Below, one piece after another: positions 1 through 64,000 of a DNA stretch of 64,000 bases (the stretch's first letter is position 1; every line of letters starts with the position of its first letter). The notes beneath the pieces were generated by a model. That model saw only the letters and a list, made by a program, of their open reading frames with translations. It was not told where the DNA came from and searched no databases. This DNA comes from Cladophialophora immunda (taxonomy: Eukaryota > Ascomycota > Eurotiomycetes > Chaetothyriales > Herpotrichiellaceae): assembly GCF_000835495.1 (NCBI RefSeq), contig NW_015622541.1, forward strand, positions 2,232,001 through 2,296,000. The letters are read 5' to 3'. A program made the position numbers and the translations under genes.

Positions 1-1
1 C

Positions 2-1239
2 ATGGTCAGCCTAGATGGCTCGTGGCATTGGATTGGACTGGCAATTCGGCTGGCTCTTCAGATTGGCATCCACAAAGATGCAACATGTTCTCAGCTCCCT
101 AATGCTGGCGTAGCCCGACGAATAGCCTGGTATCTCTTTGTACGCTGGTGGAATCCAATTGCACATGGGAGATGGTGCTGATTATCACAGTCTCAGGATA
201 AATTCCAAACCGCATATTTTGGCCGGCCCATGTGTATGCAACCCAAGGACTTTGATGTCCGCCGTCTGCGTCTGGAGGATTTTGAGACTCCCGACGAGCA
301 GGCGGAGATATTCATGGAATATACAAGACTTGCATCGATTTTAGGAGGCATGCTTGAAACTCAGAGGCCGGAATACGTTTCGTCAATGGACAAGGTACGT
401 TACTTGAATACGCCGTCTGCTTCACATATCACCCATTACTTGTGGCGCCAAAGAGCACTTTCACTTGGAAAACCCAAAGCATGCGCTGTGTGCCCGGTGC
501 AAAAGGACGTGGACAGAATTCATGAGCTGACCTGATGGCTCACCCACAGGATCTGGGCATCTTGGAATCGCTTCGCAATTGGGTGCATGAGCTCCCGCCA
601 CACATACAGCTGTACGACACTCGCGGCCGCAAGGTCTACCGGCGAGACGTCTACGAGATCCACATCATCTACTTCGTCAACATCATCATGTTTCATCTGT
701 GTGTACCCGCCGTGCGATCCACCGCCACATCGATTGCCGCCCTGGTGGCCTCATCGTGCCTGGCGCGCCTGTACGAGGAGATCGAGTGGCGAGACGACAT
801 CAACTATTTCCTCTCGGTCCACCACTGGTACGTGATGGTCGCGTGCGTGCCGCAGGCCCACTACAGCGCCAGCCTCTACGACCCAGACAACCTCTGCACG
901 GAGGAACTCAACATCTTCATCAAGATCCTGGAACAGATGCGCACCAAGTGGCCGGCGGTCGAAACCCTGCTGAAAAAGGTCGAGCGGCTGCGGCAGTCTC
1001 CGCTGGGGCAGATGGACAACGGCAGCGGGCACATGGGGACTCTCCAGGACGGCACCGCGAGCAGCGGGAGCGTGCCCATGTCCACGATTGCCGCGCTGTT
1101 CCCTTTCCCGAGCTCGGTGTGTCCGCGGATGGGCCTCCTGGAGGAAGACATTACGCAGCAGGGGGATTTCAGCCTCATAGCCGCCCAGGCATTCAGCGAT
1201 GAGGACTTAGACCGTTTCTTTGCGGAAATCATTCAATAG
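2..1239 (+). CDS. Zn2Cys6-type fungal transcription factor, C-terminal part (5' end outside window)
   Basis: This is the C-terminal Fungal_trans (middle homology region) part of a binuclear-cluster regulator. The reading frame is open from base 2 and needs two introns: 140-190 (GT...CAG) and 395-549, both in phase 0. After splicing it reads YLF, then SQDKFQTAYFGRPM, then FDVRRLRLEDFE, the usual signature of this family, and ends at TAG 1237-1239. The first intron and the flanking residues line up without gaps with those of the regulator at 61946-64000, so the two are paralogues of one subfamily. The zinc cluster lies outside the window, so target sites cannot be inferred. It could regulate the adjacent transporter or oxidoreductases, but nothing here proves it. 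Confidence 0.8.
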
Positions 1240-1469
1240 CAGAGTAGGCAGATTTCTGAATCCGGCGGTTTTTCATGCTCAAGCTTGTTGAGACAAAGGC
1301 TACAGTGACCTGATCTTTAGCCCCTGGCTCTCCTCCCTGCCGCCTGGTTTTGATTTCTGCAACCAGGTCATAATGCAGCTCATCTCCTACGAAGCTGCTT
1401 TGCTGCACTCCATACAAAGCCTATTGTTCCTTTCCTCTGCTATAGGAGTTGCCTACGGGAAGTGACGTC

Positions 1470-3358
1470 TCACAAAGTATATTGGAAGCCCTGCAGCTTC
1501 TCAATCACCATCTGGCCTGCTTTCGCATGACGATTGCACGCCGCGAAGTAGGCCACCATACCCGCAGTCAGACACATTGCCAGCAGATTACACCTGCATG
1601 CAGACCAACGTCAGTGAAGCGCTTCTTTTGCTGACAAGCAAGAAAAAAGGACCAACACGGTGGAGAGTGAGAGACTCACGCAATACAAGCCCACAGGCCA
1701 GGGATATATTCGGGCGCGTCCTGGGATCGGAACACCAGCGCACCGGCCACGCCACCGATGCCGCCGAAGCTGAGCAACATGGCGCTGCTCATGGCGCGCT
1801 TCCACTGGCCGCGGATGTTGTTGGCCAGCCAGGCCAGGACCGTGGGCACCGTGGCGTTACACCCGGCGGTGAGCAGGAAAACGCCAAAGTACATGACGCC
1901 GGGGGACTCGACCCAGCCCAACAAGGCGAGGCCCGTGATGGCGATGACGCTGTTGAAGAAGATCCAGGGGCTACGGATGTGGTATTTGTCGCCCAGCCAT
2001 CCTTCCAGCCACATCAGGAGGCCGCCGAGGACGTAGGGCGGGCAGGTCAGCAGCTGTGCATTCGCCAGCGTGAACTTGAGCCGGCTGCGGAGGATGATGG
2101 GAAGGAAGAACTGAATGGCATAGGCCACAACCGTGGTGCAGCTGGAAAAATGAAGTGTCAGTTGATGCTTGAACATTATGATCATTGATCAATTTGGGTT
2201 CTCAATAAGATGACTTACAACCACAGCAGACCGTAGATCCACAGTTTGAAATCTTTGCCTGATGCCATGAACGACTTGAGCTTGAAAGGCTCGAGCTCGC
2301 CAGCGTCGGCGCGGTCTTTCTGCAGCCGCCGGATGATGAACGCCGCCTCGCTCTGCGTGAGGAAATGGTTCTTGGAGTGGGCCTGCTGTGGGAAGTCCAC
2401 CAGCATGAAGTAGCCGATCACACCGAGGATGACCGTCAAGATGCCCTCGAGCACGAAGATCCATCTCCATGGAGCTAGATGGCCACGGTAGCCCACTTGC
2501 ATGAAGATGTATCCCAGGATGCCGGACAGAGACGATCCAATGGAACTGATGATGTAGAACCACGAGTAGCGGACGTGGACATCATCTACCCCAGGTTTGT
2601 GAGCCGGCAGGTTCAAGGACTCCCGTGCCGCAAAGAGGGCTGAACTTACACCGTGAATACCACAAGGACAACAAGTAGATGGCGCCCGGGAAAAGACCCG
2701 CCTCGAATGCGCCGATGATCATTCGCAATGGAATGAGGCCGGTCCAGGTTTGGACGAAACCAAGGCACTGCGGGCTGTGAGTCTCCATGGCGCCACTGAC
2801 GGATGACACAGTCACTCACCAGCGTCAATATTCCCCAAAGGATCGTAATCCCTGGCAAGAACGTCTTCGGACCCAGTGTCCGGACAAGCCATGCTGAAGG
2901 TAGCTGCAGAAGGACATAGGGGCCAAAGAAGATCAATAGGACCAGGGACTGACCAGACTAAGTCAACTCGAGGAACTCTCGCTGGTGGATGGATTAGGGA
3001 TCACTCACGTAGCGCGTTCCAACGCTGAGGTCCAAATCAACCGTCATCCTAGTTGGCACAATCAGAGCCTGCATTCCGGCATTCTTGTGTATTGGACCAC
3101 CTACCCCGCAATGGCAGCAGACCCAAAGTTCGAGCGGTCGAGCAGGCTGATGGAGAAGAGCATCCCGAGCGCAGTGACCAGGCGGCGATCAATCTTGTGG
3201 ATGATCTTGCGCTGCTGTGGGCGGGTAAACTCCTCGTCTTCGTCGAGGGCAGCTCCGGTGAGATTGCTCTCGGATTTTGCCTCGGGCATCTTGGTCTCCT
3301 CCACTTCCTGAATGGTACTATCGTCCTTCGCCCTTTCAATATCCTGAGAAGAAGTCAT
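1470..3358 (-). CDS. MFS transporter, allantoate permease/anion:cation symporter type (Dal5/TNA1-like)
   Basis: A major facilitator carrier of the fungal ACS family, which imports small carboxylates, vitamins or ureides at the plasma membrane. The ATG is at 3358. The N-terminus is hydrophilic and acidic, followed by [12 protein letters not shown] at helix 1 and [14 protein letters not shown]. Several phase-consistent introns give [13 protein letters not shown], the helix 2-4 block, [16 protein letters not shown], the cytoplasmic loop, then [15 protein letters not shown] last intron (minus strand GTGAGTC...TGCAG) leads to a short exon ending in LQGFQYTL and TGA at 1472-1470, a typical ACS C-terminus. 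Predicted length is about 500 residues. It is convergent with the regulator to its left. The substrate cannot be told from sequence. Confidence 0.87.
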
Positions 3359-5024
3359 GGCTGTGGTGGGAAGATGTAGGCTGTAAGATCGTGTTGCTTG
3401 TATTAAGGCCAGACAAATCGACTTAAGATAGAGAAGTAGAGTCAGCCGTGCTGGGTGCGAGATGGGTTTGAAGTCTGGGATATATCACCTGCTTCGAGGA
3501 CTCTCAGCCGGGTTACAAGGCTGGACAATACGAGATGTGGCCGTATTCTGGTGCCGAGATGGCTGTAGACGCGGGATCCGTTGCCTGAGGGACTCCTATA
3601 ACTCTGGGGCCCCAGAAACCGTCGCCCATTGCCGCAGTCCAGTCCGGGGTTTCGGTAACAAGACAAAGCTGACCTCCATGACGGGCCAGAAGACATTGAT
3701 GTGGTCGTCGCCGAGGCAGAAAAAGTCTATCGCTAGCTTCACTCCTGCCGAACTGACGGCAAAGACACCGATTGGGCCAGGACTGGCCCCGCTGACGCCA
3801 AAGATATGTCTACAATTGACATTCACGCCTTGAACAAGCGATAAAAGGACACGAGGGCGTGAATAACATACCACTGGCTTGAATCTGGCCACAATCTCGT
3901 GCTCGCAGAAAGGGAAACTTTAATTCACATGAACCAGCGTGAAAGAATCAATAGTAAATGCGGCAAGGAGCAACGGCGAACCTAGCTCTCGATATGCATA
4001 GCGGTGCTGTTTCCTCCCGATCGTGTCTGAAACAGATAGATGTCTGCATTGCTATCAATCATCTTGTCGCCACTGTACTCTGCAACGGTGGGTAGAGAGC
4101 TTGACGACGTTGGTAAACCCAACTTGATGGATAGGTCAGCCTTAACTCGCAATGGATACCCAGGATCAGGTTGCAACCGTGGTTACTTGCGGCAGTTGAC
4201 AAAGGATGAGAGCAGCGAATTCTGTAGCCACGTAAATCCATGTAAATTCTGATCGCTGGACTCTCTATCACAAGCGGCGGTCCAGAGAATCTGACCCCTC
4301 AGGCTTGCTTCGAGGCTAGACCCGGTTCTAGAATTCGGAATGGGTCAATAAATATTGATTCATTCGCCCAAGTCACTCGCGGCTAGCTTGTGCTCGTTTG
4401 TGCTTTCATTAATAGACCTGTCGCTCGTATTCATACGGGACAAAAGAGGAAGTCCGGCTCCACCTCATTTGGTGGGCGAATCGGTGGGCGAATCGGCAGC
4501 TTGCCGCTTCCCACACAAACGAGTCTCCTGCCTAGCGATCTGTCGAGACATTCATGGCTCACCTCCGTGGTAAGTTGGCGTGAGGTGGTCTCCGCGTCGA
4601 TCATCTTGAATTCATTCCGCTACCGGGCCATGAGGTGCCCGGCGTCCATGGTATGCTGTATTATGGCGTACAAGTAATATCGCCGCGAGGTAACTAACAA
4701 CGTCGGGAGACACCCAAAGTCGAGCTTTTTCTCTTGCCAATCCCCGTCATGGAGAGCCCATTGGCGCCTTCGGCTCGCTGCTTTCACATTCCGGCACCTT
4801 GCCATTCTCTCTGCAAATCACCTTATAACCAGAAGGATATTCACCAATTGAATATCATCGGCCCGGGTTCCTCGTGGTGTAGAAAAGTGACACAGTCCTA
4901 GGGGTTCAAAGGATTCGTCCAAGCTTCCTCCAGCTTTTCGCACGATTGACTGTTCTTACCACCCATCGGCGTACCGAGACAAGCACAATATTCCCCATAC
5001 GCACATCATTGGGATACTGTCATC
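3359..5024. other. intergenic region between divergent MFS and ADH genes
   Basis: It holds the two divergent promoters, the doubtful coding remnant at 3596-4176, and a perfect tandem duplication of a 12-mer (GGTGGGCGAATC) at 4471-4494. I see no other gene or RNA. Confidence 0.6.
3596..4176 (-). pseudogene. possible decayed or unmodelled coding remnant
   Basis: Two minus-strand stretches read like protein rather than random DNA: about 4176-3985 (containing VAEYSGDKMIDSNADIYLFQ) and about 3830-3597 (containing GPIGVFAVSSAGVKLAIDFF). Neither opens with ATG, and I could not join them with convincing splice sites. I do not recognise the family. It may be a gene remnant or a poorly resolved small gene between the MFS carrier and the alcohol dehydrogenase. 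Confidence 0.22.
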
Positions 5025-6231
5025 ATGGGCTCCGTAAGCATTCCTGCGCAACAGCAAGCTGCGATCCGTCAAGGGTCAGGAGAGACCGCCACAGCACCCC
5101 TGGGTAACATCGAAGTTCCTCAACCGGCCCCGGGTCAGATCCTGGTAAAGATCAACTGGACTGGCCTGTGTGCCTCGGACAAGTCCCTGCTGCACGATGA
5201 GTGGCAGGACTTCGGCGTCGCCATGAAGTCGGAGACGAAAGGGATTGCTGGCCACGAGGGTGCTGGGAATGTGGTTGCGCTTGGTCCCGGGACCGAGTCA
5301 CGGTGGCAGATTGGTGACCGCGCGGGTGTCAAGTGGATAGCCAGTGTTTGTGGAGAATGCGAGTTCTGTTTGAACGGCGTTGATGAAGTGCACTGCATCG
5401 CTCAGATGAACAGTGGCTTCTCAGTGCCAGGTACTTTCCAACAGTACTGCCTAGCGGACTCACGGTACACCAGTAAGATCCCTGATGGCGTCAAGGATGA
5501 AGAGGCGGGACCGATCATGTGCGGTGGTGTCACAGCATACGTCGCTTGCAAGAGGTGAGTTCCGTTGTCTCGAATAGTTGAGTCGGCCAATCCTGATTGC
5601 TTCCCAGATCCTCTGTCAAGCCCGGACAATGGATTGTCCTGCCCGGCGCTGGTGGCGGTCTCGGCCACTTTGCAATTCAATACGCCCGCGCCATGGGTAT
5701 GCGCGTGATTGCCATCGACGGCGGCGAGGCTAAAGGGAAGCTGTGCAAAGAATTAGGCGCCGAGGCCTTCATCGACTTCCAGACCACCAAGGACATCGCC
5801 GCCGAGATCATGAAGATCACACCCTACGGAGCTCACGGTGTGATCGTTACTGCGGCCACCAGGGAGGCTTACGGCAGCGCCCCGTCGTTCCTCAGACCCA
5901 GTGGCACCGTTGTCGCTGTCGGTTTGCCCAAAGATGCCACGGTTGTGGCTGGTGCTCCGCCTATCATGTTGGCGCTGAGACGACTTAACGTGGTTGGCAG
6001 CGTCGTTGGCAGCATGAAGGACGTGGAGGAAGCGCTAGATTTCACTGCGCGCGGTCTTGTCAAGGTGAGTTGCAAACCATGCAAGTTCAGTCTCCTGTGC
6101 CTTATCTTGACTAACACATTATCTTCTAGCCTATCCTCACTCGAGGCAAGCTGGCGGATTTGGATCAGTTTATAGACAAACTTGTGAAGGGCCAAGTTGC
6201 TGGTCGGGTGGTTCTAGAGGTTGCTGCGTAG
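5025..6231 (+). CDS. zinc-dependent alcohol dehydrogenase (medium-chain, ADH1-like)
   Basis: A cytosolic-type NAD(P)-linked alcohol dehydrogenase of 362 residues, interconverting primary alcohols and aldehydes. Introns at 5555-5607 and 6065-6129 keep the frame. The catalytic zinc ligands are in TGLCASDKSLL (Cys) and GIAGHEGAG (His-Glu). The structural zinc loop has four cysteines in the order CGECEFC...C. The cofactor fold shows LPGAGGGLGHFAIQYA, matching the ADH1 GAGGGLG motif, and the C-terminus is KGQVAGRVVLEV. No targeting peptide is visible. An aldehyde dehydrogenase lies 6 kb downstream, so the two could act in series on an alcohol, but they are not adjacent. The substrate is unknown. 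Confidence 0.92.
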
Positions 6232-7160
6232 GATGATGGCACACGTATATCTCCATCCGCCGCATATGTTATCGTTGAAACCTAAACACATGTCCTAGCT
6301 TCATTTGTGTCGTTGTGTTCATGGGAAGACAAAGCACGCCGAGTGGCACATTACCGTGGCAAGGTCGCCCATAATCTGCTTGCAACGGCATCCGACTAAA
6401 TCTCGTGGGTCAAAATATCGAACAACCTGCTTTTGACTGAGGTAGAGGTGCATTATGAGAAGCAATTCGAAAGTCGACGAATAGACCCCATGTCTACCCT
6501 AAGTCGCTAAATATCCAGGCGTTGGTAGTCCTCAACTACGAGGCTGGAAAGGGGCACAACCATGACAGAGGAATAGGATGGTTGTGAGGGATCTAGGTCC
6601 TCTACCGAATGCCCCCAGAGCTAGACCAGAAGTCATTGTAGGTCACCTGATAGTATATAGCCTGAACAGAGGCCTAGGGAATCGATCATGTTCCTCCATG
6701 TTGTGCACGTAGGTATCCAGTTACGTGATGAAGCCCACTAGCCTTGTTCGTACGGCATTGCCCCACAGTCTTGGCGGCTTGGGGCTCGGCGGTGATGCCG
6801 CAACCAATCGGCATCGTGCCTCTGTTCCTTTTTGGGATCACAGGCTTCCCTCTCACAGCGGCCCCTAGCGGCAATCAACCGGATACTCTATGCTGCAGGG
6901 ATCGGTAAAGAATCGACCATGGCATTCAGACCATTCTGTGGAGTGCCTTACGCAGGGTTCAGCAAGTGTAACCGGCACTAGGTTTATACGAGAAGCTGCC
7001 TTGGCTATTGAAACCAGTCCTGGAGATTAGGGACAGTTTTCGACTTTCCTTTTCAACCTTCAACCTCTCGACATATCTAGTGCGTCAAAAGCTCGCACTA
7101 TAGCCTGCTTGAAATCTTTGTTTCACTTAGTTTCCAAGGCAACACCAGAAGAGTTGCAGA
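6232..7160. other. intergenic region, no gene seen
   Basis: About 930 bp between the ADH stop and the arylsulfatase start. Short open frames lack ATG or splice logic. It probably contains the ADH 3' UTR and the sulfatase promoter. Confidence 0.5.
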
Positions 7161-9276
7161 ATGTTGGTGCTTCCTTGGCTTGGTTTCCTTCTCGCCACGA
7201 TGCCGGGGGCGGCGACGGCAGCTAGAACCTCCTCAAAGAAGCCCAATATCCTTTTCATTCTCACAGATGACCAGGATTGGCACATGGAGTCCTTGGTACT
7301 CTCTCACAGCTCAAACGGTGCTCCGGACGCGTTACTAATCGTGCCTTCCAGCAACACATGCCTCTGCTCCAGAAATACCTCTTGAACGAAGGCACGCTCT
7401 ACGCCAATCACTATTGCACTGTCGCCATCTGCTGTCCTTCGCGGGTCAATCTCTGGACCGGGCGTGCGGCTCATAATACCAACGTGACCGACTTGTTCCC
7501 ACCTTATGGTATCGTCGCTTGTCTCATGCAGTGCGGTTCCAGCAGAGCTAATGCAGACCAGGAGGATATCCGAAAGTGGTCCGCGAAGGAATCAATGAGA
7601 ATTATCTTCCGGTGTGGCTACAAGAAGCAGGATATAACACCTACTACTCTGGCAAGCTGTGGAACGCCCACAATGTCGACAACTACAACGCACCATATGT
7701 CCAGGGCTTCAACGGCAGCGACTTCATTCTTGACCCAAACACTTACCAGTACTTTAACTCCCGAATGTCTCGCAATGGCGGACCTCCGGTCAGCTACGAA
7801 GGCCAGTACTCACCAGATGTCACTGCGCAAAAAGCCTATGACTTTCTGGACGAGGCCTTGTTGCACGACGATCCGTGGATGCTGACGGTGGCACCGATCG
7901 CACCACATTCGAATTGCGTACTAGGTTCATTTGAAGACTTTTCGATCGACCATCCTCGATACGCAAAGCGCCACGCCCACTTGTTCAAGGACTACAAAAT
8001 CCCACGAACGCCCGAGTTTAACCCTGAAAAGGTTTGTTGGCATTTCACTCTTGCGTCTGAACGACTGATTTTTTGCTAATCCTTCGACTCTTTCCTCTCC
8101 AGCATCACGGTGTGTCGTGGATGAAGGACCTTCCGCTCCTGAACGACACGGTCATCGAGTACAACGACGAATTCCAACGGTCTCGTCTTCGGGCTCTCCA
8201 GTCCGTTGACGAGATGGTGGAGAACCTGGTCAAAATGCTCGACAGGAAGGGAGTGCTTGAGAACACTTACATCTTCTACACAACCGACAATGGGTACCAT
8301 ATCTCACAGCACCGTAATTAAGAAAAAGAACTGTCCAATTCTCCGTGCCCAACGCTGACAAAGAGCAAAACAGGTCTCCATCCCGGCAAAGAGTGCGGAT
8401 ACGACACGGACATCCACATCCCCTTGATCGTCCGGGGCCCTGGGATCGCAGCAGGTCGCGTGACCGAGATGGTGACCTCCCACACCGACATCGCACCGAC
8501 GCTGATGGGCCTCACGGGCGTCACGCGCGAGGACTTTGACGGAGCCGCCATCCCCTTGAACCGAGAGGAGACGCTGCTGCCATCGGCGGCATCATCCCCA
8601 CGCTCCGAGCACGTCAACGTGGAATTCTGGGGCAAGGCGCTGCCGGAGGGGTTGTGGGGCAAATACGGCGACGAACTGGATCACCACATCGGCATGACGA
8701 CCGCGGCGAGGAACAATACCTACAAGGGGCTCCGAATAGTGAGTGACGAGTATAGCCTCTACTACTCTGTGTGGTGCACCGGAGAGAAGGAATACTACGA
8801 CGTCAAGGTATGTTATAAGGCATCAGAGTACGGCAAAAATGCAAATCAACCTCGCTGATCCGTCTTCTTCTTAGCTCGACCCCGGCCAGCTGGACAACTA
8901 CTTCCTGGACGAGTCGCTCACGGCCGCCTATTCGATCGCCGGCCGGCCGTTCCAGCAGATCGTGGCGCGCCTCGACACGCTGATGATGGTGCTCAAGTCG
9001 TGCAAGGGCAGGGCGTGCACCGACCCGTGGGCCGTGCTGCACCCGGGCGGCGGGATCCGGTCTCTCGCCGACGCCCTGGGCCATCGCTTCGACGCGTTCT
9101 ATGCCAGCCAGCCCCACGTGGAGTTCTCCTCGTGCGAGCTGGGTTACATCAAGGAGGTCGAGGGTCCCCAGCACGCCAATGTCCTGGTCGACGAGGACAC
9201 CAGAGAGGTGGAGCATGGAGACGCGCCGGTCCAGCGCACGTTCCAATACCGGGGACCATGGAGTGCTTGGACGTGA
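7161..9276 (+). CDS. arylsulfatase (type I sulfatase), secreted or lumenal
   Basis: Hydrolyses sulfate esters, as fungi do to scavenge sulfur from aryl sulfates. The N-terminus is a signal peptide (MLVLPWLGFLLATMPGAATA), followed by NILFILTDDQD, the metal-binding aspartates. Five introns (7296-7351, 7509-7561, 8032-8102, 8314-8373, 8808-8874) give 602 residues with the frame kept throughout. The sulfatase signature is CPSRVNLWTGR. Its cysteine is the residue that sulfatases convert to formylglycine, and this is the cysteine-type rather than serine-type form. Further conserved blocks are YYSGKLWNAHN, a second metal site at YTTDNGYH, and PLIVRGPGI. It is convergent with the MFS gene at 9809. 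No regulator site was recognised. Confidence 0.92.
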
Positions 9277-9808
9277 GAGGGCAAGAACCGCCATTTCAGA
9301 TGGGCAAACATCTTTGTGCAAATGTACTTGAGGTGAGGAACATGAGGACACCTCAGTCATATGCCTCTCCGCGAGCCCAAAAAAAACATCCTTGATACCG
9401 AGGGACAAGGTAATACAAGTAATTTGTACTCCAATACTTAGGATGGTGCAACACGGTAGAGCCAGCAATTTTGAACCTTGGCTGTAGTAGAGAAAGGTAT
9501 TCCAAGTGCTCATGAGAAGACACTCCTCAAGTTTCTTCCGAAGTTGAAACACCCTCACGCGGGCATTACAGGAAAATAAAAGGGAAAGAGGAGATAGATG
9601 TTCAAGGCTTCAGGTCGATTCAAGATCAGGATTTCCCAATGTGTATGCACATAAAAAGCGAGAGACCAAGGATATTGTCTATCTATCTAGCCCTCGGCGC
9701 TCGTAGTGAGCTGGCCTCCTATAACTCTTATACTATGATTTAAATCTAGCATGCAATAGGTCCTCTATATGCTATCTTCTCCCTCTACCTATCCTTGGTG
9801 AGCGTGGC
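9277..9808. other. 3'-3' intergenic region
   Basis: About 530 bp between two convergent genes; mostly AT-rich 3' UTR sequence with a short (CTAT)n run near 9678. No gene seen. Confidence 0.5.
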
Positions 9809-12023
9809 CTACTTAAGTTGAAGCCTAGTTTCTCGCGAAACAAGACCCACGAGGAGTGCAAGTGCTGAACATGCCATTCCAAGAACTGTTCCAGGTTAGT
9901 CTCTGGTCAAACCGGTGATCGAGGAGGGGATACACTTACGAAACACCCCTTGGAAACTCGCAACGTATGCTGGAAGCATGGTCATTCTGATGTCCGCCGA
10001 CACATGTCGAATGTAAGAGATATCTACCAGGGCTTTTCGTATGATCTTGAATGAATGCATGGGTCAGAACGGACGATCCATTCACATCTCGAATTTCAAG
10101 AGTGGGTACTTACCTGTTCCTTGGACGGGAAATCCTGTAACACCTTATTGAGTCCGAGCCGCAACGTTGATTGGTAAATGGCATTTCCCAGACTGACTCC
10201 AGCCACTGATCCGATGTTCGAGCTGAGATACAGCCCAGAACCGGCAATGGCAATGTCTGCCTCTCCGACGCCTGCGCCAAGGCCAATGAAGATGGCTCCG
10301 TGTGCTACTCCAGTCGCCAATCCGACGGGAAAGATGAGGAGCGATTCGAGAAAGGTTGTGTTGCCACGCCACACAAGAACAAGTGCTGCAAAAGCTGCCA
10401 TGGAAAAGAAAGAGCCAATAATCTGCGGCATTTTGTACCGACGTGACCTGAGAGGAATTTAGTTTAGGAAAATAACTGGGGAGTTACAAAGCAGGCGAGA
10501 TGAGCATTCTATCACTCATTGCTCTGCTTGAAACGAAAAGACAATAGAGAGTAGAGATTTCGGCCATACCTCTGAATCCAAGCACCTGTTAGAAGGCCAC
10601 CAATGGTGTTTCCAGCTACGGATGGCACAAGATATGCTCCTGCCTCCCCTGTGCTGGCCAGTTTGGTGACCTGAAAGTACATGGGGACTATCATCATCAT
10701 CTGTTGGTTGCATTAGCTTGTGCAGAATTTAGAACATGACTTCTCAAGACAACGTACCGCAGTGACCGCCACCATCTGCAGACAGAGCATCATATAGCAG
10801 GTGATGACCACATAGTGACCAATAAGTCGAAGCGGGAAGATGGGTTCGACAGCCACATATCTCTCCACTAAGACGAATGCAATCATGCTGAAAACAATTG
10901 CGCCGCTGGAGATCCAGATGATGGGGTGATTCCAGGGGAGCTTCTGCCCACCCACATCAAGAACGATCAAGGCACACAGGATGGTCAGGCTCATCAGTGC
11001 TGCGCCCATAAAGTCGATGCGCTTAATTTTATCAGATATGCTCAGGTCGTCGCCCGACGTCTTCTGCTGTTTCGTCTTGACCTGCAGCTTTCGCTGAACG
11101 AGCAGGATGGCTACGATCACAATAGGGGTCTGACCCAAGAATGCCCTTGCACAGTGATCAGCAATTTCATGAACCCCAGAACTATTCTCGGGTGACGAGC
11201 ACTCACCACCTCCAGCCAACGGTCTGAGCGATGAAGCCTCCAATGACTCCACCACAACTGCGCCCGGCAGTCTGCACGAGATTGACATAGCTCCTGTATA
11301 CGGCGACCTTGTGTAGAGGTACGAGATCCGTGAGGAGGATCGAGACCATACACACCATTCCTGCACCTCCCGTACCCTCGATAACTCGGCCGACAAGGAC
11401 TTGAGACATAGATTGTCCGAGTCCGGAAATAAGAGTCCCGGTAGCGAAGAGCCCGTACGAGACTTGAAGACAGCGCTTCCTCCCGAAGATATCGCTAAGT
11501 TTTCCATACTGGCTCCTTGTCAGAGTAGTTCGGGAAAGAGGGCATCACAAAGTCTTCACCAATGGCTGTGCCACGCACTGGGCGAGCATGTAGCTGGAAA
11601 GAAGCCAATCTCCATCCTGGAGTCGTTGAAACTCCGATGATATCTGACCGTAAGTTGCAAGGACAAGGCATAGATCAGCCTGAGAGACGAAAACACCTTA
11701 TGAACAATGGTAAGATGCCCACAGCCGCGTTGAGAGGAATCATTCACTCGCCAATGATAAGGACCGCTATAACACCGGCCACTGACTTGCTGTCCTCAGG
11801 ATCGTCAGGCGATTGTCGAGCATCTGGCTGCTCTGCGTCTGTCGGAGGAAAGGGTCCCTGTTGGCTGTGATTAGAGCCTTGTCAGTCATGAGCGATTATC
11901 CCTCACATTTTCGACCCTGACTGCTGCTGTAGGAGATTCTGATAGAAGAGGTGTAATTTCATCGGCCGTCTCTACCTCGCGTACGTTGGTGAAAGATTCG
12001 TAATGTGGTTTTGAGACTCCCAT
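9809..12023 (-). CDS. MFS transporter, DHA2/vacuolar basic amino acid (Fnx/Vba-like) type
   Basis: A 14-helix-type drug:H+ antiporter-2 carrier, closest in motifs to Vba/Fnx proteins that move basic amino acids into the vacuole. The best start is ATG 12023 (MGVSKPHYESF); an in-frame ATG 12 bp upstream is also possible. The acidic N-tail (ETADEITPLL) resembles vacuolar sorting signals. Spliced exons read GVFVSQADLCLVLATYG, YGKLSDIFGRKR (the MFS A-motif), VGRVIEGTGGAGM, WAFLGQTPIVIVA, MMMIVPMYFQVT, ATGVAHGAIFIGLGAGVGEAD, then a tail ending at TAG 9811-9809. The second intron (11697-11751) fits only as a GC-AG intron. It shares a promoter region of about 660 bp with the aldehyde dehydrogenase. 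The transported substrate is inference. Confidence 0.86.
11697..11751 (-). other. GC-AG intron in the DHA2 MFS gene
   Basis: The donor is G|GCGAGT and the acceptor ATAAG, 55 nt apart. With these ends the protein reads IIGVFVSQADLCLVLATYG, the invariant start of helix 1 in this family. The nearby GT donor (GTGAAT, 4 nt downstream) shifts the frame to a stop. Confidence 0.72.
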
Positions 12024-12681
12024 TTCACCCTTCATCTGCCAAAACATAATGATCAAGGAATGAATATTGTATGAGCACACGAGCGTCTCACTTTGGCCTT
12101 GCCGTGCCTCAAGAGACCAACAATTCTGAAATGGTTTTCTTTTGAAGAGGCCCAGCCGATCGCACCTGTGCCTAGGCACTAACAATTACCGTTGCCGTCG
12201 AATAGCCTGAGTTCCATATCCACTTCAATCAACGAATCGGTGTGGAGCGGCAGAAGTCGGCAGCTGCCGAGCATACCGAAAGCGGCATACCGAGCAAGTC
12301 GGCGAGCTATTCCAGGAGAATTCAGGGACGTCTCGCCCGCCAATATCTCAGGCAAGGGGAGCTACCGTTGATCTTCCCTAGAAAGCCTTTGCAATTAAGT
12401 GAGCAAGTCGGAAGCGTCTTTAGGCCTTGCGGTCAAGTGCCCAGAGCAGACTCGGCTCCCACACAAACGCTGGGGCCAGAGGAACCTTGTTGCCGACTGT
12501 ATTCCCGAAAGCTGTGATCGAATGCCTCATCGGAGTGACGGTAGAGAGATGTGTACGACTGTCGAACCGATGTCTGACAGAGCCCGGTGTCTGTTAATAC
12601 AGAAGCGCCCGCATAAGAGTAGGAGGTAGCTGCATTCGCATGTGTTTCAAACGCTGGGTCGCCTTCTTCTGCTTCTACATC
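12024..12681. promoter_or_regulatory. divergent promoter between MFS and ALDH genes
   Basis: The region is rich in CGG/CCG triplets. It contains a 14-bp perfect palindrome TCGGCAGCTGCCGA at 12257-12270 (CGG-N6-CCG) and CGGCATACCG at 12283-12292 (CGG-N4-CCG). Such inverted triplets are typical Zn2Cys6 recognition sites, so co-regulation of the two genes is plausible, though unproven. Confidence 0.45.
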
Positions 12682-14320
12682 ATGTCTCCGTCGATTTCAA
12701 ACAATGTCGGTCCTTCGCTGGACTGGACAGTGTTCCACAACATCATCAACGGTAAGCTTTCCACGGCAAGCCAGACCCGTCATAGTATCAATCCAGCAAC
12801 TCTTGAGGCAAATCCGGAGGTGCCAGTCTCCTCAAAAGATGATGTTGAGCGAGCAATGGCTGCAGCCAAGGTCGCAACGAAAGCCTGGGCCGAGACCCCT
12901 TGGGACGAGCGAAAGCAGGCTCTAATCGCCTTCGCTGATGCACTCGAGGCCGAGAAGGAGGGGTTTTCGAAGATGCTGACCCAAGAGCAAGGAAAGCCGG
13001 TAAGAAAGCGAGAGCTTCAATTACCTTCCTTTCGTCAAGTCACTCGGCTCACCATCTTGATCACTATAGATCATGTTTGCGAGAATGGAGCTAGACTTTG
13101 CTTTAAATTGGATACGAGGAATCGCAGAGCTGAAGCTGCCGGTTGAGAAGGTCGAGTCAGATGACAAGACCATTGTCGTGCGATACACCCCTCTGGGTGT
13201 TGCTGTCGGCATCGTCCCTTGGAATTACCCCATCCTGCTCGCAGTGGGCAAGATCGTACCGGCAGTGATCACAGGCAATGCCATCATTGTCAAACCATCG
13301 CCATTCACTCCTGCCACCGGGATCAAGTTATGCGAACTGGCCCAACGGTTCTTTCCGCCAGGGGTTATTCAATGTCTCTCTGGTGACGACTCTCTCGGAC
13401 CGATGCTCACCAGCCATCCTGTACCGGCGAAGGTTAGCTTCACCGGCTCAACATTCACGGGCAAGAAAGTCATGGAATCTTGCAGTAGAACATTAAAGCG
13501 AGTCACTCTTGAGCTGGGAGGAAAGGATCCAGCTATTGTTCTTGATGATGTCGATATTCCCGAGGTCGCATCCAAGGTCAGCACTTTCGAGGCGATCCAA
13601 ACTTGACTCGAGATATACTAACGAAGTCTCAGGTTGCCACCCTGGCGTTCCTTAACTCGGGCCAGATTTGCATCGCTCTGAAGCGCATTTTCGTCCACGA
13701 AAAGATCATTGACCAGTTCCGTGACGAGATGGTCAAATTTACCAAGACCCTGCAGATGGGCGAGGGAAACCAAGAGGGTGTATTCCTCGGTCCAATCCAG
13801 AACGAAATGCAGTATGAGAAGGTGAAAGGGTTTTTCGACGACATTACGAAAGAAAACTGGACTGTCGCCGTGGGTGGTGAAAATCCTGAGGGAAAGGGAT
13901 ACTTTATCACGCCTACCATCATTGATCGGCCGGATGAGAAGTCGAGGATTGTAATCGAAGAGCCTTTTGGTGAGATATATTCCGTTGATCTTCGAGATAA
14001 GGAGCTGACACTAATATTTTCGTCTCCCTATAGGCCCAATCGTCCCTTTGCTATCTTTCAGTACAGATGAAGAAGCTGTTCAAAAGGCCAACGACACGCT
14101 GTACGGCTTAGGGGCCTCGATCTGGTCGGGCAATGTGGCTCGAGCGAACCGTATGGCTGAGAAGATCGAGGCTGGAAACGTCTGGGTGAATAATCATTTC
14201 GACCTAGATCCTAGAATTCCATTTGGCGGGCACAAGCAGAGTGGGATAGGAGCGGAGTGGGGGATCGCAGGCCTGAAGTCGTACTGCAACGTGCAGGCAT
14301 TGTATTTGAAGAAAGAATAG
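12682..14320 (+). CDS. aldehyde dehydrogenase (NAD(P)-dependent, ALDH superfamily)
   Basis: Oxidises an aldehyde to its acid; 482 residues after removing introns 13000-13069, 13577-13632 and 13970-14033. The start MSPSISNN at 12682 is preferred over the ATG at 12640 because the extra residues match nothing in the family. Motifs: VGIVPWNYPI (cofactor entry), NAIIVKPSPFTP, FTGSTFTGKKV, LELGGKDP with the general-base glutamate, NSGQIC with the catalytic cysteine, EEPFGPIVP, and the C-terminal PFGGHKQSGIGAEWG. No mitochondrial presequence or peroxisomal signal is visible, so it is probably cytosolic. It shares a divergent promoter with the DHA2-type carrier. Confidence 0.93.
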
Positions 14321-14475
14321 AGAGATGAAGATGTAGTTCGGGATCCTGATGAATACGAGGCACTGCCAAGGAATTCGAGGGCCGGAACCCGGAACATAGA
14401 AACGCCGCCTGCGCATCCCACTCTACATTAAGAGAATTTCGATGTCAAGTAGTTGCACCAGACAATCTTGTCACC

Positions 14476-16972
14476 ATGGATCTTGGTGAAGCTGGAGCGG
14501 CCCCAGTCATCCTGGCTGACTGGCTGGATCGCCTCTTGATTTACTGGCACGAGAACCGTGTTGTCTTGTCAACCATTCTCGGGCTATGCGTTCTCGCTGT
14601 CATTCTGCGGCGCAGGCATGCCCACCACATAGCACAGCGCGGCTCTCCAACCTTGGAGAAGGCAGAGTGGCTCACACAGAATGACAATGCTCATGCCCAG
14701 GTGGCAAGGGATGAAAAGATCCAGACTTCTTCCAGAAGCAGCCCTTCGCTCATATCTGGCCAGGCTCGAAAACCTCGAACTGCAGCCGCTGCAACCCGTG
14801 TTGTGACTGGCCGCAAGCCGGCGAGTTCGAGAGGGGGTCAGGCGGCGCTGCAGAGACGACGAGAGCCGTCTCGCATACAGCCACTGATCTTCTTCTCCTC
14901 CTTGACTGGAACTACTGAACGCCTTTCGAAGCAGGTAGCGGCGAACCTCGAGGAAGTCTCGACTTCGCAGCCCTCGATCCTGAGGCCTCAAGTATATGAC
15001 ATCTCATATGTTGATCTCGACGACTATTTCATATCAGGACCAAAAACGCCTGCGCCGAATGCAGATGTCTTGTACTTCTACCTCCTTTTGATCCCTTCCT
15101 ACGATATCGACACCATTTTGAACACCTTCCTTGCCCATTTAGACGAGACACACAATGACTTTCGTATCGATACGGCACCACTGTCCACGTTGGCAGGCTA
15201 CACGATATTTGGTATCGGTGATAAAGAAGGCTGGCCCACTGAAGAGAAGGGGTTTTGCTCCCAAGCTGTCGAGGTCGACAAGTGGATGGCTAAATTAACT
15301 GGCCGGAAGAGAGCATACCCCTTGGGCCTCGGCGACGTGAAAAACGGTCTCGACAAGTCACTGAAGGATTGGGTAGGTGGCGTATGCACTGTTCTCAGGG
15401 AGGTTAGCAAGACGGGTGCTCTGGGTGAAGGAATTCCCGGAAGCGGGGAACCCGTGGAGAGCGGTGACGAGGATGAGCCAGAGGAAATGGATGATGAGGT
15501 TGAATTCCCCGATTCTGGTCGCAACAAGAGGCGAAAGCTTGCAAACACCACAGATCTCGAGGATGTGGGTGGGAAGACTAATTCCTATGCGTCTCCAATC
15601 GCCATCGACTTTACAACCTACAGCTCTCGGCCGCCAGCACCACCGACCTTGAAGGCAATGGTTCCTAAAGAATCCCCGACTCACGCGGCTTTGACAAAAC
15701 AGGGCTACACTATCGTTGGCACCCACTCGGGAGTGAAAATCTGCCGTTGGACCAAATCCGCCCTTCGAGGGCGCGGATCCTGCTACAAGAACTCCTTCTA
15801 TGGCATTGCGTCCCATCTGTGCATGGAGACGACTCCATCACTCTCATGCAGCAACAAATGTGTCTTTTGCTGGAGACATGGCACCAACCCGGTGTCGACG
15901 ACTTGGCGCTGGCAAGTTGACGATCCCCACTTGATCTTCGAGGGCGCGAAGGAAGGCCATTACAAGAAGATCAAAATGATGCGTGGCGTCCCCGGCGTGC
16001 GCGCCGAGAGGTTCGAAGAGGCTATGCGGATACGACACTGTGCTTTGAGCTTGGTGGGCGAACCCATCTTCTACCCGCGAATCAATGAGTTCGTGGGACT
16101 CCTGCATGGAGAGAAGATATCGAGTTTCCTCGTCTGCAATGCCCAGCATCCGCAGCAGTTGCGTGATTTGCGCCGTGTCACACAGCTGTACGTCAGTATC
16201 GACGCGAGCAACAAAGACAGTCTGCGCAAGATCGACAGGCCTCTACATCGGGACTTTTGGGAGCGATTCAATTCGTGCCTGGACATTTTACGGGAGAAGC
16301 GTTTTGTGCAACGCACAGTGTTCCGCCTTACGCTGGTCAAGGGGTTCAACGTCGAAGACGAAGTAGAAGGGTATGCCCACCTGGTGGCCAAGGGGCTACC
16401 CTGCTTCGTCGAGATTAAGGGCGTCACAGTAAGTTTTGCCGAACCCTCTCGTATGATTTGTTCAGAGACAGGACATTTTTGCTTCCGTTCCACGTCGATC
16501 TCCGGCACGTACTGATCAATCTTCACCTCTGCAGTATTGCGGCACAAGTTCTTCCGCCGGGGCCGGCCTGACGATGCAGAACGTCCCCTTTTACGAGGAG
16601 GTCGTGGCGTTCGTCGAGGCGCTGGACAAGGCCCTCGCGAAACGTGGGCTCGAGTACGGCATTGCCGCCGAGCACGCCCACAGCTGCTGCGTGCTGGTCG
16701 CGAGTAAGCGCTTCCTCGTCGACGACAAGTGGCACACCCTCATCGACTACGACAAGTTCTTCGACCTGCTGGAGAGCAGACGGGACTTTGCGCCCGAGGA
16801 CTACTGCAGGGAGACGCCCCAGTGGGCGCTCTGGGGCAATGGTGGGTTCGACCCCCGAGACGAGCGGGTGGACCGGAAAGGAAGACCGAAGGAGAAGAAA
16901 ACCGGCGACGATGTTGGTGAGGATAAGCGTGGATCAAGACCAGGAGAGGACAAAGTCGAGCTGGACTTCTGA
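14476..16972 (+). CDS. TYW1: tRNA 4-demethylwyosine synthase (wybutosine pathway, radical SAM)
   Basis: Condenses pyruvate carbons with N1-methylguanosine-37 of tRNA-Phe to build the tricyclic wyosine base. Two exons (14476-16428, 16535-16972) give 796 residues. Domains in order: an N-terminal membrane segment (about residues 30-46, VVLSTILGLCVLAVIL) as in other TYW1 proteins that sit on the ER, a flavodoxin domain starting LIFFSSLTGTTERLS, an acidic linker, then the radical SAM core with the CxxxCxxC cluster CSNKCVFCWRHG. Next come VSIDASNKDSLRKIDRPLHRDFWERF and the C-terminal YCGTSSSAGAGLTMQNVPF block. Length and order match fungal TYW1. The neighbours are unrelated metabolically. Confidence 0.96.
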
Positions 16973-17663
16973 AGCGTTGCCCTGAATACCGCCGGGAGGA
17001 CTATTGATGTGAGAGCATCATTATGAAGAATGCGTTATGGCTGCTATGCTTGATTGCCCTGACTCTACGTGCTTTCCGGTGTAGCCGAGAGTGAAGATGC
17101 GAGACTCCTCAGGATCAACTACTGAAGGTGAAAAGCCACGAACAACATCTACTCGGAGCAGAATTCCCAAGAAGAAGTGAAGAGAGAGGGCGACGTTGCT
17201 CGCTGAGATGGTTGCTCGATTCTTTCTACCGTCAAATCGCGAGGCTCTCTAAACCGTTGACCATCATATCAAACAGACCTACCTACCTACCTTTTACTGC
17301 CGCATCCCTCCATCTATTGTCTCGTTTGTACAATGCCACACAATCCACCCTGGTCTAGTATTCAATGAGAGCCTTGAACTTCGAAAGGACGACTGGTGTT
17401 GCTGGTATCGCGATGGTTCGTGTCAACGGAGGCCCCATTCGAGGTTCCCTTAAAGTTGCTCCGAATATCTATCTCTTCATCGTTGACAGAAAACTCCGCC
17501 GTCCTCTTCAACCACGTGAGCTGCTTCTCTTGCTGGGTTTTGGACTGGGAATCGCAGCCTGCGGGACGATGCATTGCGTGGATCCCCTGATTGATCTCAG
17601 ACTGGTCACTCGTAGACGTCCTTTCCACGGGTGCGTACTAATAACCATGGCCCTCCCATTCCT
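16973..17663. other. 3'-3' intergenic region, no gene seen
   Basis: About 690 bp between convergent TYW1 and the acyl-CoA synthetase. Open frames here lack family features and are treated as UTR or spacer. Confidence 0.5.
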
Positions 17664-19331
17664 CTACAGTCGTGCTTTCACTTTGCCTTCGACCTCCTTC
17701 GCGTCCCTCTTGGCCCATTCCTTCATCAGTTTCCGCACAATCTTGCCGCTGGCCAGCTTGGGCACTTCATCGATGAACTGGACGCCGCCGGCCAACCGTT
17801 TGTGCCTAGCCACCTTGCTTGCCACAAAAGCTTTGATGTCCTCCTCGGTCGTCTTGCCCTTGGCCCGCTCTTGCAGAACGACATATGCTCGCGGGAGCTC
17901 TTCGCCGTGAACAGTGATCCCGACAGCAGCTGCATCTGCGACGTCATCATGCTCAAGCAGAACGGCCTCTAGTTCCGCCGGCGCCACTTGCAAGCCGTTG
18001 ACTTTGATAAGCTCTTTCTTCCTGTCGACGATCCACCACTTGTTGCCCTTGCAGACGCCGACGTCGCCGGTCTTGAACCAGCCGTCCTCGGTCTTACTCT
18101 CCTTGGTGGCTTGTTCGTTTCTCCAATAGCCAAGCAGCATCTGTGGCCCCCTCAGCCAGAGCTCGCCCGGCTCGCCTTCCGCCGTCACCTCGTTCCCTTC
18201 CTCATCCATCAGCTTCGCCTCGGTGTTAGGCAGCAGATACCCGATCGAGCCGGTTAGATCCTTGGCCATTCCTGGCATCATAATGCCGGCACATGTGGTT
18301 TCAGTCATGCCCCAGCCCTGGACTACAACCACGTCGAATCGCTTCATGATCTCATTCTGCAAATCACTCTTCAGCGGTGCTGCGCCACAAAGAATTTGTT
18401 GGAGGCTGCTAATGTCGTACTTGGCCGTTTCGGGTCGTTTGCTTAGCATGACAAGAACGGGCGGGACCAGTTGAAGAGTTGTGATTTTGTAGTTTTGGAT
18501 GTGCTTCAAGAAGTCTTCGTATACGAACTTGGGCATGACATAAACCGGGACTTGTAGACGGCAGGCAATGTTGATGGTCCATAACTGCGAATAGGCGTGA
18601 TACAGTGGAAGGAACGCAAGCCAACGTTCAGGGCCAGGATCTTGTTCGGAGTACTGGGTGCCCTCGTATTTGTTGAAGATGGTTTGCGCAGCGTTCGAAA
18701 TGAGGTTGCGATGCGTAATGCACACACCTTTGGGCAGGCCAGTGGTTCCACTCGAGAAGTTGATGGCAGCAACAGTTTGCAGGGCAGCGTCCCCTTCAAG
18801 AGGATCCCACTTCCAGGATTCAGCCTCTGATTCTGAGGCGACCATTGACCGCCAATCCCTGATGCCTTTCGTGGTTGGAGATTCGGCATCGGAGAAGATG
18901 AAAAGCCTGTCTAGAGGGATATTGGCTTGTTTGGCGGCAGCCACACCGGTATCGAGCAAGGAAGGATGGATGAACACAACTGCGGCCTCGATTGCCTTCA
19001 TCTGGTGGGCGACCTCGTTGACCGTGTAGATGGGATTGGCGCCCGTAAAGAAGCGCTTGGACCCGGCGGCAGCAAGATACACCATTGGAACAAAGAGATG
19101 GTTCGGCGTGAAGACCATGACCGCTTGTTGCTGTTTGACGCCCAGTCTATCGAGACCAACTGCAAATCTCTTGACCCAAGATAGCATCTGGGCTGGTGAG
19201 AGGCTGTTGGAGGGATTCTCGGCATCTATCCATAGCGGCTTGTTGGATGGCGTCTTCTCAGGAGGGAAAACGTAGGAGAGAATGTTACATTTTGGAATAT
19301 CCAACGGAGGATAAGGGGACGTGTAGGGCAT
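17664..19331 (-). CDS. 4-coumarate-CoA ligase-like acyl-CoA synthetase, peroxisomal
   Basis: An AMP-forming ligase that activates a carboxylic acid (aromatic or medium/long acyl) to its CoA thioester. Intronless, 555 codons, ATG at 19331. It shows the P-loop SSGTTGLPKGVCITHRN, the adenine-binding GWGMTETTCAG, KTGDVGV, the hinge DRKKELIKVNGLQVAP, and the catalytic-lysine region PKLASGKIVRK. The protein ends in ARL, a variant of the PTS1 peroxisomal import signal, so the acyl-CoA probably enters peroxisomal beta-oxidation. Fungal 4CL-like enzymes include true phenylpropanoid ligases and fatty-acyl ligases; the sequence does not decide which. Confidence 0.93.
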   Translation of the reverse strand: MPYTSPYPPLDIPKCNILSYVFPPEKTPSNKPLWIDAENPSNSLSPAQMLSWVKRFAVGLDRLGVKQQQAVMVFTPNHLFVPMVYLAAAGSKRFFTGANPIYTVNEVAHQMKAIEAAVVFIHPSLLDTGVAAAKQANIPLDRLFIFSDAESPTTKGIRDWRSMVASESEAESWKWDPLEGDAALQTVAAINFSSGTTGLPKGVCITHRNLISNAAQTIFNKYEGTQYSEQDPGPERWLAFLPLYHAYSQLWTINIACRLQVPVYVMPKFVYEDFLKHIQNYKITTLQLVPPVLVMLSKRPETAKYDISSLQQILCGAAPLKSDLQNEIMKRFDVVVVQGWGMTETTCAGIMMPGMAKDLTGSIGYLLPNTEAKLMDEEGNEVTAEGEPGELWLRGPQMLLGYWRNEQATKESKTEDGWFKTGDVGVCKGNKWWIVDRKKELIKVNGLQVAPAELEAVLLEHDDVADAAAVGITVHGEELPRAYVVLQERAKGKTTEEDIKAFVASKVARHKRLAGGVQFIDEVPKLASGKIVRKLMKEWAKRDAKEVEGKVKARL

Positions 19332-20255
19332 TTTTGCTGGCCGGCTCTTGAATGAGAGTAGATCAGTTAGAAATGCTGCAGTGGTCCAAGATTCGAGCGA
19401 AGTCGAGGAGATGTCGGAAGAATATCAATCGTCAGGGCGGCATCCAGCATAAAGCCGAGTCGTCCGCGCTCTGTCCAGTCGATGGGGCGGGCTGGAGATA
19501 GACATCCACGGGCCACTCTTCTAGTCTGGGGGGCGATAGGCATTCTTGAGGCCGCAAGAGAAGGATAATGACTTCCGACATATAACCTCGGTCGAAGCTG
19601 AAGGAGATGGGGTTGAAAATGTGGAGGTTGGAGGCTGGAGGGCGGGATGCCGGCCACATGGCCGGAGAAAGACGGGCGCAGTTTGTGCTTGAGGGATGAA
19701 TCGCCCACCGGAGGCGTCGGTGGTTCATGGATGTCCGCAGTGCGTAGGGGTTCGCTGGAGTCGATGGCGAGGAGAGGGTTAGTGCTGTCAAAGTCATGGC
19801 AGGAGAGGACCTAGGTGCGTATGTAGAGGTCAGTCATGCGTACCGTGGCATGGTACAGCTGGTAATGATTTCTCGATTCTTTGTAGATGGAGGAGCAGGG
19901 TGTCACGACCTTGGCGAGTACTTGGTGCCTTGTACCCTCCGAGGCTAACAAGGACCCCTGAGCTGCACCTTGAGCTATGAGGGGCGCCTAATCGGGCTAC
20001 CAGTGAGATCTCTAGGTAGAGTACTCGGTACAAACATACCTACCTAGGCACTGTAATCTCTGTCGCGCAGCTCCATGATAACATCCCTGTCTTCCTGTGA
20101 GTTGCAGTGTCAGCTAAAACTGACTGATAGTGGTCTCGTCGGAGAAGAAGATTTCCACCTACTTGGGTCAATCGTTGCGGAATCTCAAATACGTATCGAT
20201 CGTTTCTGATCTGAAATCCTGGAAGTCAGTGTCGAATTCTCATGCACAGGCGCCA
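19332..20255. other. intergenic region, no gene seen
   Basis: About 920 bp holding the ligase promoter and the 3' side of the kinase gene. It contains several TACCTAGG-type motifs (for example near 20041). Open frames at 19367-19797 lack homology features. Confidence 0.45.
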
Positions 20256-23200
20256 TCAGTGGGAAGCATTTCTGACTTGTTCACGAAACACCAAACCAGG
20301 AAACCTCATCGTGAGATACTTTTCCAAATCTACCCAGAGAAGGTTGTAGACGGGTATGGACTCCGCTACAAGTGTCCCTCGATCGTCGTCGTGTCTTTGG
20401 AATGGTTGGGTTCTTCGCCGTCGAGGGAAGCCCCAGCTGGGAGGTTCTCTCTTCTTCTCATGACCCGTATACGTGGGCTGAATGGCAGAGAGAGGCCCTG
20501 CAGTGCTTGTACGAAGCGTCACGCTGTCTGCACTGAGGGCTCCGGAGCTCTTGGACAAGATCTCATTCAGCTTGGCCCAAAGCAGCCTCGACGTTAATCT
20601 TTTCTTCGCTGGTACAAGGACTGATGAGTCCAACAGCTTCAGGATCTCGGGCGTCACGGTATCGCGCCGTGCGCTCAGAGTCCGTCGGGTCACTGCCGTG
20701 TTTGTTAATCGTCGGTGCCACTCTTTCACCTCCTCCAAGATATTTTCGCCGTCATGAAAGGAGTCAGTCTCGAGGTTGCCTTGGTTGTTTCCAGCCGCGC
20801 TGAGTCTTGCCGCGTGAAACTCCCTCACGCCGTCGTATCCCATTACCACGAAGCTTGCGACGATGCTCAGAACGCACCCAAGTGACCAGACATCTTGGGC
20901 TTGGGCTTCGGGTAGGCCGATCATTTTATCTTTGTGAAATTGACTGGTTTCTGGGGCACCTGTGGTGAATCGGCCATGAGCTAAGTTCTCTTTGCTTGTC
21001 TTGAGGTTACAAACCGCAAGTGAGATTTCCCACCCATGCTTCCATAGTGACGGGAGCCGTGTGTTGCTTGGTGAGCACTGCAAGGCCAAAGTCGCACAGC
21101 TTGAAGAGCGGTTTGCGTTCAGAGTCTGCAAAAACAAGAATATTTGAAGGTTTTATGTCTCGGTGGCATCTGTAGGATGAGACCTTTTCAGCATGCGACC
21201 CTGGGAGGATTAGATCATCTCACCCTTCAATGACCAACTCGCCCTTCTGGAACCGGTGGAGCAGCGAAAGAGTATGGGCGACCTCAATTACTCTTTTCCA
21301 GAAAAATGTAATGCTTTCGGGGGAATCTGGGGGAAGCGTGATTTCCAGGTAGTTCTCCAAGTCGCCTAATTCGGCGTGGTCCAGGAGCACGCTGCACAAG
21401 TCACCCTGCTGGACTATGCCGAGACAGGGACAAATGCCCTCATAGCCATCCGGGAACTCTCTCATAAGACGGTAGGCCGTCAGTTCCCTTGCAGCTGCCT
21501 GCAATCGGGGATTTTCGGACTCAAAGGCCACCGTATGCGCTATAGAGTTCCACCGTTCTGAGGACGCAACAAAACCCTTAAACGAGTATGTTTTCATCAC
21601 CCAAAATTTCTGCCTGTGTCAGATCCTTCTCCTTCACACTCGCAGGAATCAAAAGTGCGCAGATACAGACCTTTGATTGAGAGTCGCTCCCTCCTTTGGA
21701 TACGTTGTATGCTTCATAGCCCTCTATCCTCTCGAGCCGAACGCCCCATCCCTCGGAAAGGACATGGAGCCTGCGAAACGGCAGAATGTCCCTGGCATCG
21801 AGTATGGAATCGCCAATCACGGGTCGAACCAAGAAACGCCACTGCTCTTCAAAAAAGTCTGGCCAGAAATCGCAATCTCTCAAGGGTTCTGGACACGAGA
21901 TCGTGAACGGAAGGCGAGAGTCCTGCAGTGATATATGTCCGACGAATAGATGTATGAACCCCAACTCGCCAATGTTCAGAAGGATGTAGAAGACCTTTAG
22001 ATACTTGTTCTTGATAAGGAAAGGATCGAGGCCAGGCGGTATAAACCCTGTATATGCATACATTAGCAATCGATGGATGAGGGAGTCGTCCCGAAGCATC
22101 TGGTCTTCGAGAACAGCATCCGGCACAAAGCTACAGCCCTCTCCTCTGGAAAGGCGAATTCCACCCAGACTCTTTTCGGCAAGTGTACGTCTTGTTGTTT
22201 GGCTAGTATCGCAGTCAGCAAGAATGAACTGCGATCCTTCGGCGGAGTCTTACAGTTCATAAGCGTTAGATATGAAGGGTTTGAGTATCGGGTCAGAAAG
22301 CTGTTCCTCCATCGTTGGAGCACCAAGAGGGTCTCTGAGAGCATCACCTCTCTGGATCTTTGTGAAGACAGGAGCCCAGTCATGGTAGGGGATCTCCTCG
22401 CTGAACAGAATTTCGGAGTCTGAAACAAACATCTCCGGATCGACCTGTTCATCAAGCCCCGCGACATCCTCAGCAGGAGAACTGAGCATGAAATTCTTCA
22501 CAGTACTTCGACTCCCGCTTGCTAATGCTGAATCTGCAGAAATGCTTTTAGAACGGTCACCGTCATCTTTCGTAACCTCGAGTGGCCCATCTGGAAGTGG
22601 CAGAGACTTGAAAGCCACTTGCTGAAGATGCTGATTGACGTGCTCCTCTATGTTTCCAGACGTGTGGCCGCAAAGGGGACAGGAATCGAAGATCTTCTCA
22701 ATGAAGAAGACACTGTTGTTGGTGATCAACCTCATCTGCGATTCTGTATACTGCCCCGGATGCTCAGTTCTTAAATGCGACTCGAATTCAGTCGCTGTTT
22801 CGTACATCCCACCGTGGGCTCTTGTATTGCAGCTCCATCGGAGTAAATGCCGTGCACGCATGTGGTCTTTCCAGTCCTTGCTATTTGCGTACAGCACATC
22901 ACCACTGTCGCAATTGTCGAAAAGGCAGACATACGGCTCGGCATCGTGCTTGACATGCTCGCTAGGGTGTTAATGGTCAGAACGTTCACTTGCTGCTACT
23001 GGAACAAGTGGATGCTCACTGCCAGTCTTTCAAGTCTTTGAATTTACTCGTAGGAAGAACAAGACAACAATAAGGACACTCAAAGTCGCTGCCGTTCATC
23101 ATCGCTCGAGGTGGGGGTACGATCTCCAGTTCATAGCTCCCAGCAGGCATTTCCGAGATTTTCGTAATGCGTGAACGAGCCATAGATTTGCGGAATTTCT

Positions 23201-24195
23201 CTGGATCTGGAGCCGTGCTGGATAGGCTGCTGTACGCGACGCTCGCAGGATGCCTAGGTCTATCCTCGAGTGGCTCTCTGGGAAGGTCACTTCCACCGCT
23301 GCCTGTGGGGTTGGCAAGGGGCGCCTTAGCCTGAAGAACTGCGTTTTCCATATGATAATCGAAAAGGCCCCGCCGTTTCCCTTGGTTTGCGCGACGGTGT
23401 TCGATGCGCAGTCGTCGCTGTATCATTGCCGCCACCAAGCGTTCGAGGAGCAAGCGCAATGATTCGTCCTCCGGGGTTGGTCCAGCTTCACTATCACTTG
23501 AGTCCCCTTCCGTACGAATGGTTGCAATATTACTGCCAGCCGGTATCTCAAACTCACCTTCAGGCGCAGCACCTTTGTATTTTGTTTGCTTGGGGCGCAA
23601 GGCTGGGAAGTCGCGGAGGATCCAAAATTCGAAAAGATGCTTGAGGGTTCTCGCATATTCATCTTCTAGGGACGGCTGAAACCTGCTGACGTGACTTCCT
23701 AGACATGCCCTTCGGATAATATTCGAAAGTCTGTAGAGCCAGCTCGTATGGTCATGGATTGCCCTGAATGCCGGTTCTGTCTCGCTGAGAACCCTCTGAT
23801 GTTGATCTTCGTGGTCAAGCCAAAGTGGAGATTCATAAACGGCACTGTCCTTTAGTCTCTGGATTACTGTCTAGAGTTAATGGGGACGTATCTGCTTCCG
23901 TGCTCTTGGCTGACCTACTCTCATTGAGTCTGTCGGAGATTACTTCGAGATGATCCAGTACCAGCTCTTGCGCCTCCGGGAGGTCTTTGAGACGATAGTC
24001 TAACGATGCGTGAATGTGTGGTGGAAGAGCCCCGATGTTCGACGCCCATAGTCTTAGTCGCCCGAGTTCATCTCTCATTTGCGTCCATGCAGCCTGCTCT
24101 TGTGCATCCTTTAGTACAGTTAGGGCTTTCTCAAACAGCACGAAGCAGAATTGAGCTCCTTGAAAAATAAGGCGTTCGTCAGGATGATTGTCCAT
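20256..24195 (-). CDS. C2H2 zinc-finger/serine-threonine protein kinase fusion, fungal type
   Basis: A large fungal-specific signalling protein with four parts. (1) An N-terminal helical domain starts at ATG 24195 and contains GRLRLWASNIGALPPHIHASLDYRL. (2) A serine-rich linker follows. (3) A block of cysteine/histidine fingers runs about 23090-22600: ECPYCCLVL, EHVKHDAEPYVCLFDNCDSG, HMRARH, and CPLCGHTSGNIEEHVNQH. (4) A protein kinase domain has the beta-3 lysine in VMKTYSFKG (about 21590), the catalytic CHRDIKPSNIL (about 21155), the metal-binding CDFGLA (about 21090) and GAPE (about 20955). About six introns are needed, all with workable splice sites, among them GTAGGT after LNE, GTGAGC inside the finger block and GTAAG after NAYEL. 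The glycine-rich loop is degenerate, but the catalytic residues are present. It is divergent from the DUF7580 protease. Confidence 0.8.
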
Positions 24196-24636
24196 GTCGA
24201 TGCAAATATCGCTTGAGGAGCCAGCAGCGATGCGAGGATGCCACCCTCTCTCGCTGCGTTTGGAATATTGACCTTTGTTGAATGTGCTATTACCGAAGAG
24301 TTGATTTATTGTTCTCAACCGCGGACCTGGCGTTCACCGCGCGCCCATCCTTTCGATTCCTGCTTCCACAGAGATAAGGCTTAGAGACCAAGTGAGGCTG
24401 GTTGCAACTTCTGGCTGAATAGACAAAGCCAATGGGGTTTAGCTGGTTCAAGTTTGCCCCTCGCCTGCCGTGATCCCGATCGCTATGGAACGGCGCGTAG
24501 CGAGCTGTCCAAATCACTCCGCTTCAGCTGCATGCTTGGGAACAGCAGCCAGCATAACTTGACGAAACAGACTATGCCTTCGACAGAGTCTGTTGGTTCG
24601 GCTCATTCCAAGTGAAGCAGAGCACCCTCTTTGAAA
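24196..24636. promoter_or_regulatory. divergent promoter between kinase and protease genes
   Basis: About 440 bp separate the two start codons, so both promoters must lie here or overlap the 5' exons. No binding motif was recognised. Confidence 0.5.
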
Positions 24637-27600
24637 ATGCCAGCTGTCTTCTCGACTGAGAGCGGGGGACGGGACAAGGACTTCAAGCCTTTAATGTTCG
24701 ACAATTTCGAAGCCAAGATTGCTTCTTTATCCGCAGTTCTCCACGACTTCAAACAAGTCTGCAGGATCTTTCGATCAGCTACTCGTGAGGGGGAGCAAGT
24801 GGCTCGAGAGTTCTGGACCACCTTAAGAAGCGCTGTTGTCATAGCGCAAGAGCATGTGTCGACGTTGGCAAGCAGTGGGAGCAGCAGCGGTGGTGGTGTC
24901 TGCGCGCTGGTAGACCGTATCCTCGATTCCCTGGAGAACATTTTTGATGACAACAATGTCGGTAGCAGAGCCACGGCACTGGCTGTATGTTCCTCATTCT
25001 GCTCTATCCTGGAACAGCTGCTTATGGTTGGCTTAGTCGTCGGGAACGAAACGATATAGTCGCCTGGAGATTGTCCATCACCATCTCCACAACGTCGACT
25101 CTCCCAATAAAAGCCTCGTGCTTCTCTTGTCGGTGCAAGATCTTCTGGACTCCAAAAAAGCGCACCAAGTCAAGCAGAGTATTGAAGAATGGGTCGACGA
25201 CTTGGAGAACCTTGATGATGATCAGCTGGAGCCCATCCTCCCGCCGGAGCAGCCGCCTCGTATCAACCAACTCGGCAACGTCAGCGAATTGGCCCAGTTG
25301 ACCTATACAACCCTATTTGGGCATCTAGAGAATCTTGCCACATGTCACAAGCATCAACAGCACGCTGCATATGCCATGCTCGCGACCTATTCCGAGTTGG
25401 AAGAAGACTACGAGGACTTTCATTTTGACTTGGTCTTCTCCGTGGACGGCAGCCAGGCATATTGGGAAGAGGTGAGAGTCCACAGTTTCAGAAGCGAGTA
25501 CGTCTGTTTTCTGTCATGCCTGATGCTAAACGTCGGCTCTCAAGGACCGGCCACCGTTATGGTCGTTTGGCAGTCTGCTAATAGGGGTGTAGTGCCCAGA
25601 GTGGTGTGCGCTGGGCTCGAATAGGTCCGGAGTCAAAGAGAATCAAGGACTGGCTCCTTCCCAGACCGATGTCAGTACGCCAGATTTGCCACTCCCTGGG
25701 AAAGAAGGATCTCTCAAGGTCTCGCCGTCGGAACTGGTTACAAAAATCCACCCAAGGCTCACCAATGCATGAGATATGGGATCACCAACCGACGAATCGA
25801 CAGTTCTTGCCATATGAACACTACCGACTGATCTCCTACGCAGACTGTCTCTCAAACGAAGTGGGACCGATGGTTAGTTTCTCCAAGCTCGTTCTGGCTG
25901 TCATCCTCAGTTACTCCTTGTTTTATCTTTGCGAAGGTCCATGGCTCCCGAGTCGCTGGCCAAGACATGGTATCAAATTCTTCCGGGCAGGCAGCACAAC
26001 GTTCCTGCGACCGCTGTTGTACGTACCTATCTTTTCTGGCTATCCGGACACTGCACAAGCTTATGAGACTTATCACCAATACCCTGTCCTGGTGGGATTC
26101 GCGACAACTCTTCTAGAGATTCACCAGGGGCGGACGCTACAGTCAATCTTAGACTTAACGGAAGATATCACTGATGTTGACGACGAATGGGCTAGAGCTT
26201 GTGAGGCCTACGACAAGTGTAAAAAGAATATCTCAGAAACACAATACAAAGAGGTCATCGAAGCATGTTTGAATGCACGCTTTGAGCTCCAGGAACTGTG
26301 TGAGGGCCAGGAGTTCCAGCAACAAATATTCCACAAGATAGTGGCACCTCTCGTCACCTTGCTGGAAGAAGCTTTTGGGAACTTCAGCCCCATGAGTGAT
26401 CTCGATGCGCAAGCCTCGCGCCTAGACCTAAGCACAGGTCTACTTGTCACAGAGGTCCAAAAATCGCAGGATGCCCCACGATACACCTTGTACAAGATTG
26501 ATCGGTTAGATTCCTCAACCAACCCCATTTTGACCGCACGGCAGGGTAAGGCGTCAGCCTCCGGGACGACATCTCAGACTTTGGTGTTGTCGGATAGCCT
26601 CTATGGGGAGGAAGAGCCACTTTCAGAGTCATCTGCTGAGTAAGTACTTCCCCTTGCAACATTGCACGATGGTTTGGTGTCTTTTCGTAGTCGGTACCGG
26701 CTGTCGGAGCCTTCCAGACCCCAATGCGAACCTTTTTTAGGTAGCTTGACTTTGATGCTTACGCAAAACAGGTGCTCTCATACCGACCGGTGGTTCGACG
26801 CCTTGCATGCCGCCGACAGTTTCAGGACCCTGAAGCGCCTCAGTCTCGACGACACAACTCGGGTCAGAATTGCAATTCTCGATACCGGCCTGGACCGCAA
26901 CCACGGGCTTGTGCGGGAGCACAAGGAACGAATTAGAGCCGTGTGCGACTGGGTCGACGGTGACGGTTCAAACGACGATGACTGGAGCGGCGACGAGGTC
27001 GGGCACGGCACGCACATTGCATGCATTATTCTTGCCAACGCACCGAATGCAGACGTGTTTATAGCTCGTATCAGCAAGACCCGAGCCCTCAGACATAGGC
27101 ATACGCTGCCAGTTGCCAAGGTGAGACATAACCCAATCTGAATTGCCCAAGATGATGCCAATCCAAAATCTAGGCGTTGCAAAAGGCCAGAGACCGGTGG
27201 GAAGTCGACATCATAAACATGTCATTTGGCTTTCGAGACGCATCTCCGATAATCGACGACGAGTTGAAAAAGGCCATCAACCAGGACATCCTCGTGTTTG
27301 CGGCCGCCTCCAACGCCGGGGGCAATCTGCCACGCTCGTATCCTGCGTTTCGCGATCAAGTCTTTGGGATCCATTCGACAGATGGTAGAGGCAATCCATC
27401 CAAATTCAACCCCACGCCGCTCAAGGACGGCAACTTCAGCACTGTGGGCGAGCTGATTGACTCGGCGTGGCCGAGTAAGGATCGGATGGGCTCTTCAGCA
27501 GTTTCCGTCTTCAGCACTCGGAGAATGTCTGGGACGTCGTTCGCGACGCCAGTTGCCGTCAGCATTGTCGCCCTCTTGTTGGATTACTTTGGACAAAACA

Positions 27601-27782
27601 TGCAGGATGAGGTGACGATCTTGAAGATGAAAGAGTTCAACGGCATGAGAAGAATTCTTGCATTGATCTCCAACGAGAGGCAGGGGTTTAACTACATGAA
27701 CCCTTACACCTTTTTACAGCAAAGCCAGGAGGACATTCGGCGGAGTATTCGTAACGCATTGAATATGAAAACGCTTTCATAG
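24637..27782 (+). CDS. DUF7580-subtilisin (S8) serine protease, fungal death/allorecognition type
   Basis: A cytoplasmic-type protein of about 953 residues with no signal peptide. The model has five exons: 24637-24984, 25037-25471, 25600-26639, 26691-27120 and 27174-27782. The 25472-25599 boundary is the least certain. The N-terminal 500 residues or so are helical and DUF7580-like (LPRPMSVRQICHSL, then LSYSLFYLCEGPWLP, then YPVLVGFATTLLEIHQGRTL). The C-terminal subtilisin domain has a complete catalytic set: Asp in AILDTGLD, His in GHGTHIA, Asn in FAAASNAGG and Ser in GTSFATP. S8 proteases of this kind, including HET-Q2, are encoded next to fungal gasdermins and cleave them. Here the gene ends 108 bp from the gasdermin-like gene. 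Confidence 0.85.
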
Positions 27783-27890
27783 AACTAACGCTTCAAGAGT
27801 AGACAAGCTTTCAGGGAGAGAAAGAGCGAGACCACGTCGGAGAGTCACTCACTGCTTTTCCAGGCAATCCACTCTCGGCTAGTCAAAAGC

Positions 27891-28715
27891 TCAATCCTCT
27901 TCGAAGTCGGTTGATTTCATGACGACCACTTGTTCCTGGTCGTCAGCAACAATTTCCCCAGAGCCCCGAACGTCTTCTGCAACAAAATCGACATCTTCCT
28001 CGGCGGAATCGTCGTCCTCGGCGTACATCGCCCCAGTATCGTAGACCTTGGAGTCGACGGCAGAACCGTCTTTCACGCACAGCTCCAGCACTCTAAACGC
28101 GAAGACGAAGTCATCCGAGCCCTCCCAGCCGTGGCTCTGGCTTGTGCGAGACGTGGGGTTGATCCTGGCTCCCACCGAGCCGGGCACGCCAATCGCGGGC
28201 GTCGCGTCGACGCCGGCATCGAGACTGAAGCCGAATTCCGCAGACCGGCTGCTTTTGGCGCTCGGCCCCGTCACGGTCTTGACGCCGTTGATCATGAAGA
28301 CCCTCTTCCGCCGGAAGCGCCTGTGCTTCAGGTAGCTGCGCACGCGCGGGTCGTTGAGCCTCGCCCGGAGATACTGCTCGGTGGGCCACAGCTCGACCGT
28401 CTCGAGGGCCTCGAATTGGAACGACGCGGCGTCGGCGCGGCCGAGGTCGACCCCGGCGTCGACGCCCACCCCGGCGATCTGCTGCAGGAACTTGGTGTAG
28501 ATCCCGAACGCGCCCGTCGTGGCCCTTTCGTGCGTCCATTCGACCTTGGTCTTGCCCGCCAGCTTCGTCACGTCGGGCAGTTCATGCGGCGCGACCGCGA
28601 CGAGAGGCGGCACGGGGTCTCTCGGGGAGGTTATGATGTTGCCCAAAGCTATGGGTCCTCCTGGCGGGTAGTCCCAGCTCGGGGGGTAGAAATACTTCTT
28701 TTGCTGATTGGCCAT
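27891..28715 (-). CDS. gasdermin-like pore-forming cell-death protein (candidate)
   Basis: A 274-residue intronless protein with no signal peptide or hydrophobic helix. I infer a gasdermin-like fold from pattern only. An amphipathic, glycine-rich strand (about residues 77-92) leads into the element around VELWPTEQYL, then a helix and the strand VFMINGVKTVTG. A second glycine-rich amphipathic strand pair (about 150-175) is followed by DFVFAFRVLELCVKDG, placed as the conserved Y-G-hydrophobic strand that closes the gasdermin N-domain. A highly acidic tail follows (21 Asp/Glu in the last 59 residues). The length is close to HET-Q1, and an S8 protease gene faces it tail-to-tail, as in het-Q2/het-Q1. 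In that system cleavage removes the tail and frees the membrane-permeabilising domain. It could be an unrelated fungal family; structure prediction would decide. Confidence 0.62.
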   Translation of the reverse strand: MANQQKKYFYPPSWDYPPGGPIALGNIITSPRDPVPPLVAVAPHELPDVTKLAGKTKVEWTHERATTGAFGIYTKFLQQIAGVGVDAGVDLGRADAASFQFEALETVELWPTEQYLRARLNDPRVRSYLKHRRFRRKRVFMINGVKTVTGPSAKSSRSAEFGFSLDAGVDATPAIGVPGSVGARINPTSRTSQSHGWEGSDDFVFAFRVLELCVKDGSAVDSKVYDTGAMYAEDDDSAEEDVDFVAEDVRGSGEIVADDQEQVVVMKSTDFEED

Positions 28716-29377
28716 TGCTCTTCGCAGAAGGGATAAAAAGGCTATCGAGCACTGCGAGAGAGAGCGTGGAAATACGTCACGAACCTAAGGACCTTCATGT
28801 ACACCCAGTCTACAAAGACTTCCGGCTGGATCGCAGGCACCGCAGTCTGCCTTTCAGCTGCGGCTGAAGAGCAGTTGAGCCGCCCTGCATGGATCAGCGT
28901 AATGATATGATGCGCTGTCCGACTTTGGTTGGGCGCAGGTATCGACCAACGTGACGGTCACCTGGTCAACCACGCTAGGCCAACTCCACACGTGCATCTT
29001 CACGTGACGCCGGGGAGTTGCTCGCTATCACGTGATGGCCAAAGTGGTTCAATTTTTGCTACTTGGCGAGGCTATCTATATAGGTGGTAGATAGATATTC
29101 GGTAGCTTTGAGCTTGTAGTCAGGGTAGCTGCCTCAGACCCCTTTTCTCGTCAGACTGTGCTATTGATTTTCCAGTCGGCTGGGCCATTTGTAAGCTTGT
29201 CGTTTGTGGATCTCCCTGCACTCCTAAATCTCAAGCCAATCGAATATTGCCCTTGCATGCCCATATCGGGCAGTAGTTCTAAATGTCGGCTGCAGGGGCT
29301 CAATTGCAACGTCAGAGATGCTCTCCCAAGGCTCGATCATGGACCTGGCGGGCGGGCATTCTGCATGCACGGGTTTT
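28716..29377. promoter_or_regulatory. upstream region of the gasdermin-like gene with three CACGTG boxes
   Basis: CACGTG palindromes lie at 28989-28994, 29001-29006 and 29029-29034, about 275-320 bp upstream of the gasdermin-like ATG. An 11-bp inverted sequence GTGACGGTCAC lies at 28951-28961 and a TATATA stretch near 29086. CACGTG is the target of bHLH regulators. No gene is seen in the gap. Confidence 0.45.
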
Positions 29378-30898
29378 TCAGATCTCGTCGTAACAGCGTC
29401 TGGACGTTGATGAGGCATCGTCACCGTCCCGTGCCGTTTGTGGCGCCAGAGCATTCAAATCGCCGCTGACAGCTTGCAGCAGGCCCCGCTGGTAGGCATC
29501 GAGGTAGGCAAAGCGTTTGAACAGCTTTGCAAGCTCATCTTCCCGAATCGATTTGTGCGTACCCCAGCAATCCGGACGCTCCGTCTCTAGAATTGCTGTA
29601 AGAAACCACCTGCGATCGCCTGTCTCGCAAGACATGGCACCAACGAGAAGCACCCACAGGTGGACATCTCCATATCTGTTCCAGTCCCCCTGTTCAATGC
29701 CTTCGAGTCGACGCTTCAATTTGGACGCGAGGACTTTGCATGTTCGCCTGCGACCAGTCACGGTCATTACCATGAATAGCCATATGATCAAGACGATCCT
29801 GATGGCGTCCGTTTTGCCATCGTCAATTTCGAGTTCCAAAAGTCGGTGCCTGAGTGCGCTTGTTCGCAGAAGGAGCCAGTGAAGGGAAGCTTTAGATCCA
29901 GCAGGGGCATTTCGATCCGAGGCCTCTGATTCAGACTGCCGTTGCATGGTGTCGACAGTCGCAGCCAAATCCAGAAGCACCTGGTGCATCTGGGGTGGCA
30001 GAATCTCAATATACTTCGGCTCTTGAAACCATTTCGTGGTAATATCAGTATGGCTACCAATAACGTCGCCATGTTCCAGGTCCAGGTGGCCAGGGTCGAA
30101 ACACGAAGCAGGAAACAGTGGCTTCTGGAGTAGTTCTGCTGCCAAATAGCCGTCCCCGATCACAATCCATTCCCGTAGTGAAGGGTCGATTCGCTCAATG
30201 CCTCCGATATGCAACAGAAGGCTTCTGGCTGCCTTGAGATGAACGAGAGCCGACTGAAGTTCGTATCGGTAGAAGTCTGTGACGGCCATTTGATGTATGT
30301 CGAAAATAAGCCTCTGGTCAATAGGAGGCGACGACCTGAGATACCGGCGAATAGCGGCGATGGCTTTTGTTGCCATTTGACTCGTGGTTTCGTCGTCGCG
30401 GTTCATCAGCTCAAAGTATTGCATTTGACTGGCCATGGAGGCCAGCAATGTGTAATAATGCACCTCGTTCTCTAGACATCCCTTGACCAGAGGGAGGACG
30501 TCATTCTGAAAGGTATAGGAATGGTCGTCCCGCACTTCGGAGTGCCACGTCCTAGGGTGGGAGACATGGATGAAATACTGAAGGAGACCATGAGCTTTCC
30601 GGTCCACATTGACAACGGTCGTTGCAAAAGGGTCAATGATGCGCAACTCGTCTGCCGGCACACGAGGGATGCTATGGACCTCACGTCTATTGCTGGTGCC
30701 AGTTTTGATACCCGGATTGACTTGAATGAATGGTAGTTGCTCGCTCTTGTGGATTTGGGCATGAGGCGACAACCGTCGTCGATGCATGCTTTCGATCTGG
30801 GCATGACGGTGGATCAACCGCCTCTCCTGATCATCGCTTCTTGAGAATGACTGGGATTGGGGATCTTTGACCACGAAAAGATATCGAGACTCACCCAT
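29378..30898 (-). CDS. fungal-specific transcription-factor-like protein lacking a zinc finger
   Basis: 506 residues, intronless, ATG at 30898. The N-terminus (YLFVVKDPQSQS..., then RRLIHRHAQIESMHRRRLSP) is the usual opening of a large fungal family annotated as transcription factor domain proteins without a DNA-binding motif. The remainder is helical with the middle-homology pattern: DPFATTVVNVDRKAHGLLQYFIH, YYTLLASMASQM, SALVHLKAARSLLLHIGG. No Zn2Cys6 or C2H2 finger is present, so direct DNA binding is doubtful. It may act as a partner of other regulators. It is not obviously linked to the island to its left. Confidence 0.75.
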   Translation of the reverse strand: MGESRYLFVVKDPQSQSFSRSDDQERRLIHRHAQIESMHRRRLSPHAQIHKSEQLPFIQVNPGIKTGTSNRREVHSIPRVPADELRIIDPFATTVVNVDRKAHGLLQYFIHVSHPRTWHSEVRDDHSYTFQNDVLPLVKGCLENEVHYYTLLASMASQMQYFELMNRDDETTSQMATKAIAAIRRYLRSSPPIDQRLIFDIHQMAVTDFYRYELQSALVHLKAARSLLLHIGGIERIDPSLREWIVIGDGYLAAELLQKPLFPASCFDPGHLDLEHGDVIGSHTDITTKWFQEPKYIEILPPQMHQVLLDLAATVDTMQRQSESEASDRNAPAGSKASLHWLLLRTSALRHRLLELEIDDGKTDAIRIVLIIWLFMVMTVTGRRRTCKVLASKLKRRLEGIEQGDWNRYGDVHLWVLLVGAMSCETGDRRWFLTAILETERPDCWGTHKSIREDELAKLFKRFAYLDAYQRGLLQAVSGDLNALAPQTARDGDDASSTSRRCYDEI

Positions 30899-31719
30899 AC
30901 TGATCCCCTCTGTGAGACAGATATGTGCGGTTGTGAAGATGGAGCCGTCGGATGAGTGATTGGGAGGAAGTAACTGAAGGGGGGTGGCCTTGGTTAATGC
31001 ATAGCGGGTGTTTCGTCTCCCTGTAAAAACAGCGGCGCCCTGTGCTTCAACTATCCTTCTACCTATACTGTTAGCTGTCTCTCAATAAAGCGGCGACCTC
31101 CCTCTATTCCTCCTCCTCGGCTAGACGTAGGGTACATGGTGTGTCAGACTGCGCCAATCAATCTTCAACTCGGCTCGCCATCGATGAAGCCAGGGACGTT
31201 CTCGTGAAAACTCAAGAAATTCAACTACTTGTGGTACCAAGTCATTGACTGGACAGTTGCAATGCAGTACACGCCGTGCCTCTGTGAGTGGAGGGGACAA
31301 TTGCGAGAAGGTGAAAAGGTGACTTGGAGGTGAAAAGAGCAAAATGCCAGGGACAAGCAGCAACGGGCTGGTGGAGCTGGTGAGGCTGGTGAGGCCAAGG
31401 CACGGCTGCGCTTAAGCTTAACCAGGGCGCAGGCGGGTGGCGGCCTAGCAATCACAAGCCTCACCAGCCCAAGGCGCCTACACCAACAACCCCCCGAATA
31501 CACCCCAACACACCCACCACACCAACCAAACTCCCTTGTTGTGCCTCTCCCTTCTCATTGACCGCATAAGGCCTGCCGCTTGCCTAGCCCGAAGTTGTGA
31601 CGTACTTCATCGGCGGGCACTGAGCGACAAGATGGCGATGCTCCTTTTACATCTTCTGAGAACCTGTCCTCCTTCGGAATCAAGGTCCAAGACCAGCTCC
31701 ATCCCCAGCACGGCCCGCA
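30899..31719. other. divergent intergenic region, no gene seen
   Basis: About 820 bp between two divergent start codons. CT-rich and CA-rich tracts (about 31490-31550) precede the PhyH gene, typical of fungal core promoters. Confidence 0.5.
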
Positions 31720-32712
31720 ATGGCGACAGTTGATTCAAGACCAGACACTAAACCTTCTCCTCCAGATGTGCGTGCCATTCAGGGCTCGATACCGCAGTCC
31801 ATGCTGGGCTGGCTGCGCGAGACTCCAAGTGAGACCCCGATCGAAGAGATCCGCCGTCGCCTGTTTGAGGATGAGTATGTCTTCGTCAAGGGGCTCCTAC
31901 CGCGAGACGATGTATTGAAGACGCGGGGACACTATTTTTCCCAGTTCCAATCCTTGGGCCTGCTGAAGCCAAATACCGACCCAGTGGATGGAATCTACAA
32001 TTTGGCTGAGGATATCTCGTTGCACAATGGAATTGGCGGTGGAGGTCCAACAGGTAACGAAGAACTTGAGCAGCTGGTGAAAGCCCACGTGCAACGACCT
32101 TACCTCGACTTCGTGGCGCACCCCAAGCTGCGCGAAATGGTCCGCCATATCATGGGCTGGGAGGAAGAGGTCCTCGTCAAGAGAACCATGCTTCGGCACA
32201 ATATCCCCGGAGGTCAAAGCACTGGCGTTCATTACGATCAGCTCTTCCTCCGTGGAGGGCATGCATTCTTCTTGACGGCATGGGTGCCCATCGGGGACGT
32301 CACGGCCACAGGAGGAGGGCTTGTTTATTTAGAAGACAGCACCGTCCTCGGCAAGGCCATTGAGGATGATTTTGAGGTGCGCGCCAAAGACTTCACTCTC
32401 GAGGAGAAGGTATCTGCCTTCAATCGCAACATGTCCGCCACAGGCGTTCTCTCGATGGATCCAGTGGTTTTCCAGCAAAACAATGAGCACCTCGCCCAGA
32501 AGACGAAATACCGTTGGCTTGTCGCGGATTTCGAGGCTGGTGATGTGGTTTTCCATCTACCATACACTATTCACACCGCAGCTGCCAACGATGATCCTGA
32601 AGGCCGCATCCGGCTGAGTACTGACCTCCGCTTCTATGACAAGAAAGACGTTGAAGCAAACGCTACAGACGAACGTTGGAACAAATATTGGACACCAGAT
32701 GATGGGCTTTAG
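31720..32712 (+). CDS. phytanoyl-CoA dioxygenase (PhyH) family Fe(II)/2-oxoglutarate oxygenase
   Basis: 330 residues, intronless. The iron-binding triad is visible: HxD in GVHYDQLFLRGG (about residues 170-172) and the distal His in LPYTIHTAA. The 2-oxoglutarate-binding Arg is in RIRLSTDLRF just after it. The central strand FFLTAWVPIGDVTATGGGLVYLEDS is characteristic of PhyH hydroxylases. No PTS1 or PTS2 is obvious, so this is not necessarily the peroxisomal phytanoyl-CoA enzyme. Fungal members act on diverse small molecules, and the substrate is unknown. Confidence 0.88.
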   Translation: MATVDSRPDTKPSPPDVRAIQGSIPQSMLGWLRETPSETPIEEIRRRLFEDEYVFVKGLLPRDDVLKTRGHYFSQFQSLGLLKPNTDPVDGIYNLAEDISLHNGIGGGGPTGNEELEQLVKAHVQRPYLDFVAHPKLREMVRHIMGWEEEVLVKRTMLRHNIPGGQSTGVHYDQLFLRGGHAFFLTAWVPIGDVTATGGGLVYLEDSTVLGKAIEDDFEVRAKDFTLEEKVSAFNRNMSATGVLSMDPVVFQQNNEHLAQKTKYRWLVADFEAGDVVFHLPYTIHTAAANDDPEGRIRLSTDLRFYDKKDVEANATDERWNKYWTPDDGL

Positions 32713-33259
32713 GGATCGTGATGATGGACGGCTCCATAATAGCAATTGACAGAGTGCCAGCACGACGGCGACAGAAGCCTTATTTCCCCCTGCTCCCCAT
32801 TTTTAGCCCACGGATTCATGTTCGAGACAATCTTCTTCCTACCCGCCGATTCCAATGTCGTACCTGATGTTTTCTCCTAGGACCCTAGTCTGGAGATGAC
32901 CGTTGTAGCACTGCCCTGGACACGAATACGAGAGTGTGGAGATGGCGTGGCTGAGCATCGTCGTAGCGTGTGTCTCCTGAGGGTTGGGCGATCGGGAACC
33001 TGCCAATCGCTACTGGAGAGGTTGCTACAGGCTTTAGGCCCCCAAGATCTTCGTCGATGCTGCCACCATCCAGGATCGATCACTCTTTCACAGCCATGTG
33101 CCCGCCTCGCCCCTACTACCCAAGCCCTGCCAGTCCTGTTAGACTACGTCAAGCATAAAAGCTCGCATCTTGCCATCTGCAAACTCTTCTCCGGTCCCCC
33201 AAGATGCACCAGAGACTTTCGCGTTTCCAACGGACGATAGTCACGCAAACACAACGAAA
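32713..33259. other. intergenic region, no gene seen
   Basis: About 550 bp between two genes on the same strand. It contains the PhyH 3' UTR and the promoter of the next gene. Open frames across it lack an ATG and have no family features. Confidence 0.45.
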
Positions 33260-33922
33260 ATGAAGAATCCTTTCAAGAGACATCAAGAACCAGAAGCAGT
33301 CGGATCCGACCAGACGCCAGATGAAGATGACGACTGGAAGGGTTTCCAGCCACAGGAGCCTTTCCAGGCCAGCGCCGCCGACCCAATCTCTGAATCTCGC
33401 ACGCTGCACATTGAATACAAGGATTATTGGAGTCAGCATACGACAATCCGGGTACTCGACGCAGACAAGACAACAGACGTGTACACGGTGGACGCGAGAT
33501 ACCGGAAACCGCAGATGACGATCCGCTCCAACGCCAGCAATGCCGAAGTGGCTACAGTTGATTTCCATACGCTGTCAACTCGGATTGATGCGAAATTGCA
33601 CGGGCGGCCCGTCTCGCTCGAATCCTCCGGGCTCACGAGGACGTACTCGTACGCTTCCCCGGAATTGGGCGGGGAGAAGATGACATGGACGCCCCGGAAA
33701 AAGATTGATGATTTGAACATGGTGCTCTTGAACGGCCAGGGGCTGGCTATCGCCAGATACAAGCCAAACTACAAGGGTTCGAAGCGGGGAGGCAGCATGG
33801 AAATGCTTGCCCCATGCTGGAGAAGTGAGGAGTTCATGGAGGAGGTTATTACCATGTTTCTGGCCGTTATGCACTACAAGGAGAGTCAGAGGATGACTGC
33901 AACCATAGCAGCCACGGCGTAG
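33260..33922 (+). CDS. LURP-one/tubby C-terminal-like domain protein
   Basis: 220 residues from ATG 33260 (MKNPFKRHQEPEAVG). The frame is open upstream but contains no ATG there. After an acidic N-terminal segment with DDDWKGFQPQEPF, the rest is strand-rich: RTLHIEYKDYWSQHTTIRVLD, VYTVDARYRKPQMTI, and a C-terminal predicted helix EEFMEEVITMFLAVMHYKES that would plug the beta barrel. This is the layout of the fungal tubby-like/LURP-one superfamily, some of whose members bind membrane phosphoinositides. Biological role unknown. Confidence 0.72.
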   Translation: MKNPFKRHQEPEAVGSDQTPDEDDDWKGFQPQEPFQASAADPISESRTLHIEYKDYWSQHTTIRVLDADKTTDVYTVDARYRKPQMTIRSNASNAEVATVDFHTLSTRIDAKLHGRPVSLESSGLTRTYSYASPELGGEKMTWTPRKKIDDLNMVLLNGQGLAIARYKPNYKGSKRGGSMEMLAPCWRSEEFMEEVITMFLAVMHYKESQRMTATIAATA

Positions 33923-35193
33923 AAAGGCACGTCCGCGCCGTGTCAGTTGCGGACACCTGGGGACCAAGGCGGTCCTGTTCTGATTGTTGTGGTCAAAGTC
34001 TTGCGCTCGATGATGCAGGGGCGAGTAACGACGCAGTGATGCCTCGAGATCTATGGGTGAGGGCCTGTATCCTTACAGAGTACCTGGTACTTGGTATATC
34101 CTGAGAGGCTTACCTCTGGCGCAATTACATCTTGTCCAAGGACCTCGATTGAATGCCCGAAACGGCGCCGACGACAAATGACGTAGTGGCGCAGAAGCGG
34201 TTGATTGTCCGACTAACCCACCAAACGCTCAACACCTTCGCACCAACTGCACCAATCCCCGTTACCTAAAGCTTTACTCATCGTTCGCTGCCGTGGGATC
34301 CTGAATCGGGCTCCATTTTTCTGCTGAAAGGGCCCCAAGGGGCTGATGAAGGCTTACGGTGCTCCTCTCGTACAAACGACAGCAAAGAGACAGTAAGTCC
34401 GCTCTTCCTGTCGACTTTCAGCATGGAGACGAACAATCCAAGAACTTCCACGCAGGCAGTCATCACCTACCTGCTACCTGCAGAGGTACAAGAGTATTTC
34501 TCGGAGACACCCGTATACCACAGTCCACTACTTGCTAACTGTCTCCATCGTTTAAGGGCTTCTGTATTCGACAAGAAGTGTCGAAACCGGGTTCTCCTCC
34601 TCGACATGACCAGCCTATATATCCTCGAGTCCACAGACGCTCTAGTCCACAGATTCCTCTTCCGGCCTCAATTCCCTCCTCTCATTCTCTCCCGCCAACT
34701 GCTGAGTCAAAGACAACGCCTAATACTTTGATGTGTGGCTGAATTCAAAGCCGTCCTGGGGTGTCTGCCTCGAACGGGTAAACAATGACGTTGACGCGGA
34801 CTGGCTACCGGCACCAGCAGAGCAACAAGGAGGCCTCAAGCGGAACCCCCGGCGCGCAGATCTGCAGGGGCGTCGAACGCCCGAGCCCAGCAGCGCGAAT
34901 AGAAAGCGCGTGATGTGGATCATGGGTCCGATCTTCCGCGCCAAAGGCTCGAATTTTCTGCCGCAAATCCCATGACTTATATAATGCCCTTGGCTGAGTC
35001 AACGCACGGTTTCCGCTCCCCGTTTAGGGATATGTGCTTTCTTAAATGGAGAGGCCCCCCTATTTCTTTCGAATGTGTGTTCCATGTCTTTGAAGACCGG
35101 GAGCGTGTCATAGGTTGCAGCTGAAGGAGGAGACATACGGATTGTTGAAGGGAGCAAAATCAGAAAAAGAAAGCAAAACGCAACAAGCTCACA
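33923..35193. other. intergenic region of 1.27 kb, no gene seen
   Basis: Open frames at 34423-34731 and 34733-34975 have no recognisable domains and no splice partners. The stretch 34800-34960 is GC-rich. No tRNA fold was found by eye. Confidence 0.4.
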
Positions 35194-36393
35194 ATGGAGC
35201 AAGAAGAGCCAGACGCTCGTCCAGCCACTGGAGTGAGCTGGCGGGACAACAGTGATGGGCTCCCAGTGGTTGATCCAGAGAAACAAATGCTGGGAGAACA
35301 AGAACGGGGAGAACAACAAGATTCGAGCGATACTCCCGACAGTGGCACGACCCTGGGGCTGCCCAGCGACGGATTGGAAGAAAAGTCCGACTCAGAGCTC
35401 CCAGCGACTGCCGACAGCGATACGCCGGCCAGAGCAACACGACCTGAACTTCAAGGCAGAGCCACCACATATGCCTCATCCACTCGCACTCTCCCACGCT
35501 TGAAGCGCAAAGAGACGAGGATGATGCAAAAGGAAGCGCACCCAATGCAGCATTTGGGTATCACGCTTGGACTGCCGGCCATCTTAATATTCGATATCAT
35601 TGTACCGTGCATCATTTACTACACATGGTACAATTCCCGCAAACACCGCTGGGAGAGAGAATGCCGCGAGCAATTCAACAGCACGCCCCGGGAGTGTCCA
35701 CTTCCAAAACCAGAATATGACGAAAACATTCTCGGCTACGCCATCATCTCCTTCGGTGCCGGTGAGCTTTGGATTTTGATTGCACGGGTGTACAGACTCT
35801 TTGTCCACACCGAGGACTGCGCTCCTCTATTGTCGAGGAACAAATGGGAGCTGGATGCCACGTCGTGGGTGTACGGGGTCGCCATGATCCTGGCCCTGAT
35901 CCCCTTCGTCGTCGGCAGCTCCTTGGTCCTACCCCATCTCTATCTCTACTCGCCGACCTTCATCATGGGATTTCTGGGCATCCTGATGCTCATCACGGAG
36001 ATCCTCCCCATCAAGATCCCCATCGGGATCAACTCGCAGGCCCGAGGCACGAAGCTGCGCCCATTCATTTACTACGCCGCCGAGGATTTCATCGCCGTCG
36101 ACGGCCTTCAGGACCGGGAGTTCCGGGTCCGCTATAACGACCGTTACGAAAACAACAAAGCCTTCCGCCAAATGTTTCGCTACTTGACCTGGTGGTGGTT
36201 ACTGGGCGTGTGCACGTACATCGGATGCGTGTCCGCCGTCATTTGGACCCTGGAGTTCCACTACGCCTTTGGACTGTCGTTGGGGGTTCTTTTCTCATAT
36301 ATCGCCATATGGGCGGCTGTATCGTACGTGTGGGTCAGGCTCGAGATTGAAAGGGAGCACAAGGCCTTTGAGGAGGGCAAGTTTGACCCTTAG
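35194..36393 (+). CDS. polytopic membrane protein of unknown function, fungal-specific
   Basis: 399 residues, intronless, good ATG context (ACAATGG). The first 120 residues or so are hydrophilic and acidic, ending in a basic stretch LKRKETRMMQKEA. Six or seven membrane segments follow: GLPAILIFDIIVPCIIYYTWY, ISFGAGELWILIARVYRLF, VYGVAMILALIPFVVGSSLVL, TFIMGFLGILMLITEILPI, WWWLLGVCTYIGCVSAVIW and FSYIAIWAAVSYVWV. A conserved-looking loop between them contains RPFIYYAAEDFIAVDG. I do not recognise a transporter signature. Fungal homologues are commonly left as hypothetical membrane proteins. Confidence 0.8.
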   Translation: MEQEEPDARPATGVSWRDNSDGLPVVDPEKQMLGEQERGEQQDSSDTPDSGTTLGLPSDGLEEKSDSELPATADSDTPARATRPELQGRATTYASSTRTLPRLKRKETRMMQKEAHPMQHLGITLGLPAILIFDIIVPCIIYYTWYNSRKHRWERECREQFNSTPRECPLPKPEYDENILGYAIISFGAGELWILIARVYRLFVHTEDCAPLLSRNKWELDATSWVYGVAMILALIPFVVGSSLVLPHLYLYSPTFIMGFLGILMLITEILPIKIPIGINSQARGTKLRPFIYYAAEDFIAVDGLQDREFRVRYNDRYENNKAFRQMFRYLTWWWLLGVCTYIGCVSAVIWTLEFHYAFGLSLGVLFSYIAIWAAVSYVWVRLEIEREHKAFEEGKFDP

Positions 36394-37905
36394 AAAGCGA
36401 ATCAGCAAAGAAAACAAGAAAAATTTGATATACCCTATGTACAATACCTAATGGTAATGATAATATCAAGGAGGATGGGCGTCTCGCATGCCTCGAACAC
36501 AAAATGCCTCATCCGGAAGATCCATATTTCTTGCCCACAAGGCCGCTACTTCCGGGCGGAGCTAGGCTTGTTAGCTCGTATAGGTAAGCCTACTTGTAGC
36601 TAACGACCCACTGCTCAAGCCTAGTGAGCCCCTATTAGGCATTGATGAGACCCCTAAGGGACCGAAGCGACCCGGCACCCACAAGTACTCCGTACCTGAT
36701 TGTTAGTGCCTGTGAAGTTGACGGCTCTTCACTGCAGGGAACGTTTCTCGGGCTTCCATGCTTGGGAACCTCCTCTGCAGCCTTGAATTCATATCTTCAT
36801 CACCTCTCGATGTGAGACCGGTTGTCATGTCCTCCCGATGGATTATGATATGCGCGATGTCCTTGTGCCTCGCTCCTTGAAGAAATGCATTGAGCGGACA
36901 CAAGTACACTCCTTCACTGCTTTCCCTGTGAACCCAGTTATCAATCACCGTCCGCCCCGCCATAGCTCCCATGTGTGCTTCATCCTCTCCCGAACCGCAG
37001 GCTGAATCTTGACCCCTTAACTGCACACACCTGGATGCTGTAGGCTCCCAAGGCATTTCACCTAGGCTTTCTCTCTCTTCCGACACTCGATACCAGACTC
37101 TGAGAGACAGACAGCGAAGCCGAAATGAAAATGGTCAGTCGGATTGACCTGACAGGTCGGCTCGTACCAGGAGAGAAACACTGATATAAAGAGATCTTGG
37201 CTTTCGAAAGACAAAAGATGAGATAGTCGCTTACCATTGCCAATCCAGTACTTCCGACGAATCCTCACTCGACGAGGTGGAAGTGGAGGAGGCATTCAAG
37301 AGAAGGAACCTCCTTGACAACGGATGGTAAGCTGGGTTGGAACTCATTTGAACACAACGATACGCGTGCCGAGCTCTGCGCAGGTTCCTCACGCGAATAC
37401 GGCTGGCGACTTTCCATCGAACACGACTCTCATCTAATAAGGTCAGCAAAAGATCCTACTGCATGAAGATATCGATGGAGGGAGGTGTCGTGCAGTCCCA
37501 AGGAGCCGAAGACAAATGTTGATCTTAGCCTGGTCAACCCCGTGAATCATACTACATGGATGGCCCAATATCCTCGGCGGCAGATGCCAGTATGATGCTA
37601 GGAGCGCAGAATATAACACGTATCACCTCCGACGGTTGGGAGACATGCGGCAGCATGGATATGCAGGCCGTTTTGACGAGGCTCTGGGCCACGCCTTCCT
37701 TTACGACTAGGTGAGCAAAGAATCAGAGGGAGGCGCTTGTCCTTGTTCACTTGCCTGCGAGACCGTCCATCTCTCTCCTCGAGATCAATCCTCTCCGCTT
37801 TTGTCAGTCTTTCGCAGCCAACTTCACATCACGATTACTTGCATATTCTCATCTTTAGTATTTCATTCCCATCTGCTTTCCATCTTTCTTTGGTCGCCCA
37901 ACGTC
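36394..37905. other. intergenic region of 1.5 kb
   Basis: No confident gene. A minus-strand frame at 36703-37086 and another at 37231-37449 read weakly protein-like, but the second has no ATG and they cannot be spliced together in frame. Around 36560-36640 lie repeated TAGGCTT/AAGCCTA half-sites in both orientations. Confidence 0.35.
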
Positions 37906-39360
37906 ATGGCCCGGCGATTTCCTGCAGAATTGTTGCGCCTGGTGCTGCATCATCTCAAGGTTGACCTCTATGCGAATTCTTCCAACGCTCTGCTCAAGAC
38001 GTTGCGGGTTTGCAGGCTCTGGCGTGACATGGGTTACCAGGTGCTCTATACCGACATATCAATGACAGCATTTCAACTCGCAACGTTTGCGAAATCCTCG
38101 CCTATTGGGCAGACGTTGACTCGGACGCTTAGCATCACCATCCCCTGCAACGATCCCGTACGTTCAACTCCATACCCCAACGATTTCGACATCCCAGACT
38201 CCATTGCCTTGAAGTACACTGAGTATATGCAAAAAGCGATACGCTCCATACCTCGAATTGTGCAGGGCATGTTAAGATTGGAGAGTTTCAGTGTGGTGGT
38301 TCCAACGCGTCCGCCAAAGAACTGGACGCTGAGCAAAGCCGTGCAAAGGGCGATCCCGGAGATCCTTCAAGCGTTACCGGACTCGCTGAAGCATTTGGAA
38401 ATTGATGCTGTCGGTTCTTCTTCCTTTCGGAGATGCATGCCATTCACGCCACACTACTGTCCTTTCTTGAGGGAGAGAATGTCCTCGTTGTCCAACCTAC
38501 GTCTCAGGGTCCCTGCATTATGTCGAGGGCTTTTTCGAAGGAGCCACCTCGAACACCGAGACGAACCAGAGCCCTCCCCAGGAGAGGGTGCAATGCAGTG
38601 CACTATACTCATCAACACCATGGGTTCCGATTCCGATATTATTGACCATACGTTGTATTTCAGACGTATGGTAAACGGATTCCGGAGCAACGGCACTGTT
38701 GAGAGGCTCGCTGAGGATGCCCAAGCTGCCATTGCCAAAGGTAGATGTCCAACCCCGGAACGACTGTCGTTCTTTACAAGGTATCGGGGAAACAAGGAAG
38801 GTCCGTTGTTTTCCGCCATCAATGAATTGGTGTTGGCTCCAGTCGTCAGGACGTTAAGATCTCCATTCCGCGAAATACGAGACAGGACTGGAATCTTTTT
38901 ACGTTACCGGGAACCTGATGGTTCGATGGGGGAAGCCTGGGGGACTTGGAATTGTCTCATGGATACCGCAGAGGGCTCAGTCTGGACCGAGACAGTCGAA
39001 GGGTACAGGCTGCCCAGTATCTATTTGAAGCAGCATTCACGGTTTGATGGGTCTGTGGTCAAAAGGACTTCGTTGCTCAAAAAGAAGCAAGTGGGGCCTC
39101 GAGCCCATGGCGCATTATTTGCTAAAGAGCAAGCTGAAGGTCGTCAGCTTCTACGGGTGCAGGAGATCCAAGGCTTGGAGGTGGGAGACGTGAAGCGGGA
39201 TCCTACAAGCAAAGAAGTAGCGAAGGCAATCGAGGCAGGGATCAAAAATCCTGAGTCCGAGTGGACTAACTGGGAGGACCCGGATGATGTTGCACTGCTG
39301 ACTTCTGAAGACGAAGGCTCAGACGATGCGGCGTCAACAGGGTCGTGGCGCTGGGATTGA
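37906..39360 (+). CDS. F-box-like domain protein
   Basis: 484 residues, intronless, from ATG 37906. The N-terminal 50 residues (RRFPAELLRLVLHHLKVD, then LLKTLRVCRLWRDMGYQVLYTDI) match an F-box, the SKP1-binding element that makes a protein the substrate adaptor of an SCF ubiquitin ligase. The remainder has no clear LRR or WD40 repeats, though LKHLEIDAVGSSSF and LSNLRLRVPALCRGLF could be degenerate leucine-rich elements. The C-terminus is acidic and serine-rich. The substrate is unknown. Confidence 0.72.
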   Translation: MARRFPAELLRLVLHHLKVDLYANSSNALLKTLRVCRLWRDMGYQVLYTDISMTAFQLATFAKSSPIGQTLTRTLSITIPCNDPVRSTPYPNDFDIPDSIALKYTEYMQKAIRSIPRIVQGMLRLESFSVVVPTRPPKNWTLSKAVQRAIPEILQALPDSLKHLEIDAVGSSSFRRCMPFTPHYCPFLRERMSSLSNLRLRVPALCRGLFRRSHLEHRDEPEPSPGEGAMQCTILINTMGSDSDIIDHTLYFRRMVNGFRSNGTVERLAEDAQAAIAKGRCPTPERLSFFTRYRGNKEGPLFSAINELVLAPVVRTLRSPFREIRDRTGIFLRYREPDGSMGEAWGTWNCLMDTAEGSVWTETVEGYRLPSIYLKQHSRFDGSVVKRTSLLKKKQVGPRAHGALFAKEQAEGRQLLRVQEIQGLEVGDVKRDPTSKEVAKAIEAGIKNPESEWTNWEDPDDVALLTSEDEGSDDAASTGSWRWD

Positions 39361-39893
39361 CAATGAGGGCTAGAACGAGAAGGTGGCAGAGACGAGGTAG
39401 ATGGGCCGGTGAAGAATGGCATTTAAATGGCTTGATTCATACGAAGAATACGACTGGGGGTATCTTATCAGGCAAAACTGTGCTGTCCCCTCCTCCTCTC
39501 CCTCCCTGCTCTGGCGCGAGCCCATGGTCTGTCTGTATATCTATCCCCCTTGTACTTTCCCGGCTCGGACATACACATGCCACACATGTTGCGCCTGGCT
39601 CCGACTGGCCGTGATACCAACCCGACATCTAGGGTCCCAGAAACTTGAAACTTCCACCGTAGCCTCTGCTGGTAAGGACAAAGCTCTCCGTCAATCACGT
39701 TCCAGATAATAGTGGCCGTCGTGCCGAGAGATCTGCTTCAAGACCACGCAAAGGACAGGGAATATATTGAAACAAAGTGTGTAGCGCTCCTGACGAAAAG
39801 CATCCGCTGAGAGTTTAGAGATCAGAGTCGTGAACGAAAACATCATGCCCAGCGCCGCCACGGACTGACTTCTCTTCGCCTGGCCAGCTTGAG
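39361..39893. other. 3'-3' intergenic region, no gene seen
   Basis: About 530 bp between the convergent F-box and CCCH genes. Confidence 0.45.
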
Positions 39894-41552
39894 TCAAACC
39901 TTGGTCGTCTTCACCACCCTGGTGTCGATGCCATGGCCCCAGCCAAAGAACCGACAGTCCTCGCCATACCAGCAGCCTGACTCATCTGGCTTGTTTTGAG
40001 GACATCGGTGCCCATAGATGCACTCGGGATCCGTACAGTCCAACTTGTAATAACAAGGAGTCATGCGGGCAACTTCCCGCAACACGTTGCGCTCGCCCTT
40101 TGAAAGAGGATAAGTGTGCGAGTGAGAACAGTTGTTGGTTGTGCAATATGAAGTACCCTGGAGGTAGAAAATGTTGCAAAGCTTGAGTTTCTTGATGCGC
40201 TGAATCTCGTGATTGGGGATGGAACAGTCAACTTTGTCAATGCGTTGGCCCTGCCGGTTTCTCTCAATTGTCTTGCTCACAGGCTTCGCAACGACAGCCT
40301 CTGGACTTTTCATCGAGGTTGGCGTCGACGTCCGCGTGGTGCTGGGCGCTTTCGAGGCCGGCGCCGAGGGTTGCGCTGTCAACGAGGCCCAAGTCAAGGC
40401 CGGTGTGCTTGAACTTGACGTCGACCCGTTCGTACCATTCGACTCGACCCGCGAAAGAGCGGGCAAGGTTGCCGTGACTGCTTGTAGTGGCCCTTTCGGC
40501 ATCCCAGATGTAGCAGCCAGCTTCGTGGCCCGGAACACATTGTCAAACTTTGCAGTCTTGAAATTGTCCTTCAACGTGGCGACGTCTTTTTCAAATGGTA
40601 TGCCTTCCAGTAAAGTGATGTGACTCAGCACGGTGGTATCCTTTATTGTGTCTTCAAGCAGTCTCGCATAACGGCTGTCGCTCGAACAACCAAGAATGAC
40701 TTGGTGACAATGGCAATCATAGAGATTGGTCCTGAACTGGTCAAAGACCTTTTCTTTTGTACCGTCAGGTCGGGTCCCGGCGTCGACAAAGTCAAATGAC
40801 AATTGAGTGCTGTTCATGCCGCGCACAAAGTCTTCGAACAACGACGGGCGTTCGATGATTTTCATTTTCGTCAAGGTTTCGGACATTGCTTTAACGTTGG
40901 CATAAATTCGTGTGAGAATCTTGGGGGAGTCGAGGTGATGGAGATGTTCTGCCGTAAAGGCCGTCGCAGCATCAAAAATCATATTTGCCGCCTCTTTACC
41001 ACCCTTTTCACCCTTTGACAATAACTCTTTTGTGAAAATCATACTATCACCATCGAGGAGGACTGTGACGAAAGGATTTCGGTCCTAGAAGAAGTGTTAG
41101 CGGATTATGTCCAGGAGATTGACATCGCAAGCCGCACCATAATTGTCTTGACCTGAATCAGTTGTTCATGAAGGGTGGCTTCTCGCAGATGACCCTCTCT
41201 GTTATATTGGGCTTCTCTGCTGTTCTCAAGCTGCAGTCGGTCGAGCTGAATCTGAGTACTGTCAAGCTGGTACAATAGTTCCTGATGGCTGTCGTTAGTC
41301 TTCTGTGGCTACGACTGCCAACATGGTGCACAGGTGTGTATATACCTCGATCAACTGATTTCTCTCCGTCTCCAGGCTGCGCAGCCGTTTATTTCGTTCA
41401 CGAAAAGACATTTGGTTTGTGACATCACCAAGGTCTCCATTGGGGCGACTGGATCTCAATGAGCCGTTCCGTGAGCTGTAATCAGGACTGGAATTCAGTA
41501 GAGGATGGTCGAAAGTAGGTGAAAATGGATCGTAACGCGCCATGTCGGGCAT
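39894..41552 (-). CDS. CCCH-type zinc-finger protein with N-terminal coiled coil and DUF7923-like domain
   Basis: Start ATG 41552 (MPDMARYDPFSP) or the in-frame ATG 41543. Two introns near 41340-41285 and 41150-41085 join a coiled coil (RNKRLRSLETERNQLIE, then ELLYQLDSTQIQLDRLQLEN) to DRNPFVTVLLDGDSMIFTKELL. That block, with its leading acidic residue and later LGCSSDSRYARLLED, looks like a NYN/PIN-type fold, an inference. The C-terminal part carries at least two C-x(n)-C-x(n)-C-x3-H fingers: KLCNIFYLQGTSYCTTNNCSHSH and CYYKLDCTDPECIYGHRCP. These would bind RNA. A role in mRNA turnover is plausible; fungal homologues are mostly uncharacterised. Confidence 0.82.
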
Positions 41553-42131
41553 TTGAGTGAAAGTTCAAGCCGTTCCAGACCAAAATGGCTGGGGGTCAAT
41601 GTGGTGAAAACGTAAGGTAGGACAAGAAGAGTGAAGGAGGGAAAGAGGTGAGGAGGAGCGGGAGGTTTAAGTCGTGCAATTTGTGCTGCTGTGTTTGTTG
41701 GCGGTGAATACAAAGCAAAGAAACCTGTATGGTCAAACTGCAGCGAGGCGCATGTCAAACTAGACACTACAGGCACATACGGACCTTTTTTTCCTGGGGC
41801 GACGCGTTGGTGGGCATCTCGGCATGTTCAGTGGGCGCACTAGGCCTCCCTAAGAAGGTGGCACTGGCGGCATGAGCGCTGAGTGGCCACCCACCTGCAG
41901 CAGGTGCCTTTGGCGTGAGTGGGCGCTTAGAAAGGCTCTGGTCACTTAGCGCGGCGGCTGGATGACCACCAGACTGGCGCTGGCGTCTAGCCGCCACTAG
42001 AGGAACAAGCTCCCTCTGCCCCAAATCCAGCCCAATGGCAAAAATACAACTGTGTCTCTTTTCTTAGCCACCGGCCACCTCTGCAACCATACTCCCTCTT
42101 CCTCTTGGACCTCTCTCTGCACATCGCTACA
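41553..42131. other. divergent intergenic region, no gene seen
   Basis: About 580 bp between the divergent CCCH and TRAP-alpha genes. It carries both promoters and several TGGCGGC-like triplets near 41880-42000. Confidence 0.45.
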
Positions 42132-43055
42132 ATGGGTCGCTTCTTGGATCTCGCTCTCCTCCTTTTTGGCTTCCAGGCTGCAGGCATCTTCGCCCAAGCA
42201 GATGCGGTGAGCTCCCGAGCTGCGCCCCTCGCCACCAACCCATTGGACATGGCTAACAAGGTTATTCTTAGGAGGTGGAAGAAGAGATCGAAAATCCCTC
42301 TCAGTCTCCCGCCCTTGCCGTCTCGGTCGAAGCGACTTTCCCTGACGCGGAAATCTTCGGCATCAAGATCACCAATGGCAGACCCTACGAATCACGCCTC
42401 GCTTTTCTGAACGAGGAGCCCGAGCCTGTCACGGTTCAATTCGTTGGTGGGAGTCTGTGGACATTCGAAGGCACGAATCCTCGCATTGTTCGAAACCTCA
42501 CTACCGCTCAATATGCTGTTGAGATACCCCCGGGTGAAAAGCAGACGCTGCCCTACCGTTTCCAGACGAACCTTCACCCACAGGACTTGAGACTCAACTT
42601 GGCTGCGGTGATTAGCTCGCAAGACTCCTTCTATACTCTGCAGGCGTTCAATGGTACTGTGACCGTGGTTGAGCCAGACGCGAGTATCTTTGACCCTCAA
42701 CTGTGAGACTTCCCCTTTTTAACGGACCGGTTGCATTTGTCTTGACTAACACTTGTTGATTAGTCTCTTCCTGTACTTCTTCCTGCTTGCCTGCGCCGTT
42801 GGAGTCGGTTACTTCTTCTACACTATCTGGATCGTCCCCTACTTCCCCAAGAAGCGCAAGGCCGTAAAAGGCGGCAAGAGAAGCGACACGGTCAAGAAGG
42901 CCGATACTGGCGTCACTTCGGATTCCGAGGGCCCGGCTGTTGCAACCGGCAAAGCATACAACGAGGAATGGATCCCGAGCCACCACATCCAACGACCTGA
43001 GGCAAGGAGGGTCAAGAGCGGCGCAAGACCAAAGAGCCGTGGCAAAGCCGAGTAA
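42132..43055 (+). CDS. translocon-associated protein subunit alpha (TRAP-alpha/Irc22-like)
   Basis: An ER membrane protein associated with the Sec61 channel. Exon 1 is a signal peptide (MGRFLDLALLLFGFQAAGIFAQ). After an intron at about 42207-42271 comes a lumenal beta-sandwich: ALAVSVEATFPD, FGIKITNGRPYESRLAFLNEE, IPPGEKQTLPYRF, and LAAVISSQDSFYTLQAFNGTV. A second intron (about 42702-42763) precedes the single membrane helix FLLACAVGVGYFFYTIWIV and a basic cytosolic tail ending in KSGARPKSRGKAE. Length is about 260 residues. The domain order matches fungal TRAP-alpha proteins. It is divergent from the CCCH gene and convergent with SCC3. Confidence 0.92.
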
Positions 43056-43736
43056 ATACGCGCTCGCCGAGAAGCCTCTGGGTCTAACCTTTATTGCCCA
43101 AGGGTGACAGAGCTGAGCCGCCTAGGCCTCGTCGAGGTACGGCTTTCGAAGCATTGGGTGGACAATCGAAGGAGAAAATTTACAGCTTCACAAGAAATTA
43201 GGGACCGTCGGCATCACAACGAAAAGCAGGCATTGACAAAAAAGACTTTTTGCATATGGAACTTCACATGCTGTACTAGTATTACAGGGGAAAAACTGCA
43301 TTTTGCGCTGATGCTGGGCCTTTGACGCGCGCAGACGATTTGGGGATTTCCGAGACGCACGGACGTGGAGACAGGGTGCCGTCACCAAAGAACAGAAGGA
43401 CAGGAGCATGGTGAATCCGGCGTTTTCAACATCTTGAATGCCACCGCCGTCTCGCCAGCCAAACGGATATGACGGACTGGTTGAGAGCGCGGCAGGAGCC
43501 CGCATCAGATTCATTATACAGAGTAGAAAAGCGAGAATACAAAGAATTCCTCAAGACTGTCAGGCCAGCACACCGGCGCCCGCCGGTGTAGCTGGCTACA
43601 TAGCTAGCTATCCAGCCATCGCGCCATGAATCTATGTAGACGTATAGAGCATACAGCACGCGAGTCTTCCTGGCATAAAGCGCAATAGTACGTCCCCACG
43701 TAGACAGGTAGAGAGACTCCTTTTCCATCCCAGCAA
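43056..43736. other. 3'-3' intergenic region containing two adjacent hairpins
   Basis: About 680 bp between convergent TRAP-alpha and SCC3. Its main structure is the tandem inverted repeats at 43570-43616, listed separately. No gene seen. Confidence 0.5.
43570..43616. repeat. two adjacent inverted repeats (hairpin potential)
   Basis: First: arms ACACCGGCG (43570-43578) and CGCCGGTGT (43581-43589) with a 2-nt spacer. Second: GCTGG (43591-43595) and CCAGC (43612-43616) flank the perfect palindrome ATAGCTAGCTAT (43600-43611). Both lie about 120-170 bp beyond the SCC3 stop codon, so they would be in or near its 3' UTR. Confidence 0.7.
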
Positions 43737-46700
43737 TCAATCGCCCATGATCTCGTCGTCGTCACTCCCACCATCTGGTGAACCTTCTCGCGCCTTCGGC
43801 GCACCATCCTCATCCTCGTCACTGCCATGGTCCTCGATCTCGTCTTCCTGCAATTCGCGCTGTCGTTGCGCCTCGTCTTCATCCTGTTCCTCCTCATTCA
43901 GAGGTGCATCGGGATCATCGATGTCATCATCCTCCAGCACCATTTCTACCGAGATTGCTTTCTTGCCGGCTTTGTCTTTCTCCTTATCCCCTTTCTTGCC
44001 AGCCTTCTCCTTTTCTGAAACGTCCTTTGCCTCCTTCCTATCTGCTGGTTTCTTCTTTTCATCCAAATACCCCACCAAGACAGAATAGTTCTTGCCCAGC
44101 TTTGTGCGATTCAGCATAAGTCGTTCCCGTACAGCCTTTTCATTGCGGATCGTACCGCCCACAAGCGTAAAGATGATTTTGCTCGTCAATTCGCAGAGCT
44201 TCTGTTCGGTCAGGAGGGCAGCTTGTTTCTTTGCACTCCTGCCTTTCTTTCTCTCCTCGTCCTCATCCATCTCATCCTCGTCCTCTCCGTCATCTGATCC
44301 ATCTCGTTCCTCATCCGAATCTTCAGGCGGTTTCTCAATATCCTCTTCATCTTCCTCGTTCCCACCGGCCGAACCTTTTGGTTTTCTTTTTTGACTGATG
44401 GATTCAATCTTCCGATGCGTCTTCTTCGCGAACGATTGCTCCATCTTTTCGTACGTGATCATGACTTCCTTGACAATATCGTCTGGAATATACGTGATCA
44501 GACTCCGCAGATTCTGTTCTAAGTCATCATCCAGGTCACCTTTCTCAGGCCTCATGTTTCTTATCGTGGCGAAGAGGGCGAAGAGCTCTAGCACACTCAG
44601 GATAGCTTGGTATCGCACTGGGTCAAGAGGCCTGCGCATTTGAATCACAGAGGCGATGTTGTCCACGAATTCCCTCCGTGTCCTGGCGAACTCATCCAAT
44701 GAGGTGGTGGACAGCTGTGCCTCGTCGTTGGTGTTGATCGCCTTTTTCAGCCCGAACATTTTCCAGCGGAAATAGCGCGAGAACAGCTCGACGACAGCAG
44801 CGCATAAGTGATCTTCGAGCTCCGCAAAAGCAGCCGTGGTGTCCTGGTCGGGTACACCCCTTTGTAAGAGTTGCAACAACAGGCTGAGCAGAGTTGGCGG
44901 GCTGCCTGTGTTGCCTTTTCGTTTCCTCGACGGTCCAGGCCCAAATTTCCCTTCAATCACATGGCTGCAGTCATGCACGCCTGCCAGCTCAGCGAGCCGA
45001 ATGATGGTGTTCACAACCTCAGCAAGTGAAGGCTTGTCGAGCGTGCCTCGTGTCCCTATACCCTCACCTTGAAGAAGATTCGCCAACGTTGTGACGGATT
45101 CAGTCCAAATCTCCTGAACTTTCGCATTGGCGGCCTCTTTACTCGGTTCGTAGCTCCGCGCATTCCGCAGAGCTGCACTGGCCGCTGCGAGAACTTGCTT
45201 GTCCGAGTGGGACGTGAATTGTTTCGTGATATCGTCGAGGATTGCCGAATAGCTGGCTTCGCCGCTCTGTAACTCATTGATCAAGCCCATATCGAGCAGC
45301 TGTTCAATACGGAGGATGGAGGACGCGGCTTGTGGCGCACTGCCGAATTTGTTCAACAATTGAGGAAGCAGGGCCGTTAGATTCTGCGCTGCCGATTCTT
45401 GTTTCTCCCGGATCTGATCTCTCATGGCATTGGTTCTGCGTCCGGCCGGAGGTTCTAGTATGGACTGCAGATATGATTTGACGGCTGCGTGCAGAACGTC
45501 TAGGAGGATGGTATCTTCGCCCGCACTCAGCTTGTATGCTTGCTGAACCTGGAAGTCGATGTCATCATCGTCGCCCTGCGATGGGATGGAAGTGTGATCG
45601 TAGAGGAGATAGCCTGCCAAGTTTTCCCACATGTGCAACTCTGTCATGTAAGGGAAGATCGACTGTGTGGCAAGAGTATACCGCGAGTCTGAAATGGATT
45701 TCATAGCCAGAGGCTGAACAGTCGTCCCATCCAGTGATTCTTCATCGTTGTCGTATCCAGCAAGGACCGACCCCAAACACTTGAACTTGATCCAGGATTT
45801 AGTGGGAACCATCAGCTCCTCTACGTCTTTCGCATCCGGAAGCGCCGCATCGTACAGAGTCTCTTCGAAGTCCTCAATCGTTGCTCGATAAAGGTCTTCA
45901 ATGTTGGAGACAAAGAATTTGGCGACCGCTTTTCTGATTCGAGGCTCACTGTCGAAGATCAATCGTCCAATGGTGTCGATATCATCGGGTTCCAGAAGTT
46001 CGGCATCTCGGAGTCGGTCGAGCAGCTCAATAGCCTCCACCCTTACGCTGGTGTCGGCATCCCTCGCGCCCATTTCCACCAGCCTTGACCGAAATCGATC
46101 GGTGAAGGCTCTCAGAGCGGCAATGTTGTTCTTGTTGTTGAATAATTTCTTCAGTTGCTTGATATCCTCAAGTCTGGTACGGGCACTCGTGTCGTTCAGG
46201 ACCCAGCCGAGATATCGCAGATACTGGCCTTCGAGGAACATTTTGCGGTAAAGCACGATCCAGTTTCCCAGCGCTGCAACACAGGGAGCACGAATTCTCT
46301 CTTCTACATCTCGGTACCTGTGGACGTAGACCGTATCAAAGGCGTCTCGCAACTGAGTGTCGATAGCGTCAAGCTTGATCTCGGCAGCTCTCTGACTCTC
46401 TTCAATGGTCTTGATTCGGCCCTTGTTAGGGTTCTTCTTCTTCTTCTCGGCATCAAGTTGGGCCTTTGACGTTGCCATAATATCCTGCAACTCTTTTGCC
46501 ACTTCGCAAAGAGCAGTGCTCATAGCCAAGGAGATTATCGTCGCAGTGTGTCTGAAGGACTTGTAGTTTGCACCTGACATTGTGGCAACCCAGACGTGGA
46601 TGTTGTCGTAAATTTCGGGTTGGTCATAGAAGGCAGAGGACGTATGCAGTACTCTGATGATAGCCCTGAAGAATTCCTCCAGGACGCCCTGAAATCCTGC

Positions 46701-47408
46701 GTAATATTTGTGCTTTGAGATAAGTGGGTAGTCCGGGGGCTTTTGCTGTTCGTATTCCTGAAGAACATCGTCAAGTTTGCTCGGGACTGAGTCCAGATCT
46801 TGAATATCCTGTTGCTCGACTTTCGAGTTACAGCCTATGCATTGGAGGATAAAGTTGACCAGGTCTCGCAACGCTCGGACACTGTCCTTTTGTGCCGCTT
46901 CAAACCACGAAGAGGCGGCATCTTCGGGCGACTGTCCCCTCCCGAAAACTTCGGCGTAGAGTCCTTGTTGATGCGCCTGGCTGGGTCGGGCACGCGCTTT
47001 GCTTGATTTTGAGGCACGTACAGCAGGTTTTCTTTGAATGTTAGCTGACCGAATGGCCAAGGCTGTGCTGGTCCCGGAGGTTGTCTTTGCGCGCTTAGTT
47101 GCAGGCTTTGCAGCGGCTGCTTTTGCTCTCTGCGCTCGTCGTTGGGCTCTCACTTCCTCCTCGTCTGGCTCACCCTCATCCTCGTCGTCCTCGTCGTCCT
47201 CTTCTTCATCCTCTTCCTCGGACTCGTCGTCTTCATCATCGTCTTCTCCGTCAGGCGATTCCGCTACTCTTTTTCTTTTGCCAGCACCATTCGTGAGCAC
47301 ACCATTGTCGCGAAATTCCTGCGAGTAGATTTCGGGCTTGCGAGCCACTCTGCCTGACCGGCGACGGGATTCTGGTGGGTCATTCTGTGCGCTATCGATG
47401 AGTTCCAT
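43737..47408 (-). CDS. SCC3: cohesin subunit SCC3/Psc3 (STAG domain)
   Basis: A nuclear cohesin subunit that binds the kleisin SCC1 and DNA and holds sister chromatids together. 1223 codons with no intron. I take ATG 47408 (MELIDSAQ); the frame is open upstream but has no ATG there. The N-terminus is basic with RRRSGRVARKPEIYS, then a long acidic run and another basic patch with RAKAAAAKPATKRAK. The STAG domain spans about residues 200-320 (RDLVNFILQCIGCNSKVEQ, FFRAIIRVLHTSSAFYD). The stromalin conserved segment lies about 330-480 (FDTVYVHRYRDVEERIRAPC, then NWIVLYRKMFL, YLGWVLND). HEAT-like helices follow, then an acidic/basic low-complexity C-terminus. Length and order match SCC3 orthologues. 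Confidence 0.95.
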   Translation of the reverse strand: MELIDSAQNDPPESRRRSGRVARKPEIYSQEFRDNGVLTNGAGKRKRVAESPDGEDDDEDDESEEEDEEEDDEDDEDEGEPDEEEVRAQRRAQRAKAAAAKPATKRAKTTSGTSTALAIRSANIQRKPAVRASKSSKARARPSQAHQQGLYAEVFGRGQSPEDAASSWFEAAQKDSVRALRDLVNFILQCIGCNSKVEQQDIQDLDSVPSKLDDVLQEYEQQKPPDYPLISKHKYYAGFQGVLEEFFRAIIRVLHTSSAFYDQPEIYDNIHVWVATMSGANYKSFRHTATIISLAMSTALCEVAKELQDIMATSKAQLDAEKKKKNPNKGRIKTIEESQRAAEIKLDAIDTQLRDAFDTVYVHRYRDVEERIRAPCVAALGNWIVLYRKMFLEGQYLRYLGWVLNDTSARTRLEDIKQLKKLFNNKNNIAALRAFTDRFRSRLVEMGARDADTSVRVEAIELLDRLRDAELLEPDDIDTIGRLIFDSEPRIRKAVAKFFVSNIEDLYRATIEDFEETLYDAALPDAKDVEELMVPTKSWIKFKCLGSVLAGYDNDEESLDGTTVQPLAMKSISDSRYTLATQSIFPYMTELHMWENLAGYLLYDHTSIPSQGDDDDIDFQVQQAYKLSAGEDTILLDVLHAAVKSYLQSILEPPAGRRTNAMRDQIREKQESAAQNLTALLPQLLNKFGSAPQAASSILRIEQLLDMGLINELQSGEASYSAILDDITKQFTSHSDKQVLAAASAALRNARSYEPSKEAANAKVQEIWTESVTTLANLLQGEGIGTRGTLDKPSLAEVVNTIIRLAELAGVHDCSHVIEGKFGPGPSRKRKGNTGSPPTLLSLLLQLLQRGVPDQDTTAAFAELEDHLCAAVVELFSRYFRWKMFGLKKAINTNDEAQLSTTSLDEFARTRREFVDNIASVIQMRRPLDPVRYQAILSVLELFALFATIRNMRPEKGDLDDDLEQNLRSLITYIPDDIVKEVMITYEKMEQSFAKKTHRKIESISQKRKPKGSAGGNEEDEEDIEKPPEDSDEERDGSDDGEDEDEMDEDEERKKGRSAKKQAALLTEQKLCELTSKIIFTLVGGTIRNEKAVRERLMLNRTKLGKNYSVLVGYLDEKKKPADRKEAKDVSEKEKAGKKGDKEKDKAGKKAISVEMVLEDDDIDDPDAPLNEEEQDEDEAQRQRELQEDEIEDHGSDEDEDGAPKAREGSPDGGSDDDEIMGD

Positions 47409-48263
47409 GATTTCCCACTGGCGGGGTTGGTTGTGGAAGACCACGTTGCGAGGCTCGAAAAGGGGAATGTAGACAGTGGCGGCCTGGTGAATGGCCCAAT
47501 TTCAACGAATTGGAGGTCAAATAGGCGGAGGAGCAGGAAGGCGCAAATGCGCAGAGTGCGAATCAAGCAGAATAGAATGAATTGTTTGAAGCCTGTCTCG
47601 AGAGCAACACGCAAGGGAAACGCGTGACGCGCAGGGTGGATTGAAGTGGAGTTTTCCAGCGGTGGAGGTAGCGAGGCAGCGACACCAACGATCCCTACCG
47701 GCACACACTGCCAAAAGGGAAGATTTGGGCGGCACGGGCGACTCCGCGCTTGGCGGGGTTGCTTGCTACCTCTGTGCACCTAACTGGCAGCCTCCCTCTA
47801 AGCACGTTTTATTAACGGGACGCCCTCTTCTCGGCTGCCTCATACCTACCTAGGTACTTAGTTAGGCTCGCTGATACAGCGCGGTTTAGGGGTTATTTGG
47901 GGCCCATCTTTGCAAAACGGGCTGACCTGGTGCCCGGGTAGAGGCGCCCACAGGGAGAAACCCCGCCATGCCACTTCCCGTGGGTTCCTGCACAGGTTCC
48001 CCAGCCCGCACGAAGAGGCTGGTTGCTTTTGAGCCTTCTGACCTACCAGTACTCGATATCTCGTACAGACTTGGGATTCTTGACCTGGAAGACGCAGCCG
48101 ATCAACCACCAACTGCCCCCCTCCAACCATTCAGGCACTCTGCCACTGGATCGGTTCATCCTGTCGAACCTCGGCGTCCACCAGTATCCAAGGCTGTCCC
48201 ACAGAATGGCACAAGTACTGGTCTAGTCATATCTTGTCGTAACCGTTGCTGGATGTGCAAGGC
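47409..48263. other. divergent intergenic region, no gene seen
   Basis: About 855 bp containing the SCC3 and UreD promoters. A perfect 10-bp palindrome TACCTAGGTA lies at 47847-47856. Confidence 0.45.
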
Positions 48264-49250
48264 ATGTCTCTACCGATCTCGCCGTTCGCAGCTTCATCCT
48301 CGGTAGCAGGAAGCGGCGAAATCATTCTGGCCCTCCTCCCACCAGCGAGGCAAGTTCTTTCGAGATGTACATACCAATATCCTCTCAAACTTATTGCTCC
48401 TGACCCTCACCATTCGAGCGAGGAAAAGCACGTGACGGTTGTTTTCCTGCTCACCTATGGAGGCGGTTTGGTGGGAGGTGACCAGATCAGTCTCAAAGTC
48501 GACCTGCAAGATGCTACGAGGCTTGTCCTCGTCACCCAAGGAAGTACCAAGATCTTCAAGTCACCCCAGAGATCAGTCGTCAGCAGACAAATTCTAGACG
48601 TCAGGATCGGATCTCATGCTTCCCTGTGCTATCTACCAGATCCGACTCAGCCGTTTGCGGAGAGTGTCTACGAGCAGAAGCAGACCTTTTATGTGCAGCC
48701 AGACGCCACTAGCAGTTTGCTGATGCTTGACTGGGTGAGTGAAGGCCGCCGCGCAAGAGGCGAGAGCTGGACACTCTGGAGTTGGAAAGGCAGGAATGAG
48801 GTTAGAGAATTCGACGAGCGATCAAAAGGACGACTGCTACTTCGCGACGCAGTAATGCTCCACGACGATGGACTTGGAAGTACAGGATTACTAGACAAAT
48901 CCAACAACATGGGCATTTTTGGGACATTGATCATCCATGGTCCTATCTTCAGCAAACTCGGGGACTTCTTCATGCAGGAGTTCACAAGCCAACCGCGCAT
49001 CGGAGCGAAAAATTGGACGTCAAATGATGGCATAGCTCAGGGTAAGGCAGTCGACCAGATCGAGCAAGCTAGTCAACACGAAAAACAGGATGGTATCCTG
49101 TGGACCGCAGCGAAGACAAGAGGCTTCGTCCTGGTGAAATTTGGAGCAAAGGAGGTCGATGGCGCAAAAAGATGGCTTGGACGACTTCTGAGACACGAAG
49201 GCACGGTTGAACGAAGTTTTGGACATCAGGCACTCATTTGCCTCAAGTGA
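48264..49250 (+). CDS. ureD: urease accessory protein UreD
   Basis: A chaperone that, with UreF and UreG, loads nickel into urease. 328 residues from ATG 48264 (MSLPISPFAASS); the frame is open further upstream but has no ATG there. UreD signatures are VTVVFLLTYGGGLVGGDQISL, LVTQGSTKIFKS, LCYLPDPTQPFAESVYEQ, LLMLDWVSEGRRARGE and the C-terminal LRHEGTVERSFGHQALICLK. It is intronless in this model. Other urease genes are not in the window. The gene is convergent with uracil phosphoribosyltransferase, the stop codons being about 150 bp apart. Confidence 0.94.
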   Translation: MSLPISPFAASSSVAGSGEIILALLPPARQVLSRCTYQYPLKLIAPDPHHSSEEKHVTVVFLLTYGGGLVGGDQISLKVDLQDATRLVLVTQGSTKIFKSPQRSVVSRQILDVRIGSHASLCYLPDPTQPFAESVYEQKQTFYVQPDATSSLLMLDWVSEGRRARGESWTLWSWKGRNEVREFDERSKGRLLLRDAVMLHDDGLGSTGLLDKSNNMGIFGTLIIHGPIFSKLGDFFMQEFTSQPRIGAKNWTSNDGIAQGKAVDQIEQASQHEKQDGILWTAAKTRGFVLVKFGAKEVDGAKRWLGRLLRHEGTVERSFGHQALICLK

Positions 49251-49400
49251 CAGGGTGGTCCTTTATTCCCGGCGGCCATCTAAGAGAGGGTGACGGTACG
49301 ACGGCTGCCACTGGTACCGAATAACTCTAGGGAAAATGAAAGCTCTTCCTGGGTCGGCAAATCCATCAGCTCCCGAGGCGAAACTGTCGACTCCTGCCCG

Positions 49401-50193
49401 TCACTTTCCTATGGTCAGAAAAAGACGATCACCGACATCCCCAAGGCCCGGTTTAATCATGCCTTTATCAGTCAAGTCATCGTCGATGCCGCCCGCCCAT
49501 ACCTGTGTGCCCTCTGGCCATTCCGCAGCGGCTCTTGTTATACCTGGGATAGCTCCCAAAACGCACAAAAAGATGATCTTCTCGACACCCCAGTCCTTCA
49601 GGCTTTGGATCGCAGCGCATGCTGTCGCACCTGTGGCGCAGACGGGGTCGACGACAATAGCGAGCTTCGCCACTGATTCCGGGGATTGAGGGAGGTTGTT
49701 GTAGTATTCAACAGGTTGCAGAGTCATCTTTTCACGGAATAGGCCGAGATGGTGGATCGAGACGGAATCAGGCAGGAGAGTTTGTATTGCTGCGATGAGC
49801 ATCAGTTTCTGAGGTATTCCCTTGAGACCAACTAGCACACCTTCGACCATACCGAGTCCGCTTCTCAGGATGGGGACAACGGTGAGTTTGGTGCAATCAA
49901 TGGCCTCATAGGGGTACTCATATCCGATAGGGGTCTCAGCCTACATCAAACCAAGGGTCAGTCTGGATCTCAATCAGCGCGGATGCTCCCAAGGACAAAG
50001 GAGACGGACTCACTGTTCCAACCGAGTCGATATCGAGTTGCGCAAGCGCCTCGGCCCCTAGCAACAGGGTAATCTCATGAATAAGGGTCTTTGTCTCGCG
50101 AGCATTGGTACTCTTGGATCTCAGCTGGCTGAGCTTTGCGCGAAGACAAGGGTGTTTGGAAAGATGGACATTGGGTGGTAGAGACGACGCCAT
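49401..50193 (-). CDS. FUR1: uracil phosphoribosyltransferase (pyrimidine salvage)
   Basis: Converts uracil and PRPP to UMP. Exon 1 begins at ATG 50193 (MASSLPPNVHLSKHPCLRAKL). An intron of about 70 nt (donor after DSVGT) leads to AETPIGYEYPYEAID, and the protein totals roughly 242 residues. Family motifs are PILRSGLGMVEG, LQPVEYYNNLP, the PRPP loop IVVDPVCATGATACAA and the C-terminal uracil-binding GLGDVGDRLFLTIGK, ending at TAA. The PRPP loop reads CATGATA where ATGGTA is more usual; the change is conservative. No neighbouring pyrimidine gene is present. Confidence 0.94.
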
Positions 50194-51068
50194 ATCTACG
50201 GAAAGGACGGAGGTGCGATAAGAGGGTGTAAGAAGAATAGAAACGCAAGCATAGAGTGGTCGAATGCGACGTTGACTCTGTATCTAGAATTTGGAGTCGG
50301 ATGCAACAACGGCCGCGTTTCTTGTCGACTATTATCTCTGGACTGCGCCAGTGTCGATTGAAAGCACCCGCCACAGACCCCGAACTTCGAGCTGTGCCAG
50401 CCTAGTAAGCCTATGGTGTCAGTGGTGGGGGAAAGGACCAGGGAGGGAGGGGCACCAAAGCACATGTGCTCTGCTGTAGTAGTAGTGGTGGTGTTCCACG
50501 GCGGATTCCGATCTCCAGTCTTCGTGTTATCTTCGTGTCTGCTCGCCATTGTTGCAGGATGCCCGTCAGAGAGAGCACAACTCGGGTGAGAAGTTGAGGG
50601 TTCTAGGACTCTGCGAGAAGTTTGGTCAACCCAGTCGGACGCGCATGAATACACAGTGAAGCTAAGGTAACCAATTGGTAGGAGGCGGCTGAGTGCGCAG
50701 ACTCTGGCGCAGATGCTGGTACCGAGAAAGAGTGCGTCACTCTCAATAATGGGAGGTGTTCCGGTTCGAACGGCAATTTGCTCTCGAATCCGCAGTTACT
50801 CCGCTGCACCCAAACATTTCTCCTCTCATCACTCACGATTCTTCGAGGAGCATGGACGCGATGATTGTCCCCTCCTTCTTCGATCCTCCTCTGTCATGAT
50901 TCTGCTATTGATGCAGGTGTGCGTGAAGTGCCTGCGACCGCCCCAGATCTCAATTCTCCCTTGACCGAGTCCGATCGGGATCGATACGATCAACTTCACG
51001 GTACCTCTCTAAAGATAACATATCGAACGGTGCGAGAGAAACTGCAACTACGGCTCAGGGCGACAAAA
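50194..51068. other. divergent intergenic region, no confident gene
   Basis: About 875 bp between UPRT and the fluoride exporter. A 5' exon of the exporter could lie here, since its frame is open upstream to about 50865 but has no ATG. A plausible acceptor (TGATGCAG) sits at about 50917. Confidence 0.4.
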
Positions 51069-52454
51069 ATGCACGATCACCATCGAGCATGGACTGGAGA
51101 GAGGCGGAGGAGGGGAGGTGATGAGGAGGAGCTGACGGAGATGGCTGTCCCGCCCCCAGCTCAGCCAGAAGACCCCAGACGTCCTTCGCTAGAAGATGTT
51201 GAACGCCGGCTAAGTCGACACTATACAGCAGATCGAAGCGAAGCACTGGGCGAATTGGCGGCACCTGAACCCCTTCCGTCAGGTGAAAAACCGAGTGATG
51301 AAGAAAGTGGAGCTCATCGCCCAAGTCTGGAGGAGGCGCAACAAGAGGAGGAGGGCGAGGAGGGCGAGGAAGGCGAGGAAGGGACCAAGGCCCTGGAATC
51401 CACCCATTCATATATCGCGACAGAGGTTTACATAATCTCTTGGTTGGTTTTGTTTTCGCTCTTTGGGACTTTGGCACGATTGGGAGTCGAAGCTATCACA
51501 TTGTATCCGAATTCACCTTTTGCCAGCCGGGTACTATGGGCCAACCTGGGAGGCTCGTTCTTCCTTGGCTTTCTTACGGAAGACCGTCAACTGTTCCGAA
51601 ACGAATGGGGGTCAGGGGACCCCAGTGCACCAGCATCGGACCATATCAAGGTCAAAAAGACCATTCCACTCTACATCGGCCTTGCTACGGGTTTCTGTGG
51701 CTCCTTCACGTCATTTTCCTCCTTCATCCGCGACTGCTTTTTGGCCTTGACGAATGATCTCGAGTCGCCTTCGCCGACCTTACCCTACCACGTGGACCCG
51801 GTTATTGCGCATAGGAGTGGCGGTTTTTCATTCTTGGCCCTCCTCGCCATCTTGATAGTTCATCCGGCCATCTCTTTGGCAGGGTTGATGGTGGGTGCAC
51901 AGTTAGCTCTGGTGCTTCAACCGGTCACGCCAACGCTACCATTCGCATTCTGTCGCAAAGTCCTGGATCCGTTGGGTGTCATTCTTGGCTTTGGCTGCTG
52001 GCTTGGAGCAGTCTTTTTGGCTATTTGGCCCGCGGGGAATGACATCCACTGGAGGTTCCGGGCGGTTTTTCCGCTGGTGTTCGCACCACTGGGCTGTCTC
52101 CTTCGCTTCTACGCGTCCAAGCACATGAACGCTATCATACCATCCTTTCCGCTGGGCACATTCGCTGTCAATATTTTTGGAACAGCAATCCTAGGCATGG
52201 CGTTTGATTTGCAACACTCGAGCACCATCGCCGCCTCCGGGTCCAACGCTTGTGCGGTGCTTCAGGGGGTCATGGAAGGATTTTGCGGGTGCCTCACAAC
52301 GGTCAGCACGTGGGTCGCGGAAATCCAGGGACTTCGTCGAAGACATGGTTGGATCTATGGTGCTGGCAGCGTGGCTGTCGCATTGGCATTACTGGTGGTG
52401 ATCATGGGGTCGATGGGATGGACTGTTGGCTTTGTCCCACCGACTTGCAGCTGA
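51069..52454 (+). CDS. FEX1: fluoride export protein (CrcB/FEX family)
   Basis: A plasma-membrane fluoride channel that keeps cytosolic fluoride low. 461 residues from ATG 51069 (MHDHHRAWTGER). The first 120 residues or so are hydrophilic with a glutamate-glycine run. Two fused CrcB halves follow. The first has GTLARLGVEAI, WANLGGSFFLGFL and TGFCGSFTSFSSF; the second has LGCLLRFYASKHM, FPLGTFAVNIFGTAILG and EGFCGCLTTVSTWV. The duplicated GFCG(S/C) and asparagine motifs line the fluoride path in FEX proteins. A linker helix (about ISLAGLMVGAQLALVL) inverts the second half, as in yeast FEX1. No intron is needed, though a non-coding 5' exon is possible. Confidence 0.93.
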   Translation: MHDHHRAWTGERRRRGGDEEELTEMAVPPPAQPEDPRRPSLEDVERRLSRHYTADRSEALGELAAPEPLPSGEKPSDEESGAHRPSLEEAQQEEEGEEGEEGEEGTKALESTHSYIATEVYIISWLVLFSLFGTLARLGVEAITLYPNSPFASRVLWANLGGSFFLGFLTEDRQLFRNEWGSGDPSAPASDHIKVKKTIPLYIGLATGFCGSFTSFSSFIRDCFLALTNDLESPSPTLPYHVDPVIAHRSGGFSFLALLAILIVHPAISLAGLMVGAQLALVLQPVTPTLPFAFCRKVLDPLGVILGFGCWLGAVFLAIWPAGNDIHWRFRAVFPLVFAPLGCLLRFYASKHMNAIIPSFPLGTFAVNIFGTAILGMAFDLQHSSTIAASGSNACAVLQGVMEGFCGCLTTVSTWVAEIQGLRRRHGWIYGAGSVAVALALLVVIMGSMGWTVGFVPPTCS

Positions 52455-54464
52455 GCATACATGTTTCACTCCTGGTCAGCGTCTGAAAATGTACAGTGAT
52501 GTGCGAGTTCGAAGTCCTATTTGGCAAATCAAAAAGGGTTTTGAGGACAAGTCGAGTGGATTCAGATTACTTAGACGCCCTACTAGAAATAGTCAAGCGC
52601 AGCGCCACTGTCCCACTTCAAGTTACAGGAAAGAAGAATACAAAACATGTGTCATTTGAGACTATCTTGCGCGGTTGTAACCTCCAATTTTCTCGATATG
52701 TCTCTCGATACGATAGACAGTCCTTTGATTGTGTTGTACTGTCGTCGACATCGTGCCTCTTCATGCTGCCATGCACGAATAGCTGATAAGCGGCGCAGAA
52801 ATATGCCTAATGCTCCTCCTCTTGAACTTCCGAGCATTGTTTCTCACACATTGTCGCCAACCACCTTTCTGGCATTGTGCATATCGGCGCGAGGACAGAA
52901 ACCGACTACCATCGTTTCAATGTAATTGGACAGACTTAAGTCCACGCCAATCAACATCGATGTCCAACTCTGAAATGTACGGAACAGGCAGCCTCCTCGG
53001 CCATAGATGCCTGCATCCTGGAACTCACCAGCATGTGGTTGCTGCACGACAAGGAGGGGGCCAATAGACCTCACGCAGCATACAGAGGAGGCAGCCTGAA
53101 GATGCCAAACGATACCAGACGAATCTAACTGGTACTGTGCGGCCGGGGCCATGAAGGTCTAGAATCAGTCTGCTTTTGCATGCATTGTGATTTGGGATTT
53201 CACATTTTCTGCAAGTGGCTGGCTTGCTCTGGAGCTGGTCGAACTTGGGCTGGCTGGGTGTTGAGCTGGTTAAACTTGGGCTGGCTGAGCGCTCAGCTCA
53301 GTTCAGTTGATGGCTTCTTGTGTAACACGAGGGCAGAAGCGTTGAACATAAAAGCCCGTCCTGCTTCTTCCCAGATTTTGACGAAGTTTGGGACCAATTC
53401 ACCACTCGACTACGACAAAGAGCCTTGAACATTCTATCGTGCATACGAGCTAAGTGAAACAACAAGTAAGTACAGCCCAAAGGCCTTGACTAGGGCAGAG
53501 AGCGAATGTTGTCCAAGGACGACAGAGAAGACAACTTCAAGCACCAGCATCGTTGGCGACTTGACTTACATCTTTTTCAACAAACCTTACACGACGTATA
53601 TTGACTGAGCGCGATTCCTCACCCACAGATTCTTTGTGGATTTCAGGACATGTATTTCGCTCACCACTGTATCCAGATCATCTAGAGAAACAAATGTTTG
53701 AACTCCATCTGCTTTGCAGCAGAGTGCTCAGCACTTGGACATTGGCACGTCGGCATGTATTTATATGCATTAGTCTATATATGGCTTAGTCTATACTAAC
53801 GGAGTAACCACCTCTCTTCTGGCATTGGCTACATCTTGATTGGCTGACCGGCTTGTATCCCAGGGGAGCCAATCGGGGCTAGTGAAGCTTGAGTCCGACT
53901 TTTCCTGCTTCCGTCCTCCGACTCTGTTACTTTTCTTGATTGCCCGGCCTCCTGCCACGCGTCAGCATCAGCACCGCTCCTCTTGGTTTCTGTACAGCCC
54001 TCGCTTGTCGTCCTGCACGCCTCTTTCGTTCCCCTACCAAGTTGCATCTTTACTGCTCACAGGGTCCCTCACCAGCAGCTGCCGACTCTCGTTTGGTTGG
54101 ATGGCCCCGAGCAGCTGTTAGCCCCCAACCCGAGTGTCCGTATCACCATATCGCGGTGCGCCCCCCGAGCGACTGTCTCCGACCACCATTGAGGCTTTGA
54201 CTGGAATTCAGCCAACTCCTAGTCGAGACTGCGACATTGCGAATCGCCTCTGACATTGCGCCGCGAGTCTGATTGACATATTCTTGGGCTGGACTTGTTC
54301 TTCGCCCGGCCTACTATCGAGGATACCTATCACAACGTGTCCAGCGCAGCGACTGTCCTAGGAAAGGGCATGTTGTGAATCGATACACACATAGCGGATG
54401 TGATTTGCAGCACGGCCATCACCCATACTTTGATACCGACGACATCGCAGCCGTGTTCAGCACA
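52455..54464. other. intergenic region of 2 kb, no gene seen
   Basis: Short open frames have no domains or coding pattern. It includes the 25-nt direct repeat at 53232-53287 and low-complexity C/T-rich stretches before the KRE1-like gene. Confidence 0.4.
53232..53287 (+). repeat. 25-nt imperfect direct repeat, two copies
   Basis: Units at 53232-53256 and 53263-53287 differ at two positions and start 31 bp apart. The core is AACTTGGGCTGGCTG. A GAGCGCTC palindrome follows within the next few bases. Confidence 0.75.
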
Positions 54465-55223
54465 ATGTCGCCGAAGACCGTCACGACCTTCCTCCTCTCC
54501 TCCCTTATCTACAGCACCACCCGTGCTTTCGTTCCTCTGGATATCCACCCACCCATAGACAATAACGCTTTACAACCCGTACCGTCTGATCTCGACACAG
54601 TCCATTGGGTTCCTATCGCAACCCTCGAGCCTATTTCTATCACGCCTTATCCTGCATCCTCAGTACCCACGCCTACTCCGTCTCCTCTTGAGGAAGAAAA
54701 TGAATACCATATTCTCCCCTTGGGTCTCGATGCCAACGCAGTCCCCGAGCTGAGAGTACGGCAAGTAACAGGCCAGGGTGCAGCCGCTGCCGCTCCGACG
54801 GCTATCAATCAAGTTAGTCCGATCACAACATACTACATCAACAAGGAGATTGCGCCGGGTCAAGTCACGCAAGTGCCCGTGGTCTATACCCAGACTTTCG
54901 TACCCATTCCAGATCAATGGTCCAGCGCAGGTGCAGGAACGATCGGACTGGGGACCATTTCGGGCACTGTGGGACAGGTGAGGAGCAAGAGAAGTCTACC
55001 GACTCAGGCTCCTTTGGCAGGGGAGAAGCCCGTGCAAGAGGGCAGTGTTGACGAGGACGTTCGATCACCCACTCCAACCCACACGGACGCCGTGCCTCTC
55101 GCGGGCGAGCAGAAGGCGGCAGACTCACCGGCGTATGCCAACGATGCGCGCCGCGCTCTCCAGGCAGGAACGCTGGCTGTTCTCGCCGTGGGCATTGCGA
55201 CGATGTGCGTGAGCTACCTGTAA
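54465..55223 (+). CDS. KRE1-like GPI-anchored cell-wall protein
   Basis: 252 residues from ATG 54465. There is an N-terminal signal peptide (SPKTVTTFLLSSLIYSTTRA), a Pro/Ser/Thr-rich middle suited to O-glycosylation, and the conserved block VPVVYTQTFVPIPDQW, then AGTIGLGTISGTVGQVRS, as in yeast KRE1, which helps assemble beta-1,6-glucan. The C-terminus is a hydrophobic tail (LAVLAVGIATMCVSYL) after small residues near SPAYANDARR, consistent with GPI attachment. It is intronless, and the frame is open upstream without an ATG. Filamentous-fungal KRE1 relatives are poorly studied, so the glucan role is by family only. Confidence 0.82.
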   Translation: MSPKTVTTFLLSSLIYSTTRAFVPLDIHPPIDNNALQPVPSDLDTVHWVPIATLEPISITPYPASSVPTPTPSPLEEENEYHILPLGLDANAVPELRVRQVTGQGAAAAAPTAINQVSPITTYYINKEIAPGQVTQVPVVYTQTFVPIPDQWSSAGAGTIGLGTISGTVGQVRSKRSLPTQAPLAGEKPVQEGSVDEDVRSPTPTHTDAVPLAGEQKAADSPAYANDARRALQAGTLAVLAVGIATMCVSYL

Positions 55224-56458
55224 AGGCCAAAAACAGGGCGGGCCACCGATCTGGTCAACAACGTGGTCAACAATGCGACAAAAGTGTAGAGAACGCCACC
55301 ATGGACGGCAAACTTATGTATATATACCACGGTATGCTTAGCCGTGGTTTTTTTGTTTTGGGGGAGGGGAGTTTATTGTTGAAAACATGAAGCCGAACAA
55401 TTGCATATAACGCCCAACAGGTCTATTTCGAGGGGCGAAATGGAAACCCAAAGGAGTTGGATGTGGTGGGAATCAGCCGAGGAATCTGCGCTTGTGTGTA
55501 TATGGAGTATGTAGAGCTCTGGACATTCCTATCCTGGCGAGGTCAATGTATACGGGCTTTTTGGGTACAGGCGAGCCATGGATTCGGGCACGATGGGGTT
55601 ATATAGACGGCAGATACGTCTTCTAATGCGACTATACGAGGTACACGGGATCTTTTCAATAGTCGTGAAGCCATGAATTATGCGGCTATACGCTTCACCG
55701 GCCCGACCTAGACGTCGAAGGCATCCTGATTGTAATTGCGCTTCGACTGGCTCACTCAGCCCACCTCAAGGAACCTACTCCCCACGGCCCCAGTTCACAT
55801 AGAGCACATGCCATAAACAAAGTCGCTACAAGTGATCAATAGCTAATATAGTTAAGACTAGAAACTAGATATATAGCCTCAATCACGCCCGAAGCTCCTG
55901 GTGTCTATTGCCCACTGAACAGGCGTTCCAATCATCTGCAATGTCGCCATAGACTGAAGGATCAGTCAAATTCTGCTCTCGCGTCCGTACCTGAAGTCGA
56001 ATCAGTCGCAGTTCAAGGTGCTCTCTGAAAAGGCCAAAATTCACGCAGAGGCATATCAATGCCTGGCCCGCATCACGGCGACGCTTCGATGAGGATGCCC
56101 GGCCGAGTATTGTTGAGGTACAGTAATCCAGTGACTGCCACCCTCACCCCAACTTTGTCCTTGCCGGGATATCGTTTGCCGGGTTACCGGACTACCGTCT
56201 ATTCTTCCCCGTCTCCATTACCGTGGGAGGTAATGTGGTACCACCTGTGAATTGCACTTGGGGACGCGACCTTGCCGTTGGGGACATGGGGTTGCCGTCA
56301 AACAAATACCAGCAAACGTCTGGATAAATATCAACGCCTTGGTAGCGTTCGTCCTTCGATTTGCCTCCAGAAAACCTTTGACGAAGGCTCTTGATCGACT
56401 TAGATCTCTTGTGTCTACCGAGTACTTTCCTTCATTCTTCGAAAGGCACGTGCCCTGC
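55224..56458. promoter_or_regulatory. intergenic region with a Zn2Cys6-like site upstream of the BVMO
   Basis: 1.2 kb without a gene. Near the BVMO start it contains TTGCCGGGAT (56161-56170) and then TGCCGGGTTACCGG (56177-56190), an inverted CCGG-N4-CCGG. The same 14-mer is upstream of the SDR gene. Confidence 0.55.
56177..56190 (+). promoter_or_regulatory. shared 14-bp element, copy 1 (BVMO upstream)
   Basis: TGCCGGGTTACCGG, about 270 bp before ATG 56459. It contains CGG-GTTA-CCG, the inverted triplet typical of Zn2Cys6 dimers, and is identical to 59897-59910. Confidence 0.6.
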
Positions 56459-58443
56459 ATGACGCCTTCCATTGTATTCGAGGCCGAACCAGGCAGTGCT
56501 CGACTCATGGAGTGTAACGTTGCCGCTAAGCCATTGGTGGTAGATGGGGGCATTGGACACAAGACAGGCGTTGCAATGGTGCATCTACCAGAGGAGACAA
56601 ATTCAAACCAACAAACTATCGTTACAGATCCTGACCAGCAGTTGCCGCACTTGACCATATCAGAGGACTACACGGTTTCTGAAGAACCCTTGGGCACAAT
56701 CCGTCCAGTCCGTGTCATTAGTATTGGTGCCGGAGCTAGTGGTATCAATCTTGCCTACCAATTTACAAAGAACATGCAGAATTCGACATTGAATATCTAT
56801 GAGAAAAACCCAGCCGTCGGCGGCACTTGGTACGAGAATCGCTATCCCGGGTGCAAATGCGATATCCGTAAGTGGAATCCTTGCCTGTTTGTTGAAACGA
56901 TAACTCACTATAATGCTTAGCCTCGCACAACTACCAATTTTCATGGGAACCCAATCCAAACTGGGCTGAGGTATTTTCTCCGGCACAGGAGATTAAGGAT
57001 TACCTTCAGCACTGCGTCGATAAATACGACCTTGCCAAATATATTCATCTAAGTCACAAAGTCATTTGCGCCGAATGGAATGAAGAGCGTGGCATCTGGA
57101 ATGTGAAGATTGAGGACACAGCCAACCAGTTGATTTTTACCGACTGGTGTCATTACTTAATCAATGCCGGTGGCATTTTGAACAATTGGAAATGGCCTTC
57201 TATTCCTGGTCTTCATGAATATCAAGGAAAGCTAGTGCATAGCGCGAACTGGCCAAGCGCCTGGGATTACAGTAATCTCAAGGTTGCCGTCATTGGAAAT
57301 GGGTCAACCGGCATCCAGATTGTCCCAGAGATGCAAAAGACGGTCAAACAGCTCGTTCATATCATTCGCTCACCAACATGGGTGACACCGGGAGCGGCGT
57401 CCAGGTATCCATCCCTTCGAGGAGGTTCCATGCCCGACGTCTTCACCGAGGAACAGAAAGAACACTTCCGCAATGAACCTGAATCATACCTGGCATTTAG
57501 GAAACAGGTTGAACGAGAGATCAACAGCAAGTTTCAGATGCTGATCAATGGGAGCGCAAAAGCGGCCGAAGTTCGACAGGCAGCATACGACAGTATGATA
57601 TCCCTCCTTGGGCCAGAGGGTGCTCGCAAGTATGCCGAGAAAATTATCCCTTCGTTCCCGGTCGGCTGCCGAAGGATTACCCCAGGAGTCGGATATCTGG
57701 AAAGTTTCACCAAGGAGAATGTTCGAATCATCACGGACGCCTCCATCTCGAGAGTTGACAAAACTGGCCTCGTGATGTCAGACGGAGAGCATATTGAGGT
57801 GGACGCTATTGTGTGTGCAACTGGGTTCGATGTGTCCTTTTCTCCACGCTTTCCTGTCATCGGACGAGACAAGATCAGTCTCAGTGATGTTTGGTCCAAA
57901 AACATCCCGTTCGCTTATCTCTCCATGACGATTCCAAAGTTTCCGAACTATTTTGGTGAGTCTTTCCCTTTGCTCAGCTACTGTTGAGGTGATTACTGAC
58001 CTTGCACAGTCTTCCTTGGCCCTAATGCGCCTATTTCGCACGGCAGTATTCTTACGATTACCGAGCAATGTTCCAAATACGTGATGCAGCTCATTACAAA
58101 GGCACAGACAGAGAATATCAAGGCATACGACGTCAAACAGGCAGCCTGTGATGATTTCCTTACACATATCCATCACTTCATGCCTCGTACAGCCTGGGCG
58201 GCTAAATGCCGATCGTGGTTCAAGAACGGAACTGTGGATGGGCCTATCCTAGCCATACATCCAGGCAGCAGGATACACTGGTTCCATTCGCTTGAGAGGC
58301 CGAAATTCGAAGACTTTGACTATACCTACTGGACAAATAACAGATTTTCTTACTTGGGCAACGGCTTTTCAACGAGAGAGATGGATGGCGGCGATGATAC
58401 ATGGTTCTTAGAGCATCCTGAGGCGGCTTATCTCTATTATTGA
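56459..58443 (+). CDS. Baeyer-Villiger-type FAD monooxygenase
   Basis: An FAD/NADPH enzyme inserting oxygen next to a ketone. The start is uncertain among ATG 56459, 56507 and 56576; the family's core begins after the last one. Introns near 56867-56920 and 57957-58009 are phase-consistent and give CDIPSHNYQFSWEPNP and NYFVFLGPNAPISHG. Motifs: the FAD fold VRVISIGAGASGINLAYQF, GTWYENRYPGC, the BVMO fingerprint YQGKLVHSANWP (consensus F/Y-x-G-x3-H-x3-W-P), the NADPH fold VAVIGNGSTGIQIVPE, and CATGFDVSF. About 600 residues. It is related to StcW-type enzymes used in fungal ketone and polyketide oxidation. It is convergent with an SDR, with a thioesterase and regulator beyond. Confidence 0.9.
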
Positions 58444-58840
58444 ACTGAATTTTTGGGATTCAATGAATTTTTCTGACGATACACCGAAGTTTCGAAAAGA
58501 GAAATTGGCCTCGAGATGCCGATTGACTTTGAAATATAGACAGATTTGGAGGAGCAGAATTCAGCGTCCGCGCAATCTTATTACCCCAGCCATTTGACTC
58601 TCTTGGCACGGGCGCCCCTTTTCTGTCACTCGAGTCCATGAATTGAGCTATAGTCACTCACATAGATGCAGCTTACGCTTGCAATTGAGATGCCTCTATG
58701 TATTCATACTCTGTTTTCCTCCTTTCATCCAAGATGAGATACCGAGAACTGCTGGGGACTCAAGGTGCTGAACAGCAGCTTCTTTCATGGCATTTTCCAT
58801 CCCGATGATAGACATTTCTAAGGTGGAGGACGTGTGTGGC
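58444..58840. other. 3'-3' intergenic region, no gene seen
   Basis: About 400 bp between the convergent BVMO and SDR genes. Confidence 0.45.
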
Positions 58841-59800
58841 TCACTTGTGTCCTGACCTGTCAGCCTCGAGCGCTGCATGTACATCAGCCATCCCTTCCTC
58901 TTTCCTGCTAGTATACGCATGGGCACCTGGACCGGGATCGTTAAGAAGGAAGACTTCCCTCCAACGATCTGGATGCGTTACCTCAAGTACCGTTCCGGGG
59001 GGGAACTTACCCTTGTCGAAGCACACCGCCATCATCCCGCGACCAATCTCGTCTGGCTCCGATAGCTTATCCTTCTGCGGATCAACGAACCTGAGAGCCT
59101 CAGCGTGATCGTATATCATCGGCGACATGGTTGGTCCAGGGGCAATAGCGACCACGCGGATGCTTTCCATTTCTTGAAGCCTTGCCATGCACCTGGCAAA
59201 ATTACTGATTCCTTGCTTCGCCGCTCCGTACAGCGGAGTCAGCATGCTTGGTTTCTGGGCTCCAGTGCTCGACACAAGGACGATATACCCCGGCTGTGCT
59301 GCTTGGACCCATTTGCGGATTGCAATCCGCGACATTTTCAAGGGATGTTCAAGGTTGATGCGTAGCATTGAGTAATGGGTGTCGTCTCGGTCGTTCCAAA
59401 AGTTATTGAACGACGGCTCGTAGACTCCTGCTCCCGGACAGAGAATATCGGGAACACCGCCGAAAATCTCAGCATAGTGCTGGAAGGCTATTTCAAGCTC
59501 GTTCCACTGAGACACATCGGTCCTGCGGAATGCGACACTGGGGCCGCCCGACTCTCTTTTCCATGGACCTGTTGCATTCTTCTGAATTGTGTCGAGCCAT
59601 GCGATTGCCTCACGATGAAGGGATAGATCGCAAATCAAGACGTCGCACCCGGCGGCGTACAGCTGGCGGACGAATGACAGGCATATCCCTACAGTGACTT
59701 CTCAGCTGGATGGCCTCAAGTCTCTCAAGCCAGACATTTACTTACCTGAGCCGCCACCGGTGACAATTGCCCCCTTCCCCTTGAGGTCTATTGCAGCCAT
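58841..59800 (-). CDS. short-chain dehydrogenase/reductase (15-PGDH-like)
   Basis: An NAD(P)-dependent SDR of roughly 300 residues acting on a hydroxyl/keto group. ATG 59800 opens a short exon (MAAIDLKGKGAIVTGGGSG). An intron splits the final glycine codon of TGGGSGI, the cofactor motif. Exon 2 gives CDVLICDLSLH, CPGAGVYEPSF (the NNAG position), the catalytic serine in IVLVSSTGAQ and Tyr-x3-Lys in PLYGAAKQG, then APGPTMSPMI. The protein ends in DRSGHK. It is convergent with the BVMO. An alcohol dehydrogenase followed by a BVMO is a common order for turning an alcohol into a lactone or ester, so a joint pathway is likely. Confidence 0.9.
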
Positions 59801-60287
59801 ACTTGCGTCTGCTCTCTGGTTGGTTTGACAGGAGAGGGGGAGAACTCCTTATGGGGGGACCAATGTAGTAACGCGACGGCTAAGGACTCGCTTTACTGCC
59901 GGGTTACCGGGCATCACGGATCGGCTAATTACAAGGATTTCGAAGTCTGAGACAATTGAGCCAAATTATGTGGCAGTCAGCCCGCCTTAAACCCCTTTGT
60001 ATTTGGGACACTATCAAAGCCGCCGCCCTCATGTGCTCCTGTGGTCGAGAAGACGTGCCGGCCCTTTACCATCCCTCTCAAGGCGTAACGAATCCTTCAA
60101 CTGTTGAATGGGATAAGCACTGATCGTGGATGCTGAAAGCATGGAGATTCCAAAGCTCACGGACCAATTTACCGCAAACTCTGGATGATCTACGGTCAAT
60201 ATAGAAGCAACGTCTCGCAATGTCTTACAGCGGCGAGGCTGGACATTCGATACGCTCCAATACCCTTGGCTCAATGGCAAGCCGCCG
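59801..60287. promoter_or_regulatory. SDR upstream region and thioesterase 3' flank
   Basis: About 490 bp with the shared 14-bp CCGG-N4-CCGG element at 59897-59910, about 100 bp from the SDR start. No gene seen. Confidence 0.5.
59897..59910 (-). promoter_or_regulatory. shared 14-bp element, copy 2 (SDR upstream)
   Basis: The plus strand reads TGCCGGGTTACCGG, identical to 56177-56190. It is 97-110 bp before the SDR start codon, a usual distance for a fungal activator site. Confidence 0.6.
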
Positions 60288-60941
60288 TTACAGCTTGGTC
60301 GTTTGTCGCCTTGTGAGTACAAAAATGCCCTCCCCCGTGGCGAGCTGATCACCTCTTTCATCCGTGATGTCTGACTCGACTTGGAACCTTCTCCCCTCCT
60401 CGCGCCGTATCCAGGAACGAATTACCACCACGCTAGGAGTTGGTGCTGGTCTTAGAAACTGTATTCGAAGCTCGGCGGTCAACTGTGGTTCGGATCCGCC
60501 TCGACTGCGCACACAATATTCTACTGTGCTGCTCATAATTTCGTCCAGCAAGGTTGAGATCACGCCGCCATGGCAAATACCGGGCCAGCCATCGAGGCCG
60601 CTGCTCAAGCTCAGAAACATGCGCATTTCGTACATAGATGAAGGCGTGCCTTTCTTTCGTCTATATTGCGCCAGAAAGTGTCCAATAGTGTCGCAGGTCT
60701 TGAGCGTCCGAGAGAAGAGGGCATGCCTTGTTGACGTTGTCTTAGGACATCTCAGTGGAAGCTTGAGCACCTCGAAGTCTTTGTCGGCCAATAATTCACG
60801 ACACCAAGGTAGGCATTGGAAGAAGTCGTCGTCGTCGTCCGTTCTCCGTGTAAAAGCAGCTGAACTGTCCTCAAGTTTCGGTGAGCCATTCATGCCTCTG
60901 TTGCCATCCACCACGGCACCGCCCCTTGCTGTGCTTCCCAT
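60288..60941 (-). CDS. hotdog-fold thioesterase (PaaI/4HBT superfamily)
   Basis: 217 residues, intronless, ATG 60941 (MGSTARGGAVVDGN). After a polar N-terminus with a run of aspartates comes ECLPWCRE-like FFQCLPWCRELL. The hotdog core is FLSLSSGLDGWPGICHGGVISTLLDEIMS, in which HGG and the later acidic residue occupy the active-site helix positions of the PaaI family. The strand LTAELRIQFLRPAP matches the dimer interface. It would hydrolyse an acyl-CoA thioester. It sits between the SDR and a Zn2Cys6 regulator and may release an acid from the same pathway. Confidence 0.85.
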   Translation of the reverse strand: MGSTARGGAVVDGNRGMNGSPKLEDSSAAFTRRTDDDDDFFQCLPWCRELLADKDFEVLKLPLRCPKTTSTRHALFSRTLKTCDTIGHFLAQYRRKKGTPSSMYEMRMFLSLSSGLDGWPGICHGGVISTLLDEIMSSTVEYCVRSRGGSEPQLTAELRIQFLRPAPTPSVVVIRSWIRREEGRRFQVESDITDERGDQLATGEGIFVLTRRQTTKL

Positions 60942-61945
60942 GGTGCGATGTTGTTGAGCAGCAACATTTAACTGTGACCAATGGTCTGACTGTGAGGGAT
61001 ACCTTGGGACAGTTATTTCCGGCCATCTGAAGCAAGCTTTAAAGGCAAGGCTGTAAAGTCATGTTTAACAGAGATCGCGATCTGCTTCGTCAAAGCGCGG
61101 GCCACATGGCCAGATGCTCCCCTGTCTGGTTCCACAGTCAATCCTGATAATGTCCTCCGATTCCGACAAGTGATTCAATCGTCCAAACAATGATCTCGGA
61201 TTGACAAATGACGTTTGGAGACTCCGAGAGACCCGATCTTCCACAGGAAAACCAAACGGGCTCCCAAAGAACCGATCTTTAGCCTCGTATCTTGTAACCT
61301 GAGAAACGGAACGGTTAATTTGGTTCTGACGGCATTGTGAATGATGCCGCGAAACCTGAGTATGCCTACCCGTGAAGAAAGGACCATTGGGCCGACTCCC
61401 CAACTTTGAGGTCGTTCTAGACGAGGGGAAAAGGCAACGCCCGCAGGCAGTAGCATGCTTACCAGCAGGGCCAAAATTTCGCCGAGGTGTTTTCTTCTAA
61501 CGGCGGGAGGCTGTGTACTCGCCGAAGCTAAGCCATAGCAAAGGAGATGATCCCCAGTCATTGTCACTGTCCATGTCCTGCACCACTGTCAACTCGTTGG
61601 AAAGCCACGGATTCTCTCTCGGTAATGTCAAAAGTGGCAGGAGAGACCTCCCGAGTTGTAAAACGGAAGAACTGAGCTCGTCACATCTGCTGCGAGGTGA
61701 GCGGGTGGTATTTGAAGCCTCATTGCCAGGCTATTCAATGACCAATCATGCCCTGCGCGCCGAGTGCCTAGCCCAGAAATCAAAGTCATCTGCCACACCC
61801 TAACACGACTTCTAGACATCAGACTTACTCCAGGACTCCTGTCTTTGTCTCTAAACCCTCTCTGTACAGCTCAGATTCCTCGAGGCTACCATTACGGCAC
61901 AGCGTGGAGCGACGACCATCTCTTGGCTCAGATCCTTTCTCTAGG
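60942..61945. other. divergent intergenic region, no confident gene
   Basis: 1.0 kb between the thioesterase and the regulator. A minus-strand frame at 61175-61561 lacks homology and contains a small internal repeat (KIGSLG twice). It holds TTCCGG near 61016 but not the 14-bp element. Confidence 0.4.
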
Positions 61946-64000
61946 ATGCGAGTCGGCAATTCTACTTTCTCAGCAGAAAGACGATACAAAAGAGCCACTC
62001 AGGTGTGCGTTCGATGCCACGACAGGAAGGTTTGTCGCTCCTCGATCTACTATGCTCTGTCAATGACATTAAACCCTGTCCAGGTAAAGTGCGATGTGCA
62101 ATTCAGTGACAAGGCCGATTTTCAATGTAGCTATTGCCGCGCATCTGGTTCCCTCTGCGTGTAAGTGCACAGTCTTAGATCTTCAGTCGACGTAATTAAC
62201 TGCGCAGACTGAGAACCGCAAGACGTCGAGGCGTACCGATGGGTTCACGGCGGTCGGAGCACGCTCGGCAGAGTGCGCCACTCCATACAGCCTCCTCGAT
62301 ACCTGTTAGTGTCAGCTCAGAGAGCCCGGTTGCTTTCTCAGCCTCAAACACATCGCCGTCTGGAAATGATAGCCAAAACCGAAGTGCGCTTTCTGAGACT
62401 CGAGATGAACTCATGCTGGCCGACACTGCAAGGAAGGGGGACGGCGAAGCATCCAGGTTCCGCCTTCAAAATATGACGGATGAAACGAAGTCCATTGATC
62501 GAGAGACCTATCCACATGGCGAGACAAGTTATTTGGGAAAGTCTGGTTTCTTATCCATCTTTATTCATGTCCAAAATCAGAACCCCAAAAGGGATAATTC
62601 TTCGGACTCTGCAAAGCCCGAGCCAACCGTGCCTTCACCATCAAGGCATCTGTTATTCAGCTTTATGGACACCTACTTGGAATTCTGCTACACGTGGTGC
62701 CCAATCTTAGAAAGAGAGGATATTCTCAAGGATCCTGGATTGGAAAGCTCCTCGCTTCTTAAACAGGCATTGGCACTGCTGGGCAGCCAGATTAACCCAC
62801 CCCTCCTGAAGCACGAAACGCCGGCCAAGTACTATGAGAATGCCAAGTCTCTTTTCTATGGCAATTATGAGCGGGATCCTCTTTGTCGCATAACAGCCGT
62901 CATGTTGATGTACTGGTGGAGTGCCGGACCCCCAAACATCGTCAGCATGGACTCCCAGTTCTGGTGGACTGGGATCGCGGTGAAGCTCGCCCAAGAAATC
63001 GGATTGCATCGAGATCCTTCTAAAGATCAAGTGCTGAGGCCTGGAGAAACAGCAGGTCTTCGACGCCGCATTTGGTGGACGTTATTTGTATGCGTACCTC
63101 CCTTCTCCCTTGGAACGTGGTTAGCTCACTGGTGTGGACAGGCTCGTGAACGTCTTACCTCAATCTGTCAGGGTCGACCCTGTTCTATCAATCCTAGTGA
63201 TTGCAACGTCCGTCCACTGACGCTGGAAGATTTTCCGGCCGGAAAATCACGGCAAGGGGAAATATTTATTCACTGGGTCCGACTTTGTGAGATCGTTGGC
63301 CGGGTGGCTCGACATCTCAATTCCCGAACCGACTGGCAACCGGTCCCAGGAGACATCAGTGAAGACCTTGTAGCTTGGGTAAATTCGTTGCCCCAGAACA
63401 TGGTGCCTCCATTCCAACCGAATGCTGGCGCTTTTGACCGCGAGGTGAATCAGCTCTTCTTGCCTTATCTGTCGGTCATCACTCTTCTCTACATGAAACG
63501 GTTGACCCAACCGTTACCCAAAGCATACACAGCTGGAATCCTCGCCGCTTCATGTGTTGCACGTATATTTGAGGATTTCCTGGCCCGTGGGACCCTCAGG
63601 TTTCTGCAAGGCGTGGCGGGTTGGTCGATTGCGATTGCCATCTTGGCTCTCCTCCATGCTCGTCGTGTTGAGTGTCTCAAAGAGCACGCAGAACAACACC
63701 TGGAAATCTTATTCACAGCCTTGAAGGAGATGGCAAATCACTGGCACTCGTCAAAGATGTTTGTCGCCGGATTCGAGAGTTTGACGGACAGCGATTCCTT
63801 CATGTCAACCGCCAAAGGCCGCCCAGACACTCATCCACCTCCAACGCGAGCAGAACTTGACGACTGTCAACTAGACTATTTAGTGGAATGGGACGGCGTG
63901 AGCTACCTCGACTATTTTCCAGGCGCTTCTGCCCACACAAGCGCCATGTTCAACATCTTGTTAAAGTATGACCCTCCTAATCTATTCTCAGACATCCTGG
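61946..64000 (+). CDS. Zn2Cys6 transcription factor (3' end outside window)
   Basis: A binuclear-cluster regulator, probably of the adjacent BVMO-SDR-thioesterase genes. ATG 61946 (MRVGNSTFSAERRYKRATQ). The zinc cluster is C-x2-C-x6-C-x11-C-x2-C-x6-C: CVRCHDRKVKC, then CSYCRASGSLC after an 11-residue loop, the middle lysine split by an intron (about 62033-62086). Further introns follow GSLC (about 62162-62207) and WWTLF (about 63090-63141). The Fungal_trans domain shows LLFSFMDTYLEFCYTWCPIL, AVKLAQEIGLHRDPS, RRRIWWTLF, ARERLTSICQGRPCSINP, and VRPLTLEDF. The last base used is at the window edge with no stop. It is paralogous to the fragment at 2-1239. Confidence 0.88.
63229..63248. repeat. 20-bp perfect palindrome inside the regulator
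   Basis: GATTTTCCGGCCGGAAAATC encodes DFPAGKS in the third large exon. It contains CCGGCCGG. A coding coincidence is possible, but a perfect 20-mer is notable. Confidence 0.7.

What the first reader, a model, noticed from the sequence alone, without database searches (positions are those of the whole stretch)
20256..28715. Candidate three-gene cell-death island: kinase/C2H2 fusion, S8 protease, gasdermin-like protein
Seen: three fungal-type genes without housekeeping neighbours between them; kinase and protease divergent over about 440 bp; protease and 274-residue gene tail-to-tail 108 bp apart. Known: fungal gasdermins (RCD-1, HET-Q1) are activated by proteolysis, and HET-Q1's partner HET-Q2 is an adjacent subtilisin. 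Inference: this locus is such a module with an added upstream sensor/kinase, which I do not know to be described.
Basis: partly seen in the sequence, partly recalled or inferred. Interest (0 to 1): 0.9.

Follow-up and report, generated by a model that had tools for sequence, protein, structure and literature searches.

The report
Three-gene fungal gasdermin death module
A black-yeast fungus carries a pore-forming gasdermin beside a protease that probably switches it on, plus a head-to-head third gene whose relatives recur with interchangeable tails beside related genes, suggesting a modular sensor-and-executioner system for cell death in fungi.

Summary
The 274-residue protein is a fungal gasdermin by sequence, profile and fold searches. 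The middle gene encodes DUF7580 plus an S8 protease with intact catalytic motifs; the third a C2H2 module plus a kinase. A gasdermin beside an S8 protease is already known (HET-Q1/HET-Q2 type).

The third gene is not incidental. All 4 gasdermins found in this genome have an S8 match within 1 kb and, beyond it, a divergent relative of the C2H2 gene. Relatives of all three window proteins lie on contigs of one length (57,109 bp) in another source.

More widely, 15 of 18 C2H2-module loci have a divergent DUF7580 gene. The C2H2 genes' tails differ. The DUF7580 partners carry either a shared helical N-terminus (9 of 10 non-S8 pairs) or an S8 protease (5 pairs, 4 with a gasdermin), never both.

Best reading: a head-to-head sensor/executioner pair with swappable ends; this locus is its gasdermin form. 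The kinase is only one of several tails. Function is inferred. Ten paper searches found no description; the key primary paper was not held.

The parts
20044..24195 (-). C2H2-module/kinase gene, nine exons, 1228 aa; head-to-head partner, proposed sensor
   Evidence: gene model; contains deposited protein P0005 exactly; Pkinase E 1.6e-13 on the earlier 1205-aa model and 7.2e-16 on P0005
22254..22961 (-). exon with the C2H2 module shared by 18 loci of the genome
20700..21740 (-). kinase domain (approximate limits, introns included): VMK, CHRDIKPSN, CDFG, APE
24196..24636 (.). 441-bp stretch between the two divergent start codons
24637..27782 (+). DUF7580-S8 protease gene, five exons, 937 aa in the favoured model (acceptor after exon 3 uncertain)
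25274..26367 (+). DUF7580, kinase-like domain without HRD (limits mapped from residues 196-528, introns included)
   Evidence: E 4.3e-36; kinase resemblance; no HRD motif in DUF7580 frames
26863..27608 (+). Peptidase_S8 domain with DTG, GHGT and GTSFAT motifs (limits mapped from residues 650-880, one intron included)
   Evidence: E 6e-22; motifs
27891..28715 (-). gasdermin gene, 274 aa, single exon, tail to tail with the protease gene
27894..28064 (-). acidic C-terminal tail of the gasdermin, residues 218-274, net charge -17; proposed inhibitory piece

Best explanation
The locus is a three-gene pyroptosis-like cell-death unit. The gasdermin is held inactive by its short acidic C-terminal tail. 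The protease (DUF7580, a kinase-like and probably catalytically dead domain, fused to an S8 domain with intact catalytic motifs) cuts off that tail, and the freed part makes membrane pores that kill the hyphal compartment. The protease is restrained and triggered by the head-to-head C2H2 protein, whose variable tail (here a kinase) is where the signal enters, as bait or sensor or as an enzyme acting on DUF7580. Genome-wide the C2H2 and DUF7580 genes form a head-to-head pair: one partner varies its input tail, the other its output end (a helical N-terminus, or an S8 protease that in 4 of 5 cases has a gasdermin beside it). Shown here: domains, gene order, recurrence, motif conservation. Inferred: cleavage of this gasdermin by this protease, the trigger, and the sensor role.
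For: Gasdermin identity. S8 beside 4 of 4 gasdermins found. Divergent C2H2 gene at 4 of 4. S8 catalytic motifs in 5 of 5 S8-type partners. Acidic tail in 5 of 5 gasdermin sequences. Relatives of all three proteins on contigs of 57,109 bp. Divergent C2H2-DUF7580 pairs at 15 of 18 C2H2 loci, with about 0.12 of 18 adjacent pairs expected by uniform placement. Helical N-terminus in 9 of 10 non-S8 pairs and 0 of 5 S8 pairs. Kinase and DUF7580 in one frame at C1:5155-5158 kb. Known precedent for protease control of fungal gasdermins: reviews.
Against: No function was tested. At C8:712 kb the C2H2/DUF7580-S8 pair has no gasdermin in the fetched stretch. Several C2H2-gene tails at other loci match chromatin or nuclear proteins, which also fits a regulator. 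Co-divergence of the two partners (r 0.58, n 13) rests largely on one co-duplicated clade (r 0.22, P 0.10 when thinned). S8-type partners are not a clade by distance. 2 of 18 C2H2 loci show no DUF7580 and 1 of 18 is not divergent. The general pairing is seen in one genome only.
Confidence: 0.55

Rival explanations
1. An ordinary two-gene gasdermin/S8 unit; the C2H2 gene is a transcriptional or chromatin regulator of the shared promoter, not a sensor. Its zinc fingers bind DNA and its tails act on chromatin or signalling.
For: C2H2 fingers; the shared 441-bp divergent promoter; tails at other loci that match PAH, Rsc7/Swp82, PHD, LIM and Clr5.
Against: At gasdermin loci the readable tails are a kinase and TPRs, and ankyrin repeats occur at two other loci, which do not suggest DNA regulators; tails vary while the partner stays the same.
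Confidence: 0.2
2. A kinase cascade: the kinase phosphorylates the DUF7580 domain of the protease, as RIPK3 does to MLKL, and the tail is an enzyme rather than a bait.
For: Kinase motifs intact; DUF7580 kinase-like; kinase and DUF7580 in one frame at C1:5155-5158 kb and, by equal frame lengths, probably at C5:2470 and C7:3308 kb.
Against: No kinase domain was found at the C2H2 genes of the other three gasdermin loci, so phosphorylation cannot be the general trigger.
Confidence: 0.15
3. The C2H2 gene is a passenger beside a HET-Q1/HET-Q2 type pair.
For: Published fungal clusters are mostly described as two-gene units.
Against: C2H2 relative beside 4 of 4 gasdermins found (for the three beyond the window, chance about 6e-7 under uniform placement); relatives of all three on contigs of equal length; divergent pairing at 15 of 18 loci.
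Confidence: 0.05

Closest known systems
HET-Q1/HET-Q2 of Podospora anserina and the Q2L protease-gasdermin clusters (Clave et al. 2022, not held; known here through reviews)
   Same: Gasdermin gene beside a multidomain S8 protease gene; short C-terminal tail on the gasdermin
   Different: Third, head-to-head C2H2-module gene recurring at 4 of 4 gasdermin loci; protease N-terminal part is DUF7580. Whether a C2H2 neighbour is in that paper's tables is unknown to me
RCD-1 of Neurospora crassa (solved structures 8jyz, 8jyx, 8jyy)
   Same: Best sequence and fold match of the gasdermin
   Different: RCD-1 death comes from two antagonistic alleles (review passage); here a protease gene is adjacent
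RIPK3/MLKL necroptosis (recalled; review passages)
   Same: Possibly a kinase acting on a kinase-like partner joined to a death output
   Different: The output here is a protease and a gasdermin; the MLKL-like nature of the helical N-terminus at other loci is unproven
Head-to-head sensor/helper NLR pairs of plants (review passages in PMC12258605)
   Same: Divergent neighbouring genes; one partner with varying extra domains, the other the likely executioner
   Different: Neither window partner shows an NB domain; sensing is not shown. That paper reports head-to-head NLR pairs as rare in Sordariales (13 of 225 two-NLR clusters)

Membership tests
Fungal gasdermins | Sequence homology to known gasdermins over the N-terminal domain | tested here: met
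   RCD-1-1 E 4.1e-7 and HET-Q1 8.4e-5 with the single sequence; with a 5-sequence profile 7 of 7 matches under E 0.1 are gasdermins
Fungal gasdermins | Gasdermin fold | tested here: met
Fungal gasdermins | Short C-terminal inhibitory tail | tested here: inconclusive
   A 57-residue acidic tail is present, net -17; that it inhibits is not shown
Fungal gasdermins | Pore formation and cell killing | not testable with these tools
   needs expression
HET-Q1/Q2L gasdermin-protease cluster | S8 protease gene adjacent to the gasdermin gene | tested here: met
   108 bp apart; Peptidase_S8 E 6e-22
HET-Q1/Q2L gasdermin-protease cluster | Catalytic Asp, His and Ser motifs in the protease | tested here: met
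   DTG, GHGT, GTSFAT in the window gene and equivalents at all 5 S8-type loci
HET-Q1/Q2L gasdermin-protease cluster | The protease cuts the gasdermin near its C-terminus | not testable with these tools
   needs co-expression
HET-Q1/HET-Q2 incompatibility system | Strain polymorphism (idiomorphs) and death on fusion | not tested
   no second strain was available here
Protein kinase-like domains (DUF7580) | Kinase fold | tested here: inconclusive
   30 of 31 PDB profile matches under E 1 are kinases, best 9.9e-5; the 50 Foldseek rows shown are kinases but none is under E 0.001 and the model is of low confidence
HeLo/HELL executioners (N-terminal domain of the non-S8 partners) | Profile match to HeLo or to solved HeLo/MLKL structures | tested here: inconclusive
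   no HeLo match for 9 of 9 members in Pfam at E 1, none in the PDB by profile at E 1; resemblance is by eye
Fungal NLR receptors (C2H2 partner) | NACHT or NB-ARC domain | tested here: not met
   none in the window protein at E 0.1. At C8:712 kb a P-loop-like GIDGQGKS is seen in a short frame that was not scanned on its own
Plant-type head-to-head sensor/helper pairs | Divergent genes with a varying extra domain in one partner | tested here: met
   15 of 16 adjacent pairs divergent; differing tails
Plant-type head-to-head sensor/helper pairs | One partner senses and the other executes | not testable with these tools
   needs genetics

The most novel reading that the evidence does not exclude
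Fungi have a class of non-NLR paired immune receptors laid out like plant sensor/helper pairs: head-to-head genes in which a C2H2-module protein carries interchangeable bait or sensor tails, and a pseudokinase-like (DUF7580) partner carries interchangeable executioners, either its own helical killer domain (necroptosis-like) or an S8 protease that fires a gasdermin (pyroptosis-like). The two death styles would be plug-in outputs of one switch.
Probability: 0.4. Interest if true: 0.9.

Novelty: new variant of a known kind. Interest (0 to 1): 0.72.

Why it matters
How the proteases that activate fungal gasdermins are themselves regulated is named as future work in a 2025 review (PMC12881547 section 21). 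A recurrent, genetically linked C2H2 partner is a concrete candidate for the missing upstream component, and the shared pair architecture makes the question testable by exchanging tails and outputs in laboratory yeast or Podospora. If one switch drives both a helical killer domain and a gasdermin, necroptosis-like and pyroptosis-like death in fungi are alternative outputs of one system. It would also give fungi, outside the NLR family, the head-to-head layout that a recent survey found rare among their NLRs.

Tried and rejected
More gasdermins: three of the four as queries return the same four. The C4 one was not used as a query, and more distant ones could be missed because this genome takes no profile query. 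A gasdermin at C8:712 kb: none in the fetched stretch by profile. S8-type partners as one clade: not supported. Mirror-tree as proof of co-inheritance: rests largely on one clade; it used 13 loci, and C1:338 and C4:646 kb were dropped for partial domains, while C1:5151, C7:2084 and C3:3627 kb were not in it. vWA label for the C6:2030 kb tail: Pfam E 0.2 only, no PDB match. Phosphorylase label: PF01048 E 0.022 at C8; the C4 tail has no such Pfam match but aligns to C8's. HeLo identity of the helical N-terminus: not confirmed. The second structure job went to a paralogue's single-exon DUF7580 protein (L027), because the tool's description admits only proteins read straight from DNA and the window's protease is spliced. 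C7:2084 and C3:3627 kb, the two C2H2 loci without a DUF7580 match, were never fetched, so a diverged partner there is not excluded. Most exon junctions rest on splice-site scoring; only the 3' part of the kinase gene is backed by a deposited protein. Locus counts come from capped candidate lists and are lower bounds.

Literature: ten searches. 'DUF7580' is in 0 held papers. In the listings and passages I saw, nothing describes the C2H2-DUF7580 pair. Clave et al. 2022 (PNAS) is not held, so its cluster tables, where a third gene could be listed, were not seen.
Full report
What is there. The window is bases 2,232,001-2,296,000 of contig C1 of a 42.2-Mb genome in 39 contigs. A deposited protein found with the last kinase exon, P0005, is named 'hypothetical protein, variant [Cladophialophora immunda]' and lies on a contig of 8,230,860 bases, the length of C1. 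I infer that species, an ascomycete of the order Chaetothyriales. Three genes fill 20,044-28,715: a nine-exon kinase/C2H2 gene on the minus strand, a five-exon protease gene on the plus strand 441 bp away head to head, and a single-exon gene tail to tail with the protease gene at 108 bp. The kinase gene ends at 20,044, not 20,256; the model contains P0005 exactly. The acceptor after the protease's third exon is uncertain.

The protease has DUF7580 (E 4.3e-36) and Peptidase_S8 (6e-22), with the D, H and S motifs intact. The third protein has a kinase domain (E 1.6e-13) with CHRDIKPSN and CDFG, preceded by a C2H2 module that Pfam scarcely recognises (E 0.077) but that defines a family in this genome.

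The trio recurs. Whole-genome queries give four gasdermins. All four have an S8 match within 1 kb, and all four have a relative of the C2H2 gene on the far side of the protease gene and divergent from it. At all four the protease carries DUF7580; at C6:2034 kb the match is below the curated cut-off (E 1.1e-4). The large protein database held one relative of the gasdermin beyond the genome's own. That one and the relatives of the protease exon and the kinase exon (72, 67 and 49% identity) are each on a contig of 57,109 bases; I take this to be one contig, though its sequence could not be read. The kinase end is the least conserved of the three.

The third gene's tail changes. The same C2H2 module is joined to a kinase in the window and to TPRs at C6:260 kb (E 7.4e-19). 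At C4:3141 kb the tail is phosphorylase-like only by alignment to a weak PF01048 match at another locus, and at C6:2030 kb a vWA label rests on E 0.2. So the constant part of the third gene is the module, not the kinase.

A wider pattern. Two C2H2 queries give 18 loci and the DUF7580 family gives 25 matches at 24 loci. At 15 of the 18 C2H2 loci a DUF7580 match from that list lies within 6 kb. One of these, C1:5151 kb, is on the same strand. Adding C6:2030 kb, where DUF7580 was found at frame level, gives 16 adjacent pairs, of which 15 are divergent: 15 of 18 loci. Uniform placement would give about 0.12 adjacent pairs among 18. C7:2084 and C3:3627 kb show no DUF7580. In the other direction 16 of 24 DUF7580 loci have a C2H2 locus within 6 kb. 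Five of 15 S8 loci lie beside a C2H2 gene, and the four gasdermins are at four of these five and at none of the other ten S8 loci (P 0.004).

Two kinds of partner. A profile of four helical N-termini finds the same domain upstream of DUF7580 on the same strand at five further loci (E 1e-34 to 2e-11): 9 of 10 non-S8 pairs, the four seeds included, and 0 of 5 S8 pairs (P 0.002). C2:1166 kb is the non-S8 pair without it. The domain looks HeLo-like to me, but neither Pfam nor a PDB profile search confirms that. Tails of the C2H2 genes at nine of the ten non-S8 pairs match Pfam: ankyrin (two loci), LIM, PAH, Rsc7/Swp82, PHD with further C2H2, Clr5/PLU-1, DUF7514 and DUF6590; C1:338 kb has no match. 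LIM and DUF6590 lie in a following separate frame, so their place in the same gene is inferred.

DUF7580 resembles a protein kinase. A profile of 11 sequences finds kinases among solved structures (30 of 31 matches under E 1, best 9.9e-5), and the 50 Foldseek rows shown for a low-confidence model are kinases, though none is under E 0.001. No DUF7580 frame has an HRD motif. A kinase and DUF7580 (E 2.6e-5, below the cut-off) share one frame at C1:5155-5158 kb, and equal frame lengths suggest the same at C5:2470 and C7:3308 kb. Such fusions hint that kinase and DUF7580 act together.

Mechanism. By analogy with HET-Q1/HET-Q2, where the protease is reported to remove about 40 residues after F238 (review passages), the S8 domain should cut the acidic tail here; Y231 and F244 are candidates, conserved in the 72% relative. 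The C2H2 protein would restrain or trigger the protease. Changing tails on one side of an otherwise constant pair fit a sensor or bait with integrated domains; in this locus the kinase may instead act on DUF7580. A regulator of the shared promoter remains possible, the more so because several tails at other loci match chromatin or nuclear proteins.

Against, and limits. No function was tested. The mirror-tree signal (r 0.58, n 13) falls to r 0.22, P 0.10 when one co-duplicated clade is thinned, and to r 0.29, P 0.06 when it is removed. S8-type partners are not closer to one another than chance (P 0.21 and 0.50). C8:712 kb has the pair with S8 but no gasdermin in the fetched stretch. The general pairing is one genome deep, and all locus counts come from capped candidate lists.

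Compared with what is known. A gasdermin beside an S8 protease is established: the reviews give about 80% of fungal gasdermin genes clustered with proteases, about 60-63% with S8 (PMC10197012 section 15 and passages, PMC10989679 passages, PMC12881547 section 21 and passages). The 2025 review speaks of two- or three-gene clusters and of protease domains fused to 'predicted kinase-like domains', which may well be DUF7580. The one three-gene cluster I saw specified there is the amyloid one of Chaetomium globosum. None of the passages I read mentions a C2H2 partner of gasdermins. Integrated decoys, kinases among them, have been proposed for Sordariales NLRs, and head-to-head NLR pairs reported as rare there (PMC12258605 passages). 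I file the locus as a new variant of a known kind; the general pair, if confirmed elsewhere, would be more than that.

Noticed in passing
L031 (C8:709-717 kb): C2H2 gene followed by a weak phosphorylase match, a P-loop-like GIDGQGKS and TPRs, head to head with a DUF7580-S8 protease gene; no gasdermin in the fetched stretch.
   Followed up: partly
L015/L016 (C1:5155-5158 kb); C5:2470-2472 kb; C7:3308-3311 kb: A kinase and DUF7580 in one frame at C1 and probably at C5 and C7, judged by equal frame lengths.
   Followed up: partly
L029:2092-5721 (C6:1534-1537 kb): A 1210-residue frame with a HeLo match (E 8.4e-4, below the cut-off) and DUF7580 (E 9.7e-12).
   Followed up: no
L027:5027-7585 (-): C2H2-module gene joined to an Rsc7/Swp82 chromatin-remodelling domain (E 1.7e-52), head to head with a helical-DUF7580 gene: a possible bait domain or a regulator.
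   Followed up: partly
P0004: Another DUF7580-S8 protein, 34% identical to the query exon, from a 27,830-bp contig of the same source as P0002; its neighbours could not be read.
   Followed up: no
17667-19424 (-): AMP-binding enzyme (E 3.6e-76) next to the kinase gene, an ordinary metabolic neighbour.
   Followed up: partly
29381-31081 (-): 567-residue frame beyond the gasdermin gene with no Pfam match at E 0.001.
   Followed up: no
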